Shown: in pieces, positions 1 to 50,274 of the stretch
How positions within the stretch are numbered: the first letter of the stretch is position 1
How the letters are laid out: each line of letters starts with the position of its first letter
From: Calditrichota bacterium
GTDB lineage: Bacteria; Calditrichota; Calditrichia; Calditrichales; Calditrichaceae
Reading direction: 5' to 3'
DNA length: 50,274 nucleotides
Assembly: GCA_024278755.1 (NCBI GenBank)
Contig: JAJRSO010000006.1
Span: forward strand, 1-50,274
The notes under the pieces: generated by a model
Databases searched by the model: none
The model's input: the letters and a program-made list of their open reading frames with translations, nothing else
Told to the model about the DNA's origin: nothing
Position numbers and translations under genes: made by a program

Positions 1-54
1 AGGGAATCTGTCCGGATTGCCGAAGGCGCTTTGTATAATCTTGACAGATTCCCT
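1..54. repeat. Perfect 12-bp inverted repeat at the window edge
   Basis: Bases 1-12 (AGGGAATCTGTC) are the exact reverse complement of bases 43-54, with a 30-base spacer. The element may continue to the left of the window. There is no T-run after the right arm, so it is not an obvious terminator. It could be the end of a small mobile element or a protein-binding site. Confidence 0.5.
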
Positions 55-302
55 GCTGGATGGTAGATTTAGTCCGTTCTGCCGAACAGTTTATACACAT
101 AAATGAACCCCAAAAGTCCGATTCACGCTGAACCAAGACAGTACTTCACCGGAGGGATACGAATTATCCTGAATTGGACGCACCTTTCCTTGTGCCAATC
201 TCAGACACCGTATTTTGGTTCTCTGCTTACGCAAAGGCTATTTGCGGCGGCGACTGACACCGCATCCATCATTCATCTGCTTTTTAACCGGTTAAAAAAT
301 AG
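55..302. other. Gene-free stretch without recognisable content
   Basis: No reading frame here has a ribosome binding site or recognisable protein similarity. The only structure I see is an 18-bp AT-rich palindrome at its right end (281-298, centre AACCGGTT). It may be decayed sequence belonging to whatever lies to the left of the window. Confidence 0.4.
281..298. repeat. 18-bp perfect palindrome TTTTTAACC/GGTTAAAAA
   Basis: The two 9-base halves are exact reverse complements. It lies five bases upstream of a consensus -35 box at 303-308. That position suits an operator, but a short terminator-like hairpin with flanking A/T runs is equally possible. Confidence 0.35.
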
Positions 303-331
303 TTGACAGAATGAAAAACCCCGTCCATAAT
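303..331 (+). promoter_or_regulatory. Sigma-70-type promoter, TTGACA-17-CATAAT
   Basis: TTGACA at 303-308 is followed after exactly 17 bases by CATAAT at 326-331. Transcription would start near 338, which gives the downstream outer-membrane protein gene a leader of about 200 bases that includes a tandem repeat. Confidence 0.55.
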
Positions 332-366
332 GAAGGCCATAATCCGGACAAGGAACGTGCGATCTG

Positions 367-410
367 TTTGTAATTTTATAAAACTTAATTTGTAATTTTA
401 TAAAACTTAA
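367..410. repeat. Two tandem copies of a 22-bp unit
   Basis: The 22-base unit at 367-388 is repeated exactly at 389-410. Each copy contains TTTGTAATTTTATAAAACTT. It sits in the predicted leader of the gene starting at 536. Two copies only, so it is not a CRISPR array; it is either recent slippage or a doubled binding site. Confidence 0.7.
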
Positions 411-535
411 AAAGTACTTTCTTCTTTTAGCGGACGTCTTCAGAACACTTATTTTTGATTAACAAAAATCTTTTATTTGTAAAAACGTCTGGAATTCAGG
501 ATATTAAATTGTTTGTTTTAATAATCGGGAGGACT

Positions 536-1237
536 ATGTTATCTAAAATTTTTCTGATGATACTGACAAGTTTTGTGTTAAGTTTTTCACAAAAATTAGT
601 TGAACCCGCGTACGGTTTATGGGGATTTGGTATAACCGCAATCGATCGTAACTATAGCGCTACGGATATCCGTTACAGTCCGTCACCTTTAATCTTTGGC
701 GGATACGGGCCGGTCTGGATTGAAGCCAATCGTTTGGGATATACATTTTTTCGCTCCAATAGCTGGTTTGCTTCGGTTGCCGCACAAATTCGCAGCCACC
801 AGTTTCGTAAAGAAGACCCGGGGATAACTAACAGAGCCAGAGCTTTTGAAGCGGGAATTCAGTTGGGCAGACATCTGTGGGGAAACTGGGTAGCTCGATT
901 GGCTTTGCTACACGATGTTTCTGCCAGCCATAAAAGCTGGGAAGCGGATATGCAGTTTTATACACATTTCTTCCCCGGACCGTTTAGAATATTAGCGGCT
1001 GCCGGCGTTCAGTATCAGGGCCGTGGACTTACCCGCTATTATTACGGAACCGATACCTATCGGCCGCAGGCTGCGTTTGTAACGGAACTGGAAAGCATAC
1101 TTACGCTACCAATTGATAAGTGGGGTGTTTTTTTAGGTTTTAGACTCTGGCTTTTAGATAAACAGGCCTTCCTAAGTCCTATTGCCAGAGGCAACAAAAT
1201 AAGCAATCTCTTTACCGGGATCGGTTATTATTTTTAA
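536..1237 (+). CDS. MipA/OmpV-like outer-membrane beta-barrel protein
   Basis: 233 residues, starting at an ATG preceded by GGGAGG; an upstream in-frame TTG at 455 would add 27 residues but has no ribosome binding site and would bury the signal peptide. Residues 1-19 form a signal peptide (MLSKIFLMILTSFVLSFS). The mature part has alternating aromatic and polar strands and ends in an aromatic residue (GIGYYF), as barrel proteins do. The order of elements (WGFG near the N-terminus, SPSPL...GGYGP, LGYTF, QIRSHQFRK) resembles the MipA/OmpV family, whose members are envelope scaffolding or small-molecule-associated barrels. The family call is by eye and moderate; a generic barrel is the alternative. 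It is followed by nhaA after 109 bases, probably as a separate unit. Confidence 0.6.
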   Translation: MLSKIFLMILTSFVLSFSQKLVEPAYGLWGFGITAIDRNYSATDIRYSPSPLIFGGYGPVWIEANRLGYTFFRSNSWFASVAAQIRSHQFRKEDPGITNRARAFEAGIQLGRHLWGNWVARLALLHDVSASHKSWEADMQFYTHFFPGPFRILAAAGVQYQGRGLTRYYYGTDTYRPQAAFVTELESILTLPIDKWGVFLGFRLWLLDKQAFLSPIARGNKISNLFTGIGYYF

Positions 1238-1346
1238 CTTGGTTCGAAAAAGAGCGTAGTAGGAGAATAAATTATTAGTGTTTACATATACCGGAAAAGA
1301 AAGATTCTCTTTAACTAAAAAATAGAATTATCTAAAAAGGACTTCA

Positions 1347-2519
1347 ATGAAGGCAGTAGAAGAATTTATTAAAAAAGAATCTTCCAGCGGGATTTTGTTA
1401 ATACTTACAACAATGTTAGCGCTTCTGTTTAGTAATACGTTTATGGCGCCCTTGTATCAGGCTTTTTTACATATCCCTGTAGAAATTCGAATTGGGGATC
1501 TGCATTTGGACAAATCGCTTTACCATTGGGTAAACGACGGACTGATGGCCGTATTCTTTTTGCTTATCGGCTTAGAAGTGAAAAGAGAGATATTGGAAGG
1601 CCATCTCTCGTCATTAAATCAAATTGCCTTGCCGGGGATTGCAGCCGTTGGCGGAATGGTTGTACCTGCAGCAATATATTTATTCTTTAATCAGGGAAAT
1701 TCCGTGGCCCTAAATGGATGGGCCATACCAACCGCAACTGATATTGCCTTTGCTCTGGGTATTCTTTCCCTGCTTGGGAATCGGGTCCCTGTTTCATTAA
1801 AAATATTCTTAATGGCCTTGGCCATTATAGATGATCTGGGTGCAATTGTTATCATCGCCCTTTTTTATACATCCGACTTGTCCATTGTCTCATTAATCGT
1901 TGCAGGCGTTTCTTTGCTGGCTTTAACTCTGCTCAACTTTCTGGGTGTTGCAAAGAAAGCGGCTTATTTTATTATCGGCGTTGTTTTGTGGATAAGCGTC
2001 CTCAAATCCGGTGTTCATGCAACTTTGGCAGGCGTGACCCTGGCCTTCACAATTCCGTTATTTGCCAAAGATGAGCACAACCAAACCGTTTCACCGCTCA
2101 AAGACATTGAACATAGCCTTCATTTTTGGGTAGCCTTTTTCATTCTCCCGTTGTTTGCTTTTGTAAATGCCGGTGTAAATATCACACAAATCTCATTTAG
2201 TCAACTGGCCGGGCCGGTACCGATGGGCATAATGCTTGGTCTGTTTGCGGGCAAACAGATTGGGGTGTTCGGCTTTAGCTTCATTGCCATAAAACTCAAA
2301 CTCGCAAAATTGCCGGAAAACAGCAACTGGGTGCAGCTATATGGTGTTTCCGTTTTAACGGGCATAGGCTTTACGATGAGTCTGTTTATCGTTTCGCTGG
2401 CATTTGAAGACGACAGTCTCTTTCAGTATACGGACAAACTGGCCATTTTGATTGGTTCGTTTATTGCAGGTATAGTTGGATATTTTGTTTTAAAGTCCGG
2501 GAAAAATGATCGGGATTAA
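1347..2519 (+). CDS. nhaA: Na+/H+ antiporter NhaA
   Basis: 390 residues, the normal length for NhaA, a 12-helix inner-membrane protein that exchanges cytoplasmic Na+ or Li+ for external protons and controls pH and sodium. The diagnostic double aspartate of the transport site is present in ALAIIDDLGAIVIIAL, as are PTATDIAFALGILSLLG of the discontinuous helix IV and the early motif LIGLEVKREILEGHL. The C-terminal motif GIGFTMSLFI is intact. The ATG is preceded by AAAAGGA. The upstream 109 bases show no riboswitch that I can recognise. It stands alone on the plus strand. Confidence 0.95.
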   Translation: MKAVEEFIKKESSSGILLILTTMLALLFSNTFMAPLYQAFLHIPVEIRIGDLHLDKSLYHWVNDGLMAVFFLLIGLEVKREILEGHLSSLNQIALPGIAAVGGMVVPAAIYLFFNQGNSVALNGWAIPTATDIAFALGILSLLGNRVPVSLKIFLMALAIIDDLGAIVIIALFYTSDLSIVSLIVAGVSLLALTLLNFLGVAKKAAYFIIGVVLWISVLKSGVHATLAGVTLAFTIPLFAKDEHNQTVSPLKDIEHSLHFWVAFFILPLFAFVNAGVNITQISFSQLAGPVPMGIMLGLFAGKQIGVFGFSFIAIKLKLAKLPENSNWVQLYGVSVLTGIGFTMSLFIVSLAFEDDSLFQYTDKLAILIGSFIAGIVGYFVLKSGKNDRD

Positions 2520-2785
2520 ACACAACATAGAATGATATTTTTTGTGATCTGAATAAAGAGTAAAATAGAACAGGTAGTTCCGGGAAAATGTAATAAATAA
2601 GTAGCTGCATCGGGAATGGTTTATCCCGTAAAAAGCTTTCCAAAGGCCAAATAATAAAAGAGAAAATCTCTGATAGTATTGGCAGTTGTTTTATTCTGTT
2701 CCGATGCGTCATATGGCTAACCTTTGCGTTCTCTGCGTTTTGTTTTTTATTTAGCCTCCCCGTGCTTACACTGGAGTTGTTCATT
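2520..2785. other. Intergenic region between nhaA and the metal-response regulator
   Basis: No gene is supported in this AT-rich spacer. A short hairpin (CGGGA 2611-2615 with TCCCG 2624-2628) could end transcription from nhaA but lacks a strong T-run. A stretch near 2719-2739 (CCTTTGCGTTCTCTGCG) resembles low-complexity 'CTCTGTG' fragments also seen near 16063 and 35315. Confidence 0.4.
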
Positions 2786-2840
2786 CTTAAGGAAATCTTA
2801 AGAATTTGCTAAGGAATTTTTAACTAAACGGCATTATATT
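2786..2840 (+). promoter_or_regulatory. Putative operator and promoter of the metal-response regulator
   Basis: Three direct repeats, CTTAAG (2786-2791), CTTAAG (2797-2802) and CTAAG (2809-2813), are spaced 11 and 12 bases apart, about one DNA turn, as expected for OmpR/PhoB-family dimers. The same triplet with the same spacing recurs at 5240-5267 before the pump gene. A possible -10 box TATATT lies at 2835-2840, only about 7 bases before the ATG at 2847, which has no ribosome binding site, so the mRNA may be leaderless. Autoregulation is an inference. Confidence 0.55.
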
Positions 2841-2846
2841 TAAACC

Positions 2847-3515
2847 ATGAGAATCTTAATAATAGAAGACGAACCCGGCATTGCCAATTTTATTAAGCAA
2901 GGGCTGGAAGAAGAATCGTTTGCCGTTGACGTGGCCTATGATGGTAGCAGCGGACTGGAAACCGCCCTGTCGGGCGACTATGATTTGTTATTGCTGGACT
3001 GGATGGTTCCCGGTGTTAGCGGTATAGAAGTTTGCCGGCGTTTCCGAAAACAAAACACCGAAACACCGGTTATCTTTTTAACAGCCAAAGATACGGTGCA
3101 GGATACGATTTTCGGTTTGCAGGCCGGCGCCAACGACTACATTAAAAAGCCGTTTGCTTTTGAAGAATTATTGGAGCGTATTCGTGTTCAGTTACGGCCC
3201 AAATCGGGCGAATACGAAAGCTATACGTTGGGTGATATTGTGCTGGACACCCGTACACATCAGGTGTTCAAAGGAACCGAAGAAGTCTTTTTAACCCAAA
3301 AGGAATTTGCACTTCTGGAATTTTTATTGCGCAATAGAGGGCATGTATGCCGCCGCACCCAAATTATCGAAGGCGTATGGGATATTCATTTTGAATACAA
3401 CACCGGCGTTATAGACGTATATATTAATGCCCTGCGCAAAAAACTACGTCTGGAAGAACCCGGCCCGCACATTAAGACCATTCGCGGAGTGGGATATATT
3501 GTCAGGGAAGCGTGA
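2847..3515 (+). CDS. OmpR-family response regulator (CzcR/CusR-like)
   Basis: 222 residues: an N-terminal receiver domain with acidic residues E7 and D8, phospho-acceptor D51 (LLLDWMVPG), conserved threonine (FLTAKD) and lysine (IKKPF), then a C-terminal winged-helix DNA-binding domain ending in TIRGVGYIVREA, typical of the OmpR/PhoB class. It sits directly before its sensor kinase (start 3 bases after this stop) and upstream of an RND heavy-metal pump, so it most likely activates metal efflux. The metal cannot be read from this protein. CTTAAG repeats upstream suggest it binds its own promoter. Confidence 0.93.
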   Translation: MRILIIEDEPGIANFIKQGLEEESFAVDVAYDGSSGLETALSGDYDLLLLDWMVPGVSGIEVCRRFRKQNTETPVIFLTAKDTVQDTIFGLQAGANDYIKKPFAFEELLERIRVQLRPKSGEYESYTLGDIVLDTRTHQVFKGTEEVFLTQKEFALLEFLLRNRGHVCRRTQIIEGVWDIHFEYNTGVIDVYINALRKKLRLEEPGPHIKTIRGVGYIVREA

Positions 3516-3517
3516 TT

Positions 3518-4885
3518 ATGACTTTTAAGGATAGGATTGCCTCGTATTATCTGATCACAGCATCATCTATTATTGCCGTGGTATTTTTTGTGATTTACCT
3601 AATCGTATCGACTACCGTTTATTCCAATTTGGATGCTGCTTTAACCTACGAAGCGCAAAAGCATTTAAAAGATGTCATTACCGGGCAGGACACTCTATAT
3701 TTTAACAGCAAAGCCATCATGGCTGAGCGCGAGCATAAAGAAGCGGAAGTCTTGCCGTTTTTTTTGCAAATTGTGGATAAAAACAACCGGCTAATGCAAA
3801 AATCATCCAATTTAAAAGGGCAAAAACTAAGTTTCCGTCCGGAGGTGTCGGACAGCGAATGTTTTAATGCGGAACTGAGTGATAAGGCCATCCGGCAAAT
3901 TCAGATCTCCATCAGAGAAGGCGCACAGGTTAAAGGGTATTTATTAACGGCGGTTTCGCTGGAAGGCACTATTTTGGTGGTCAAAAATCTGCAAACCGTG
4001 CTGTTTGTGCTGTTTCCTCTGGTTCTGGGTCTGCTCTTTTTTGTAGCTCGGTATTTAGCCGACAAGAATATCCGGCCCATTGTAAATATCATCGAGACCA
4101 CTAACCGCATTACCAAACAGAATTTAAGTGAGCGTGTAAAATCGCCCAAGGCACGAGACGAGTTGTACACACTTTCACAGGCTATTAACGAATTGTTGGA
4201 TCGCATGCAAAATGCCTTTGAACGAGAAAAGCAATTTACTAACGATGCCTCGCACGAGCTACGCACGCCGCTTTCGGTCATTAAAGGTACGCTGGAAGTG
4301 TTGGTACGCAAGCCGCGCAGGGAAGAAGAATACAAGGAAAAGATCAACTATTGTATTTCGGAAATCGACAATATGTCCGAGCGCGTGGATCAGCTTTTGC
4401 TTTTGGCCCGTTTTGACAAAGCCAATATTCAACTGCGCAAGGAGCCGTTACCGGCTCTTTCGTTGATCGACAACGCCATCCATCGCCACCGTAAATTGAT
4501 TCAGGAGAAGAACATCCACATTGAGATCAAAGACGAGATAGACGCCGAAGTGGTTACCGATCCTTATTACGTGGATATGATTCTGGAAAATATCATTTCC
4601 AATGCGGTTAAATACTCACCCCCGGGCAATACGATAGAAATTCGCACGTTGCGGGAGAAGGGGAAGACAAGCATCGAAGTAAAAGATTACGGCGATGGCA
4701 TTAAAGAAGAAGACCTGCAAGCGGTGTTCCATCCTTTTTTTCGTTCGGATTCGCTGAATCACAAGCACATCAACGGCAGCGGATTGGGATTGTCTATCGT
4801 AAAAAAAGCCAGCGAAGTGCTGTGTGTGGACATAAAACTGAAGAATCATTCCGACAAGGGGTTGAAGGTACAAATTGTTTTTTAG
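3518..4885 (+). CDS. Heavy-metal sensor histidine kinase
   Basis: 455 residues from the ATG at 3518; a GTG at 3512 overlapping the regulator stop is possible, but AGGGAAG at 3503-3509 is better spaced for the ATG. The order is: transmembrane helix near residues 10-32, a periplasmic sensor loop of about 120 residues, a second helix (VLFVLFPLVLGLLFFVARY), HAMP linker, HisKA domain with the phospho-accepting histidine in DASHELRTPLSVIKG, and an ATPase domain with N box (NIISNAVKYS), G1 box (DYGDGI) and G2 box (SGLGLSIVKK). It is the expected inner-membrane partner of the response regulator just before it, sensing periplasmic metal ions by analogy with CusS/CzcS. Confidence 0.93.
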   Translation: MTFKDRIASYYLITASSIIAVVFFVIYLIVSTTVYSNLDAALTYEAQKHLKDVITGQDTLYFNSKAIMAEREHKEAEVLPFFLQIVDKNNRLMQKSSNLKGQKLSFRPEVSDSECFNAELSDKAIRQIQISIREGAQVKGYLLTAVSLEGTILVVKNLQTVLFVLFPLVLGLLFFVARYLADKNIRPIVNIIETTNRITKQNLSERVKSPKARDELYTLSQAINELLDRMQNAFEREKQFTNDASHELRTPLSVIKGTLEVLVRKPRREEEYKEKINYCISEIDNMSERVDQLLLLARFDKANIQLRKEPLPALSLIDNAIHRHRKLIQEKNIHIEIKDEIDAEVVTDPYYVDMILENIISNAVKYSPPGNTIEIRTLREKGKTSIEVKDYGDGIKEEDLQAVFHPFFRSDSLNHKHINGSGLGLSIVKKASEVLCVDIKLKNHSDKGLKVQIVF

Positions 4886-5077
4886 GCAACGGATAAAGGC
4901 TTTTCAGAATGCCAGGGCAAAAGGAAGTTTTAATTGTAATGGAAACATTTATCCGTTTTCATTCTTTTTTAAAATATAATTGAAAGAATTGGGAATATCA
5001 GATCAGACGGGGCTACGGGACATTTTTTTGTTACCCTTATTTTTTTACAACAATGAATTGCTGCGCCATAATCATTT

Positions 5078-5095
5078 AATCCCTTCGGGATTTTA
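5078..5095 (+). terminator. Short hairpin with UUCG-type loop after the sensor kinase
   Basis: AATCC (5078-5082) pairs with GGATT (5088-5092) around CTTCG, a very stable loop type, followed by TTTT. The stem is short, so termination would be partial. It lies about 190 bases after the kinase stop. Confidence 0.45.
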
Positions 5096-5127
5096 AAAAC
5101 AACTCAGACAATCACAACTAAAAATTC

Positions 5128-5184
5128 TGCGGGGATACGTTGCCCATAGCCGATTTTGGCTATGGAAGCCTATACCATCCCGCA
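5128..5184 (+). promoter_or_regulatory. Nested stem structure upstream of the pump promoter
   Basis: An inner perfect 8-bp stem, CCATAGCC (5144-5151) with GGCTATGG (5158-5165), is enclosed by an outer stem, TGCGGG..AT (5128-5136) with ATCCCGCA (5177-5184), with one bulged G. No T-run follows, so it is not a simple terminator. It could be a small RNA, a folded leader or a mobile-element remnant; I see no match to a known riboswitch. Confidence 0.4.
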
Positions 5185-5228
5185 TCCCGGAAAGGAGTCC
5201 AAGGCCTCTTAATCCTGAAAAAATCGAT

Positions 5229-5267
5229 TTTAAGAATATCTTAAGATTTCTTTAAGCATTATCTAAG
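5229..5267 (+). promoter_or_regulatory. Putative response-regulator operator before the efflux pump
   Basis: Four direct repeats, TTTAAG (5229), CTTAAG (5240), TTTAAG (5251) and CTAAG (5263), are spaced 11, 11 and 12 bases. The last three match the triplet at 2786-2813 in sequence and spacing. This is the layout bound by OmpR-family regulators, and the regulator gene itself lies just upstream, so control of the pump by that regulator is the natural reading. Confidence 0.6.
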
Positions 5268-5324
5268 CTATACATCATTATCTTGGCGCAGTCAAATTTT
5301 AAAAAAACAAAAAAGGATGTTGAA

Positions 5325-8300
5325 ATGATCGAAAAAATTGTTAATTACAGTATCAGCCATAAGTTGATCATTCTACTGACCACACTGGCCCTGGTACTCT
5401 TTGGGTTGTACTCCCTGTCGCAAATTCCTATCGGGGCCGTGCCGGATGTGACTAATAATCAGGTGCAGGTAATTACCACTTCACGTAATCTTTCCACCGA
5501 AGACGTGGAAAAATACCTGACTTATCCGGTGGAGCTGGAAATGGCCAACCTACCGGGAGTAAGCGAAATTCGCTCCATTTCCAAATTTGGTCTTTCGGTT
5601 GTAACCATCGTTTTTGATGACGATATGGGTACCTACCTGCCGCGCCAGCTCATCGCAGAAAAAATCAAATCGGCGCAGGAAAACATTCCAGAAGGATTCG
5701 GTTCGCCTTCTATGGGCCCTATTACAACGGGTTTGGGTGAAATTTACCAATATATTATCGACACCGATTCTTTGCATAAAAATCAGTATTCCATAACAGA
5801 GCTGCGTACCATTCAGGATTGGATTGTACGTCGGCAGCTTTCCGGCATTAAAGGCGTGGTGGAAGTAAACACCTGGGGTGGCTATTTAAAACAGTACGAA
5901 GTAGCGGTTAATCCGGAGCGTATCCGCGCTATGGGTATTTCGCTGTCAGAAATATATAGCGCTCTTGAAAAAAACAACAGTGTGGCCGGCGGCGGTTATA
6001 TCGAAAAAACCAATCAAAGTTATTTTATCCGCGGGGAGGGGCTGGCAAAATCTCTGAATGATATTCGTAATATTGTCATAAAAACCACCGCAGGCACACC
6101 CGTGTTTATTCGCGATGTGGCAACTGTAGGTTTTGGACACGCTACCCGCTTTGGCGCCATTACGGCCAATGGCGAAGGCGAAAAGGTATTGGGGCAGGTT
6201 ATGATGCTAAAAAATGCCGATTCCAAAGCAACCATAGATCGTGTTAAAGAACGCGTGACCCAAATCCAGAAAACACTGCCCGAGGGTATCGTAATCAATG
6301 GCTTTTTAGATCGTAGCGAATTAATCGGTAAAACCACATTTACAATTATCGAAAACCTGGTGTTGGGGTTTTTAATTGTTATTTTTGTAGTTGTGCTTTT
6401 ACTGGGCAATTTGCGTTCCGGTTTGGTGGTGGCTTCAGTCATTCCGCTTAGTTTGTTGTTTGCGCTTTCACTGATGTACATTTTCGGTGTGGACGCCAAC
6501 CTGATGAGTCTCGGCGCTATCGACTTCGGGATTATTATTGACGGGGCGGTGATTATCGTTGAATACATTGCTTTTCGAATTACGGCACGACGTACTGACT
6601 TGATTAAGCTGAAAGGCGAAAAGCAGCAGCGTTTACGCGATAAAATTGCCAGTGAAAGTACGGCAAAAATGACACGCTCCGCAGTATTCGGCCAAATTAT
6701 TATTATTATTGTATTCATTCCCATTCTGTCCCTTACCGGTGTCGAGGGGAAGATGTTTAAACCGATGGCCCTGGTGTTTACGTTTGCTCTGGTAGGCACA
6801 ATGATCCTGGGCTTCACTTATGTCCCGGTGATAGCCTCGTTATTCCTGCGTCCCGTCAATCCTGGGAAAAACACAATTTCCAAACGTTTTATGGCGTTCG
6901 TCATGAAACTGTACAAGCCGTCTATTGAATGGGCCTTAAAGCATAAGAAAAAAGTAATTGCCATTGCCGCGGCTTTATTAATTGCCACAAGCGCTATCTT
7001 TGCCACTATGGGTGCGGAATTTGTTCCCACACTGGACGAAGGTGATTTTGTGATTCAGCCGGTACTTAAAACCGGCACATCGCTTAGTAAAACTATCGAA
7101 ACATTAACCCGTATGGAAAGGATCCTTAAAAAATTTCCGGAGGTAAAAAATGTAGTCAGCCGTATCGGAGCGGCCGAAGTACCCACCGATCCCATGTCTA
7201 TGGAAGAGAGTGATGTGATCATTACTTTAAAATCGAAGAAGGAATGGGTTACCGCCGAAAACAAAGACCAGTTGGCAGACAAATTTAAAGAAGCGCTGTC
7301 CGTTATTCCGGGAATTGATTATGAATTTACACAACCTATCGAGATGCGCTTTAACGAATTGATAACAGGCGTACGCGCCGATTTGGCCATTAAAATTTTT
7401 GGCGATGATTTGGATATTCTTTATACCAAAGCCCGAAAAATAGAAGAGGCCATTCAAAACGTACCGGGCGCGGCGGATATTTCGGTGGAAAAAACGGCCG
7501 GTCTGCCGCAGATGAGCGTCATTTACAATCGTCAGAGCATTGCCAAATACGGTCTGAATGTTCAGGAATTGAATGATATTATTTCCATGGGATTTGCCGG
7601 AATGAAAGCTGGTACCGTATTTGAAGGGGAAAAACAATTCGACCTGGTTGTGCGTTTCGACCAGGCACACCGCAAGAATATTGATAACCTGAAGAAGGCA
7701 TCCATTGCTCTGGCCGACGGACGTACTTTACCGTTAAGTGAATTTGCCGAAATTCGCATCACCAAAAGTCCGGCCAAAATTTCACGCGATGATACGCGCC
7801 GGCGCATTGTTATCGGTGTGAATGTACGTAACCGCGATCTCGCTTCTGTCGTCGAAGATGTTCGTTCCATCATCAATAAATCAATTCATCTCCCCGTGGG
7901 CTATTCTGTAACCTACGGTGGGCAGTTTGAAAATCTGGAAAATGCCAAGCGCCGTTTGATGATTGCCGTACCCGTGGCCCTATTTCTTATTTTCGTTTTG
8001 CTGCATTTTGCTTTCGGTTCCTTTAAAGAAGCGTTGATGATTTACAGTGCCATTCCTTTTGCCGCGGTGGGAGGCGTATTGTCGCTTGCTTTGCGTGGGC
8101 TGCCTTTCAGTATTTCGGCCGGCGTTGGTTTTATTGCTCTATTTGGTATTGCGGTTCTCAACGGCATTGTACTGATTGAACATTTTAAAGAATTAAAAGC
8201 CGAGGGAATCAAAGATGTTTACGAAAGGATCCTTATGGGTACAAGAGACCGTTTACGTCCTGTTCTGTTAACCGCCGGCGCTGCCGCGCTGGGCTTTTTG

Positions 8301-9671
8301 CCGATGGCTATTTCTACCAATGCCGGCGCAGAAGTGCAGCGCCCGTTGGCCACTGTGGTAATCGGCGGACTTATCACATCTACTTTTTTGACTATGATTG
8401 TCTTGCCAGTACTTTATTCCGTTATGGATAACTTCAAAATTAAAATTCCGATAAGCAGCGGAAAAATCATTACAATCCTCTCCATGATACTCCTTGTAAC
8501 CGCACCGGTTATGGTTCGGGCGCAAAATGTAAATCGGGGTAGTACATACCTGAGTCTGGAACAGGCAATGAATATGGCTGTAAAAAATAATACGGCTCTG
8601 GAGGCCAGACGACTTGAAGTTAAACAAGTCTATGCAGCTACGGCGCTGGATATTCCCAAAACAGATTTTTACTACAGTTACGACGAAAATAATATGGCGG
8701 AAAATAATTTACCACTGGATATTTTGGGCGTTAGTCAGTCGTTTAAATTTCCTACTCTGTATTACACACAAAGCCGTAAAAACAGAGAAAAGCTAGAAGA
8801 GCAGCATCAAAAATATCTGTTAAACGAAACCGCGCTCAAAGGCCAGGTTGCCAAGGCGTATTACCAAATCATTTACCTGAATAATGTAGAAGATAAATAC
8901 CGCTTTTTGGATAGCTTGCTGACGGATTTCGTGAAAGCGGCTAAACTGCGCTATGAATTGGGAGAGACCAATAATCTGGAATATTTAACCGCACAAGCCG
9001 GGAAAAAGGAGGTGCAGGTTCAATTAATACAGACACGGCAAAAAATAAAAGGAGGATATGCTTTCTTAAAGGCTCTGTTGCAAAGTCGTGACAACTTTTT
9101 CCTGCCCCCTGCCGCGCTACATAAATTGGAAGTGTTTTACAGTGATTCGATGAATTATCCCGGCCTGAAGTATTTCCGGCAAATGCTGCGTGTGGCCGAT
9201 TTTGAAGTGAGTTTGCAAAAACAGGGATTTTTACCTGATATTCATGTGGGCGCATTTACCGGCAGCAATAACGGCGCATCTGCCAAAACATACTATGGTT
9301 TTGAGGTTGGCGTATCCTTACCCATATTCTTTTTTAAACAACGCGCCGAAATACGCCGCGCTTCCATTCAACGACAGATTCTGCGTCAAAACTATTCCGA
9401 TTACAATGCTCAGTTAAAAGCTTATATAGACCAGCTATTTACAAAACTGGAAAGCTATGGAAGTGCAGTGGATTATTACGAAAATGCCGGTTATGCACTT
9501 GCGCAGGAACTATTGCAAAATGCCCGCAAAGCGTTTCGGAACGGTGAGATTGATTTTTTGCAATACATTCAGCTTGTACGCAAATCGGTGGATATTGAGA
9601 TGAATTATCTGGATAATCTAAATAAATATAATCAAACAGCGCTGGCTTTAAATTATCTGGTTTTGGAATAA
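5325..9671 (+). CDS. czcA: CzcA-type heavy-metal RND pump fused to a TolC-type outer-membrane factor
   Basis: 1448 residues from the ATG at 5325, which has AAGGA seven bases upstream; a TTG at 5283 would add 14 residues. Residues 1 to about 1035 are a complete RND proton/metal antiporter of the HME class with 12 helices. The helix-4 motif DFGIIIDGAVIIVE (D400, D406, E413) is the CzcA form for divalent cations (zinc, cobalt, cadmium), not the CusA copper/silver form. Residues from about 1067 form an outer-membrane efflux protein with TolC-like repeats (LSLEQAMNMAVKNNTALEAR onward). The junction carries a hydrophobic stretch ending VMVRAQ that looks like a retained signal peptide. Fused pump-channel proteins are known in Bacteroidota. 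The adaptor follows, so the order is A-C then B. Confidence 0.93.
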   Translation: MIEKIVNYSISHKLIILLTTLALVLFGLYSLSQIPIGAVPDVTNNQVQVITTSRNLSTEDVEKYLTYPVELEMANLPGVSEIRSISKFGLSVVTIVFDDDMGTYLPRQLIAEKIKSAQENIPEGFGSPSMGPITTGLGEIYQYIIDTDSLHKNQYSITELRTIQDWIVRRQLSGIKGVVEVNTWGGYLKQYEVAVNPERIRAMGISLSEIYSALEKNNSVAGGGYIEKTNQSYFIRGEGLAKSLNDIRNIVIKTTAGTPVFIRDVATVGFGHATRFGAITANGEGEKVLGQVMMLKNADSKATIDRVKERVTQIQKTLPEGIVINGFLDRSELIGKTTFTIIENLVLGFLIVIFVVVLLLGNLRSGLVVASVIPLSLLFALSLMYIFGVDANLMSLGAIDFGIIIDGAVIIVEYIAFRITARRTDLIKLKGEKQQRLRDKIASESTAKMTRSAVFGQIIIIIVFIPILSLTGVEGKMFKPMALVFTFALVGTMILGFTYVPVIASLFLRPVNPGKNTISKRFMAFVMKLYKPSIEWALKHKKKVIAIAAALLIATSAIFATMGAEFVPTLDEGDFVIQPVLKTGTSLSKTIETLTRMERILKKFPEVKNVVSRIGAAEVPTDPMSMEESDVIITLKSKKEWVTAENKDQLADKFKEALSVIPGIDYEFTQPIEMRFNELITGVRADLAIKIFGDDLDILYTKARKIEEAIQNVPGAADISVEKTAGLPQMSVIYNRQSIAKYGLNVQELNDIISMGFAGMKAGTVFEGEKQFDLVVRFDQAHRKNIDNLKKASIALADGRTLPLSEFAEIRITKSPAKISRDDTRRRIVIGVNVRNRDLASVVEDVRSIINKSIHLPVGYSVTYGGQFENLENAKRRLMIAVPVALFLIFVLLHFAFGSFKEALMIYSAIPFAAVGGVLSLALRGLPFSISAGVGFIALFGIAVLNGIVLIEHFKELKAEGIKDVYERILMGTRDRLRPVLLTAGAAALGFLPMAISTNAGAEVQRPLATVVIGGLITSTFLTMIVLPVLYSVMDNFKIKIPISSGKIITILSMILLVTAPVMVRAQNVNRGSTYLSLEQAMNMAVKNNTALEARRLEVKQVYAATALDIPKTDFYYSYDENNMAENNLPLDILGVSQSFKFPTLYYTQSRKNREKLEEQHQKYLLNETALKGQVAKAYYQIIYLNNVEDKYRFLDSLLTDFVKAAKLRYELGETNNLEYLTAQAGKKEVQVQLIQTRQKIKGGYAFLKALLQSRDNFFLPPAALHKLEVFYSDSMNYPGLKYFRQMLRVADFEVSLQKQGFLPDIHVGAFTGSNNGASAKTYYGFEVGVSLPIFFFKQRAEIRRASIQRQILRQNYSDYNAQLKAYIDQLFTKLESYGSAVDYYENAGYALAQELLQNARKAFRNGEIDFLQYIQLVRKSVDIEMNYLDNLNKYNQTALALNYLVLE

Positions 9672-9737
9672 GAGCTAATTGCGCTTTTTTGTTAAGAAGC
9701 GGTTGCAGACAGCAAATAATATGAGAGAATGATGAAG

Positions 9738-9753
9738 ATTGTTTATAAACAAT
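9738..9753. repeat. 16-bp perfect palindrome ATTGTTTA/TAAACAAT
   Basis: It lies between the pump and adaptor genes, 13 bases before the adaptor ATG and directly before its ribosome binding site (AAAGGAA). It could bind a regulator or fold at the start site and adjust adaptor translation; chance is possible in AT-rich DNA. Confidence 0.3.
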
Positions 9754-9766
9754 AAAGGAAAATCGT

Positions 9767-10912
9767 ATGAAAACAATTAAATTTTTTACTTTGGTGATAG
9801 TGTCCACAGCCTTGTTGGCAGCCTGCACAACAGGAAAAGAGGAAAATACAAAAAGCGTAAAGGTGGATAGTTTTTCCGGTGAGGAGAACATAATTTTAAG
9901 TACGGAACAGTTTCGTTCGTCCGGAATGGCGTTGGGGAAAGTGACTCCACAACTGTTTTCGGAACGTATCCGGAGCACGGGCAGGTTAGATGTTCCTCCG
10001 CAATTCAAAGCGTCAGTAAGCGCGTACTATGGCGGCACGGTGAAAAACCTGCATTTGCTGGTCGGACAAGAAGTGGACAAAGGAGCCGCATTGTTTACGC
10101 TGGAAAATCCCGATTATGTGCAGATGCAGCAGGACTACCTGAATGCTAAAAACCGGATGAACTATTTGAAAGCCGAATACGAAAGACAAAAGAAATTGTT
10201 AGAGGAAAAGGTCGCTTCGCGGAAAAATTTTCTTAAAGCCGAAGCCGATTATCGTATTGTTGTATCGGATTTCAGAGCGCTTGAAAAAAAACTGCGTCTC
10301 TTAAATATCGATGCTACCAACCTGACATCTGACAATATCGGCACTACTACTGAAATACAAGCGCCAATCAGCGGATTTATTACAGAAGTGAATATTACAA
10401 AAGGTGAATATCTGAGTCCCAATGAGGTGGCCGTGGGTATCGTAAATACCGAACACATGCATTTGGAACTCAATGTTTTCGAAAATGACATTGCTAAAAT
10501 AAAAAAAGGGCAATCCATCCGTTTTCGTTTTCCGGATAATGGTACCGGCTATTTTGAAGGGGAAGTGTTTCTAGTCGGACGGGCTGTCTATTCCGACGAT
10601 CGTTCCATAAATGTTCACGGACATCTAAAAGACGAAACCCAGTCGAAATATTTTATTCCCGGCATGTACATTGAGGCCGAAATTCTTATTGACGAGGTTG
10701 CTCGTCCGGCTCTGCCTTCGGATGCGATTGTAAATTTGGATAACGCCTTTTATGTACTTGTCAAAAAATCCTTTAAAAGCAATACATACGCATTTGAGCA
10801 GAGACAGGTAAAAGTGGGGCAATCTAACGATGGATATACAGAAATTGTGAATGCAAAGGAGTTGGGTAACAGTGACATTTTAATTAAAGGCGCCTTTAAT
10901 ATGATTCAATAA
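9767..10912 (+). CDS. Periplasmic adaptor lipoprotein of the heavy-metal RND pump (CzcB/CusB-like)
   Basis: 381 residues with a lipoprotein signal peptide (LLAAC, lipid-anchored C20). It follows the membrane-fusion-protein plan: a beta-barrel and lipoyl half (SAYYGGTVKNLHLLVGQEVDKGAALFTLENPDY), a helical hairpin of roughly residues 120-180 rich in charged residues, the second lipoyl half (TEIQAPISGFITEVNITKGEYLSPNE), then beta-barrel and membrane-proximal domains. Such adaptors bridge the inner-membrane pump and the outer-membrane channel and pass metal to the pump. It lies 95 bases after the fused pump gene and is probably co-transcribed. There are no histidine- or methionine-rich metal motifs at the N-terminus. 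Confidence 0.9.
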   Translation: MKTIKFFTLVIVSTALLAACTTGKEENTKSVKVDSFSGEENIILSTEQFRSSGMALGKVTPQLFSERIRSTGRLDVPPQFKASVSAYYGGTVKNLHLLVGQEVDKGAALFTLENPDYVQMQQDYLNAKNRMNYLKAEYERQKKLLEEKVASRKNFLKAEADYRIVVSDFRALEKKLRLLNIDATNLTSDNIGTTTEIQAPISGFITEVNITKGEYLSPNEVAVGIVNTEHMHLELNVFENDIAKIKKGQSIRFRFPDNGTGYFEGEVFLVGRAVYSDDRSINVHGHLKDETQSKYFIPGMYIEAEILIDEVARPALPSDAIVNLDNAFYVLVKKSFKSNTYAFEQRQVKVGQSNDGYTEIVNAKELGNSDILIKGAFNMIQ

Positions 10913-10928
10913 AATGATTTTTAATTAT

Positions 10929-11012
10929 GAGTCAAATTCCTAAAGTAAAATTTAGGAGATACCAAAATACACGCGCCAAATAACAAATAAACACTAAATT
11001 CTAAAATTTTAA
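10929..11012. repeat. AT-rich dispersed intergenic repeat, copy A
   Basis: This stretch, with CTAAAGTAAAATTTAGGA then CGCCAAATAACAAATAAACA, matches 35852-35935 closely over about 80 bases and 27231-27305 more loosely. All three are intergenic, just after the 3' end of a gene, and none encodes a protein. Confidence 0.6.
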
Positions 11013-11102
11013 CCTTCATCTACAAGAAGTAGGAAATTTCCTTTAAACGGGGTGACGGTTTAAGCCGTTTACTCCGTTTTTATAGTTTATAACGAAGGTT
11101 AA
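11009..11102. terminator. Bidirectional terminator between convergent genes
   Basis: A GC-rich imperfect hairpin (AAACGGGGTGACGG at 11045-11058 with CCGTTTACTCCGTTT at 11065-11079) is followed by a T-rich run. A wider 9-bp pair, TTAACCTTC (11009-11017) with GAAGGTTAA (11094-11102), encloses it. It lies between the plus-strand adaptor gene and the minus-strand gene ending at 11115, so it can serve both. Confidence 0.6.
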
Positions 11103-11114
11103 GTTTTTACCGAA

Positions 11115-11609
11115 TCAATCGCTAAATAATAAATACAAATAGGCCGAAAGCGCCACGCCGGAAACAATTAACAGAGCGTTGGAATAGCGGTCAAACGCAG
11201 ACGTTTTATCATAATAATAATTAATGTCTTTTAAACTGACCGAGTGTCTGTATTTCCCGTAATACGTATCCGCCTGCCGTTTTAAATAGAACGAAACCCA
11301 GTTAGAAAGAACCGCCGTAACCATCAATCCGCTCCGGGTATAATCCCGTTTTGTTTTCGGCAGCAACCCGCCAAAAAATGAATAGGTATCGGCATGAACC
11401 AGCGAATCGGGCAGTATTTCTGCTCTACTGATTTGAAAATACGGAACGGCCTGTTCGGAGGAAAGCGAATCCGTTGATCCTGTTTGCGAAGGAGAGGAGA
11501 GCGCTTTTAAACGGTCCGTTTTTTGTAATACGAACCTATCTCCGGCGCTGAGCGGTTCAATCTGAAGTGTTACGATTAAGACGAAAAAAAACAGAAAGGC
11601 TGATTTCAT
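11115..11609 (-). CDS. Exported hypothetical protein with C-terminal membrane helices (DUF5683-like)
   Basis: 164 residues with a signal peptide (residues 1-22) and two later hydrophobic stretches (SGLMVTAVLSNWVSFYL and ALLIVSGVALSAYLYLLF). The arrangement of a low-complexity linker, an FGGLLPKTKRDYTRSG segment and a tyrosine-rich KYRHSVSLKDINYYYDK segment resembles DUF5683-type envelope proteins of FCB bacteria, of unknown function. Its start overlaps the stop of the PQQ-propeller lipoprotein gene by 4 bases, so the two are translationally coupled and likely act together at the envelope. The family call is tentative. Confidence 0.6.
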   Translation of the reverse strand: MKSAFLFFFVLIVTLQIEPLSAGDRFVLQKTDRLKALSSPSQTGSTDSLSSEQAVPYFQISRAEILPDSLVHADTYSFFGGLLPKTKRDYTRSGLMVTAVLSNWVSFYLKRQADTYYGKYRHSVSLKDINYYYDKTSAFDRYSNALLIVSGVALSAYLYLLFSD

Positions 11610-12781
11610 TTTACACCTGTAAATTTTAAAAAGGCCAGTTTTTTATATTCGTAGCCTACAATCAAACCCCGGTCGTAGGGCAGAGGCAGCGCGCTTAATC
11701 GTCCTTCTAATTCCATCTGCTGCAGAAGCGAGCCGTCGGTTTTATCTAAAATATATAGCTGCCGCCGACTGGTGCCGACTACAATTTTATTCTTCAGGAT
11801 AAGGGCGGGTACCATTAATGCGCCGTCCAATTGGGTTTTCCAGAGCAGGGAGTCGCCGCTTAAATCATAAACGAAAAACCCGCCTCCGCTTCCGCCGAGA
11901 TACAGCCGGTCTGTGTGTACCGAAGGCGTGACGAAAAAAGGCTGTTGGAGATTTTTAGTAAACCTTATTTTCCCCGTCTGTTTATCGAGCAGAAATAGGT
12001 TCCCCGAGACGGTGGCAATGATACAAAAAGAAGAGGTCGCGACCGGCGCGGCGCGGACGGTTTCGTGCAGTTTTGTCTGCCATGCAACGGAACCGGATTC
12101 CGGAACAAGCGCCCGGATCTTACCGGAAAGGGTTGCCGTAAACAGCAGTTCTCCATCGAAGGCCAGGTTATTACGGATTTGATCCTGCATATCCAGGCGC
12201 CAGATTTCCCGGTATGTCTTCGCATTCAAACAGCGGATAATTCCGTCCTTCTGTGCGTGGAAAATTTTATTTTGCCAGACGATCGGCGTTGAAACAGAAA
12301 AAGCGTTTTCCAACGCCCACACTATTTTTTGTCGTGAAAAATCATAAATATTAAGCCCTGTTTTTAGCCATTCGGAAGCGATGTACATTTGGCCGTTAGC
12401 ATACGCGGGCGCCGTACTGGCGCCTTTGGAGGGACGAAGACGGGCGGCATTTTGAAAATCCTCTTTTTCCATTGTATAAAAATAGCCGTTTGCCGTCACT
12501 AATGCGAATTGTTTTTCTAAAGGAATAAATGAACCCACGGCCGTACCGCGCAGGTTTTTTTCATTCACAAGTGTAAGAGGAAGTTTTAAATCGGCGTCTG
12601 AAAAATATGGATTGTAAAATGCTGCGGGGCGGTTGGTGGCGATTTGATTGGAGCGCTCGAGGAAAGGACGCTGGCAGGAAAACAAAAATAGAAATAGGCT
12701 CGGAAAGAGAATGATCCATTTTCCCTTTACGACTTTTTTCCATTGAAAAAGAAGAGGCTTAAAAATTGCTTTGAAAATCAT
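11606..12781 (-). CDS. PQQ-type beta-propeller lipoprotein (BamB-like)
   Basis: 391 residues. The N-terminus has a long basic start then a lipoprotein signal (LFLFSC, lipidation at C36); an AGGAG lies 11 bases before the ATG. The rest consists of repeated beta-propeller blades of the PQQ-like class, for example VVGTSRRQLYILDKTDGSLLQQ and LVPESGSVAWQTKLHE. BamB-like propellers are scaffolds at the inner face of the outer membrane; no enzymatic residues are visible. It sits between a BamA-barrel fusion gene (upstream, 122-base gap) and a small exported protein (4-base overlap). A role in assembling or supporting that barrel protein is an inference from context. Confidence 0.8.
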   Translation of the reverse strand: MIFKAIFKPLLFQWKKVVKGKWIILFPSLFLFLFSCQRPFLERSNQIATNRPAAFYNPYFSDADLKLPLTLVNEKNLRGTAVGSFIPLEKQFALVTANGYFYTMEKEDFQNAARLRPSKGASTAPAYANGQMYIASEWLKTGLNIYDFSRQKIVWALENAFSVSTPIVWQNKIFHAQKDGIIRCLNAKTYREIWRLDMQDQIRNNLAFDGELLFTATLSGKIRALVPESGSVAWQTKLHETVRAAPVATSSFCIIATVSGNLFLLDKQTGKIRFTKNLQQPFFVTPSVHTDRLYLGGSGGGFFVYDLSGDSLLWKTQLDGALMVPALILKNKIVVGTSRRQLYILDKTDGSLLQQMELEGRLSALPLPYDRGLIVGYEYKKLAFLKFTGVK

Positions 12782-12850
12782 TTCCTGTTTTGCTCCTGAT
12801 ATGATAAAGTTACTAAAGGGAGTGCATCGTCATTTCATTCCCCGCAAAGA

Positions 12851-12869
12851 CGCTCCAAGACAGGGAGCG
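12851..12869 (-). terminator. Hairpin between the barrel-fusion and propeller genes
   Basis: CGCTCC (12851-12856) pairs with GGAGCG (12864-12869), followed on the minus strand by TCTTTGC. It may attenuate read-through from the gene ending at 12904 into the propeller lipoprotein gene. Confidence 0.35.
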
Positions 12870-12903
12870 CTTCGTCCGGCAGCGGCCGGTCTCGGGATAA
12901 CGT

Positions 12904-15723
12904 TCAAAAATCCCACCCAAAGAAAAAATGGGTAACCGTTTCATCCGTTATGGAATGGAAATCGGTCTTCCGTCCAATATCCCAGCGTAGCACCAGCATA
13001 TTTCCCAAATTTAAACGTACGCCCAGTCCAAAACTTCCTTTTAAACCCTCAAAATGTTTGTTCCAGGCGTTGCCCGCGTCAAAAAACAGAGCGCCCCGGA
13101 TGGAACGAAATCCCAGCGAAAAGGTGGGAAAACGCAGCGCCAGTAAGTCCACTAGAGGAAAACGGAATTCCTGACTGAGCAGAAAAATCCGTTTGCCGTG
13201 CATCGACCAGCGTCGGTAGAGGCGTAAATCCCAGCTACCGCCAAAATAAAACTGACGCGATTCGGCGCCTTCGTTAAATAAAGAGAGTAAGCGTACAGCA
13301 TAGGCGGTGCGCAGACTGGCGCGGTAGTAGGTGCGCAAATCTATCAGACCGGTGATATAATTGACCTGGGAACGGGCGAAATCAAAGGTGTTGCCAAAGC
13401 CGATATTAATACGGCTGCCGTCCATCGGGCCGCTGGGTCCCCAAATGGAATTATCAAACACAAACGAAAAAAAGGAGGCATTGATCCAGGCCTTGCGCCG
13501 TTTGCTGAAAAAACGATTTTTGTCTGAATAGTACACATTCTGGTTCAGTGATATCCGCGAAAAGTGCGACAGCGGATAACTTAAAATCAGGGATCCGCCA
13601 ATTTTTTCTTCGTAGTAGTAAAAATCTTCGGGGTTGTAATAGAAACCGGCAAAACGGTAGGCGCCCAAGGCGTAATTTAATCGTTTGCGCAGGGATACTT
13701 TTTGCACCGCCACGTTAAAGCTGCTCCAAAAATCGCTGCTTACCCGGGCATTGTTAAAAACGGTCAGAAAATATTGTTCGTTTCCCAACATATCCGTAAA
13801 GGCCATTTGCGCGCCTCCGGAGGTTCCCCAAAAGGGATCCTGCGAAACCTGTGACTGGGCAAAATCCAGGGTGAATTTTGATACATACGACCGGCGTTTT
13901 TCAATCTTGCTTTGGCGGATGCCCGCAAATGTCCAGGCTTTGTTGGAATCGGGAAAGACGGGCATTTCAATTTTGTTGTCTGCAACCGCTTCACTTAAAA
14001 AATTATTCAGGAGGCGAATCTGAAATCGGTTGTTTTCAAATGTGGAATATAAGAGACGGCTGCTGTCTACCCAGCAGGGATCGAAGGCGGAACCCACAAA
14101 ACGGGTCAGTTTAAAGGATTCCAGCGGCGCGCTCAACCGGCTGTGTTCCAAAGGGTTTTTAATCAGGCAGAGGTCAAAAGTTCCGGACAAATCGGATGCG
14201 TAAACGAGGTAGCGGCCGTCCGGAGAAAACGCCGGGCTTTTATCGATCTGTTCGCCGTAGGTTAGGTAAAACATACGCCCGCTTTCCCGTTCCAGCAGTA
14301 CCAGGTTTTGGGCGCCCTTCTTTCCGGGGGCGGAACGGCCGGAAGAAAAAGCGATGTATTTCCCGCCGGGTGAAAATACCGGGTCGTAATCGGCGTAAAA
14401 ATCATCGGTCAGGCGAGTCAGTTTTTTACGAACGGTATGATAGGTATATAGGTCAAGCTGTCCGTCGCAGCTTAATCCGCTAAAGACGATCTCGGTTCCG
14501 TCGCCAGACCAGGCGGGAGAGGCGATTCCCACGATGTTGCCGAACCGCAAGGAAGCGCTAACGGTATCCGTGTTTAAATCAAATAAATATAAAATGTCGG
14601 AGGCTCCGCTTTTGGCGCTGAAGGTTAAAATGCCGGCGTCGTTCACGTCAATTTTGGAACTAAACAGGTGAAAGGCTTCAAATTTAGACGAAGCCTCTCC
14701 TTTGATGATCCGTTTGCGTTTGTCTTTCTGCTCCGGGGCAAGCGCCTGCAGAGGCGATTGGTAGATGCTGGAATAGCCGTCGCGATTGCCGGTGGAAATC
14801 ACATATTCTTTCCCGCCGGATTTGTAGTAGACCGGTTTAAAATTGTAACCGTCCCGCACAATAGTGGGACAGACGGCGGCGTTAAAATCTTCATCGGCCA
14901 GTTTCGGATAAAAACGTTTTTTCAAATCCGGCAGGTAGGCCTCGTCAAACTGGCGGTAACTGAGCCCGAGCGTCTCTTTAAAGGATTGTTCAAATTGGTC
15001 GTATTTCCAAAAGTTTTCCATTAAAAGGAGGATTTTATCGTCGCCAAAATGATGGGAAATATAGGTTAAAATATCCTGTCCCAGTTTGTACATAAAGTAG
15101 GTGCCGCGCACCTGAACAATATCCTGCAGGCCGACGACATAATTATGCAGAACGGCGTCTTTTAGCACCATTTCACCCTGACTGTCCCAGCCGCCGGACC
15201 AAAACTCCGCCAGCCCTTCCGTAAACCAGAGCGGAGGAGCGGCCGGCTCGGCGCGATCGTAACGCCGGGCCAGATTGTACAGTTTGGCGTGCATAAACAC
15301 GTGCACCAGTTCGTGGCGGATTACGCGCCGGAAACGACGGAAATCACCGTTTCCCGGAACCACGACCCGGCCTTTCATAAATTCAAAAAATCCGCCAACC
15401 CCTTCGGGGATAAAACCGGGCGAAACGTTTGTCTGTTGAAAATGCAAATGCGAGCTGTATAAAATAAGCGGGATACGACGGGTAATGGAATAATTAAAAC
15501 GCTTCTCTAAATCGCGAAATCCTTCTTCGGCGAAGGCCGCCCCTTTTTCCGCGGCCTCTTTCATATCCGAATAGTAGTAGATATTAAAATGTTCGGTTTC
15601 AAGAATTTGCCAGTTGAATTTCGTATACTGCACTTTGTTGCGGCCGAAACCGAAACTCTGGCTGAGTCCCTGCCTGCCGAGCAGAAGCAGAATGAGAATA
15701 ACGAAATATCGGTTCAATTCCAT
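12904..15723 (-). CDS. Gluzincin peptidase / TolB-type propeller / BamA-type barrel fusion
   Basis: 939 residues with three parts. After a signal peptide (1-21) comes a peptidase-MA-like zinc protease domain with HELVH (H137, E138, H141) and a downstream WFTEGLAEFWSG supplying the likely third zinc ligand E169. The middle (about 260-600) has WD40/PD40 blades as in TolB (for example YDPVFSPGGKYIAFSSGR and KSPAFSPDGRYLVYASD). The C-terminal third is an outer-membrane barrel of the BamA/TamA type, with a glycine-rich strand pattern, FFDAGNAWNKHFEGLKGSFGLGVRLNLG and a terminal FFFGWDF. It is probably anchored in the outer membrane with the protease and propeller in the periplasm. Substrate unknown. 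It leads a minus-strand group with two other envelope proteins. Confidence 0.88.
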   Translation of the reverse strand: MELNRYFVILILLLLGRQGLSQSFGFGRNKVQYTKFNWQILETEHFNIYYYSDMKEAAEKGAAFAEEGFRDLEKRFNYSITRRIPLILYSSHLHFQQTNVSPGFIPEGVGGFFEFMKGRVVVPGNGDFRRFRRVIRHELVHVFMHAKLYNLARRYDRAEPAAPPLWFTEGLAEFWSGGWDSQGEMVLKDAVLHNYVVGLQDIVQVRGTYFMYKLGQDILTYISHHFGDDKILLLMENFWKYDQFEQSFKETLGLSYRQFDEAYLPDLKKRFYPKLADEDFNAAVCPTIVRDGYNFKPVYYKSGGKEYVISTGNRDGYSSIYQSPLQALAPEQKDKRKRIIKGEASSKFEAFHLFSSKIDVNDAGILTFSAKSGASDILYLFDLNTDTVSASLRFGNIVGIASPAWSGDGTEIVFSGLSCDGQLDLYTYHTVRKKLTRLTDDFYADYDPVFSPGGKYIAFSSGRSAPGKKGAQNLVLLERESGRMFYLTYGEQIDKSPAFSPDGRYLVYASDLSGTFDLCLIKNPLEHSRLSAPLESFKLTRFVGSAFDPCWVDSSRLLYSTFENNRFQIRLLNNFLSEAVADNKIEMPVFPDSNKAWTFAGIRQSKIEKRRSYVSKFTLDFAQSQVSQDPFWGTSGGAQMAFTDMLGNEQYFLTVFNNARVSSDFWSSFNVAVQKVSLRKRLNYALGAYRFAGFYYNPEDFYYYEEKIGGSLILSYPLSHFSRISLNQNVYYSDKNRFFSKRRKAWINASFFSFVFDNSIWGPSGPMDGSRINIGFGNTFDFARSQVNYITGLIDLRTYYRASLRTAYAVRLLSLFNEGAESRQFYFGGSWDLRLYRRWSMHGKRIFLLSQEFRFPLVDLLALRFPTFSLGFRSIRGALFFDAGNAWNKHFEGLKGSFGLGVRLNLGNMLVLRWDIGRKTDFHSITDETVTHFFFGWDF

Positions 15724-15781
15724 ATGCCTTCTTCTATTGAGACGGAAACAAAGTAAAAATATTTTAGAGCGAATTCAATTT

Positions 15782-15915
15782 AATGAATGAGTCCACTCAA
15801 AAAAGGCATAGACACCGATTTCCACAAAAACACACCGATTGTTTTTATATAAATTACATAAAAGAGATTCGTGTCAATTTGTGAAATTCGGGGTTATTAT
15901 AGTGATCTTATGAAT
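15782..15915. repeat. MITE-like dispersed element, copy 1
   Basis: It shares an ordered set of segments with 35181-35306: AAAAGGCATAG, ACACCGATTTCCACA, GATTGTTTTTAT, AGATTCGTGT and TATAGTGA. The outer ends form degenerate inverted repeats (AATGAGTCCAC against ATAAGATCAC). It encodes no protein. It lies in the 393-base gap between the divergent barrel-fusion and EamA genes; the rest of that gap shows only a 'CTCTGTCCTCTCTGTG' fragment near 16063. Confidence 0.55.
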
Positions 15916-16116
15916 AGAACGGAAATAATTCCACTGCTAATTTCATAACGAGTTATCGAGTGCAGCGTTTAGAAAAATTTTGTACTATTGTTCAAAGAAA
16001 AGGTAAATTAAGCCAGCTTTTTTCATGGATAAAAACAGAAAGCAAAAAATGGGTTTTACCTCTGTCCTCTCTGTGCAGAGATCGCTAAAAATTAATACGA
16101 AAGAAATAGTGCCGCC

Positions 16117-16959
16117 ATGGTATCATTAGTCCTCACTATTTTATGCTCCAGCAGTATCGCTTTGATTTTAAAGCACAACGATAGCAAAGCGGGGAATGCT
16201 TTGGCGCTTTTAGCCGGTAATTATTTTATTGCCGCCATTGTTGGATTCGTGCTTTGGATAACGCAGCCGCGCCCTGAATTTTCAGCGGCAGCCGCGTTTT
16301 TCGGCGTGGTAATGGGCGCGTTGTTTGTCTTTTCCTTTTTCAGCTTTGCCAAATCGGTCAACGCGGCGGGCACCGCGCTGGCAACGGTTAGTTCGCGCTT
16401 GTCGGTGGTGATTTCCACGTTTCTATCCATTCTGTTCTTCGGAGAGACGCCGGGAATGTACCAGCTTGCAGGCTATTTTTTCGCTCTGCTTACGCTTTAT
16501 TTTTTTTATTTATCGCTTCGGGAATCACACGGGAACAGCATTAAATTTTCAGGCTATTTTTATTTAACGGCGCTAACTGTTGGTATCGGCATAAATGATT
16601 TCAGTCTGAAACTCTTCAGTGTCCGCCGCCCGGAATCGGAAAAAGAACTCTTTTTGTTTTTTATATTTTTGTCTGCTTTTCTTTACACGAGTTCTATTTT
16701 ATGGTTTAAAAAAATCAAACTCGACAGCGCTGTATTATGGCGCGGAACGATTTTGGGCGTTCCCAATATTTTAAGCAGTTTTTTTATGATTAATGCCTTA
16801 CTAGTCTTGCCGGCAACGGTTGTCTACCCGCTGTCCAATATTGGTATCATTGTGTTAACCCTGCTGGCGGCCTATTTAATCTGGAAGGAAAAACTGAACC
16901 GGCAGGGAATACTGGCGTTGCTATCCGGAACGGTCGCCATTGTTTTAATCGGGCTGTAA
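16117..16959 (+). CDS. EamA-family (drug/metabolite) transporter
   Basis: 280 residues and about ten hydrophobic helices arranged as two EamA half-repeats, the layout of the DMT superfamily of inner-membrane exporters and importers. The last repeat ends with YPLSNIGIIVLTLLAAYLIWKEKLNRQGILALLSGTVAIVLIG, a typical EamA signature. The substrate cannot be told. The ATG has no clear ribosome binding site. It is flanked by gaps on both sides and appears to be monocistronic. Confidence 0.85.
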   Translation: MVSLVLTILCSSSIALILKHNDSKAGNALALLAGNYFIAAIVGFVLWITQPRPEFSAAAAFFGVVMGALFVFSFFSFAKSVNAAGTALATVSSRLSVVISTFLSILFFGETPGMYQLAGYFFALLTLYFFYLSLRESHGNSIKFSGYFYLTALTVGIGINDFSLKLFSVRRPESEKELFLFFIFLSAFLYTSSILWFKKIKLDSAVLWRGTILGVPNILSSFFMINALLVLPATVVYPLSNIGIIVLTLLAAYLIWKEKLNRQGILALLSGTVAIVLIGL

Positions 16960-17139
16960 TGTGAAAATCATATTACTTTTATTTGGAGGCGATTTTAGGT
17001 AAATTGTTTTAGGAGTGGGAGTAGGAGAGATACGGGATATGAAGAACTAATTCCTAATTACGAGTTCCGATTGAAAACTACCAATTAACAATTAATAGTT
17101 AACCGTTACCGGTATTTATGTTCTGTACGGACAGAAAAA

Positions 17140-18429
17140 ATGGCAAAAAAAGGGCACTGTAAAAATCATCCAGAAAAATTAACGGCACGGCGCTGTTTTT
17201 ACTGTAAAGAATATATTTGCAGCTCCTGCCAGCAGAAGCGCGAGCACCACCTGTTCTGCAGCCGCTCCTGCTACTACCGCTGGAAAACAGCAGCGCTTTG
17301 GAGTCGTCTTAAGCCGCATCGAACCTGGATTTTTATTTTACTGTTTGTCTTTTTTTCAGACCTCCTGCTCTATTTGGTATTAAAACAACCGCCGCCGCAA
17401 ACAGCGCCATCCGTATCTGTTCCCGTTACAGAAGTGGCGGATTCCTTCTGGATCAAAATGGACACTACGCATACCGCCTTTAATTATGGACTGCAAATTA
17501 AACTGGAAATTAAGGGCCTAAAGCGGCCGGTGTTTTTATGGAAAAACGGGGTGTTTGAACAATCGCGAAAGGCGGAAGATGGTGTGTTGGATTTTGGGAC
17601 GCACTACTTTTCCGGAGGCGCCAACCGTTTCAGTCTGTGGACAATGGATAAAAACGGTAAGAGCGGCTTAATCGATTCCTTCACCGTGTTGTTCCATTCC
17701 GCGCGTCTAAACTATTTGGAAGAACCACTCAGCCGTGTTTTTACAAAACAGAGAAGAATAGCCCTTACCTTTGACGGCGGCTCCGCAGCCAACGGAACCC
17801 TGCATATTTTAGATACGCTTCTTTCCAGAAATGTAAAATGTACGCTATTTTTAACGGGGGATTTTATTAAACGCTATCCCGCTCTGGTAAAGCGGATGAT
17901 TGCCGACGGGCACGAATTGGGCAACCACTCGATGCATCATCCCCATCTTACCAATCTGTAAATTGACGGAAGTTCCAAATCACGACCCTACGTGAACCGG
18001 CAATTCATTAAGAAAGAGCTGTCAATGCCGGACAGTATGTTCAGACGCCTGACCGGTATTCACCTCGCCCCGTTGTGGCGGGCGCCGTTTGGGGAGCTGA
18101 ATCGCGATATTCTGCGTTGGGCGGCGGAGGCCGGGTGGAAACATACCGGCTGGTCGCTGCGATGTGATTCCTGGGACTGGGTGGCGGACAGCGCTTCGAA
18201 ACTTTACCGGACGCCAAACGAAATAGTTACCCATTTTGAGCGGTTAGAACAATCACAAGGGTTAAACGGGCGCATTTTGCTGATGCATCTGAGCAGTGAA
18301 CGGAAGAACGAATTTCCTTATACCGTTTTAGGCCGGCTAATTGATTCCCTTCGCGGGCGGGGCTACCGTTTTGTTACCGTGAGCGGTTTGCTTAATGGGG
18401 GAAAGACGCCGGCAGTAAAAGGAAAATAA
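17140..18429 (+). pseudogene. Zinc-finger/NodB polysaccharide deacetylase interrupted by one in-frame TAA
   Basis: A 430-codon frame with a single TAA at 17959-17961; the codons after it stay in frame and complete the enzyme. Residues 5-50 form a B-box-like zinc finger (CKNHPEK...CFYCKEYICSSC...HHLFCSRSC). A helix (about 64-84) follows, then an Ig-like segment, then the NodB domain: motif 1 TFDGGS (second Asp replaced by Gly), motif 2 HSMHHPH just before the stop, motif 3 WRAPFGE after it. NodB enzymes remove acetyl groups from peptidoglycan, chitin-like or exopolysaccharides. No shift or deletion is seen, so this is a fresh nonsense mutation, a base-call error or readthrough. Confidence 0.8.
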
Positions 18430-18588
18430 AATTATGAATTTTGGATTAGAAATGATAAATTTGTACCCATATTGATGTTGTCATTCTGAAAAAATTGTTT
18501 GCAGGTAATCAGAGTAAACGATTGTTGCAGGATGATAAATACTCTGCCCGGAGATATTCCGGATACATTTATTAAGAAGGAGCGTGCA

Positions 18589-19668
18589 ATGGCAAACAAA
18601 GTATTTGATGTCGTAAAACCCGGTGTGCTTTATGGCGACGACGTGCAAAAAGTGTTCAGTCTGGCCAAACAGGAAGGTTTTGCCCTGCCGGCCGTAAATG
18701 TGGTAGGAACCAATTCGGTGAATGCTGTTTTGGAGGCGGCCCGGGAAGTGAATTCCCCGGTTATTATTCAGTTTTCCAACGGCGGCGCCGGATTTTATGC
18801 GGGTAAAGGACTTTCCAACGACGGACAACAGGCCGCGGTAATGGGTTCCATCTCCGGAGCAACACATATTCATCTGATGGCCGAAGCTTACGGCGTGCCG
18901 GTTATTCTGCATACGGATCACGCCGCTAAAAAACTGATTCCCTGGATTGACGGACTGCTAAAACAGGGAGAGGCCTATTTTAGTCAGCATGGGCGGCCCT
19001 TGTACAGTTCCCATATGCTGGACCTTTCGGAGGAACCGCTGGAAGAAAATATTGATATCTCCTGCCAGTTTTTGGAACGCATGTCTAAAATCGGTATGAC
19101 GCTGGAGATCGAATTGGGCGTGACCGGCGGCGAAGAAGACGGCGTGGATAATACCGGTATCGATAGTTCAAAACTCTACACACAGCCCGAAGACGTTGCT
19201 TACGCCTATGAGCGGCTGAGTAAAATCAGCGATAAATTTACCATCGCCGCTTCGTTTGGGAATGTCCACGGCGTATACAAACCGGGCAACGTGGTATTGA
19301 CGCCGAAGATTCTGGACAATTCTCAAAAATTTATCGAAGAAAAATTTAATACGGCTAAGAATCCGGTGAATTTTGTATTCCATGGCGGCTCCGGTTCTTC
19401 CGAAGCGGAAATCCGTGAAGCGATTTCTTACGGCGTGATTAAAATGAATATCGATACCGACACGCAGTGGGCCTCCTGGAAAGGCGTAATGGATTATTAC
19501 AAGAAAAATGAAGCCTATCTGCAAAGCCAAATCGGTAACCCGGACGGGGAAGACAAGCCCAATAAAAAATTTTATGATCCGCGTAAATGGCTGCGTGAGC
19601 TGGAGCTCTCCATGATTGCGCGTCTTAAAACAGCCTTTTCGGATTTAAATTGTCTGGACCGCTGTTAG
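18589..19668 (+). CDS. fbaA: Class II fructose-bisphosphate aldolase
   Basis: 359 residues, the same length as the E. coli class II enzyme, from an ATG preceded by AAGGAG; the longer TTG-type frame upstream lacks support. It cleaves fructose 1,6-bisphosphate to glyceraldehyde-3-phosphate and dihydroxyacetone phosphate in glycolysis and runs backward in gluconeogenesis. Visible signatures include the zinc-binding region VILHTDHAAKKL, LEIELGVTGGEEDGVDN, ASFGNVHGVYKPGN, VFHGGSGSS and NIDTDTQWA. A strong terminator follows 21 bases after the stop, so the gene is probably transcribed alone. Confidence 0.96.
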   Translation: MANKVFDVVKPGVLYGDDVQKVFSLAKQEGFALPAVNVVGTNSVNAVLEAAREVNSPVIIQFSNGGAGFYAGKGLSNDGQQAAVMGSISGATHIHLMAEAYGVPVILHTDHAAKKLIPWIDGLLKQGEAYFSQHGRPLYSSHMLDLSEEPLEENIDISCQFLERMSKIGMTLEIELGVTGGEEDGVDNTGIDSSKLYTQPEDVAYAYERLSKISDKFTIAASFGNVHGVYKPGNVVLTPKILDNSQKFIEEKFNTAKNPVNFVFHGGSGSSEAEIREAISYGVIKMNIDTDTQWASWKGVMDYYKKNEAYLQSQIGNPDGEDKPNKKFYDPRKWLRELELSMIARLKTAFSDLNCLDRC

Positions 19669-19689
19669 CGGCATAATATTTATCAACAG

Positions 19690-19713
19690 GGCGGGCGCTT
19701 GTCCGCCTTTTTT
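19690..19713 (+). terminator. Rho-independent terminator of fbaA
   Basis: GGCGG (19690-19694) pairs with CCGCC (19703-19707), extended by a G-T pair, with an 8-base loop and a run of T at 19708-19713. Confidence 0.8.
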
Positions 19714-19756
19714 GTTTTTTAGAATGCCTCTGATAAAATAAAAGAAAGTATTTGAA

Positions 19757-21148
19757 GTGAAAAAAATCCAACTGCCCGATACCCTCGTTCTCATTTTTTC
19801 TATTATGATTTTAACCGCCGCGCTTACCTGGCTAATACCCGGCGGCGAATACCAGCGTCACGAGCTGAACGGACGCAGTGTGGTAGTGCCCGGATCCTAC
19901 CGGCCGGCGCCGCATCATCCCCAGGGTATTTCGGCTTTGTTGACGGCGCCCATTCGCGGGTTTATCGAGGCGGCTAATATTATTGCCTTTGTGCTCATCG
20001 TAGGCGGGGCATTTTTTGTGGTACAGAAAACCGGGGCGGTGGATGCTTTTATCCACTATCTCGCCGCCGTTCACGAGCGCTCCCGCTGGTTGCGGATTTT
20101 GTTTATCCCCCTTACGATGACCGTCTTTTCACTCTTTGGTTCGGTCTTTGGAATGAGCGAGGAGGTGCTGCCGTTTATCCTGGTATTTGTGCCGCTGGCG
20201 ATATCGCTTGGGTATGATTCCATTACCGGCGCGGCCATTCCTTTTGTCGGGGCCGGTGTGGGATTTGCCGGCGCGTTTATGAATCCGTTTACCGTAGGCA
20301 TCGCGCAGGGTATTTCCGGACTTCCGCCCTCTTCGGGATTCGCTTACCGGGCCGCGGTCTGGGCGGTTGTCACCATTACAGCGATCGTCTTTGTGGCGCT
20401 ATATGCAAAAAAAATAAAAGCGCATCCCCGGAAAAGCAGAATGTACGAAGCCGACGCCCAATGGCGGGCCGAACACGCCGCCGCGCAGCGCATTGAAATG
20501 ACGGCGCGGCACCGCTGGATTATCGCGGTGTTTTCACTTTCAATGATTTTGCTGATTTTGGGCGTAAAATACCAAGGCTGGTACATACAGGAAATTGCCG
20601 CCCTCTTTTTGGGAATGGCCATTTTAACCGGATTTATTTCCCATCTATCGGTCAGCGCGCTATCCCGTTCTTTTGTGGATGGCGCAAAAGAACTGGTGCA
20701 GGTGGCGTTTATCATCGCTCTGGCGCGTTCCATTTTGGTAATCGCTTCAGACGGTTTGATTATTGACAGTATTCTGCACGGTCTGGCGGGATTGGTGAGC
20801 GGCGTGCATCCGGTATTTGCGGCGCAGCTGATGTTTGTAGTGCAAAGCGCCGTGAATCTCTTTATACCGTCAGGCAGCGGACAAGCCGCCCTGGTGATGC
20901 CCATTATGGCCCCGTTAAGCGATTTACTGCACGTGACCCGCCAGACGGCCGTGCTGGCCTTTCAGATGGGGGATGGATTTACGAATTTGATTATTCCAAC
21001 CTCGGGCGTGACCATGGGTGTGTTGGGACTGGCGAGAATTCCCTATGAAAAATGGTTTGGCTGGATGATTTCGCTGCAGGTTATCTTTTTTGCTCTGGCG
21101 CTATTGCTGCTCATTCCGCCGGTACTTTTTAGCTGGGGCCCGTTTTAA
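19757..21148 (+). CDS. YfcC-family membrane transporter
   Basis: 463 residues, starting with GTG at 19757 and only a weak AAGAAAG upstream. About 12 hydrophobic helices. The pattern LTWLIPGGEYQRHELNGRSVVVPGSYR at the N-terminus, VFGMSEEVLPFILVFVPLAISLGYDSITGAAIPFVGAGVGFAGAFMNPFTVGIAQ in the middle, and NLFIPSGSGQAALVMPIMAPL near the end are hallmarks of the YfcC/DcuC-like ion transporter group, often annotated as basic amino acid or C4-dicarboxylate antiporters. The substrate here is unknown. It starts 44 bases after the aldolase terminator, so it should have its own promoter. Confidence 0.85.
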   Translation: MKKIQLPDTLVLIFSIMILTAALTWLIPGGEYQRHELNGRSVVVPGSYRPAPHHPQGISALLTAPIRGFIEAANIIAFVLIVGGAFFVVQKTGAVDAFIHYLAAVHERSRWLRILFIPLTMTVFSLFGSVFGMSEEVLPFILVFVPLAISLGYDSITGAAIPFVGAGVGFAGAFMNPFTVGIAQGISGLPPSSGFAYRAAVWAVVTITAIVFVALYAKKIKAHPRKSRMYEADAQWRAEHAAAQRIEMTARHRWIIAVFSLSMILLILGVKYQGWYIQEIAALFLGMAILTGFISHLSVSALSRSFVDGAKELVQVAFIIALARSILVIASDGLIIDSILHGLAGLVSGVHPVFAAQLMFVVQSAVNLFIPSGSGQAALVMPIMAPLSDLLHVTRQTAVLAFQMGDGFTNLIIPTSGVTMGVLGLARIPYEKWFGWMISLQVIFFALALLLLIPPVLFSWGPF

Positions 21149-21343
21149 ACGGCGCTCTCCCTCCTATTTTTCCTGAATCCTGTCGCCTGAATTTCTTTTG
21201 TATTTGTTTTTACCCATACGAGTCGATATAGAACCCATTTTTTTACGTTTCAACAGCATTAGAAAGAGTAGGATAAATTCTATGCTTTACCGATAAAGGA
21301 GACTTATGCATTTTATCATTTATATTGTGTCTGATGTTTTCTT

Positions 21344-22021
21344 TTACCGCGCTAAAAATTGTCGCATTGCAGGATTGTAATTGCCTCTGGCAATGATAAA
21401 CCGATATTCTTTCCACACACTCATTTTCTCAAAAGCAGCCGTTTCTTTTAAATCATTGGTTGAAATACTTTTTAAAACGCCTTTTTCAAATTGGAGCAAA
21501 CCCTGTTCATGAATGTGGGCAATAACGGCATAACCGCTGACTTGCTCTTGTTCACAATAGGCGATTATTTCTTCTACAGAAAAAGTTCGCCGACTGCCCT
21601 TTAATAAAATATTGGATTTTAAAGTATTCAGGAGGTATGAGTTGATAACAGCAGAAATTTTCGCGGTAAATAAATCGTTTGCCACCGGTTTTTGAATATA
21701 ATCAACGACGCCAAATTTATAGGCTTGTAATATAGTGCTCTGATCGCTTAAAGCGGTTAAAAAAATAAAGGGCGTCGAAAAATGTTTTTGGATACCGCGC
21801 GCCTGTTCTAAAAATTTTAATCCGTCCATTTCCGGCATATTGAGATCGGTTATAATTAAATCAATGCAAATATTAGTAAAGCGTAAAAACGAAAGGGCGT
21901 CTACGGAAGAAAGAAACTTGTGGATATAAAACCCCTGTTTTTCCAATAGAAGCGCATACATCTGCAAGGTATCCGGATCATCATCAAGCAGTAATATATT
22001 TGTTTTATTTTGTGAAATCAT
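21344..22021 (-). CDS. Response regulator with C-terminal DUF4388 (PATAN) domain
   Basis: 225 residues. The receiver domain (about 8-125) has LLDDDPDTLQMY, phospho-acceptor aspartate in LIITDLNMPEMDG, and IQKPV with the conserved lysine. The rest (about 145-225) fits DUF4388/PATAN: SVEEIIAYCEQEQVSGYAVIAHIHEQGLLQFEKGVLKSI and a closing FIIARG. In other bacteria this domain is found with two-component and GTPase signaling and acts through protein contacts rather than DNA. There is no kinase gene beside it, so it is an orphan regulator. It converges with the YfcC gene. Confidence 0.85.
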   Translation of the reverse strand: MISQNKTNILLLDDDPDTLQMYALLLEKQGFYIHKFLSSVDALSFLRFTNICIDLIITDLNMPEMDGLKFLEQARGIQKHFSTPFIFLTALSDQSTILQAYKFGVVDYIQKPVANDLFTAKISAVINSYLLNTLKSNILLKGSRRTFSVEEIIAYCEQEQVSGYAVIAHIHEQGLLQFEKGVLKSISTNDLKETAAFEKMSVWKEYRFIIARGNYNPAMRQFLAR

Positions 22022-22229
22022 TTTAACCGCAGTAGCTTAGAAAAGATATTAAAAATTATCGTAAAGTTTAGCCGTATCTTGAATAAAAGTTTTATTCAGT
22101 CCGGTTTCATATAGCGGTAGAGTGCGCTTTGTAATTTTTTCGCGGCATATCTAAAAAATGCCTATATTTTATTCCGATTGGACAGATAGACGTTTAAATT
22201 TGTTCAGACTTCAATAAAAGGAGTGACCT

Positions 22230-23264
22230 ATGAAAAGAAGATCTTTTATCAAGTCAGCTCTGGCAGCCGGAATCAGTTTTCCTTTTCTGGCAAAAGATGG
22301 ATATGCGGGCATTGGCGGGAAAGCAAGCGGTCCGCTGGTGATTTCCAGCGCCAACGGTTTACGGGCTACGGAAAAAGCGATGGGAATGATAAAAAATGGC
22401 AGGGATGCTTTGGACGCGGTCATTGCCGGTGTAAATATTATAGAAGAAGACCCGACGGATCATTCCGTAGGATACGGCGGACTACCCAACGAAGAGGGCG
22501 TCGTGGAACTGGATTCCTGTGTCATGCACGGTCCCACCCATAATGCCGGTTCGGTAGCGGCGTTGCGCAATATTAAAAATCCTTCCAAAGTGGCGCGTCT
22601 GGTGATGGAACGCACCGACCACGAATTACTTGTCGGGAAGGGCGCCCTGCGTTTTGCCAGAGCGCATGGTTTTAAGGAAGAGGAGTTGCTGACCGATGAG
22701 GCGCGGAAAATCTGGCTGCACTGGAAAGAAACCCTGAATAAAAAAGACGACTGGTTTCCGGAAGATAATCCCGATATTCCTAAAAACTTTAAAGAGCTGT
22801 TTAAAACAACCGGAACCATTTCCTGCCTGGGAATTGATTTAAATGGAAATATCTCCGGCGTTACCACTACCAGCGGACTGGCTTTTAAAATTCCCGGCCG
22901 CGTGGGCGATAGCCCCATTATTGGCGCCGGCTTATATGTAGATAATGAAGTCGGCGCCTGCGGTTCCACCGGGCGCGGCGAAGAAAATTTAAAAAACTTA
23001 AGCTGCTTTTTAACGGTGGAATTAATGCGCAACGGCTATTCGCCGCAGGAAGCCTGCATGGAAACGGTGAAGCGTATTGTGCATCACGCCAAAATACCGA
23101 GTCTGTTAAATGAAAAAGGCCAGCCAAATTTTAATGTGCGTTTTTATGCCGTCAACCGAAAAGGGGAATATGGCTCGGCCGCTGTTTACGGGCCCACAAA
23201 ATTTGCCCTGCACGATGGCAAGGAAAATAAAATCTATAAAGGCAAAGGATATTTGAAAAGATAA
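22230..23264 (+). CDS. Tat-exported N4-(beta-N-acetylglucosaminyl)-L-asparaginase-family hydrolase
   Basis: 344 residues; ATG preceded by AAAAGGAG. The N-terminus is a twin-arginine signal (KRRSFIKSALAAGISFPFLA), so the protein is exported folded. It belongs to the Ntn-hydrolase asparaginase 2 / glycosylasparaginase family: the chain self-cleaves before a threonine, here G195-T196 in TGTISCLGIDLNGNISGVTTTSG, to make alpha and beta subunits. Other signatures are GYGGLPNEEGVVELD and IGAGLYVDNEVGACGSTGRGE. It removes N-linked glycan-asparagine or related amides, probably in the periplasm, for use of glycoproteins. Monocistronic. Confidence 0.92.
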   Translation: MKRRSFIKSALAAGISFPFLAKDGYAGIGGKASGPLVISSANGLRATEKAMGMIKNGRDALDAVIAGVNIIEEDPTDHSVGYGGLPNEEGVVELDSCVMHGPTHNAGSVAALRNIKNPSKVARLVMERTDHELLVGKGALRFARAHGFKEEELLTDEARKIWLHWKETLNKKDDWFPEDNPDIPKNFKELFKTTGTISCLGIDLNGNISGVTTTSGLAFKIPGRVGDSPIIGAGLYVDNEVGACGSTGRGEENLKNLSCFLTVELMRNGYSPQEACMETVKRIVHHAKIPSLLNEKGQPNFNVRFYAVNRKGEYGSAAVYGPTKFALHDGKENKIYKGKGYLKR

Positions 23265-23620
23265 CAGATAATAACAGGCGAAGAATGATATTACATAACC
23301 GCAAATTTATCGTTTAAAAGGATATGGTTATTTACAATAGGGATTTTATTATTGTTACAATTTGCGTTCATTGGCCATTCGCAGCTAAAATTTATTTTTA
23401 AGCGCGAACGTGCAACGGTTTGTCGGAAATGATGCGGGTGTTAAAATCATTTTCATCCCGCCGGATTTTAAAAATATCCGGTTTTAAATTCAAATGGCAA
23501 AAATCATTTTATGATCATATAATTAGGGACGAACAATCGTTAAATTGTATTATAACATATTCAAAAGAATCCCGGAAAATGGGATAGCGATTCACTAAAA
23601 AAATGGATGTAGGATAAAGG
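23265..23620. other. 356-base intergenic region with a terminator-like hairpin
   Basis: No gene is supported. A hairpin, CCGGAT (23461-23466) with ATCCGG (23476-23481) followed by TTTT, may end transcription. The remainder is AT-rich and unremarkable; the ribosome binding site AGGA of the next gene lies at 23611-23614. Confidence 0.45.
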
Positions 23621-26620
23621 ATGAAAGTAAAATATTTTCTAATTTTGTTAATTTTAGCTCTGTTTTTTTCCTGCCAGCCGGAATGGATTAAACATGCGCC
23701 AAAATACGATTATCGCGGGATGAGCAAACCTCAGGTTGCCGTGCATAAAAAGGTGGAGGAATTTCTCTATCATACCTACACGGATAATAAACCGTTAAAA
23801 CTGGACCCGGTCGTTCGCATCGACAGCGTACGCATCGACGGACGCAGCGGCGCAATCATTATTGATTTTAATAAATACCTGTCCTATCTGCCGCTGCGCG
23901 AAGAAAATGTACGGGAGATTTACCGGGCGGTACGGAAATATTTGGGTAAAAAATATATAAAGCAGGCGCTGGTACTCAGGACGCTGGGAATTCCCATTCA
24001 GGATTTGATTCCCAATTATTTCCGTTCTTCCGTACAAAAGTATGATCGGCGGCGCCTTCCCAATAAAACCGTACGCCCGTTGCCGTTGGTGCGCCGGGTT
24101 AAACCCTGGAAAGCGTTCAGGGGACTCGAGGGGAAAAACATTGCTTTATGGAACAGTCATGGCTGGTACTACAAGCATGAAAAGGACCGTTGGGAATGGC
24201 AGCGGCCGCGTCTGTTTCAGACCGTAGAGGATTTATTGCCGACCTCTTTTGTGCTGCCCTATTTAATCCCGATGCTGGAAAATGCCGGGGCGCTGGTTTT
24301 TGATCCGCGGGAACGGGATCCGCAGCGGAATATGGTTGTGGTGGATAATGACGCGCCCGGCCAAGGGCGGGAGGACTACCGGGAAGTTTCGGGCAGTTGG
24401 GGCACACCGGCTGCGGCAGGTTTTGCCGAAGGCATCCCGCCTTATAATGCAGAGAATCCTTTTCAACTTGGTACGGTCAGAAAAACATTTTCAAAAGTTA
24501 ATGCCGACGCGGAAATCCGTTGGACACCTGAAATACCGGAGCGCGGCAAATATGCGGTTTATGTTTCTTTTGCCGCTTCGGACTCCAATGTAACGGACGC
24601 CCACTATTCGGTTTTTCACGCTGGCGGCCGAAGTGATTTTCTCGTCAATCAGCAACTTGCGGGAAATACCTGGGTCTATCTCGGAACCTTCCTTTTTGAA
24701 CGCGGCGCTTCCACCGATTCGGGCAGTGTGCGGCTCACTAATTTAAGCGCGGATTCCGGATTGGTCGTCAGCGCGGACGCCGTGCGCTTTGGCGGCGGCC
24801 GGGGCAATATTTTCCGCGGAGGCAGAACCAGCGGACGACCCCGTTTCGAAGAAGGCGCGCGCTACAATTTGCAGTACAGCGGGATTCCCGATTCGCTCGT
24901 TTGGGACTTTAACGGGGGAAAGAACGACTATAAAGACGACTATCAGAGTCGCGGGGAATATGTGAATTACCTGAAAGGGGCCCCGTACGGACCCAATTTA
25001 AACCGGGATGCAAAGGGGCTGGGCATTCCCGTTGATCTTTCCCTGGCTTTTCACACGGACGCCGGCATCAGCCCTTCGGATACGGTCATCGGTACGCTTT
25101 CCATTTACAGCCTGACCGGAGCCGATACGCTGACGGTCTTCCCGGACAGCGTTTCGCTGCTGGCCTGCCGGGATTTGGCGGATGTGGTGCAGACACAAAT
25201 TGTGCAGGATATTCAGGCGCAGCTCGATCCGGCCTGGAACCGCCGTTCTTTGCGCAATGCGCAATATAGTGAAAATTCCCGTCCCAATGTGCCGTCTATG
25301 ATTCTGGAACTGCTTTCCCATCAAAACTTTAGGGATATGCAGTTTGCCTTGGATCCGGCGTTCCGTTTCACCACGGCGCGGGCTATTTATAAAGGAATGC
25401 TGCGTTTCCTCGCCGCTGAAAATCAGACGGGTTATACAGTCCAGCCGCTTCCGCCAACCCATTTTAGCGCTGAATTTGATTCGCTGGGACGCGCGGTTTT
25501 ACGCTGGAAAGCACAGCCGGACTTGTTGGAGCCCTCCGCTGGCGCCGAAAAATATATGGTTTATACACGGGTGGAAGACGGCGGATTTGATAATGGAATT
25601 ATAGCGGGACAAGACCGTGTATTGTTGAAAAATTTAAAACCCGGCGTCATTTACAGTTTTAAAGTAACGGCGCTGAATGCCGGAGGAGAGAGCTTCCCCT
25701 CGGAAATTCTTTCGGTTTGCAGGATGAGCAATGAAACCCCAACGGTGCTTATTGTAAATGGCTTTGACCGCGTCAGCGCCCCGGCCTTTGTTCAATTCCC
25801 GCATTTCAGCGGCTTTGTGAATTTCGAAGACGAAGGCGTTCCCGATAAATTTGATCTTAGCTTTACCGGTGTGCAGAATGATTTTAATCCCGCTTCGCCT
25901 TTTGAAATGAACGATGCTTCCGGACACGGCAATAGTTTCGCGGATTATGAGACCAGAATAATTGCCGGTAATACCTTTGATTTTTCGTTTGTACACGGGC
26001 AGGCCATCCGCGCGGCCGGACATTCCTTCGTATCAATGAGCGATGAAGCGTTTGCGGACAGTCTTTTTGGGAGTGAACGCTATACCGTAGTGGATTTGAT
26101 TCTCGGCGAAGAACGGACCATGCCCTGGCTAAAGGATTCCGTACGTGTGCATCAATTTAGGGCCTATCCGGCCTCCTTACAGAAACAACTGCGCAGATTC
26201 ACCGCAGCCGGTGGAAATCTCTTTGTCTCCGGCGCTCATGCAGGCAGCGAACTCTTTTCCGGAAGATATAAACACAATCCCGACGTCCGATTCGGCAGAG
26301 AAGTGCTGCATATTTCCAATGGCGTTAATTTTGCCGCGCGAATCGGGCGGGTAGTTGCCAGCGACTCCCTGTTTTCGGATTTGCGTTTTAATCAGCAATT
26401 TAGCACCCGTATGTATAAAGTGGAAGCGCCGGACGCCATTATTCCGGCGCGGGACGCAAAAACGATTTTACGGTATGCGGAAAACGAATACAGCGCGGCA
26501 AGCGCATTTAGCGGGGCGTACAAATCCGTGGTGTTTGGTTTTCCGTTTGAAACGATTGAAACGGTAATGGACAGAAATCGGACCATGCGGGCGGTTCTGC
26601 ATTTTTTTGAAAATCGTTAA
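23621..26620 (+). CDS. Lipoprotein with split amidase, golvesin-like and fibronectin III domains
   Basis: 999 residues with a lipoprotein signal (LFFSC, C18). An N-acetylmuramoyl-L-alanine amidase-type fold appears split: its first part holds LWNSHGWYYKHEKDRWEWQRPR (histidine equivalent to the zinc ligand) and the second AFHTDAG and SMILELLSHQN, the later His and Glu. Between them (about 280-400) lies a golvesin C-terminal-like domain (WTPEIPERGKYAVYVSFAASD ... TNLSADSGLVVSADAVRFGGG). A fibronectin III domain follows (about 640-735), then a 260-residue domain starting TPTVLIVNGFDRV. Relatives in Bacteroidota are labelled golvesin or xanthan-lyase-like. It probably trims cell wall or glycans at the cell surface; substrate unknown. 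Confidence 0.82.
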   Translation: MKVKYFLILLILALFFSCQPEWIKHAPKYDYRGMSKPQVAVHKKVEEFLYHTYTDNKPLKLDPVVRIDSVRIDGRSGAIIIDFNKYLSYLPLREENVREIYRAVRKYLGKKYIKQALVLRTLGIPIQDLIPNYFRSSVQKYDRRRLPNKTVRPLPLVRRVKPWKAFRGLEGKNIALWNSHGWYYKHEKDRWEWQRPRLFQTVEDLLPTSFVLPYLIPMLENAGALVFDPRERDPQRNMVVVDNDAPGQGREDYREVSGSWGTPAAAGFAEGIPPYNAENPFQLGTVRKTFSKVNADAEIRWTPEIPERGKYAVYVSFAASDSNVTDAHYSVFHAGGRSDFLVNQQLAGNTWVYLGTFLFERGASTDSGSVRLTNLSADSGLVVSADAVRFGGGRGNIFRGGRTSGRPRFEEGARYNLQYSGIPDSLVWDFNGGKNDYKDDYQSRGEYVNYLKGAPYGPNLNRDAKGLGIPVDLSLAFHTDAGISPSDTVIGTLSIYSLTGADTLTVFPDSVSLLACRDLADVVQTQIVQDIQAQLDPAWNRRSLRNAQYSENSRPNVPSMILELLSHQNFRDMQFALDPAFRFTTARAIYKGMLRFLAAENQTGYTVQPLPPTHFSAEFDSLGRAVLRWKAQPDLLEPSAGAEKYMVYTRVEDGGFDNGIIAGQDRVLLKNLKPGVIYSFKVTALNAGGESFPSEILSVCRMSNETPTVLIVNGFDRVSAPAFVQFPHFSGFVNFEDEGVPDKFDLSFTGVQNDFNPASPFEMNDASGHGNSFADYETRIIAGNTFDFSFVHGQAIRAAGHSFVSMSDEAFADSLFGSERYTVVDLILGEERTMPWLKDSVRVHQFRAYPASLQKQLRRFTAAGGNLFVSGAHAGSELFSGRYKHNPDVRFGREVLHISNGVNFAARIGRVVASDSLFSDLRFNQQFSTRMYKVEAPDAIIPARDAKTILRYAENEYSAASAFSGAYKSVVFGFPFETIETVMDRNRTMRAVLHFFENR

Positions 26621-26849
26621 TAGCAGCGCTTTCCGCCGGGTGGACGACCGGCTTGCGGAATGGCTGCTGTTAAATAGTGTGCAATCGAGTCCGGTTATCG
26701 CAACAACCCATCATAAAATAGCCGAAAAGTTGGGTACGGCTCGTGAGGTGATCAGCCGTTTACTAAAAGATTTTGAAACAGAGGGGCTGATTTTACTTTC
26801 CAGAGGAGCAATAGAAATTCGTCTGCCGGAAAAACTAGGCACAAGATGA
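26607..26849 (+). pseudogene. Truncated Crp/Fnr-family regulator (helix-turn-helix part only)
   Basis: The frame encodes about 75 residues equal to the C-terminal third of a Crp/Fnr regulator: the dimer-helix end FRRVDDRLAEWLL, the winged-helix core KIAEKLGTAREVISRLLKDFETEGLILLSRGAIEI. The cyclic-nucleotide-type sensor domain (about 140 residues) is absent, and the similarity starts exactly where the previous gene ends (stop at 26618-26620, different frame). Only a TTG at 26607 or GTG codons could start it, without a ribosome binding site. I read this as a deletion remnant; expression as a short DNA-binding protein is not excluded. Confidence 0.75.
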
Positions 26850-26941
26850 AATAAAAGCGCTTGGTGACTTAGTTACAGACATTACAATTCATAAGAGGTA
26901 TTATTGAAGTGTTAATTAAAATCAACCAATTGGAGAAAGAT

Positions 26942-27142
26942 ATGAAATGTAATGCAAATGTAGGTAAAGGCGACAGGCTCTTTAGAATAATTTTAGGAAT
27001 TGTCCTTATTGCGGGAGGCGTCTACTTTAAAAGCTGGTGGGGCGCGGTTGGTCTGGTGCCGCTGCTGACAGCCGTAACCGGATTCTGCCCGGCGTACGCG
27101 CCTTTAAAATTGTACACAAAAGAAAAAGAAGAACAGGCTTAA
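26942..27142 (+). CDS. DUF2892 (YgaP-like) small membrane protein
   Basis: 66 residues from an ATG with GGAG six bases upstream; a longer GTG frame at 26909 is less likely. It starts MKCNANVGKGDRLFRIILG and has two hydrophobic helices with the DUF2892 signature GLVPLLTAVTGFCPAYAPL, including the conserved cysteine. DUF2892 proteins are inner-membrane, often linked to rhodaneses and Crp/Fnr regulators in sulfur or redox stress genes. The Crp remnant just upstream suits that ancestral pairing. A terminator follows directly. Confidence 0.88.
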   Translation: MKCNANVGKGDRLFRIILGIVLIAGGVYFKSWWGAVGLVPLLTAVTGFCPAYAPLKLYTKEKEEQA

Positions 27143-27170
27143 AACCTGCGAACAAATTATTGCCCGAAAG

Positions 27171-27204
27171 GCGCAGCGCTGTTAATCGCGTTGCGCTTTT
27201 TTTT
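27171..27204 (+). terminator. Strong rho-independent terminator after the DUF2892 gene
   Basis: GCGCAGCGC (27171-27179) pairs with GCGTTGCGC (27188-27196) over nine base pairs with one G-T pair, followed by eight T. Confidence 0.88.
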
Positions 27205-27230
27205 GTCTTGCTTTAGTGAAAGAGTATCTC

Positions 27231-27305
27231 CCAAATTTCTAAAGTAAAATTCAGGAAACAAAAAAATACAAGCGTCCAATGATACATAAGCTTCAATTTA
27301 ATACA
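27231..27305. repeat. AT-rich dispersed intergenic repeat, copy B (degraded)
   Basis: CAAATTTCTAAAGTAAAATT, then GGAAACA and AAGCGTCCAAT, align with copies at 10929 and 35852 with more mismatches. The remaining bases to 27433 are AT-rich without other features. Confidence 0.45.
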
Positions 27306-27433
27306 TTCAAACTATCGCCATTTTAGCAAATGAGCGCTGATGGTTTTAAAGATTAGCGTTTGAAATTTGGTTGTTATTTTGTTCGATGTGTTTGAGCGTT
27401 TAAATTTGATTCTTTTTACGGGAATACAAAGGA

Positions 27434-27880
27434 ATGGAATCTCTAATCAATTTTGGTGTACCGGGATTGTTTCTCGCTGCCTTCCTTGCGGCAACGATTT
27501 TACCCTTTAGTTCGGAAGTGCTGCTGCTTTTACTGATTCAGCAGAGCGGGGAATGGCTGCTGCCGTTTGTGGCCGCGGCAACGGGAAATGTTCTGGGTTC
27601 TGTCGTAAATTATTATTTAGGGTTGTACGGAAACCGGCTTTTATTTTATAAAATTTTTCGGATGAAGGAACGTACGGTAAATAGGGCAACTGTTCGATTC
27701 CGGAAATACGGAATTTATAGTCTGTTATTTGCCTGGGTTCCAATTATCGGCGATCCGTTAACTGTGGCCGCCGGCGCTTTTAAAATACGCTTTTTCCTTT
27801 TTTTACTCTTGGTTTCAATTGGAAAAACAACTCGCTACGTTATACTGATTCTACTTTTCTTTAGCTCAAAACTACCTTGA
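27434..27880 (+). CDS. YqaA-family membrane protein (VTT/DedA-like)
   Basis: 148 residues with four hydrophobic segments. The motifs FLAAFLAATILPFSSEVLL, ATGNVLGSVVNYYLG, RFRKYGIYSLLFAWVPIIGDPLTVAAGAF are those of the YqaA branch of the DedA/VTT (SNARE-associated) fold, inner-membrane proteins proposed to move lipids or to support membrane potential and metal tolerance. AAAGGA lies just before the ATG. Its stop codon lies inside the predicted promoter of the downstream tRNA gene. Confidence 0.88.
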   Translation: MESLINFGVPGLFLAAFLAATILPFSSEVLLLLLIQQSGEWLLPFVAAATGNVLGSVVNYYLGLYGNRLLFYKIFRMKERTVNRATVRFRKYGIYSLLFAWVPIIGDPLTVAAGAFKIRFFLFLLLVSIGKTTRYVILILLFFSSKLP

Positions 27881-27905
27881 CATTATTCGGCATACGACTT
27901 AAATT
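27877..27905 (+). promoter_or_regulatory. Promoter of the tRNA-Ala/SRP RNA unit, TTGACA-17-TAAATT
   Basis: TTGACA at 27877-27882 overlaps the stop codon of the upstream gene; TAAATT follows at 27900-27905 with a 17-base spacer. The predicted start near 27912 is eight bases before the tRNA. Confidence 0.7.
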
Positions 27906-27919
27906 CGATTTCTCTTTGA

Positions 27920-27992
27920 GGGGCTATAGCTCAGCTGGGAGAGCGCTGCGTTCGCAATGCAGAGGTCAGCGGTTCAATCCCGCTTAGCTCCA
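27920..27992 (+). tRNA. tRNA-Ala (anticodon CGC)
   Basis: 73 bases fold into a complete cloverleaf: acceptor GGGGCTA with TAGCTCC, D stem GCTC/GAGC, anticodon stem CTGCG/TGCAG with loop TTCGCAA, T stem AGCGG/CCGCT with TTCAATC, discriminator A. Anticodon CGC reads GCG. CCA is not encoded. Confidence 0.95.
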
Positions 27993-27995
27993 CTA

Positions 27996-28091
<96 letters not shown>

Positions 28092-28092
<1 letters not shown>

Positions 28093-28100
28093 TTTTATTT
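28092..28100 (+). terminator. T-run ending the tRNA-Ala/SRP RNA transcript
   Basis: The terminal stem of the SRP RNA is followed by TTTTTATTT, giving an intrinsic terminator for the RNA unit. Confidence 0.7.
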
Positions 28101-28134
28101 TTGTAGAGGTTCGAATACAGAGAACAGGATTCAG

Positions 28135-28168
28135 AATCTAAAATTTATAATCTAAAATCTAAAATTTA
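28135..28168. repeat. Short AT-rich direct repeats before dnaX
   Basis: AATCTAAAAT occurs at 28135 and 28149, followed by CTAAAAT at 28159. It resembles part of the dispersed AT-rich intergenic repeat and lies just upstream of the dnaX start. Confidence 0.45.
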
Positions 28169-28178
28169 GAAAAGAATT

Positions 28179-29771
28179 ATGTCCTACGTTGTAATTGCGC
28201 GCCGCTGGCGGCCACAGACTTTTGATGAGATTATCGGGCAGGAGCATGTTTCCAAAACTCTGTCCAATGCCATAACTAACAATCACATCGCCCATTCCTA
28301 TATTTTTACCGGGCCGCGCGGAGTGGGCAAAACCACATCCGCCCGCATTCTGGCCAAGGCGCTGAATTGTGAAAAAGGGCCCACGGCCGTACCCTGTAAT
28401 AATTGTTCCTCCTGTGTGTCTATTACTCAGGGCAATTCTCTCGACGTATTGGAAATTGACGGCGCCTCCAATCGCGGGATTGACGAAATTCGTAATTTGC
28501 GCGAAAATATCCGCTATACGCCATCTCAGGGTAAATATAAAATCTACATTATCGACGAAGTGCATATGCTCACCAAAGAGGCCTTTAACGCGCTGTTGAA
28601 AACATTGGAAGAGCCGCCGGAACACGCCCTGTTTATCTTTGCCACCACCGAAATTCACAAGGTGCCGGCTACGATCCTGTCGCGCTGCCAGCGTTTTGAT
28701 TTCCGGCGTATCCCGCTGAAAACCATTATGGGGCATCTGCAAAATATTTGCGATAAAGACCAAATCGATATTCAGGAAGAAGCCCTGTTGCAAATTGCTA
28801 AAAAAGCCGACGGTTCCATGCGTGATGCCCAGAGTGTCCTGGATCAGATTATTTCTTACAGCGGCGATAAAGTGACTTTCGAAGATGTGTCCAAGGCGCT
28901 CGGTGTGATTCATCAGGAGATCTATTTTACCATTTCGCTGCACGTAAACAAACAAAATATAAAAGAACTGATCTTAATGGCCAGAGAAGTGTTTGATTCC
29001 GGTTATGACCTTAATGAATTCCTTTTGGGTCTCGAAGAACATTTCAGAAATATTCTGGTGTTGCGCAGTACGGGTTCCATCGACTTTCTGGATGTCTCCG
29101 AAAACTATATTGAGCAGTACAAGGAGACGGCCGCCCTCTTTTCCGAAAACGATCTGATTGCTTATCTGCAAACCATTTCGGAAACCCAGCGTCTTGTAAG
29201 AATCAGCCAACAGCCCAATTTAAAATTTGAACTGGGTCTGATAAAACTGGCCAAAATGCCATCGTCCGCGCAGATAGAAGATATTTTAGAACGGCTTGAA
29301 CTCTTAAAAAAAAAAGATCATAATGCCGTCGTAGAAGAAAAACCAACGATTTCTTATCCCACTGAAACCGGCGGAAATACGGTTTTAACTCAAAAAACTA
29401 TCACTGACGCCTGGCCTAAAATCGTAAGCCAAATAGGCGCGCAAAAATCTTCGATTTTAATATTTCTGGAAAAAGCCGAAACCTATCTTTTGGCGGACGG
29501 GACGATCCAGATTGATTTGGGCGCCATTAACGCCTTTCAGAAAGATTTGCTGGAAGAAAGTAAAGGGATTGTTCAAAATGAAATTGAACAGGAGTTTGAT
29601 GTTTCTATCCGTTTAGAATTAAAATACGAAGTGAAAGAAGCGGAACAGATCAAAAAGGAACAGGTGCGTGAAACGCAGCAGAATAAAGCGGCAATAATGC
29701 AAAAAATACGAGCCGAAGGCGGAGAAGTGATTTCAAAATTAATCGATGATTTCGATTTGGAACTTAGTTAG
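28179..29771 (+). CDS. dnaX: DNA polymerase III subunit gamma/tau
   Basis: 530 residues. This is the clamp-loader ATPase of the replicative polymerase. Visible are the start SYVVIARRWRPQTFDEIIGQEHV, Walker A GPRGVGKTT (45-53), zinc-binding cysteines C64, C73, C76 and C79, Walker B YIIDEVHML, and the sensor-1/arginine-finger region FATTEIHKVPATILSRCQRFDF. Domain III ends near residue 370, and the tau-specific part follows. An A10 run at 29306-29315, right after domain III, could make a shorter gamma form by slippage. It lies upstream of ybaB and recR, as in many bacteria. Confidence 0.96.
   Translation: MSYVVIARRWRPQTFDEIIGQEHVSKTLSNAITNNHIAHSYIFTGPRGVGKTTSARILAKALNCEKGPTAVPCNNCSSCVSITQGNSLDVLEIDGASNRGIDEIRNLRENIRYTPSQGKYKIYIIDEVHMLTKEAFNALLKTLEEPPEHALFIFATTEIHKVPATILSRCQRFDFRRIPLKTIMGHLQNICDKDQIDIQEEALLQIAKKADGSMRDAQSVLDQIISYSGDKVTFEDVSKALGVIHQEIYFTISLHVNKQNIKELILMAREVFDSGYDLNEFLLGLEEHFRNILVLRSTGSIDFLDVSENYIEQYKETAALFSENDLIAYLQTISETQRLVRISQQPNLKFELGLIKLAKMPSSAQIEDILERLELLKKKDHNAVVEEKPTISYPTETGGNTVLTQKTITDAWPKIVSQIGAQKSSILIFLEKAETYLLADGTIQIDLGAINAFQKDLLEESKGIVQNEIEQEFDVSIRLELKYEVKEAEQIKKEQVRETQQNKAAIMQKIRAEGGEVISKLIDDFDLELS
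29306..29316 (+). promoter_or_regulatory. A10 slippery run in dnaX
   Basis: TTA-AAA-AAA-AAA-G encodes L376-K379. Losing one frame step leads to TAG at 29332-29334; shifting the other way leads to TAA at 29321-29323. Both alternatives end right after domain III, as gamma does. E. coli uses A6G and Thermus a long A run for the same purpose. Confidence 0.6.
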
Positions 29772-29818
29772 GGTAAACGCAATCTAAAAACAAAAATTGA
29801 AGAAAACGGGGAAATACG

Positions 29819-30157
29819 ATGTTTAATATGAACAACTTAATGAAACAGGCTCAGAAGATGCAGGAAGAAATAAAGGCGGCCCAAGAAAAACTGGCCCTTA
29901 TTTCGGTGGAAGGCACTTCGGGCGGAGGCATGGTGAAAGTGGTTGCAAATTGCAAACTGGAAGTGCAATCCATTGCCATCGAACCGGAAGTAATCGACGC
30001 GGAAGATAAAGAAATGCTGGAGGATCTGGTTGTTGCGGCGGTCAATCAGGCCATTCAAAACGCGCAAAACAGAGCCAATGAAGAGATGCAGGGCATAACC
30101 GGCGGCATGATGAACGGACTGAATCTGCCGGATGGTTTTAAGATGCCGGGAATGTAA
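29819..30157 (+). CDS. ebfC: YbaB/EbfC nucleoid-associated protein
   Basis: 112 residues, the usual length. It starts MFNMNNLMKQAQKMQEEIKAAQEKL and has the glycine-rich GTSGGGMVKVVANC followed by a conserved strand-helix (VQSIAIEPEVID) and a C-terminal amphipathic helix AAVNQAIQNAQNRANEEMQGITGGM. Dimeric YbaB/EbfC proteins bind DNA as tweezers and act on the nucleoid. It lies between dnaX and recR, the standard order, one base from recR, so the three are likely one operon for replication and repair. Confidence 0.95.
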   Translation: MFNMNNLMKQAQKMQEEIKAAQEKLALISVEGTSGGGMVKVVANCKLEVQSIAIEPEVIDAEDKEMLEDLVVAAVNQAIQNAQNRANEEMQGITGGMMNGLNLPDGFKMPGM

Positions 30158-30158
30158 G

Positions 30159-30761
30159 ATGCACACTTCCGGACTTCCCGTACTTGACAAACTGATAAAT
30201 GATTTTTCCAAACTCCCCGGAATTGGTTATAAAACAGCCCAGCGTCTGGCTCTGTTTATTTTAAAAAGCGATTCCTCATATGTCTCGGAGCTGGCGGACG
30301 CCCTCCTCTCCGTGAAAGAAAATACCCGACTCTGTGAACAGTGTTTTAATATTGCCGAACACGAGCGCTGCTCCATTTGCGCGGATACCCGACGTGATGC
30401 GGGTTTGCTCTGTGTAGTGGAAGATGTGGTGGATGTGATGGCCATCGAGGAATCACATGAATTTAGAGGGCTATATCATGTGCTGGGCGGCGTGATTTCA
30501 CCTTTAGCCGGAACCATGCCCGATGATCTGCATCTGAAGGAACTTGCAGCGCGTGTTCAGGTAAACGGGGTCAGAGAAGTGTTGCTGGCAATTAATCCCA
30601 GCACCGAGGGTGAAGCGACGATGATTTATATTTCACGGATGCTTAGAGACAGCGATGTGCGTATAACGCGCATTGCCAGCGGGGTTCCGTTGGGTTCTCA
30701 CTTGGAATTTTTAGATACGGCCACTATCGGCAGAGCCATTCAGACCCGCCGCGATTTATAG
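30159..30761 (+). CDS. recR: Recombination mediator protein RecR
   Basis: 200 residues from the ATG at 30159; the frame extends upstream into ebfC but 200 residues is the normal RecR size. It has the N-terminal helix-hairpin-helix (LPGIGYKTAQRLALFIL), the zinc finger C59, C62, C71, C74, the Toprim domain starting LLCVVEDVVDVMAIEESHEFRGLYHVLGG, and the C-terminal GSHLEFLDTATIGRAI. RecR with RecO/RecF loads RecA at gaps. Its last 6 bases overlap the end of the convergent MBL gene. Confidence 0.96.
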   Translation: MHTSGLPVLDKLINDFSKLPGIGYKTAQRLALFILKSDSSYVSELADALLSVKENTRLCEQCFNIAEHERCSICADTRRDAGLLCVVEDVVDVMAIEESHEFRGLYHVLGGVISPLAGTMPDDLHLKELAARVQVNGVREVLLAINPSTEGEATMIYISRMLRDSDVRITRIASGVPLGSHLEFLDTATIGRAIQTRRDL

Positions 30762-31667
30762 TTTCCATTCCCATTTTTCTGTACCCAGTTCTGTATCGGG
30801 GAACAGACCTTGCGCTGTTTTTTCCATCTCCCTCAGCATATCATCCGAGTTTCCCGGATTATGGTGGAATAATACCAGTTTTTTTACCTGCGCCTGTTTG
30901 GCGGCGTCACAGGCCATGGACAGGCTGCTGTGTCCGTATCCGGCAAACTGTTTATATTGATCGTCGGTGTATTGCGCATCGTGAATGAGAATATCGGCAT
31001 TTTTACTAAAATTAATCAAGCGCTGATCGCCGCCCACACACTCTTCCACATCGGTTGCAAAAACGATTTTTTTATCGTCTTTTTCGATACGGTAAATATA
31101 GCTGCCGTCTTTGGGATGCAGGTAATATTTCATAGGGTAGATAGAAAACGAACTGAAGGCCGCCTCGGTCTCATTCAGATAGCCCACCTGTGGTACAGAT
31201 TCCCCGGGATTGAAATAGATGAACATATTTTCGCTGATATTGTGAAAAGACTTTCCGCAACGGAATTCTTCCATACTTACCGGAAAAAACTGGGGGATAA
31301 CCTGCAGAGACAGGATCTCTTTAAAATCCATTCCCAGGGTGGCCGGACCGAAAAAATGAATATGCACATTAGGCATATAAATAGGAGTGAAAAAAGGAAA
31401 ACCAATCAGGTGGTCGGAATGCGTGTGTGTAAAAATAATGGTGATATGAAACGGTTTATTGTTCTTTTTATTGTGTTCGATTATTTCCGGAATCAGTTCC
31501 TGCCCAAGACGGATGATTCCGCTTCCGGCGTCAAAAATAACTACATGCTCCGGAGAGCGTACCATAAAACAGGTTGTATTGCCGCCGATTTTAGTTCCAT
31601 CTTCAGGAGTTATAGGGTAACTTCCGCGTACGCCGTATAGTTTTGCCAAGAATTGAAAATCACGCAT
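30756..31667 (-). CDS. Metallo-beta-lactamase-fold hydrolase
   Basis: 303 residues; ATG with AAGGAT upstream. It contains the zinc motif HTHSDH (H81, H83, D85, H86), VIFDAGSGI ahead of it, FATDVEE and HDAQYTDDQY with a metal-binding aspartate, GHSS, and a final FHHNPGNSDD. The sequence plan (YGVRGSYP...GGNTTCFMV) is that of MBL-fold proteins related to PhnP/cyclic-phosphodiesterase-type enzymes, in which the substrate is often a phosphodiester or cyclic nucleotide. No helicase or CPSF domains are fused. Function otherwise unknown. Confidence 0.85.
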   Translation of the reverse strand: MRDFQFLAKLYGVRGSYPITPEDGTKIGGNTTCFMVRSPEHVVIFDAGSGIIRLGQELIPEIIEHNKKNNKPFHITIIFTHTHSDHLIGFPFFTPIYMPNVHIHFFGPATLGMDFKEILSLQVIPQFFPVSMEEFRCGKSFHNISENMFIYFNPGESVPQVGYLNETEAAFSSFSIYPMKYYLHPKDGSYIYRIEKDDKKIVFATDVEECVGGDQRLINFSKNADILIHDAQYTDDQYKQFAGYGHSSLSMACDAAKQAQVKKLVLFHHNPGNSDDMLREMEKTAQGLFPDTELGTEKWEWKL

Positions 31668-31869
31668 AAAAGGATCCTTTGTTAGTTGCGGCTTAAGTTA
31701 ATCCTGTTCTAAAATAGCCGTTTGCTAAATTTTGTTTTTACTGAAAGATACAATATCATTCATATATCGGGTATATTTTAATTTACTTTAAAACGAAACA
31801 TACCGGCAAAGAATTGAATTAAGCGCTTTTATGATTAAGATTCGCATTCAATTGTTATTTTGTTATGCT

Positions 31870-32418
31870 CTAAACCATTCGCGAACCCGATTCCAGGCGT
31901 TTGATTTGATCCCGAATACGGGCCGCTTTTTCATACTCTTCCGCCTCAACCGCCTGTTGCAGACTTTTTGTTAGCTCTTCCAAATGGTCAGTTTGGGATT
32001 CAAAAGCCGGAACCTGCGCTTCATCGGGTATGTAGGAAGCTTCGTCCATTACCTCTTCGTTTACATATATTGCCGAACCAAAACGTACGGCAATGGCGAT
32101 GGCGTCGCTGGGCCGGGAATCGACTTCTATAATTTCGGAATCTTTCACTAAACGCAGCATAGCGTAAAAGGTACTGTCCTTTAGCTCCGTAATGAGGATA
32201 CTCTCTAATGTGATGTTTAGCGTCTTAAGCATATTAACCGTCAGGTCGTGTGTAATCGGGCGCGGCGGTTTGATATTTTCCAACGCCATAGCAATGGATT
32301 GCGCTTCAAATTCTCCAATAACAATTGGCAAAGCGCGGTTTCCGTTCTGCTCTTTTAACAGAATACCGCTGGCCTGAGACTGGGTAATAAATATTCCGTT
32401 TACTGTAACCTGAATCAC
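31870..32418 (-). CDS. Bifunctional nuclease family protein with UVR motif
   Basis: 182 residues. Residues 1-135 match the BFN/DUF151 domain: VNGIFITQSQASGILLKEQNGNRALPIVIGEFEAQSIAMALENIKPPRPITHDL, and SRPSDAIAIAVRFGSAIYVNEEVMDEA. The tail (about 148-180) is a UVR motif, LQQAVEAEEYEKAARIRDQIKRLE, which mediates contacts in UvrB/UvrC and Clp systems. BFN proteins have DNase and RNase activity in plants and are widespread in bacteria, with uncertain roles. It ends 15 bases upstream of... on the minus strand it follows the NifU-like gene by 15 bases and is probably co-transcribed with it. Confidence 0.9.
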   Translation of the reverse strand: MIQVTVNGIFITQSQASGILLKEQNGNRALPIVIGEFEAQSIAMALENIKPPRPITHDLTVNMLKTLNITLESILITELKDSTFYAMLRLVKDSEIIEVDSRPSDAIAIAVRFGSAIYVNEEVMDEASYIPDEAQVPAFESQTDHLEELTKSLQQAVEAEEYEKAARIRDQIKRLESGSRMV

Positions 32419-32433
32419 TTTAATCTGCCTGTT

Positions 32434-32655
32434 TTATACCGCTTCCACGGCTGTAACTTCAGGAACCTGCATTTTTAAAATCCGCTCAATGCCCGCTTTA
32501 AGAGTGATGGTTGACATGGGGCATCCGCCGCAGGCGCCGACGAGCCGGATATACACAACATTGTTTTCATCGATGCGTATAAATTCCAAATCGCCTCCGT
32601 CGGCCTGAAGCCCGGGGCGTACGGAATCCAATGCTTTTAATACTCGTTCCTGCAT
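32434..32655 (-). CDS. NifU C-terminal-like iron-sulfur carrier protein
   Basis: 73 residues, essentially one NifU C-terminal domain. It has VRPGLQADGGDLEFIRI and the cluster-binding CGGCPMS (C42, C45). Such small Nfu proteins hold a [4Fe-4S] cluster between two subunits and deliver it to target enzymes. It starts the short minus-strand unit with the bifunctional nuclease gene. The 280-base gap upstream to the phosphohexomutase gene is AT-rich, with two consecutive TTGACA boxes (32801-32812) of unclear use. Confidence 0.93.
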   Translation of the reverse strand: MQERVLKALDSVRPGLQADGGDLEFIRIDENNVVYIRLVGACGGCPMSTITLKAGIERILKMQVPEVTAVEAV

Positions 32656-32935
32656 ATATTTTATCCTCGTTACTGTTTTGTTAAAAGTTTAAAAAAAAGA
32701 AATTTAAAGTCAACAAATTATTTAAAAACAATAACTATAAGGAGTCGATAAAAATTTCGAATTCCGTAAATTTTGGTCAAGATAGGGTGCCGGAAGATAA
32801 TTGACATTGACAAGGCGCACTTTTTGTCGATTTGGTTTTTTATATGGAACCATTTAAATTATATTCTGTTTATACGCTATCGATAAAACAGTATATTCAT
32901 ATTTATAAAATACAATATATTAGAGGAGCTTTTCC

Positions 32936-34300
32936 ATGATAAACCCCTATATCTTCAGAGAATATGATATTCGCGGCGTTGTTGATACAGACTTAACCGA
33001 TGAGGTTGTCCATCAATTGGGACTTGGTATTGGAACGTATATGCTTCAGCATAACGTAAATAAAGTCTCGGTAGGCGGCGATATCCGCCTGTCGACCGAA
33101 CGTTTTCGTACACTGCTGATGAAAGGACTGCGTGAAACGGGTGTAAGCGTAGTAGATTTGGGTCCGGTGCCAACTCCGGTACAGTATTTCAGTATGCACT
33201 ATCTCAACGATGTGGAAAGCGGCGTGATGATTACCGGTTCGCACAATCCGCCGGATTATAACGGGTTTAAAATTACCATGAACAATGCCCCTGTGTTCGG
33301 CCCTATGATTCAGGAAATTTATAAAATTATTAAAAAAGGTCAGTTTGAGTCCGGCTCCGGCAGCTATGAAAAAATTGAAGTTAACAACGCCTATGTTGAT
33401 TATATCAAGAAGAATATTAAAATAGAACGTCCGCTTAAGGTTGTGCTCGATTCCGGAAACGGCGCGGCTTCGCTGGTTGCTCATCGTCTTTTCCATGAAA
33501 TGGGCGTAGAAACAATTGATTTATTCGATACGCCGGATGGACATTTTCCTAACCACCATCCCGATCCTACCGTCGTGGATAATATTCGGGAACTGATTAA
33601 AACCGTCCGTGAATCTGGTGCCGACTTTGGCGTGGGCTATGACGGCGACGGTGACCGCATCGGGGTAGTGGATGAAAAGGGTGAGATTATCTGGGGCGAT
33701 AAGCTGATGATTATTTTCAGTCGTGATATTTTAAAAAGCAATCCCGGAAAATCCATTATTTTTGAAGTGAAATGTTCACAGGCTTTGCCCGAAATGATCG
33801 AAAAGGCCGGAGGAAAGCCTATTATGTGGCGCACCGGGCATTCCAATCTTAAAAAGAAAATGAAGGAAGTCGATTCTCCTTTTGCCGGTGAGATGAGCGG
33901 CCATCTGTTTTTTGCCGACCGTTTTTTTGGTTTTGACGATGCTATTTACGCATCGGCCCGTTTAGCCGAACTGGTGTCGAAATCGGATAAAAAGGTTTCG
34001 GAACTGCTGGCCGACGTGCCGAAATATTTTTCAACGCCGGAAATCCGCGCGGAAGCGGCTTCGGATGAAATTAAATTTGAAATTGCCGAGAAGGCAAAAG
34101 AATTCTTTTCCGAGCATTACGATGTGGTGGATGTGGATGGTGTGCGCATCTTATTTGGCGATGGCTGGGGACTGGTTCGGGCCTCCAACACGCAGCCGGT
34201 GCTGGTACTGCGTTTTGAAGCGCGCACACAGGAGCGACTCGAAGAGATTCAAAACCTGGTTGTAACTAAACTGAAAGAATTCGGTGAAATAGAAATATAG
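32936..34300 (+). CDS. Phosphomannomutase/phosphoglucomutase
   Basis: 454 residues, from an ATG with AGGAG. It is an alpha-D-phosphohexomutase that interconverts sugar 1- and 6-phosphates for nucleotide-sugar and polysaccharide synthesis. The phosphoserine loop is TGSHNPP (S102), the metal loop GYDGDGDR (D236, D238, D240), the sugar-binding loop GEMSGHLFF, and the phosphate-binding end RASNTQPVLVLRFEA. The length and GEMSGH form agree with the AlgC/ManB type of mixed specificity. It may be transcribed with the membrane kinase-like gene 57 bases downstream. Confidence 0.95.
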   Translation: MINPYIFREYDIRGVVDTDLTDEVVHQLGLGIGTYMLQHNVNKVSVGGDIRLSTERFRTLLMKGLRETGVSVVDLGPVPTPVQYFSMHYLNDVESGVMITGSHNPPDYNGFKITMNNAPVFGPMIQEIYKIIKKGQFESGSGSYEKIEVNNAYVDYIKKNIKIERPLKVVLDSGNGAASLVAHRLFHEMGVETIDLFDTPDGHFPNHHPDPTVVDNIRELIKTVRESGADFGVGYDGDGDRIGVVDEKGEIIWGDKLMIIFSRDILKSNPGKSIIFEVKCSQALPEMIEKAGGKPIMWRTGHSNLKKKMKEVDSPFAGEMSGHLFFADRFFGFDDAIYASARLAELVSKSDKKVSELLADVPKYFSTPEIRAEAASDEIKFEIAEKAKEFFSEHYDVVDVDGVRILFGDGWGLVRASNTQPVLVLRFEARTQERLEEIQNLVVTKLKEFGEIEI

Positions 34301-34357
34301 CCCCAATTCGTTTAGACGAATAGTATTCGTATTTAAAAAGGTTGTTGGAGATAATGA

Positions 34358-35056
34358 ATGAGCAATGATATTCTCGGTTTAACCCTTTCTTATGTGTATG
34401 CGACCAGTCTTCTGATTGTATCCGAAGTTTTGGTGCGCAAATTTGGCTGGAAACAGTTCATCACCCGTAAACTGGTGCATATTGGCGCCGGGATGTGGGT
34501 TTGGGGAATATTGTTTTTTTTCGACCGCTGGTACCTCGGCATTATTCCTTTTGCCACCTTTATTGTTCTTAATTTTATCATTTATAAATTCCAGATTCTG
34601 CAGGGCGTGGATAAAGCGGATTCTTCTCCGGGGACCGTCTATTTCGCTTTTTCCATTACGACTCTTTTTTTGATTTTCTGGCGTACCGGCGGCGCTCCGG
34701 ACATGGCTTTTGTGGCAGTTGCCGCAGTGATGGCCATGACCTGGGGAGACGGTCTGGCCAGCCTTATTGGAAAAACCTGGGGACGGCACAGTTATACTTT
34801 TTTCAAACATACCCGTACCTTAGAAGGGTCTGCCGCCATGTTTGGCGCTGCCTTTATTTCGGTTTATCTAACCCTTGCCTGGCTGCCGGGCTCGGCGCTG
34901 AGTCCCAATTCGCCATTGATGGATCCGGGCTATCTCTTTCCGGCGGCTTTTTCGGCGGCTCTTGCCGGTACAGCGGCAGAGGCGGTTTCACCCGCTGGTA
35001 CCGACAATTTAAGCGTTCCTCTGCTGGTTGGGGCGGCGCTGTGGCTGTTTGTTTGA
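34358..35056 (+). CDS. Dolichol/phytol kinase-like membrane protein (SEC59/DGK1/VTE5 group)
   Basis: 232 residues with six or seven hydrophobic helices. The conserved elements of CTP-dependent lipid kinases are seen: RKLVHIGAG near the N-terminus, AMTWGDGLASLIGKTWGRHSY, HTRTLEGSAAMF and AAEAVSPAGTDNLSVPL. Relatives phosphorylate dolichol, phytol, farnesol or diacylglycerol with CTP. The bacterial substrate is probably a polyprenol or other lipid alcohol; this is inference. ATG preceded by TTGGAG. Confidence 0.88.
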   Translation: MSNDILGLTLSYVYATSLLIVSEVLVRKFGWKQFITRKLVHIGAGMWVWGILFFFDRWYLGIIPFATFIVLNFIIYKFQILQGVDKADSSPGTVYFAFSITTLFLIFWRTGGAPDMAFVAVAAVMAMTWGDGLASLIGKTWGRHSYTFFKHTRTLEGSAAMFGAAFISVYLTLAWLPGSALSPNSPLMDPGYLFPAAFSAALAGTAAEAVSPAGTDNLSVPLLVGAALWLFV

Positions 35057-35180
35057 TTTAAGCGGAAACCGATACCGGAAATGGAAAAAGTTTACAACAA
35101 GTGGTACCGAAAACCCCGGTTATTCTTCTTTTTTTAGAAGGTTAGAGAAGGGCCAAAAAAACGATAGTCTTAATGATTGA
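35057..35180. other. Intergenic DNA left of the MITE-like element
   Basis: Part of a 329-base gap. It shows only a small hairpin, CTTCT/AGAAG around T6 near 35126-35142, which may act as a weak terminator for the kinase-like gene. Confidence 0.3.
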
Positions 35181-35306
35181 ATAGTATGAGTTCAGTCTAA
35201 AAAGGCATAGCCACCGATTTCCACAGAAAGACACGGATTGTTTTTATTAGAATTACATTGAATAGATTCGTGTAAATTCGTGGTTTTTATAGTGAACTCA
35301 TAGTAT
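35181..35306. repeat. MITE-like dispersed element, copy 2
   Basis: The ends form an inverted repeat: ATAGTATGAGTTCA (35181-35194) against TGAACTCATAGTAT (35293-35306), differing at one or two positions. The interior matches the element at 15782-15915 in order (AAAAGGCATAG, CCACCGATTTCCACA, GATTGTTTTTAT, TAGATTCGTGT, TATAGTGA) and is itself an imperfect inverted repeat (CCACCGATTTCCACA against TCGTGTAAATTCGTGG). No coding capacity; no transposase in the window. Confidence 0.6.
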
Positions 35307-35385
35307 TAAAAAAACTCTGTTCCCTCTGTGGCTGGAAGTATTTTTTTTTTTGTTAAACGTTTGACATAAATTGCAACGGTTATTT

Positions 35386-35844
35386 ATGAAACTTGCCACG
35401 CTCTGCTATCTGCGTAATAATAACCAGACCCTGATGTTGCATCGTGTGAAAAAAGAAAACGATATGCACGAAGGAAAATGGAACGGACTGGGCGGTAAAC
35501 TGGAACCCGGAGAATCGCCGGAAGAGTGCGCCATTCGTGAGGTAAAAGAGGAGTCCGGACTGGATATTCGGAATCCACAGTTTAAAGGTATACTGACCTT
35601 TCCCGCCTTCAGTAAGAATGAAGACTGGTATGTGTTTCTGTTTGTAATTAGCGAATTTTCCGGAACACTGATTGACTCGGATGAAGGTATTTTGGCATGG
35701 GTTGACAATGATAAACTATTCGATCTACCGCTTTGGGAAGGAGATAAAGTGTTCTTAAAATGGCTGAAAAAAAAACCATTTTTTTCCGCTAAATTCATCT
35801 ATAAAAATAAAAAACTATTAGATTATGATGTAATATTTTATTAA
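35386..35844 (+). CDS. Nudix hydrolase (8-oxo-dGTP diphosphatase-like)
   Basis: 152 residues from the ATG at 35386; there is no clear ribosome binding site, and a TTG at 35371 is the alternative. The Nudix box is complete at residues 37-59 (G37, E43, R51, E52, E55, E56, G58). The start TLCYLRNNNQTLMLHRVKKENDMHEGKWNGLGGK fits the MutT/NUDT1-like group that hydrolyses oxidised purine nucleotides, but the true substrate is uncertain. A TTGACA box lies at 35361-35366 just upstream. Confidence 0.92.
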   Translation: MKLATLCYLRNNNQTLMLHRVKKENDMHEGKWNGLGGKLEPGESPEECAIREVKEESGLDIRNPQFKGILTFPAFSKNEDWYVFLFVISEFSGTLIDSDEGILAWVDNDKLFDLPLWEGDKVFLKWLKKKPFFSAKFIYKNKKLLDYDVIFY

Positions 35845-35851
35845 TCACATT

Positions 35852-35935
35852 CACTCAAATTTTTAAAGTAAAATTTAGGAAACGCCAAAATATAAGCGCC
35901 AAATAACAAATAAACACCAAATTCTAAAATCTAAA
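35852..35935. repeat. AT-rich dispersed intergenic repeat, copy C
   Basis: Highly similar to 10929-11012: CAAATT, TAAAGTAAAATTTAGGA, CGCCAAATAACAAATAAACA and AATTCTAAAAT are shared in order with few mismatches. Located just after the Nudix gene; the remaining bases to 36086 are AT-rich without other structure. Confidence 0.6.
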
Positions 35936-36086
35936 CATGCATCTAAAGGTGATCTCTGTTTAAGACGTATTTGATTTTTGTTATTTGTACTTTAAAGTTT
36001 AAGGCATTACTGTAATCAAAATTTCGGAATTTTTTGCCGATTTTTTCGGTTCTATCGTTGTGTTATAAATGCATATAGGAGAGTGT

Positions 36087-37520
36087 ATGGCTAAAGTTGT
36101 TATTATCGGTGCAGGGTTTGCCGGTCACACAGCCGCCTTATATCTGGGCGACGCCCTCGGTAAAAAACATGAAATTACGGTCGTAAATAAGTTCGATTAT
36201 TTTGGTTTTGTTCCCTCCTGGATTTGGGTTGGTATCGGTCATATGAAGCCGGAAAAAACCGTTTTCCCTCTGGAAAAAATTTACAAAAAAATGCATGTAA
36301 ATTTTGTGCATGGGGCGGTAACCGAAGTACATCCGGATGAGCAATTTGTTCTGGCCGATCGCATGGATGGCAGCGGTTCCGAAAAACTGAAATATGACTA
36401 CCTGTTGAACGCCACCGGTCCGAAACTTAATTTTAGCGCAACCGAAGGCTTGGGACCTCATGAAGGAAACACCGTTTCCATTTGTACGCTGGATCATGCA
36501 AAAGACGCGGCCGAAAAATATACTGCATTGCTTACCCGTTTGGAAAAAGGCGAGACGTTAAAAATTGTTATCGGTACCGGCCATCCGGGCGCAACCTGTC
36601 AGGGCGCCGCTTTTGAGTACTTGTCCAATATTCACAAAGATTTGATGAAACGGAATCTGCGGGATAAAGTGGAACTGACCTGGCTCTCCAATGAGCGGGC
36701 ATTGGGTGATTTTGGCGTTCGCGGTATTTCGGCAAAAATTAAAGGGCAAATTGTACGCAGTGAAGATTTTGTTCGTGAAATCTTTAAAGAAGATGATATT
36801 AAATGGGAAGTGCAAAAAGGGGTTAAAAAAGTAGATAAAAAACGCATTTACTGGGAAGACTACGAAGGCAAAGAGGGTTCCACCGATTATGATTTTGCCA
36901 TGCTCATTCCGCAGTTCCTCGGTATCCCGTTGCGATATCTGGACAAAGACGGTAACGACGTTTCCGAAAAAATTGTGAATAAGCCGGGGTTTACTCTGGT
37001 GGATGGAATTTATGGTTTGCCCTGGCAGGATCTGGCCGATAATCCCGATGCCTGGCCGGGCGTTTATCAGAATCCCACCTATAAAAATATATTTGCCGCC
37101 GGAATCGCTTTTGCGCCGCCGGGGCCCATTTCCAAGCCGCATACCAATCCAAACGGAATGTCTATTTCCGCGGCGCCCCCGCGCACCGGAATGGTCTCAG
37201 GAATCATCGGACGAATTGTGGCTCTGAATATTATTGATTTAATCAATCGCGGTCAGATGACGCATAAGGAACGGATGACGGAGATGGTTGCCGCCTGTAT
37301 CGCTTCTATGGGGGATTCGCTCTGGGACGGCGCTGCCGCAACGATGCTTATGTATCCTGTGGTACCCGATACGCGCACATTCCCAAACGAGCAGGGACGC
37401 GATATGTTTGTGACGCATATGGAAATGGGATTGGCGGGCGCCTGGATGAAACGCATCATCCATTCAACCTTTATGTGGAAATTCCAGGGCCGTCCGGGCT
37501 GGAAAATTATTCCGGAATAG
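36087..37520 (+). CDS. sqr: Sulfide:quinone oxidoreductase-like flavoprotein
   Basis: 477 residues from an ATG after AGGAGAG. The N-terminus VVIIGAGFAGHTAALYL binds FAD, and a second dinucleotide motif area (IVIGTGHPGATCQG) follows. Cysteines C133 and C171 lie near the positions of the redox cysteines in SQR, and a third, C404, is downstream. The C-terminal part with an amphipathic end (MKRIIHSTFMWKFQGRPGWKIIPE) suits membrane attachment. It should oxidise sulfide and pass electrons to quinone, for detoxification or energy. Which SQR type it is cannot be decided by eye. A 33-residue ORF follows after 9 bases. Confidence 0.85.
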   Translation: MAKVVIIGAGFAGHTAALYLGDALGKKHEITVVNKFDYFGFVPSWIWVGIGHMKPEKTVFPLEKIYKKMHVNFVHGAVTEVHPDEQFVLADRMDGSGSEKLKYDYLLNATGPKLNFSATEGLGPHEGNTVSICTLDHAKDAAEKYTALLTRLEKGETLKIVIGTGHPGATCQGAAFEYLSNIHKDLMKRNLRDKVELTWLSNERALGDFGVRGISAKIKGQIVRSEDFVREIFKEDDIKWEVQKGVKKVDKKRIYWEDYEGKEGSTDYDFAMLIPQFLGIPLRYLDKDGNDVSEKIVNKPGFTLVDGIYGLPWQDLADNPDAWPGVYQNPTYKNIFAAGIAFAPPGPISKPHTNPNGMSISAAPPRTGMVSGIIGRIVALNIIDLINRGQMTHKERMTEMVAACIASMGDSLWDGAAATMLMYPVVPDTRTFPNEQGRDMFVTHMEMGLAGAWMKRIIHSTFMWKFQGRPGWKIIPE

Positions 37521-37529
37521 GAGAAGACT

Positions 37530-37631
37530 ATGAGCCGTTCAGCTACAAATAATATATTTTATCAGTTCTGGCGTTTTATTGTATTGAACCTGAAAATATT
37601 GAAAGCGGTGGATCGCAGTAAACGGTCGTAA
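37530..37631 (+). CDS. Small 33-residue basic protein downstream of the SQR-like gene
   Basis: A short frame begins with ATG at 37530, with AGGAGA six bases upstream, nine bases after the SQR-like stop, and ends with TAA at 37629. The peptide begins MSRSATNNIFYQFWRFIVLN and ends LKAVDRSKRS: an amphipathic helix rich in aromatic and aliphatic residues with a basic tail. That would suit a peripheral membrane subunit or anchor for the flavoprotein. I know no named family for it. The ribosome binding site, spacing and composition support a real gene. Confidence 0.6.
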   Translation: MSRSATNNIFYQFWRFIVLNLKILKAVDRSKRS

Positions 37632-37871
37632 ATATCGCCGGTTCGACGGGTGCGCAACCGTTACGCGGAGCATCAGCCATTGGGCAGATTTACAACGCCT
37701 TTGCTCCCCCTCGTTGCACCCTGAGCGAAGTCGATGGCCCCTTTTCAATTGTCGGTACTGACAAAGGAAATAAACAACCCCGCCGCACGTTTAAAATACC
37801 GATTTATCGGTGCAACGGGGTATCCGGAAGGATTTGAATTTTTATCACGACGACCCAAGGGTCGGGGAATA
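37632..37871. other. Palindrome-rich intergenic element
   Basis: This 240-base gap between convergent genes contains several inverted repeats: CGTTGCACC (near 37713) with GGTGCAACG (near 37809), ACCGAT/ATCGGT around TT (near 37797), GACCC/GGGTC (37852-37863). It also holds CACCCTGAGCGAAGTCGA (near 37717), a sequence resembling multi-copy intergenic fragments reported in many bacteria. No gene is supported. It may be a decayed repeat element. Confidence 0.45.
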
Positions 37872-37891
37872 AAACCCATCCGGATGGGTTT
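37872..37891 (-). terminator. 20-bp perfect palindrome acting as terminator of the SDR gene
   Basis: AAACCCATCC (37872-37881) and GGATGGGTTT (37882-37891) are exact reverse complements. On the minus strand the hairpin starts at the SDR stop codon and is followed by TATTCC after its terminal T-run. It could also stop plus-strand read-through from the SQR unit. Confidence 0.6.
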
Positions 37892-38604
37892 CAAAATATT
37901 TTGCGCAAAAGACTAAACGGCAAAGGCGGCAGAATCCAGCTAAACAGCCGCCAGCGTCGTGTAACAAATATATACCGTTTTTTTCGCTCCAGAGCTTTTA
38001 AAATCAGCTGGGCAGCCCTTTCCGGTTTTGCCGCCCAGAACATGTGTTTTTGCCGTTCGATCATTGGCGTTTTCACAAACCCGGGCAGGATAGTCGAAAC
38101 GTAAATACCTTTGCGCTCCAGCCGTAGCCGTAAACCATCCAAATATATTGCCTCAAAGGCCTTGCTGGCATTGTAGGCCGGGTTTGGATTTCCAAAATAT
38201 TTTGCCACCGATGAAATTCCGGCCAGGTGTCCGAATTGCTGTTTTATAAAATAATGGGCTGCAAAAACCGCGGCCTGACTAAAGCCGGTAACATTGGTCT
38301 GAATAATGTTGTGTTCGGTTTCCCAGTTCAGTTCGGAGGTATCGGAACTGACTCCCGAAGAGATGATGCAAATATCCATTCCGTTTAATTTGGAAACAGC
38401 GTTTTTAAGATTTTCGGTCAGAAGATCTGTTTGGCGGATATCTAACACTTGATAATCAAAGTTTTCGGGGAATTCCGTTTTTATTTGTTTTAATTTTTGA
38501 ATATTTCGTCCGCAACCGACAACCCTGCACTTGCTTTGCAGCATCGCTCTGGTTAAGGCCAGTCCGATTCCGGAACTGGCGCCGAGAATTAAAATTTTTT
38601 TCAT
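37891..38604 (-). CDS. SDR-family oxidoreductase
   Basis: 237 residues from the ATG at 38604; an ATG at 38628 would add eight residues, but the shorter form places the first strand (KKILILGASSGIG) at the normal distance. It has the short-chain dehydrogenase features: the cofactor loop GASSGIG (8-14), the NVTG region, catalytic serine in GISSVAKYFG and the YNASK motif. The C-terminus has a hydrophobic segment (LFSWILPPLPFSLLRKIF) that may touch the membrane. Substrate unknown. The stop codon abuts a strong palindromic terminator. Confidence 0.88.
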   Translation of the reverse strand: MKKILILGASSGIGLALTRAMLQSKCRVVGCGRNIQKLKQIKTEFPENFDYQVLDIRQTDLLTENLKNAVSKLNGMDICIISSGVSSDTSELNWETEHNIIQTNVTGFSQAAVFAAHYFIKQQFGHLAGISSVAKYFGNPNPAYNASKAFEAIYLDGLRLRLERKGIYVSTILPGFVKTPMIERQKHMFWAAKPERAAQLILKALERKKRYIFVTRRWRLFSWILPPLPFSLLRKIF

Positions 38605-38667
38605 TTTTTCTTTTCTTAAAAAATTCAAATCTGTAATTTACCGCAGGCAATTTAGAGAAAACACTTT

Positions 38668-39450
38668 ATGATTCAAAATTCCTTTCCCCTTATCGGGACG
38701 TCCGGCTTTAGTTACGACGACTGGTATGGTTTTTTCTATCCGGATAAGCTACCGAAAAACAAAAGGCTCGAATTTTACTGTCAGCATTTTAATAGTGTGG
38801 AAATAAACAGCAGCTATTATAAAATTCCTACGCAACAGACGATAAAGCGTTTAACAGACCGAACCCCGGCAGAGTTTGAATTTATCGTAAAGGTAAATCG
38901 GGAAACCACACACCGGCGCATCGAAAATGAAGCGGCTCTAAAACAACTGAATGCCGCGCTGCTTCCCATGCGGGAAGCAGAAAAACTAAAAGGCCTGCTG
39001 GTCCAGTTTCCTTATTCGTTTAAAAACAATGAGCAGAACCGAAAATACCTTTCCGAAACAGCAGCATTCTGTAAAGGGAATCCTCTGTTTTTTGAATTTC
39101 GTCATTCTTCCTGGATAAAAGCCGCCATACCCTCTTTCTTAAAATCCCTTGGCGTAGGTTATGTGAATGTGGACGAACCACTGTTGCCGGGACTGCTCCC
39201 GCCTCAGGAGATTGTGACGTCTGATTTTGGTTATATTCGTTTCCATGGCAGGAATGAAACGAAGTGGTGGAGCGGGCAGGGCTCCGAGCGCTATGATTAT
39301 TTGTATTCGGAAAATGAACTGAAAAGCTGGACCGGGCACATAAAAGAAATTCTGCGTAAAACCCTAAAAACCTATATTTTTTTTAATAACCATCCCCGTG
39401 GACAGGCCATTCAAAATGCCAGGCAAATGGCTACCTTAATTCGTTCCTAA
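38668..39450 (+). CDS. DUF72 (YecE-like) protein
   Basis: 260 residues. The start IGTSGFSYDDWYGFFYPDKLPKNKRLEFYCQHFNSVEINSSYYKIP and the closing YIFFNNHPRGQAIQNARQMATLI, with FEFRHSSW and GYIRFHGRN between, identify DUF72, a TIM-barrel-like family of unknown biochemistry proposed to be linked to nucleotide or DNA metabolism. It is divergent from the SDR gene and ends 6 bases before the convergent MFS gene. Confidence 0.92.
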   Translation: MIQNSFPLIGTSGFSYDDWYGFFYPDKLPKNKRLEFYCQHFNSVEINSSYYKIPTQQTIKRLTDRTPAEFEFIVKVNRETTHRRIENEAALKQLNAALLPMREAEKLKGLLVQFPYSFKNNEQNRKYLSETAAFCKGNPLFFEFRHSSWIKAAIPSFLKSLGVGYVNVDEPLLPGLLPPQEIVTSDFGYIRFHGRNETKWWSGQGSERYDYLYSENELKSWTGHIKEILRKTLKTYIFFNNHPRGQAIQNARQMATLIRS

Positions 39451-39456
39451 AAGAAT

Positions 39457-40692
39457 CTAAGAATTCCCGTTTATGGGCAGTCGGACCAGTGGAAAGAGGA
39501 TTAAAAAAAACATACTGCCGGCAAAAAGTCCGCCTCCCAGTCCTAAAAGGTCGATTAAAATACCAAATAAAGGCGCGCAGACAGCTACCAGTAGAGTAAC
39601 CAACTGCGATTCGGCCGATAGTCCGGAGGCGAGGATTTCCGATTTTATATGCCCGCTCATAAAGCTTACCATTAATGGTCTGCGGATATTTTGCGCCAGG
39701 TACAGAAATATAAATGCCGCAACGGCCAGTCCGTTTAATTTAGAATAGACAAGTATTCCCGCAAGACTGATACCGCCAATGCCCACGAGATATAAAAGAT
39801 TAATGGCCGAAGCGGAATGTTTAAAATACGTTTCAATTTTCCAGGCATTTTTGGAGGCGAAGGCCGTAAGCAGATACAGAATAGAAAAAACACTGCCAAA
39901 CAGGACAGCGCTACGGGATTCCTGGTTTTTATCCAATAAAAACGGCATTTGCAAAGCCAGCGCTACCAATAGCGGCTGCAGGTAATCTTTATTCGTTTTA
40001 AAAAAAGCGGTGTAAGAGGCGGCGCTGAACAGAAGTTTCAATGTTTGTGCGGATTTAAAAAAGCGGATAAAATCAATGATGGTGTGCCGGAATAGCTGTA
40101 AAACAGAAAAATCCGCTTTGGAGGCGTTTCTTCGGTTATCTGCAGGATATGAGCTGATCAGAGCCAGGTCGAGCAGATAGGGGACAATGCTTATCAGAAA
40201 CAGAGTGCGGTAACCGGTTCCAAAATAAAAAAAAACGGCTGCCAGCAGCGAAACCAAAGCGGATCCGCGTTGCGACCAGGAACGGGTACTTCCGTAATAA
40301 CGGGTTTTTAAGTGCAATAAACCATTCGCTTCGAGATAGTTTAAAATGATAGCTTTGTGTGTCCCGGAACGAAAGGCTTCACCCAGACCGTACAATATCA
40401 TGGCAACGGATAAAAGGAAAAAATGCCTGCTCAGGTAAAAAATAACAAAGGAACTTAGATAGGCGAGCATGGCAAATTGCAGGGCCCGCTTTCTGCTGAA
40501 CGTATCGGCAATAATGCCCGAAGGGATTTCCATTATATTAATTGTAATTTGCCGAATAGAATATAAAAAGCCGATAGAGAGGTAACTGAGTCCGGCTTCT
40601 CTTAGAAAAAGAATAAAAAAAATCTCAAAAAAACGCAGGTTCTTTAAAAAACCATAAGCACAGAATTTAACGTACTGAATGTTTTTGTCCAT
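39457..40692 (-). CDS. Major facilitator superfamily transporter
   Basis: 411 residues with about 12 hydrophobic helices. The loop motif between helices 2 and 3 appears as SGIIADTFSRKRALQFAML, a close form of the MFS A-motif. The sequence FFEIFFILFLREAGLSYLSIGFLYSIRQITINIMEIPSG resembles MFS proteins of the group often annotated as tetracycline-like or sugar exporters; substrate unknown. It ends 6 bases from the convergent DUF72 gene, with no room for a separate terminator. Confidence 0.87.
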   Translation of the reverse strand: MDKNIQYVKFCAYGFLKNLRFFEIFFILFLREAGLSYLSIGFLYSIRQITINIMEIPSGIIADTFSRKRALQFAMLAYLSSFVIFYLSRHFFLLSVAMILYGLGEAFRSGTHKAIILNYLEANGLLHLKTRYYGSTRSWSQRGSALVSLLAAVFFYFGTGYRTLFLISIVPYLLDLALISSYPADNRRNASKADFSVLQLFRHTIIDFIRFFKSAQTLKLLFSAASYTAFFKTNKDYLQPLLVALALQMPFLLDKNQESRSAVLFGSVFSILYLLTAFASKNAWKIETYFKHSASAINLLYLVGIGGISLAGILVYSKLNGLAVAAFIFLYLAQNIRRPLMVSFMSGHIKSEILASGLSAESQLVTLLVAVCAPLFGILIDLLGLGGGLFAGSMFFLILFPLVRLPINGNS

Positions 40693-40801
40693 TGGAAATC
40701 CGGATATTTCTTTAAATCAATATATAAAGATTTTCCATTTAATTAAAGAATATATCACATTTATCCGGCAAAAGGCGCTGGTTGTCTGCGGGATATATAG
40801 G

Positions 40802-40815
40802 AGTCCAATTGGACT
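40802..40815. promoter_or_regulatory. 14-bp perfect palindrome AGTCCAATTGGACT
   Basis: It lies between the divergent MFS and gltX genes, about 110 and 90 bases from their starts. It could be an operator for either promoter. No known operator consensus is claimed. Confidence 0.35.
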
Positions 40816-40902
40816 AAAGTGATATAACGTCTTAAATTTTTTGCCTTTAATCGAAATCCAAACTATATTTAATGATTACAAAAAGGCGGCTCTAACTTCC
40901 CG

Positions 40903-42387
40903 ATGATGGCAGTAAAAACAGATACTTTAAAATTACCGAAACTGCGTTTTGCGCCCAGTCCCACCGGTTTCTTGCATGTGGGCGGAGCGCGTACCGCTAT
41001 TTTTAACTGGCTTGTGGCCCGTAAATACGGGGGCTCGTTTTTACTTCGTATTGAAGATACGGATCAAGAACGATCAACAAGGGCAGCAGAAGAGCAAATA
41101 CGTTCGGCCTTGCGGTTACTTAATATCGATTGGGACGGAGAACCGTATTATCAGAGCGCTCACCGGGAAAGACATTTGCAAACAGCGCACGAGCTGCTGA
41201 AGCAGGGCCGGGCATATCGCTGTTTTTGTTCAAAAGAGGCATTGGCAGAAAAACGGCGTCTGGCCGAGCGGAATAAAATAAATCAGCGCTACGACGGCAC
41301 CTGTCGGGATTTAAACCCAGCGGTGATTGAGCAAAACCTTAAAGATAAAAAACCGTTTTCCATCCGTTTTAAAGTAGAATCCGGACAGGTCTCCTGGAAC
41401 GATCGAATTCACGGCCAGACCAAAGTTGATAATAACACTCTGGATGATTTTATAATTGTCCGTCAGGATGGAACACCGACCTATCCGTTAGCCGTAGTAA
41501 CGGATGATCATGATATGGGAATCACGCTGGTATTGCGCGGCGATGATCATATTGCCAATACCAATAAACAGATTTTGCTGTTCGAAGCGTTGCAATGGCG
41601 CGTTCCGCAGTTTGGTCATATCCCGCTTATTTTGGGGCCGGATAAGGTACGGTTGTCCAAACGGCATGGCGCGGCCTCGGTTGGCGAATTTTTGGAACAG
41701 GGTATTTTACCGGAAGCATTGTTTAATTATCTCTGCCTGTTGGGCTGGTCGCCGGGGGATGATCGTGAAATAATGTCGCGGGAAGAACTGATTAGCGCAT
41801 TTGACTTGAACAGGATTAATCACTCGGCGGCGGTATTTGATGTAAAAAAATTATTTTGGTTAAATAGCCGCTATTTTGCGGGGCTCCCGTTTGATCGGAT
41901 ATGGAAACATGTCCTCAAATGGCTTAAACAAGCGCAGCGGACTATAACTGAACCGGAAACAGAGCGGTTTCGCTTACTGGTCTCTTTACAGCAGGCAAGA
42001 TGCAGTACGTTAAGTGAATTAACAAACGGATTAACAGTATTTTTTGAAACACCGGAGATGTATGAAGAAAAAGGGGTAAGAAAATTTTTTCTTAAAGGGC
42101 AAAGCGAAAAACTGCTTGTATTGTTAAAACAGGAAATTGAAAAAAAAGAAGCGCGTTTTTTTACGGATATTGAAGCAATAGAAGCTTTTATACGTCAATT
42201 TGCCGCAGAACGGGAAGTGGCCGCCGCTAAAGTTATTCACCCGTTGCGCCTGGCGCTAACCGGTAGCAGCGCCAGCCCGGGGATTTTTGAACTATGCTAT
42301 ATTCTGGGAAAAGAAAAAGTGAACAAACGTATCGAAAAAGCGCTCCAATATATTCCTTTGGCACGAGCTGCCGTAACGGAACAATAG
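40903..42387 (+). CDS. gltX: Glutamate--tRNA ligase
   Basis: 494 residues. Class I synthetase charging tRNA-Glu (and perhaps tRNA-Gln in bacteria lacking GlnRS). The HIGH motif is present as PSPTGFLHVGGARTAIFNWL and the KMSKS motif as KVRLSKRHGAASV, with the anticodon-binding alpha-helical domain in the last 170 residues. Two ATGs (40903, 40906) can start it; the difference is one residue. It is probably first gene of a transcript that continues with the kinase/regulator pair 59 bases later. Confidence 0.96.
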   Translation: MMAVKTDTLKLPKLRFAPSPTGFLHVGGARTAIFNWLVARKYGGSFLLRIEDTDQERSTRAAEEQIRSALRLLNIDWDGEPYYQSAHRERHLQTAHELLKQGRAYRCFCSKEALAEKRRLAERNKINQRYDGTCRDLNPAVIEQNLKDKKPFSIRFKVESGQVSWNDRIHGQTKVDNNTLDDFIIVRQDGTPTYPLAVVTDDHDMGITLVLRGDDHIANTNKQILLFEALQWRVPQFGHIPLILGPDKVRLSKRHGAASVGEFLEQGILPEALFNYLCLLGWSPGDDREIMSREELISAFDLNRINHSAAVFDVKKLFWLNSRYFAGLPFDRIWKHVLKWLKQAQRTITEPETERFRLLVSLQQARCSTLSELTNGLTVFFETPEMYEEKGVRKFFLKGQSEKLLVLLKQEIEKKEARFFTDIEAIEAFIRQFAAEREVAAAKVIHPLRLALTGSSASPGIFELCYILGKEKVNKRIEKALQYIPLARAAVTEQ

Positions 42388-42446
42388 GATATCCGGTGAA
42401 GACGAGACAAGAATATATCAAACAACGGAATTTGTAAAAGAAAAAT

Positions 42447-43880
42447 ATGACAACGGAATATCTTAAAATAATCTGTGTGGAAGAGGGAACGGAAATATCC
42501 AAAATTATCCGTTCCATTTACGGTTCGTTGCATTATTTGCTCGAAACCGTTACACCGGATGAAGATATCCATCAGATATTAAAAAAGAGGCTGGCTAATC
42601 TGCTGGTAATTGATAACAGTGCCGCCGCTTATTCCGCTTCAGAACTCCGCCTTATTCGACAAACAAATTCAAAATTGACCATTATCCTGATTGGTCTTGA
42701 TAGTTCGGTTTTAAATGAGATTGATAATTGTACACATATTAAACTTATTTTGCCGGATGAGTTGGTAACAAAATTTCCGTTGTTGCTTAGTGATGTGTAT
42801 TCGGATTTTAGCAGCGCTGTTTATAGCGGTTTGAGCTATGGAAAGCTAATCAAAGAAAGCCTGAATAAAATAGCCGGGCTTGTGCTTATTGTCGATTCCA
42901 ATGGCGAAATTGTGTTTTTGAATCAAACGGGAGAATCTTTGTTTTGCCTGAAAGGCGGAATCTACCAGAGAAGCAATGTAATGGAACTTTTGGTGGAAGG
43001 GCATAAAAGCTGGAAATATATGACCGAGAAAAATCTGAATGCGCCAAAAGAAACACAAACATTTTTGCTTAAATTTATAAATTCCCGGGATGAAATTGTA
43101 TTAAAAACTGTTTTGATGCAACGTATCGAAATTGAAAACCCGTATTTTATCCTGCAGGAAAGCTTCAGGGCAGCTGAAACGCAAGAAAGGACGGAACAGG
43201 AACATCCCATATTGGAGAAATTTGCCGAATCCATTGCCAACGAGCTGCTCAATCCCGTCAATGTCGTCTCCGGACGGTTACAGCTAATTCGTCAGGCGCA
43301 AGGCGAGCAGGGAAAAGGGAATAAAAATCTGGATGCCATCAGCCGCCAGGTTCAGCGTATGGATGAAATAATTGCCAAACTCCTAACCTTTGCCCGCCTG
43401 AAAGAAGATTTTGTTCCCCAGCAGGTACAGATAAATGAGGTGTTACAAAGTTTACGGATGGATCCTTCCATTTCCCGACTGGTTGAACGGAGCCGGATAG
43501 GCTTAACATTTGATTTGCAGAAGCCGTCTCTCCTTATAACAGGGCAGGCTTCGCACTTCGATCTTCTGTTTAAAACACTACTCGAGATAGGGTTTGACTG
43601 CCTGGGAAGCGCCGGGGAAATTGTGGTACGTACCATCGGTACGAATTCGGCGATTAACGTAGAATTTATACTAATGTATCCCCAGGCCTTTTACAATGAT
43701 GATCTTTCGTTTGTCTCCTATCTGGGAGAGGCCGAAAAGAGTACCCGGCGTAAATACATTGAAACAACGATAATAAATCAGATAATCCGCCAATATCACG
43801 GCCGGTATCAAATTAGCAGGTTAGATGGACAGACAGAAAAGCTCGAACTACTTTTTTATAATAATGAGGAGGCTCAATGA
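42447..43880 (+). CDS. Histidine-kinase-like protein lacking the phospho-accepting histidine
   Basis: 477 residues. Residues 1-120 form a receiver-like fold without clear acidic residues, about 135-245 a PAS-like domain (GLVLIVDSNGEIVFLNQTGESLF), then a HisKA-like helix pair and an ATPase-like end. Where kinases have SIAHELxNPL this protein has SIANELLNPV, so the phospho-site is N265. The N box (HFDLLFKTLLEIGFDCL) lacks its asparagine, and the glycine-rich boxes are poorly kept. I infer a pseudokinase that may act as an allosteric or scaffold partner. It overlaps the next regulator gene by 4 bases, so the two are translated together. Confidence 0.8.
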   Translation: MTTEYLKIICVEEGTEISKIIRSIYGSLHYLLETVTPDEDIHQILKKRLANLLVIDNSAAAYSASELRLIRQTNSKLTIILIGLDSSVLNEIDNCTHIKLILPDELVTKFPLLLSDVYSDFSSAVYSGLSYGKLIKESLNKIAGLVLIVDSNGEIVFLNQTGESLFCLKGGIYQRSNVMELLVEGHKSWKYMTEKNLNAPKETQTFLLKFINSRDEIVLKTVLMQRIEIENPYFILQESFRAAETQERTEQEHPILEKFAESIANELLNPVNVVSGRLQLIRQAQGEQGKGNKNLDAISRQVQRMDEIIAKLLTFARLKEDFVPQQVQINEVLQSLRMDPSISRLVERSRIGLTFDLQKPSLLITGQASHFDLLFKTLLEIGFDCLGSAGEIVVRTIGTNSAINVEFILMYPQAFYNDDLSFVSYLGEAEKSTRRKYIETTIINQIIRQYHGRYQISRLDGQTEKLELLFYNNEEAQ

Positions 43881-45238
43881 AGTCCAGGGTTCTAATTGTA
43901 GATGATGATCTTGATGCGTTGGAAATGATGCAGGATCTCTTTGACAGTAAGGGATACAAGTCCATGACAGCGATTAACGGAATTGATGCAATTACAAAAA
44001 TCAAAGCCCATGAGCCGGATATTATCCTCTCCGATATCCGAATGCCGGAAATGAACGGGATGGAATTGTTAAAAATTCTTACAAAAGAATACCCGCATAT
44101 TCCGGTGCTGATGATAACCGCTCATGGGACCATAAAAACAGCCGTGGAAGCGATGAAAGTGGGAGCCAAAGATTATATTCTAAAACCGCTTAGTTTAGAT
44201 GAAATTCTGGCAAAAGTAGAGCGCATTACACAGTTAAACTCGTTAATCAAAGAGAATGAGTACCTGCTTAATAAATTACAGCAAACCTACGATTTTACCA
44301 ATATGATCGGTAAAACGGATAAAATCCAGGAACTGTTCCGTTTAGTAAAAGATGTGGCGGCAACCAATACCACTATTTTAATCGGAGGCGAAAGCGGCGT
44401 GGGTAAAGAACTCATTGCCAATGCCATTCATTACAACAGTTCACGGATAAAACGGCCCTTTGTTAAAGTGAATTGCGGTGTGCTGGCCGAAAGCCTTCTG
44501 GAGAGCGAGCTTTTTGGCCATGTTCGCGGCGCGTTTACCGGGGCGATTAAGGATAAAATCGGGCGTTTCGAAATGGCCAACGGAGGAACCCTGTTCCTCG
44601 ATGAAATAGGAGATATTTCCTTAAATATGCAGCTAAAGTTGCTTCGGGTTTTACAGGAAGGAGAATTCGAACGGGTTGGCGGAACCGAAACTTTAAAAGT
44701 GGATGTCCGTATTATTGCGGCTACCAATAAAGACCTGAAAAAGGCCATTGACGAAGGGACCTTCAGGCATGATTTATACTACCGTCTGAATGTGATTCCC
44801 ATTACGGTTCCTCCCCTGCGTGAGCGACGAGAAGATATCAAGTATCTGGTAAATCATTTTATTGATAAATTTAATCGTGTTTATGGGAAATCGGTTCGGG
44901 AGATAGAGCCGAGGGCCATGTAATTGATGGAGTCTTACGCCTATCCCGGAAATATCCGCGAACTGGAGAACCTGATTGAGCGCATAATCGTTTTGGATAA
45001 AACAGGTAAAATCGGCGTGGGTGATTTGCCGGAAATTATTCGCGGAATTTCGGGCGAACCTCTGGCGGAAACCATCGATTTTGAAAACGGTTTGAATAAT
45101 CTTGTGGAAGACTATGAGAAAAATCTGATTATTCAGGCGCTGGAAAAAAATAAGTTTAATAAATTCCAAACAGCCAAAATGCTGAATATGAACCGCAGTA
45201 CGTTTATGTCGAAATTAAAAAAATACGATATTAAATAA
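43877..45238 (+). pseudogene. NtrC-type sigma-54 response regulator interrupted by one in-frame TAA
   Basis: 453 codons plus the stop. Receiver domain with D53 (LSDIRMPEMNG) and KPL lysine; AAA+ domain with Walker A GESGVGKE (171-178) and the sigma-54 contact loop GAFTGA (218-223); Walker B LFLDEIGD. TAA at 44921-44923 falls in IEPRAM-stop-LMESYAYPGNIRELENLIERI, where relatives have Glu, Gln or Lys, and the frame goes on through the R-finger region (PGNIREL) and a Fis-type helix-turn-helix (FQTAKMLNMNRSTFMSKLKKY). The rest of the gene is intact. If truncated at 348 residues it would lack DNA binding. A substitution, base error or readthrough are the options. Confidence 0.82.
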
Positions 45239-45326
45239 TTAAACGCAGACGAAATAGACCCCGTTACTGGCAGTGGGGGAGTTCCATCTGTTTTCTATTA
45301 TGACCCGAAAACGGCGGAAGGCGGCA

Positions 45327-46220
45327 ATGGCAATTTCTATTGATATGATACTTAATGATAAACACTCTGGGTCACTGACCATATCACGAAATACGCTGGA
45401 TTTATTTAAGGAATTGTTGGAAAACTGTGTGGAGGAAAAAACAGAGCCACAGGATTGTTTCAAAAAAGTTCAGAGCGTATCAAAAATAATTTTAAAAACG
45501 CAGCCCAATATGGCTTTGCTGCGGCATTGCAGTTCGCTCTTTCTAACGCAGTTCAAACGTATTTTAAAAGCAGAAGACGATACCCGTTCAATTATTGAAG
45601 CAGCTTTGGCTAAACTTATGGAAATCCGGAAAGAATTGGAAAATAATATAGAGCGCATTGGCGATATCGGTGCAAAACTTATTGCCGCATCCAACAATGT
45701 AATGACCATTAGCAGTAGCGCCATGGTTAATCAAATTCTTGTACGGGCACATACACAAAAAAAACGTTTTCATGTTTACAATTTAAAAAGCCATCCGCCG
45801 GACGAGGGGGTGTTTAGCGCCGAGTTTCTTTTACAGCAAAATATAAAAACAACATTGATTGCCGATGCAGAAATGGGATTGTTTATGCCGCAGATGAATC
45901 TTGTTTTAATTGGCGCCGATCGTGTTTTTGAAGACGGCTTTGTCAACAAAGCCGGAACGTTACCCTTATTGGTAACGGCAAAACATTTTAATGTGCCTGT
46001 TTATCTTGCTTTTGATACATGGAAAATTTTATTAAAAAACGATAAAGCAGTTAAGTTTTTGGAACGCGAAAACAGCGAAATTTATAATAACAAAACACAT
46101 GAGTTGCATGTGCAAAATTTTTACTTCGAAAGTATTCCTCTGAATCTGGTGCAAAAAGTGATTTGCGAAGAGGGTGTGTACGAAACGGGTGAATTTATAG
46201 ATTGGTATCTGAAAGGATAA
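45327..46220 (+). CDS. eIF-2B alpha/beta/delta-family protein
   Basis: 297 residues from the ATG at 45327, which has GGAAGG five bases upstream; earlier GTG (45273) and ATG (45300) starts lack a binding site. It carries the family pattern: N-terminal helices (ILNDKHSGSLTISRNTLDLF), ASNNVMTISSSAMV, LIADAEMGLFMPQMNLVLIGADRVFEDGFVNKAGTLPLLVTAKHFNVPVYLAF. Relatives include bacterial methylthioribose-1-phosphate isomerase, archaeal ribose-1,5-bisphosphate isomerase and eukaryotic eIF2B subunits. I infer a sugar-phosphate-binding or isomerase protein of unknown substrate. It precedes the AbrB-like gene by 2 bases in a coupled operon. Confidence 0.85.
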   Translation: MAISIDMILNDKHSGSLTISRNTLDLFKELLENCVEEKTEPQDCFKKVQSVSKIILKTQPNMALLRHCSSLFLTQFKRILKAEDDTRSIIEAALAKLMEIRKELENNIERIGDIGAKLIAASNNVMTISSSAMVNQILVRAHTQKKRFHVYNLKSHPPDEGVFSAEFLLQQNIKTTLIADAEMGLFMPQMNLVLIGADRVFEDGFVNKAGTLPLLVTAKHFNVPVYLAFDTWKILLKNDKAVKFLERENSEIYNNKTHELHVQNFYFESIPLNLVQKVICEEGVYETGEFIDWYLKG

Positions 46221-46222
46221 TA

Positions 46223-46411
46223 ATGGTTTTAGGTAAGTTTATCGCAGAGGTTACAAAAGAGAAACAAATTCAGTTGCCTCCGGAAGTTTTGACTCAGTTA
46301 AAAATAAATGACGGTGATAAAATAGAAGTACATGTAAAGCGCATTCGCTCCCATCGATTGGAACTTAAAATTTCAAAAAACCCCTTGGTTAAACTATTGG
46401 AACAAAAGTGA
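46223..46411 (+). CDS. AbrB/SpoVT-type DNA-binding (VapB-like antitoxin) protein
   Basis: 62 residues: MVLGKFIAEVTKEKQIQLPP, then EVLTQLKINDGDKIEVHVKR. This is the swapped-hairpin AbrB fold used by many antitoxins and transcription factors. It begins 2 bases after the upstream stop and overlaps or abuts the PIN gene (whose possible GTG start at 46408 shares the last 4 bases). A VapB role, repressing its operon and neutralising the PIN protein, is the natural inference. Confidence 0.8.
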   Translation: MVLGKFIAEVTKEKQIQLPPEVLTQLKINDGDKIEVHVKRIRSHRLELKISKNPLVKLLEQK

Positions 46412-46413
46412 AT

Positions 46414-46854
46414 ATGAAAATACAAACATTTTTTATAGACTCCAGCGCCTGGATTGCTATCGCGGATAAAAACAATCCTCTTCATGATTCGGCGCAAATG
46501 TATTTTAATCATCTGTTGGAAATAAATGCCAAATTAGTGTCGAATAATGTGGAAATTGATGAGGCGATTGTACAGTTAAAAAAACGAAGCGGAGCAAAAA
46601 GCGCCAGCCGTTTTTTAAATATCATCGACGAAGCGGTACTAACGATTCATTTAAAGGTTGACTGGGTTTCCCGCCGTGTTCGCCGCAACGGACTAAGCCA
46701 GTATCTGAATTGTAAGGATGAGCAAATTGGCTTGCGCCAGTTTTTTATATATGAGTCTGTAATGCGTAAACACGCAGAGATTATCTTTTCGTTTGATTCA
46801 GCGTTAAAATATTTTAATATTCCATTAATGCCGCAAACGGAAGTAAACAAATGA
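46414..46854 (+). CDS. PIN-domain protein (VapC-like)
   Basis: 146 residues from ATG 46414; a GTG at 46408 is also possible. PIN nucleases use clustered acidic residues: FIDSSAWIAIAD at the N-terminus, NNVEIDEA in the middle, and KDEQIGLRQ with SFDSALKYFNI near the end. VapC-type proteins cleave RNA such as tRNA or rRNA. The gene overlaps the following YqeC-like gene by 4 bases (ATGA). Because it sits inside a metabolic operon, a housekeeping RNase role is as likely as addiction. Confidence 0.82.
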   Translation: MKIQTFFIDSSAWIAIADKNNPLHDSAQMYFNHLLEINAKLVSNNVEIDEAIVQLKKRSGAKSASRFLNIIDEAVLTIHLKVDWVSRRVRRNGLSQYLNCKDEQIGLRQFFIYESVMRKHAEIIFSFDSALKYFNIPLMPQTEVNK

Positions 46855-47558
46855 AAAATTTGTTTTTTACAAAGTTTAACCTGCAAAACGAGCAATTTAT
46901 CATCGTTTCCGGAGAAGGAAATAATACGGCTCTTATCCACCTGCTGGCGGATGAAGCTAAGACAGCTGCCTTTCATGCGCTCGTAATTGCTTCAGCGCCT
47001 CAGCGTTATCCCATCGAAGGGAAAGTGCTTATCAGTGATGAAACGGACCTGCTGTTCCGTCTTATCCGTTCCGATCAACCGGAAGTAACCTATCTTGCCG
47101 GAAAAGTGGAGGGTGATCTTTTAATTCCGTTCAATAAAAATGAATTGAAAACGTTAATTCAGAAAGCCGCTACAGATACCAAAATATTTGTAAATCTCTT
47201 CCCGGCGGATAAAGCGGCTGATTCCTTTGAAAAATTATTTAAGAAGGCGTTGCATCTCTGTACTATTAATTTTAATGTGTTAAGACCGCAACTGCTGGAA
47301 ATTTATCAGAATACGGAAGTACAATCTTCTTCTTCAGCACAAAAAAAGATTCAAAAACAATTCCAGACTTTAATCGAGCAAACCTGTCCGTCCTGTCTGA
47401 AAAATGAGGATAGCAATAGATGTTTTCTGTTTGTAGATCAGATTAAAAATGTGCTTGACGAAAATCTGTTTATCCCGGTTGCCAGGCATTTTCAGAAAAC
47501 GCGGGAAATAACGATTTTATATGGCAGTTTGTATCAGTATAGTGTGAAAAAAATATAA
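46851..47558 (+). CDS. YqeC-like accessory protein with degenerate P-loop
   Basis: 235 residues. Length and motif order agree with the YqeC family, accessory proteins of selenium-dependent molybdenum hydroxylases. YqeC normally starts with a GGGGKTT P-loop, then a TTT-type stretch, then a DE...L...V.YLAG region. Here the P-loop region reads VSGEGNNTALIHLLADEAK, without the lysine, followed by VIASAPQRYPIEGKVLISDETDLLFRLIRS and EVTYLAGKVEGDLL. I infer a YqeC relative that may no longer bind nucleotide. The adjacent gene belongs to the partner family YqeB, which strengthens the call. Overlaps: 4 bases before, 1 base after. Confidence 0.6.
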   Translation: MKNLFFTKFNLQNEQFIIVSGEGNNTALIHLLADEAKTAAFHALVIASAPQRYPIEGKVLISDETDLLFRLIRSDQPEVTYLAGKVEGDLLIPFNKNELKTLIQKAATDTKIFVNLFPADKAADSFEKLFKKALHLCTINFNVLRPQLLEIYQNTEVQSSSSAQKKIQKQFQTLIEQTCPSCLKNEDSNRCFLFVDQIKNVLDENLFIPVARHFQKTREITILYGSLYQYSVKKI

Positions 47559-48394
47559 TGGTTTCTATCCACGTGTTAATAACCGGCAGCGATGATTTGG
47601 CCTCTGCTACCGCCTTGCGTCTGTTTCGTGCTGGCTTTAAAGTAACGCTTTTCGTACCCAACCGCCCTATTGATATCCACCATACACGGACATTTAGCAG
47701 CGCCGTATATAACGGAGAAAAAACAATTGATGAGGTGGTTGCCTGCACCCGCAGCGGTTCTGCGGCCAGGGGAGACAGTACGCCGGAAACAGACCTGGCT
47801 GACTTTATTGAATTTACCTATGCCAATCGTCAGATTCCGATTCTTACAGAGGAAGACCTGGTAAAAGCAACCGCTCTTCCGTTTGAATATATCTTTGCAG
47901 CAGACGCCGGACTCTTCGGGAATCTTCCTGTTCGTATCAAAGAAAACAGCGTAATAATTTCTAAAAAAGGAGATAATACCGCTTCATCAAGTCGCTACGA
48001 GATTTGTGTTGATCCCGTATTTCTTGGACAAGTGCTTTATCCTTTTAACCGGGATGATTTTATGGATTGTGGCGTGCCTGAAACAACGGACGGTTCTAAA
48101 GAACGTGTTAAGGCGCCCCTCGAGGGGGTATTTACAACCGATGCAATGGTTGATACTTTGGTACACGAAAAACAAGAGCTGGGCCGTATAAACGATATTC
48201 CTATTTTATCTCCTGTTTCCGGAAAAATAAGCGGCCTGCTGAACAGCGGAATGATCATCCCGGCAGGAACGGTATTTGCCGAAATTAGTTCTGTTACGGA
48301 TCCGCATCCGCCAAAGCGGATCTCTCCGGCATCATTTTCGGTGGCGGGCGCCGTACTGGAAGCAATTATGTTTGATTTAAATCTCAATAAATAA
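47558..48394 (+). CDS. YqeB-family (EF2563-type) protein of selenium-dependent molybdenum hydroxylase systems
   Basis: 278 residues. It shares the family outline: N-terminal Rossmann-type start (VLITGSDDLASATALRLFRAGFKVTLF against the usual GAGDLASG), TFSSAVYNGEKTIDEVVA, LTEEDLVKATALPFEYIFAADA, and a C-terminal lipoyl-like hairpin ILSPVSGKISGLLNSGMIIPAGTVFAEIS. YqeB proteins accompany Se-Mo hydroxylases, yet no such hydroxylase, selD or molybdenum cofactor gene is in this window. Its start codon overlaps the previous stop (TAATG). Biochemical role unknown. Confidence 0.75.
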   Translation: MVSIHVLITGSDDLASATALRLFRAGFKVTLFVPNRPIDIHHTRTFSSAVYNGEKTIDEVVACTRSGSAARGDSTPETDLADFIEFTYANRQIPILTEEDLVKATALPFEYIFAADAGLFGNLPVRIKENSVIISKKGDNTASSSRYEICVDPVFLGQVLYPFNRDDFMDCGVPETTDGSKERVKAPLEGVFTTDAMVDTLVHEKQELGRINDIPILSPVSGKISGLLNSGMIIPAGTVFAEISSVTDPHPPKRISPASFSVAGAVLEAIMFDLNLNK

Positions 48395-48493
48395 ACGGAT
48401 CTATCACCTTAAAGAGATATAATTTTGTATTTATTGTATGGTATAAAAGAGTGGTACTAAACAGGATTTAGTTTGTAAGCGGAAAGGATTTTT

Positions 48494-49963
48494 ATGGAGA
48501 CGGTAAAAAACGCACTACAAATGGCAAGTAACACAGTTTGGGGATGGCCGCAAATTATGCCACTGATGGTGGTTATCCTGTTGGGAACCGGTATTTTTAT
48601 TACGTTGCGTTTGCGCTGGATTCAGTTGTTTCGGTTAAAACATGCCTGGAATGTAATCCGTGGGAAATATGATAATCCCGATGATGAGGGGGATATTAAC
48701 CATTTTCAGGCGCTTAGTACCGCTTTGTCTGCCACCGTAGGCATCGGAAATATTGCCGGCGTAGCTACGGCCATTCACTACGGCGGACCCGGCGCTCTGT
48801 TCTGGATGTGGCTCACTGCTATCTTCGGAATGGCTTTAAAATTTTCCGAAGCAACACTTGCCGTTCATTACCGCAAAATAAATGCAGACGGCTCCGCAAG
48901 TGGCGGCCCTATGTACTATATCGAAAAAGGACTGGGCGCCAAATGGAAACCACTGGCAGTGACCTTTGCGGCGCTTGCTGTTATTTCGTCTTTCGGGACA
49001 GGAAACGCCATTCAGGCTTTTACGGTTTCGGATCAGGTATTAAGCGATTTTAATAGTATCCTGACACCTGGGAACTGGCTGATCAATTCTGTTGATTTTT
49101 TAGGAATTCACGTAGAGCCGGTCCGAATTTTTACAGGCCTGTTCACAACTTTTCTGGTAGCTCTTGTTATTTTGGGAGGGATAAAGCGGATTGGAAGGGT
49201 AACGTCTAAATTAACACCGGCGATGGCCGGACTTTATGTGGGCGGCGCTCTTTTAATAATAATACTAAACTGGCAAAATGTTATCCCCGCGATTGCCGAA
49301 ATTATTAGCCAGGCTTTTGTTCCCAAAGCGCAGGTTGCGGGCGCCGCGGGCGGAGGACTTTTGCTGTTTTTAAATACAATGGTCTGGGGGGTCAAAAGAG
49401 GGTTGTTTTCCAACGAAGCGGGACAGGGGAGTGCGCCCATCGCGCATGCCGCAGCCAAAACCAAAGAGCCGGTACGTGAGGGTGTTGTGGCTATGCTTGG
49501 GCCGCTGGTTGACACGTTGATGATTTGTACTTTAACCGGTCTTGTCATTGTATTAACGGGCGCGCACGAAACGTTGATTAACGGTAGTATTCTAAATGGT
49601 TCACCGTTGACCGCACTGGCTTTTAAAACCGGGCTTGCGCCTATTTTCCCTTACGGGGATAAAATAATTACCCTGGCCGTATTTTTATTTGCTGTCTCGA
49701 CAGCCATTAGCTGGTCCTATTATGGTGATCGAAGTATTGAATACTTAAGCAGTTCAAAGTCGATTATGCCCTATAAAATCGTTTATGTTATCATGCATTT
49801 TGTTGGGGCTATTGTATCATTGGAAATTGTATGGGCTTTTGGCGATATCGCTCTCGGCTTGATGGCATTGCCAAATTTATTGGCGCTCGTACTACTTTCT
49901 CCCATAATCCTGACGCTTACAAAGGATTATTTTTCAAGAAAACATAAAGTTTTTAAAAAATAA
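48494..49963 (+). CDS. Alanine/glycine:cation symporter (AGCS family)
   Basis: 489 residues with about 10-11 helices. The family signature is clear: QALSTALSATVGIGNIAGVATAIHYGGPGALFWMW, SASGGPMYYIEKGLG, and GLFSNEAGQGSAPIAHAAAKTKEPVREG. AGCS proteins import alanine or glycine with Na+ or H+. It starts 99 bases after the YqeB-like gene, with GGAAAGG as ribosome binding site, and may be in the same transcript or separate. Confidence 0.95.
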   Translation: METVKNALQMASNTVWGWPQIMPLMVVILLGTGIFITLRLRWIQLFRLKHAWNVIRGKYDNPDDEGDINHFQALSTALSATVGIGNIAGVATAIHYGGPGALFWMWLTAIFGMALKFSEATLAVHYRKINADGSASGGPMYYIEKGLGAKWKPLAVTFAALAVISSFGTGNAIQAFTVSDQVLSDFNSILTPGNWLINSVDFLGIHVEPVRIFTGLFTTFLVALVILGGIKRIGRVTSKLTPAMAGLYVGGALLIIILNWQNVIPAIAEIISQAFVPKAQVAGAAGGGLLLFLNTMVWGVKRGLFSNEAGQGSAPIAHAAAKTKEPVREGVVAMLGPLVDTLMICTLTGLVIVLTGAHETLINGSILNGSPLTALAFKTGLAPIFPYGDKIITLAVFLFAVSTAISWSYYGDRSIEYLSSSKSIMPYKIVYVIMHFVGAIVSLEIVWAFGDIALGLMALPNLLALVLLSPIILTLTKDYFSRKHKVFKK

Positions 49964-49977
49964 TAGGGTAATGATAC

Positions 49978-50006
49978 TTGACAGATATTTCAATCGGCCG
50001 TATATT
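49978..50006 (+). promoter_or_regulatory. Promoter of tRNA-Lys, TTGACA-17-TATATT
   Basis: TTGACA at 49978-49983, TATATT at 50001-50006, spacer 17 bases. The predicted start near 50014 lies 15 bases before the tRNA. Confidence 0.8.
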
Positions 50007-50028
50007 TGCGTTCTCATTTTTAAATGAG

Positions 50029-50101
50029 GAGCCAGTAGCTCAGCTGGTAGAGCAGCGGCCTTTTAAGCCGTTGGTCCGGAGTTCGAATCTCCGCTGGCTC
50101 A
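50029..50101 (+). tRNA. tRNA-Lys (anticodon TTT)
   Basis: 73 bases in a complete cloverleaf: acceptor GAGCCAG/CTGGCTC, D stem GCTC/GAGC, anticodon stem GCGGC/GCCGT with loop CTTTTAA, T arm CGGAG-TTCGAAT-CTCCG, discriminator A. Anticodon TTT; CCA not encoded. Confidence 0.95.
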
Positions 50102-50110
50102 CGAGGGGAA

Positions 50111-50145
50111 AAGCCTGTTTAACGTAAGTTGAACAGGCTTTTTTT
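50111..50145 (+). terminator. Rho-independent terminator of tRNA-Lys
   Basis: AAGCCTGTT (50111-50119) pairs with AACAGGCTT (50132-50140), followed by five more T. Confidence 0.9.
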
Positions 50146-50274
50146 GTAAGCCCCGCCAGAGAAAAAGGGATGCAATCAGCGTTCTAAATAATTAGAGCCC
50201 TAAGTTGGTTAGGAATCAAAAAAGGACTTTCAAAAGATAGAGTTAAAATTATGTAGAGCAGTCCCGAAAGTCGG
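50146..50274. other. Window end without a supported gene
   Basis: No frame with a start site is seen. A 7-bp inverted repeat, GACTTTC (50225-50231) with GAAAGTC (50266-50272), lies near the edge and may belong to an element outside the window. Confidence 0.3.

What the first reader, a model, noticed from the sequence alone, without database searches (positions are those of the whole stretch)
45327..48394. Five-gene coupled operon joining an eIF2B-like protein, an AbrB/PIN pair and YqeC/YqeB-like proteins
Gaps and overlaps are 2, about 2 (or 4 overlap), 4 overlap and 1 overlap, so the five are probably translated as a unit. A sugar-phosphate-isomerase-like protein, a toxin/antitoxin-like pair and two proteins of the selenium-molybdenum hydroxylase accessory families are not expected together, and the hydroxylase itself is absent. 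The YqeC-like protein has lost its P-loop lysine. This could be an uncharacterised pathway, such as handling of a modified nucleotide or cofactor in which the PIN protein acts as a regulated RNase. Function is inference; layout is seen.
Basis: partly seen in the sequence, partly recalled or inferred. Interest (0 to 1): 0.65.

Follow-up and report, generated by a model that had tools for sequence, protein, structure and literature searches.

The report
Disarmed toxin pair in YqeBC operon
Throughout one bacterial phylum (Calditrichota) a toxin-antitoxin pair that has lost its RNA-cutting residues is a fixed part of an operon with two relatives of selenium/molybdenum-cofactor helper proteins, which suggests the old toxin was given a new, non-cutting job.

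Summary
The five-gene layout is real (gaps 2, 2 or -4, -4, -1) and not unique to this genome. AbrB-PIN-(YqeC)-YqeB is a conserved cluster across Calditrichota: AbrB+PIN in 31 of 40 genomes, YqeB-like in 31, 28 with both. It was not found beside 63 PIN relatives from other phyla. The eIF2B-like gene is a later join: in deeper families it sits elsewhere behind cutA, and abrB has its own promoter.

The families are confirmed. The last gene is a divergent YqeB (TIGR03309, 85 bits, below the 220-bit cut-off). The fourth is a derived YqeC: relatives reach 64 bits to PF19842; one of 20 keeps the P-loop. "Regulated RNase" is not supported: none of 30 cluster PIN proteins keeps all four catalytic acids that outside relatives keep, yet AbrB and PIN are under strong purifying selection with a new W..RR motif. 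The eIF2B-like protein lacks the isomerase cysteine.

The hydroxylase is absent only locally: two xanthine-dehydrogenase-type enzymes are encoded elsewhere in this genome, but they do not track YqeB across the phylum.

Best reading: a VapBC-type pair was captured once, disarmed and fixed as a non-nucleolytic accessory of a divergent YqeC/YqeB module. Anatomy well supported; function inferred.

The parts
45327..46220 (+). eIF2B-like / isomerase-fold protein (PF01008), cysteine position replaced by serine; a later addition to the cluster
   Evidence: PF01008 154 bits; below every NCBIfam equivalog cut-off; unlinked in families f4-f6, behind cutA
46223..46411 (+). AbrB/MazE-fold small protein with conserved C-terminal tail (ISKNPLxKLL), antitoxin-like (alternative TTG start 46202)
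   Evidence: PF04014 20.5 bits, just under cut-off; family alignment of 31
46414..46854 (+). Disarmed PIN-domain (VapC20-like) protein; acid 3 replaced by Gln here, new W86/R89/R90 motif (numbering from the GTG start at 46408)
   Evidence: PF01850 weak, 25 of 29 members match; VapC20 by profile and by fold, TM 0.78; active-site count
46851..47558 (+). Derived YqeC-family protein, P-loop NTPase fold with degenerate Walker A
   Evidence: family chain to PF19842; its profile also finds classical YqeC in other phyla; fold like MinD/HypB
47558..48394 (+). Divergent YqeB-like protein (Rossmann-like N-terminus, lipoyl-like C-terminal domain)
   Evidence: TIGR03309 85.3 bits, full length, cut-off 220; all 28 aligned relatives match the same model
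48494..49963 (+). Sodium:alanine symporter gene, conserved neighbour downstream of YqeB (not counted in the core)
   Evidence: PF01235 443 bits; same neighbour in 15 of the 33 stretches examined, including families f4 and f6

Best explanation
The core is a Calditrichota-specific operon abrB-pin-yqeC-yqeB. Shown by sequence: one VapBC-type pair was captured next to a YqeC/YqeB pair in an ancestor of the phylum; the PIN protein lost its four-acid nuclease site and gained a W..RR motif; YqeC lost its ATP-binding P-loop; all parts stay under purifying selection. Shown: in families f4-f6 the operon starts at abrB with its own promoter-like site; in f1-f3 (this genome) the unit was appended to a cutA/eIF2B-like transcription unit and that site was lost. 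Inferred: AbrB and PIN still form a VapBC-like complex, now non-nucleolytic, that serves the module as a regulator or scaffold, by binding its own DNA or mRNA or by holding YqeC and YqeB. Inferred: YqeB is the working part, carrying or inserting a labile selenium, sulfur or pterin intermediate through its lipoyl-like domain, with the degenerate YqeC as its partner. It probably no longer serves only xanthine-dehydrogenase-type hydroxylases.
For: Conserved order in 40 genomes. YqeB-PIN co-occurrence 28 both, 3 and 3 single, 6 neither, Fisher P 0.0014 (not corrected for kinship). PIN acids: 63/63, 62/63, 59/59, 59/59 in relatives outside the phylum against 0 of 30 complete sets in the cluster; W86 and R90 30/30, R89 29/30 with one Lys, in the cluster. 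Cluster PINs form one clade, support 0.955. dN/dS for PIN 0.04-0.11 and AbrB 0.02-0.17 where dS is measurable, 0 in the closest pair. PIN, YqeC, YqeB and AbrB distances correlate, rho 0.61-0.84, 0 of 499 permutations as high. Promoter-like TTG-N20-TAnnTTT 48-53 bases before abrB in 8 of 9 f4-f6 loci, expected 0.19; 1 of 22 in f1-f3, expected 1.43. Classical YqeB-YqeC neighbours in other phyla have intact P-loops and no AbrB/PIN of this kind. YqeB presence is independent of Mo hydroxylase (P 1.0) and of MoaA (P 0.48). yqeB is needed for selenium-dependent xanthine/urate use in C. difficile, yqeC is dispensable (PMC11448449).
Against: No binding, expression or complex data. In f1-f3 abrB is no longer first in the operon, which weakens pure autoregulation. 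AbrB-PIN persists without YqeB in G021 and G034 and with YqeC only in G022; YqeB persists without AbrB-PIN in G006, so no part is strictly dependent on another. Other conserved acids (D51, E116 in f1-f2) could form an altered active site. Several dS values are saturated. The carrier role of YqeB is unproven even in the model organisms.
Confidence: 0.42

Rival explanations
1. Ordinary selenium-cofactor module: YqeC/YqeB mature selenium-dependent molybdenum hydroxylases encoded elsewhere, and AbrB-PIN is an unrelated chromosomal pair that happens to share the operon.
For: SelD in 38 of 40 genomes and in all 31 with YqeB; this genome has two xanthine-dehydrogenase loci, one with an XdhC-like gene; YqeB role in C. 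difficile.
Against: Four genomes of one genus (85-96% complete) keep YqeB without any PF20256 hydroxylase; eight lacking YqeB have hydroxylases. The best-scoring hydroxylase here is curated as ordinary xanthine dehydrogenase, not the selenium model. YqeB scores far below the equivalog cut-off. Linkage to AbrB-PIN is conserved through the phylum.
Confidence: 0.25
2. AbrB-PIN is an active toxin-antitoxin pair or regulated RNase with an altered active site that acts on the operon mRNA or on rRNA (VapC20-like).
For: Fold and profile closest to VapC20, a 23S rRNA endonuclease; acid 1 invariant; D51 and E116 conserved in f1-f2.
Against: Acid 3 lost in f1-f3 and acid 4 in f4-f6, acid 2 variable; single copy, vertical, phylum-wide, unlike mobile toxin-antitoxin pairs.
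Confidence: 0.13
3. Neutral gene-order conservation: unrelated housekeeping genes stay together because rearrangement is rare, with no shared function.
For: Neighbours pdxS, pdxT, cutA and the Na:Ala symporter are also retained in order; parts are lost independently.
Against: abrB-pin-yqeC-yqeB persists in f4-f6 where most other neighbours differ; overlapping starts and stops recur; distances of the four genes correlate (though shared descent alone gives this).
Confidence: 0.2

Closest known systems
YqeB/YqeC of the selenium-dependent molybdenum hydroxylase trait (TIGR03309, PF19842; Haft and Self 2008, PMC2276186)
   Same: Both families present and adjacent; YqeB homologous over its full length; genomes carry SelD.
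   Different: YqeB below the equivalog cut-off; YqeC has lost Walker A; no hydroxylase, MocA, XdhC or SelD beside it; AbrB and PIN genes added; presence not tied to hydroxylases.
VapBC toxin-antitoxin systems, nearest VapC20 (5wzf)
   Same: PIN fold, small AbrB-type partner gene immediately upstream, tight or overlapping junction.
   Different: Nuclease acids lost, new W..RR motif, single-copy vertical inheritance, fixed in a metabolic operon.
Ribose-1,5-bisphosphate isomerase / eIF2B alpha / MtnA superfamily (PF01008)
   Same: Fold family and overall sequence, E 5e-45 to Pfam.
   Different: Cysteine position is serine in 34 of 34; below every NCBIfam cut-off; a separate, more distant paralogue (346-357 aa, MtnA-like size) is present in the genome.

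Membership tests
YqeB (TIGR03309) | score above equivalog cut-off of 220 bits | tested here: not met
   85.3 bits; 0 of 40 genomes reach the cut-off
YqeB (TIGR03309) | full-length homology | tested here: met
   positions 1-254 of 256, E 4.4e-24; all 28 relatives match
YqeB (TIGR03309) | only in selD-positive genomes | tested here: inconclusive
   31 of 31, but selD is in 38 of 40 anyway
YqeB (TIGR03309) | located in molybdenum hydroxylase / selD loci | tested here: not met
   no such neighbours recognised at the 32 fetched loci and the window
YqeC (PF19842) | match to family model | tested here: met
   window copy alone no match; 8 of 20 family members match, two above the cut-off of 27.6 (64.3 and 31.3 bits) and one at it
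YqeC (PF19842) | Walker A P-loop GxGGKT | tested here: not met
   lost in the window and in 19 of 20; intact in E. coli and in 5 classical neighbours
VapBC toxin-antitoxin | PIN fold | tested here: met
   AlphaFold pLDDT 93.9; VapC20 TM 0.78
VapBC toxin-antitoxin | four conserved acidic active-site residues | tested here: not met
   0 of 30 complete
VapBC toxin-antitoxin | antitoxin-type partner immediately upstream | tested here: met
   AbrB/MazE-type gene upstream of every cluster PIN, 31 of 31 loci
VapBC toxin-antitoxin | toxicity neutralised by partner | not testable with these tools
   needs expression
Ribose-1,5-bisphosphate / MTR-1-P isomerase | catalytic cysteine (position from memory of R15P isomerase and MtnA) | tested here: not met
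   Ser in 34 of 34
Selenium-cofactor trait | SelD plus a Mo hydroxylase in the genome | tested here: met
   both in G000, but presence is not correlated with YqeB in the phylum

The most novel reading that the evidence does not exclude
A toxin-antitoxin pair was converted, once and for a whole phylum, into a non-nucleolytic working part of a cofactor-handling complex (AbrB-PIN-YqeC-YqeB) whose cargo is not the classical selenium-molybdenum hydroxylase. It may even relate to how xanthine-dehydrogenase-type enzymes work in the many Calditrichota that lack MoaA, MoaC and MoeA.
Probability: 0.2. Interest if true: 0.75.

Novelty: new variant of a known kind. Interest (0 to 1): 0.52.

Why it matters
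Toxin-antitoxin pairs are usually mobile and short-lived. A pair disarmed and kept throughout a phylum inside a metabolic operon is a clear case of domestication with a readable sequence record. It also gives a natural handle on YqeB and YqeC, whose chemistry is among the least understood parts of selenium biology, because here their inheritance can be compared with hydroxylases, SelD and Moco genes across 40 genomes. One genome carrying the cluster (G001, a single 4.98-Mb contig, probably the cultured Caldithrix abyssi, an inference from size) makes experiments possible.

Tried and rejected
A single-protein scan of genome contigs with the window YqeB found nothing. PDB sequence search with the YqeC profile gave only chance matches, so fold comparison was used. 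The YqeB profile gave only Rossmann and lipoyl-type fragments. One PIN active-site tally was wrong through alignment gap handling and was redone; one promoter script failed and was redone. No Rfam element lies in the cluster. Association of YqeB with hydroxylases or Moco genes was tested and rejected. Searching a neighbouring phylum by kinship was not possible, so 40 genomes that hold outside PIN relatives were searched instead. No paper describing this cluster was found in the held library.

Full report
Observation. The five ORFs lie on the + strand at 45327-46220, 46223-46411, 46414-46854, 46851-47558 and 47558-48394 with junctions +2, +2 (or -4 with a GTG start), -4 and -1.

Where it is. 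The window is contig C71 of a 3.94-Mb, 95.8% complete assembly. Contigs of the same lengths holding the relatives are titled Calditrichota / Calditrichia / Calditrichaceae in a named collection, so the phylum is Calditrichota. Families are written f1-f6 and genomes G000-G039 as the tools gave them; G000 is the window's genome.

Conservation. Searches of 40 Calditrichota genomes found the YqeB-like protein in 31, the PIN protein in 31, the YqeC-like protein by pairwise search in 14 and the eIF2B-like protein in 39. Fetching the loci and building profiles showed AbrB-PIN as a pair at 31 loci, YqeB within the run at 28 of them, and YqeC between PIN and YqeB at 19 loci plus one locus (G022) where YqeB is absent. 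All five genes run together in 13 genomes. YqeC is absent in family f2, in G005 and in G029/G030. G006 has only eIF2B-like plus YqeB. G021 and G034 have AbrB-PIN without YqeC and YqeB. Junctions are short or overlapping in most.

The eIF2B-like gene joined later. In f1-f3 it precedes abrB; in f4-f6 its orthologue is elsewhere in the genome, still preceded by cutA in at least nine of eleven loci (CutA confirmed for two representatives by Pfam). In f1-f3 cutA precedes the eIF2B-like gene in 17 loci, often behind pdxS and pdxT. In f4-f6, 8 of 9 abrB genes have a promoter-like TTG-N20-TAnnTTT 48-53 bases before the start codon, against 0.19 expected in shuffled sequence; f1-f3 has 1 of 22 against 1.43 expected. 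Two transcription units therefore probably merged and the inner promoter was lost. That this motif is the promoter type of the Bacteroidota-Chlorobiota-Fibrobacterota group is from my own knowledge.

The PIN protein is disarmed. Fold and profile place it nearest VapC20. Compared with 63 relatives from other phyla, which keep the four acids in 63/63, 62/63, 59/59 and 59/59 readable cases, none of 30 Calditrichota cluster proteins keeps all four. Acid 3 is His, Gln or Tyr in f1-f3, acid 4 is Lys, Asn or Arg in f4-f6, and acid 2 is variable. In exchange W86 and R90 are fixed in 30 of 30 and R89 in 29 (one Lys). The cluster PINs are one clade (support 0.955). dN/dS is 0.04-0.11 for PIN where dS could be estimated (0 for the closest pair, with dS 0.195), so the protein is in use, not decaying. 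AbrB keeps a conserved C-terminal tail. None of the 63 outside loci has YqeC, YqeB or the eIF2B-like gene nearby.

YqeC and YqeB. The window YqeC-like protein alone matches no family, but its relatives match PF19842, best 64.3 bits in G022, which keeps the P-loop GGGGKTT. The Calditrichota YqeC profile also finds classical YqeC genes next to classical YqeB in five loci of other phyla, all with intact P-loops and none with the AbrB or PIN of this cluster nearby. Walker A is therefore lost in 19 of 20 Calditrichota members. The predicted fold resembles MinD/HypB-type P-loop proteins. YqeB matches TIGR03309 over its full length at 85 bits, below the cut-off of 220; no Calditrichota genome reaches it. 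Haft and Self describe a sharp fall-off below that family to homologues mostly from genomes without selD (PMC2276186); the Calditrichota proteins score in that lower range but are in selD-positive genomes.

Hydroxylases and selenium. This genome has two xanthine-dehydrogenase-type loci; the subunits of one pass curated cut-offs for ordinary xanthine dehydrogenase, and the other has an XdhC-like gene. Across 40 genomes YqeB is not associated with Mo hydroxylase (25/6 against 8/1, P 1.0) or MoaA (P 0.48). It is within SelD-positive genomes (31/31, P 0.046), but SelD is nearly universal. These tests ignore kinship. In C. difficile yqeB, not yqeC, is required for growth on xanthine and urate (PMC11448449), which fits a system in which YqeB matters most and YqeC can be lost.

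The eIF2B-like protein has Ser at the isomerase cysteine position in 34 of 34 members (residue role from memory, alignment). Three of the five proteins thus lack catalytic residues expected of their families.

Mechanism. I judge most likely (0.42) that AbrB-PIN is a non-nucleolytic accessory of a divergent YqeC/YqeB module, acting as regulator or scaffold. VapB-VapC complexes bind and repress their own promoters (PMC3302801), so a pair that lost its nuclease could keep this role; the promoter directly before abrB in f4-f6 fits, while its loss in f1-f3 favours a scaffold role there. The chemistry of YqeB is inferred from its lipoyl-like domain and from C. difficile genetics. Which role is right cannot be decided by sequence.

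Novelty. The components are known families; the phylum-wide combination with a disarmed toxin pair was not found elsewhere with these tools or in the held papers.

Noticed in passing
window 43877-45238, stop codon at 44921-44923: An NtrC-type regulator gene is interrupted by an in-frame TAA where three relatives encode Glu or Arg; recent inactivation or sequencing error.
   Followed up: partly
G000 (L101, L102) and most f1 genomes, G039: Xanthine-dehydrogenase-type hydroxylases occur in genomes with no detectable MoaA, MoaC and MoeA, including 95-99% complete ones and a single-contig genome; 'orphan molybdoproteins' are reported in PMC6147048.
   Followed up: partly
L107:2588-4801 (G000 contig C44): NifS-type cysteine desulfurase fused to SelD; a second SelD gene with an in-frame TGA (probable selenocysteine) is on contig C53.
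   Followed up: partly
window 48494-49963 and 14 other stretches: A sodium:alanine symporter gene follows YqeB in many genomes, also in the deep families f4 and f6.
   Followed up: no
L060 (G022): The only Calditrichota YqeC with an intact P-loop is in a genome without YqeB and without a SelD match over the cut-off.
   Followed up: no
L191-L202: A cutA-eIF2B-like gene pair is conserved throughout the class independent of the AbrB-PIN-YqeBC cluster.
   Followed up: partly
window 27920-28095 and 50029-50101: tRNA plus bacterial small SRP RNA, and another tRNA; ordinary.
   Followed up: no
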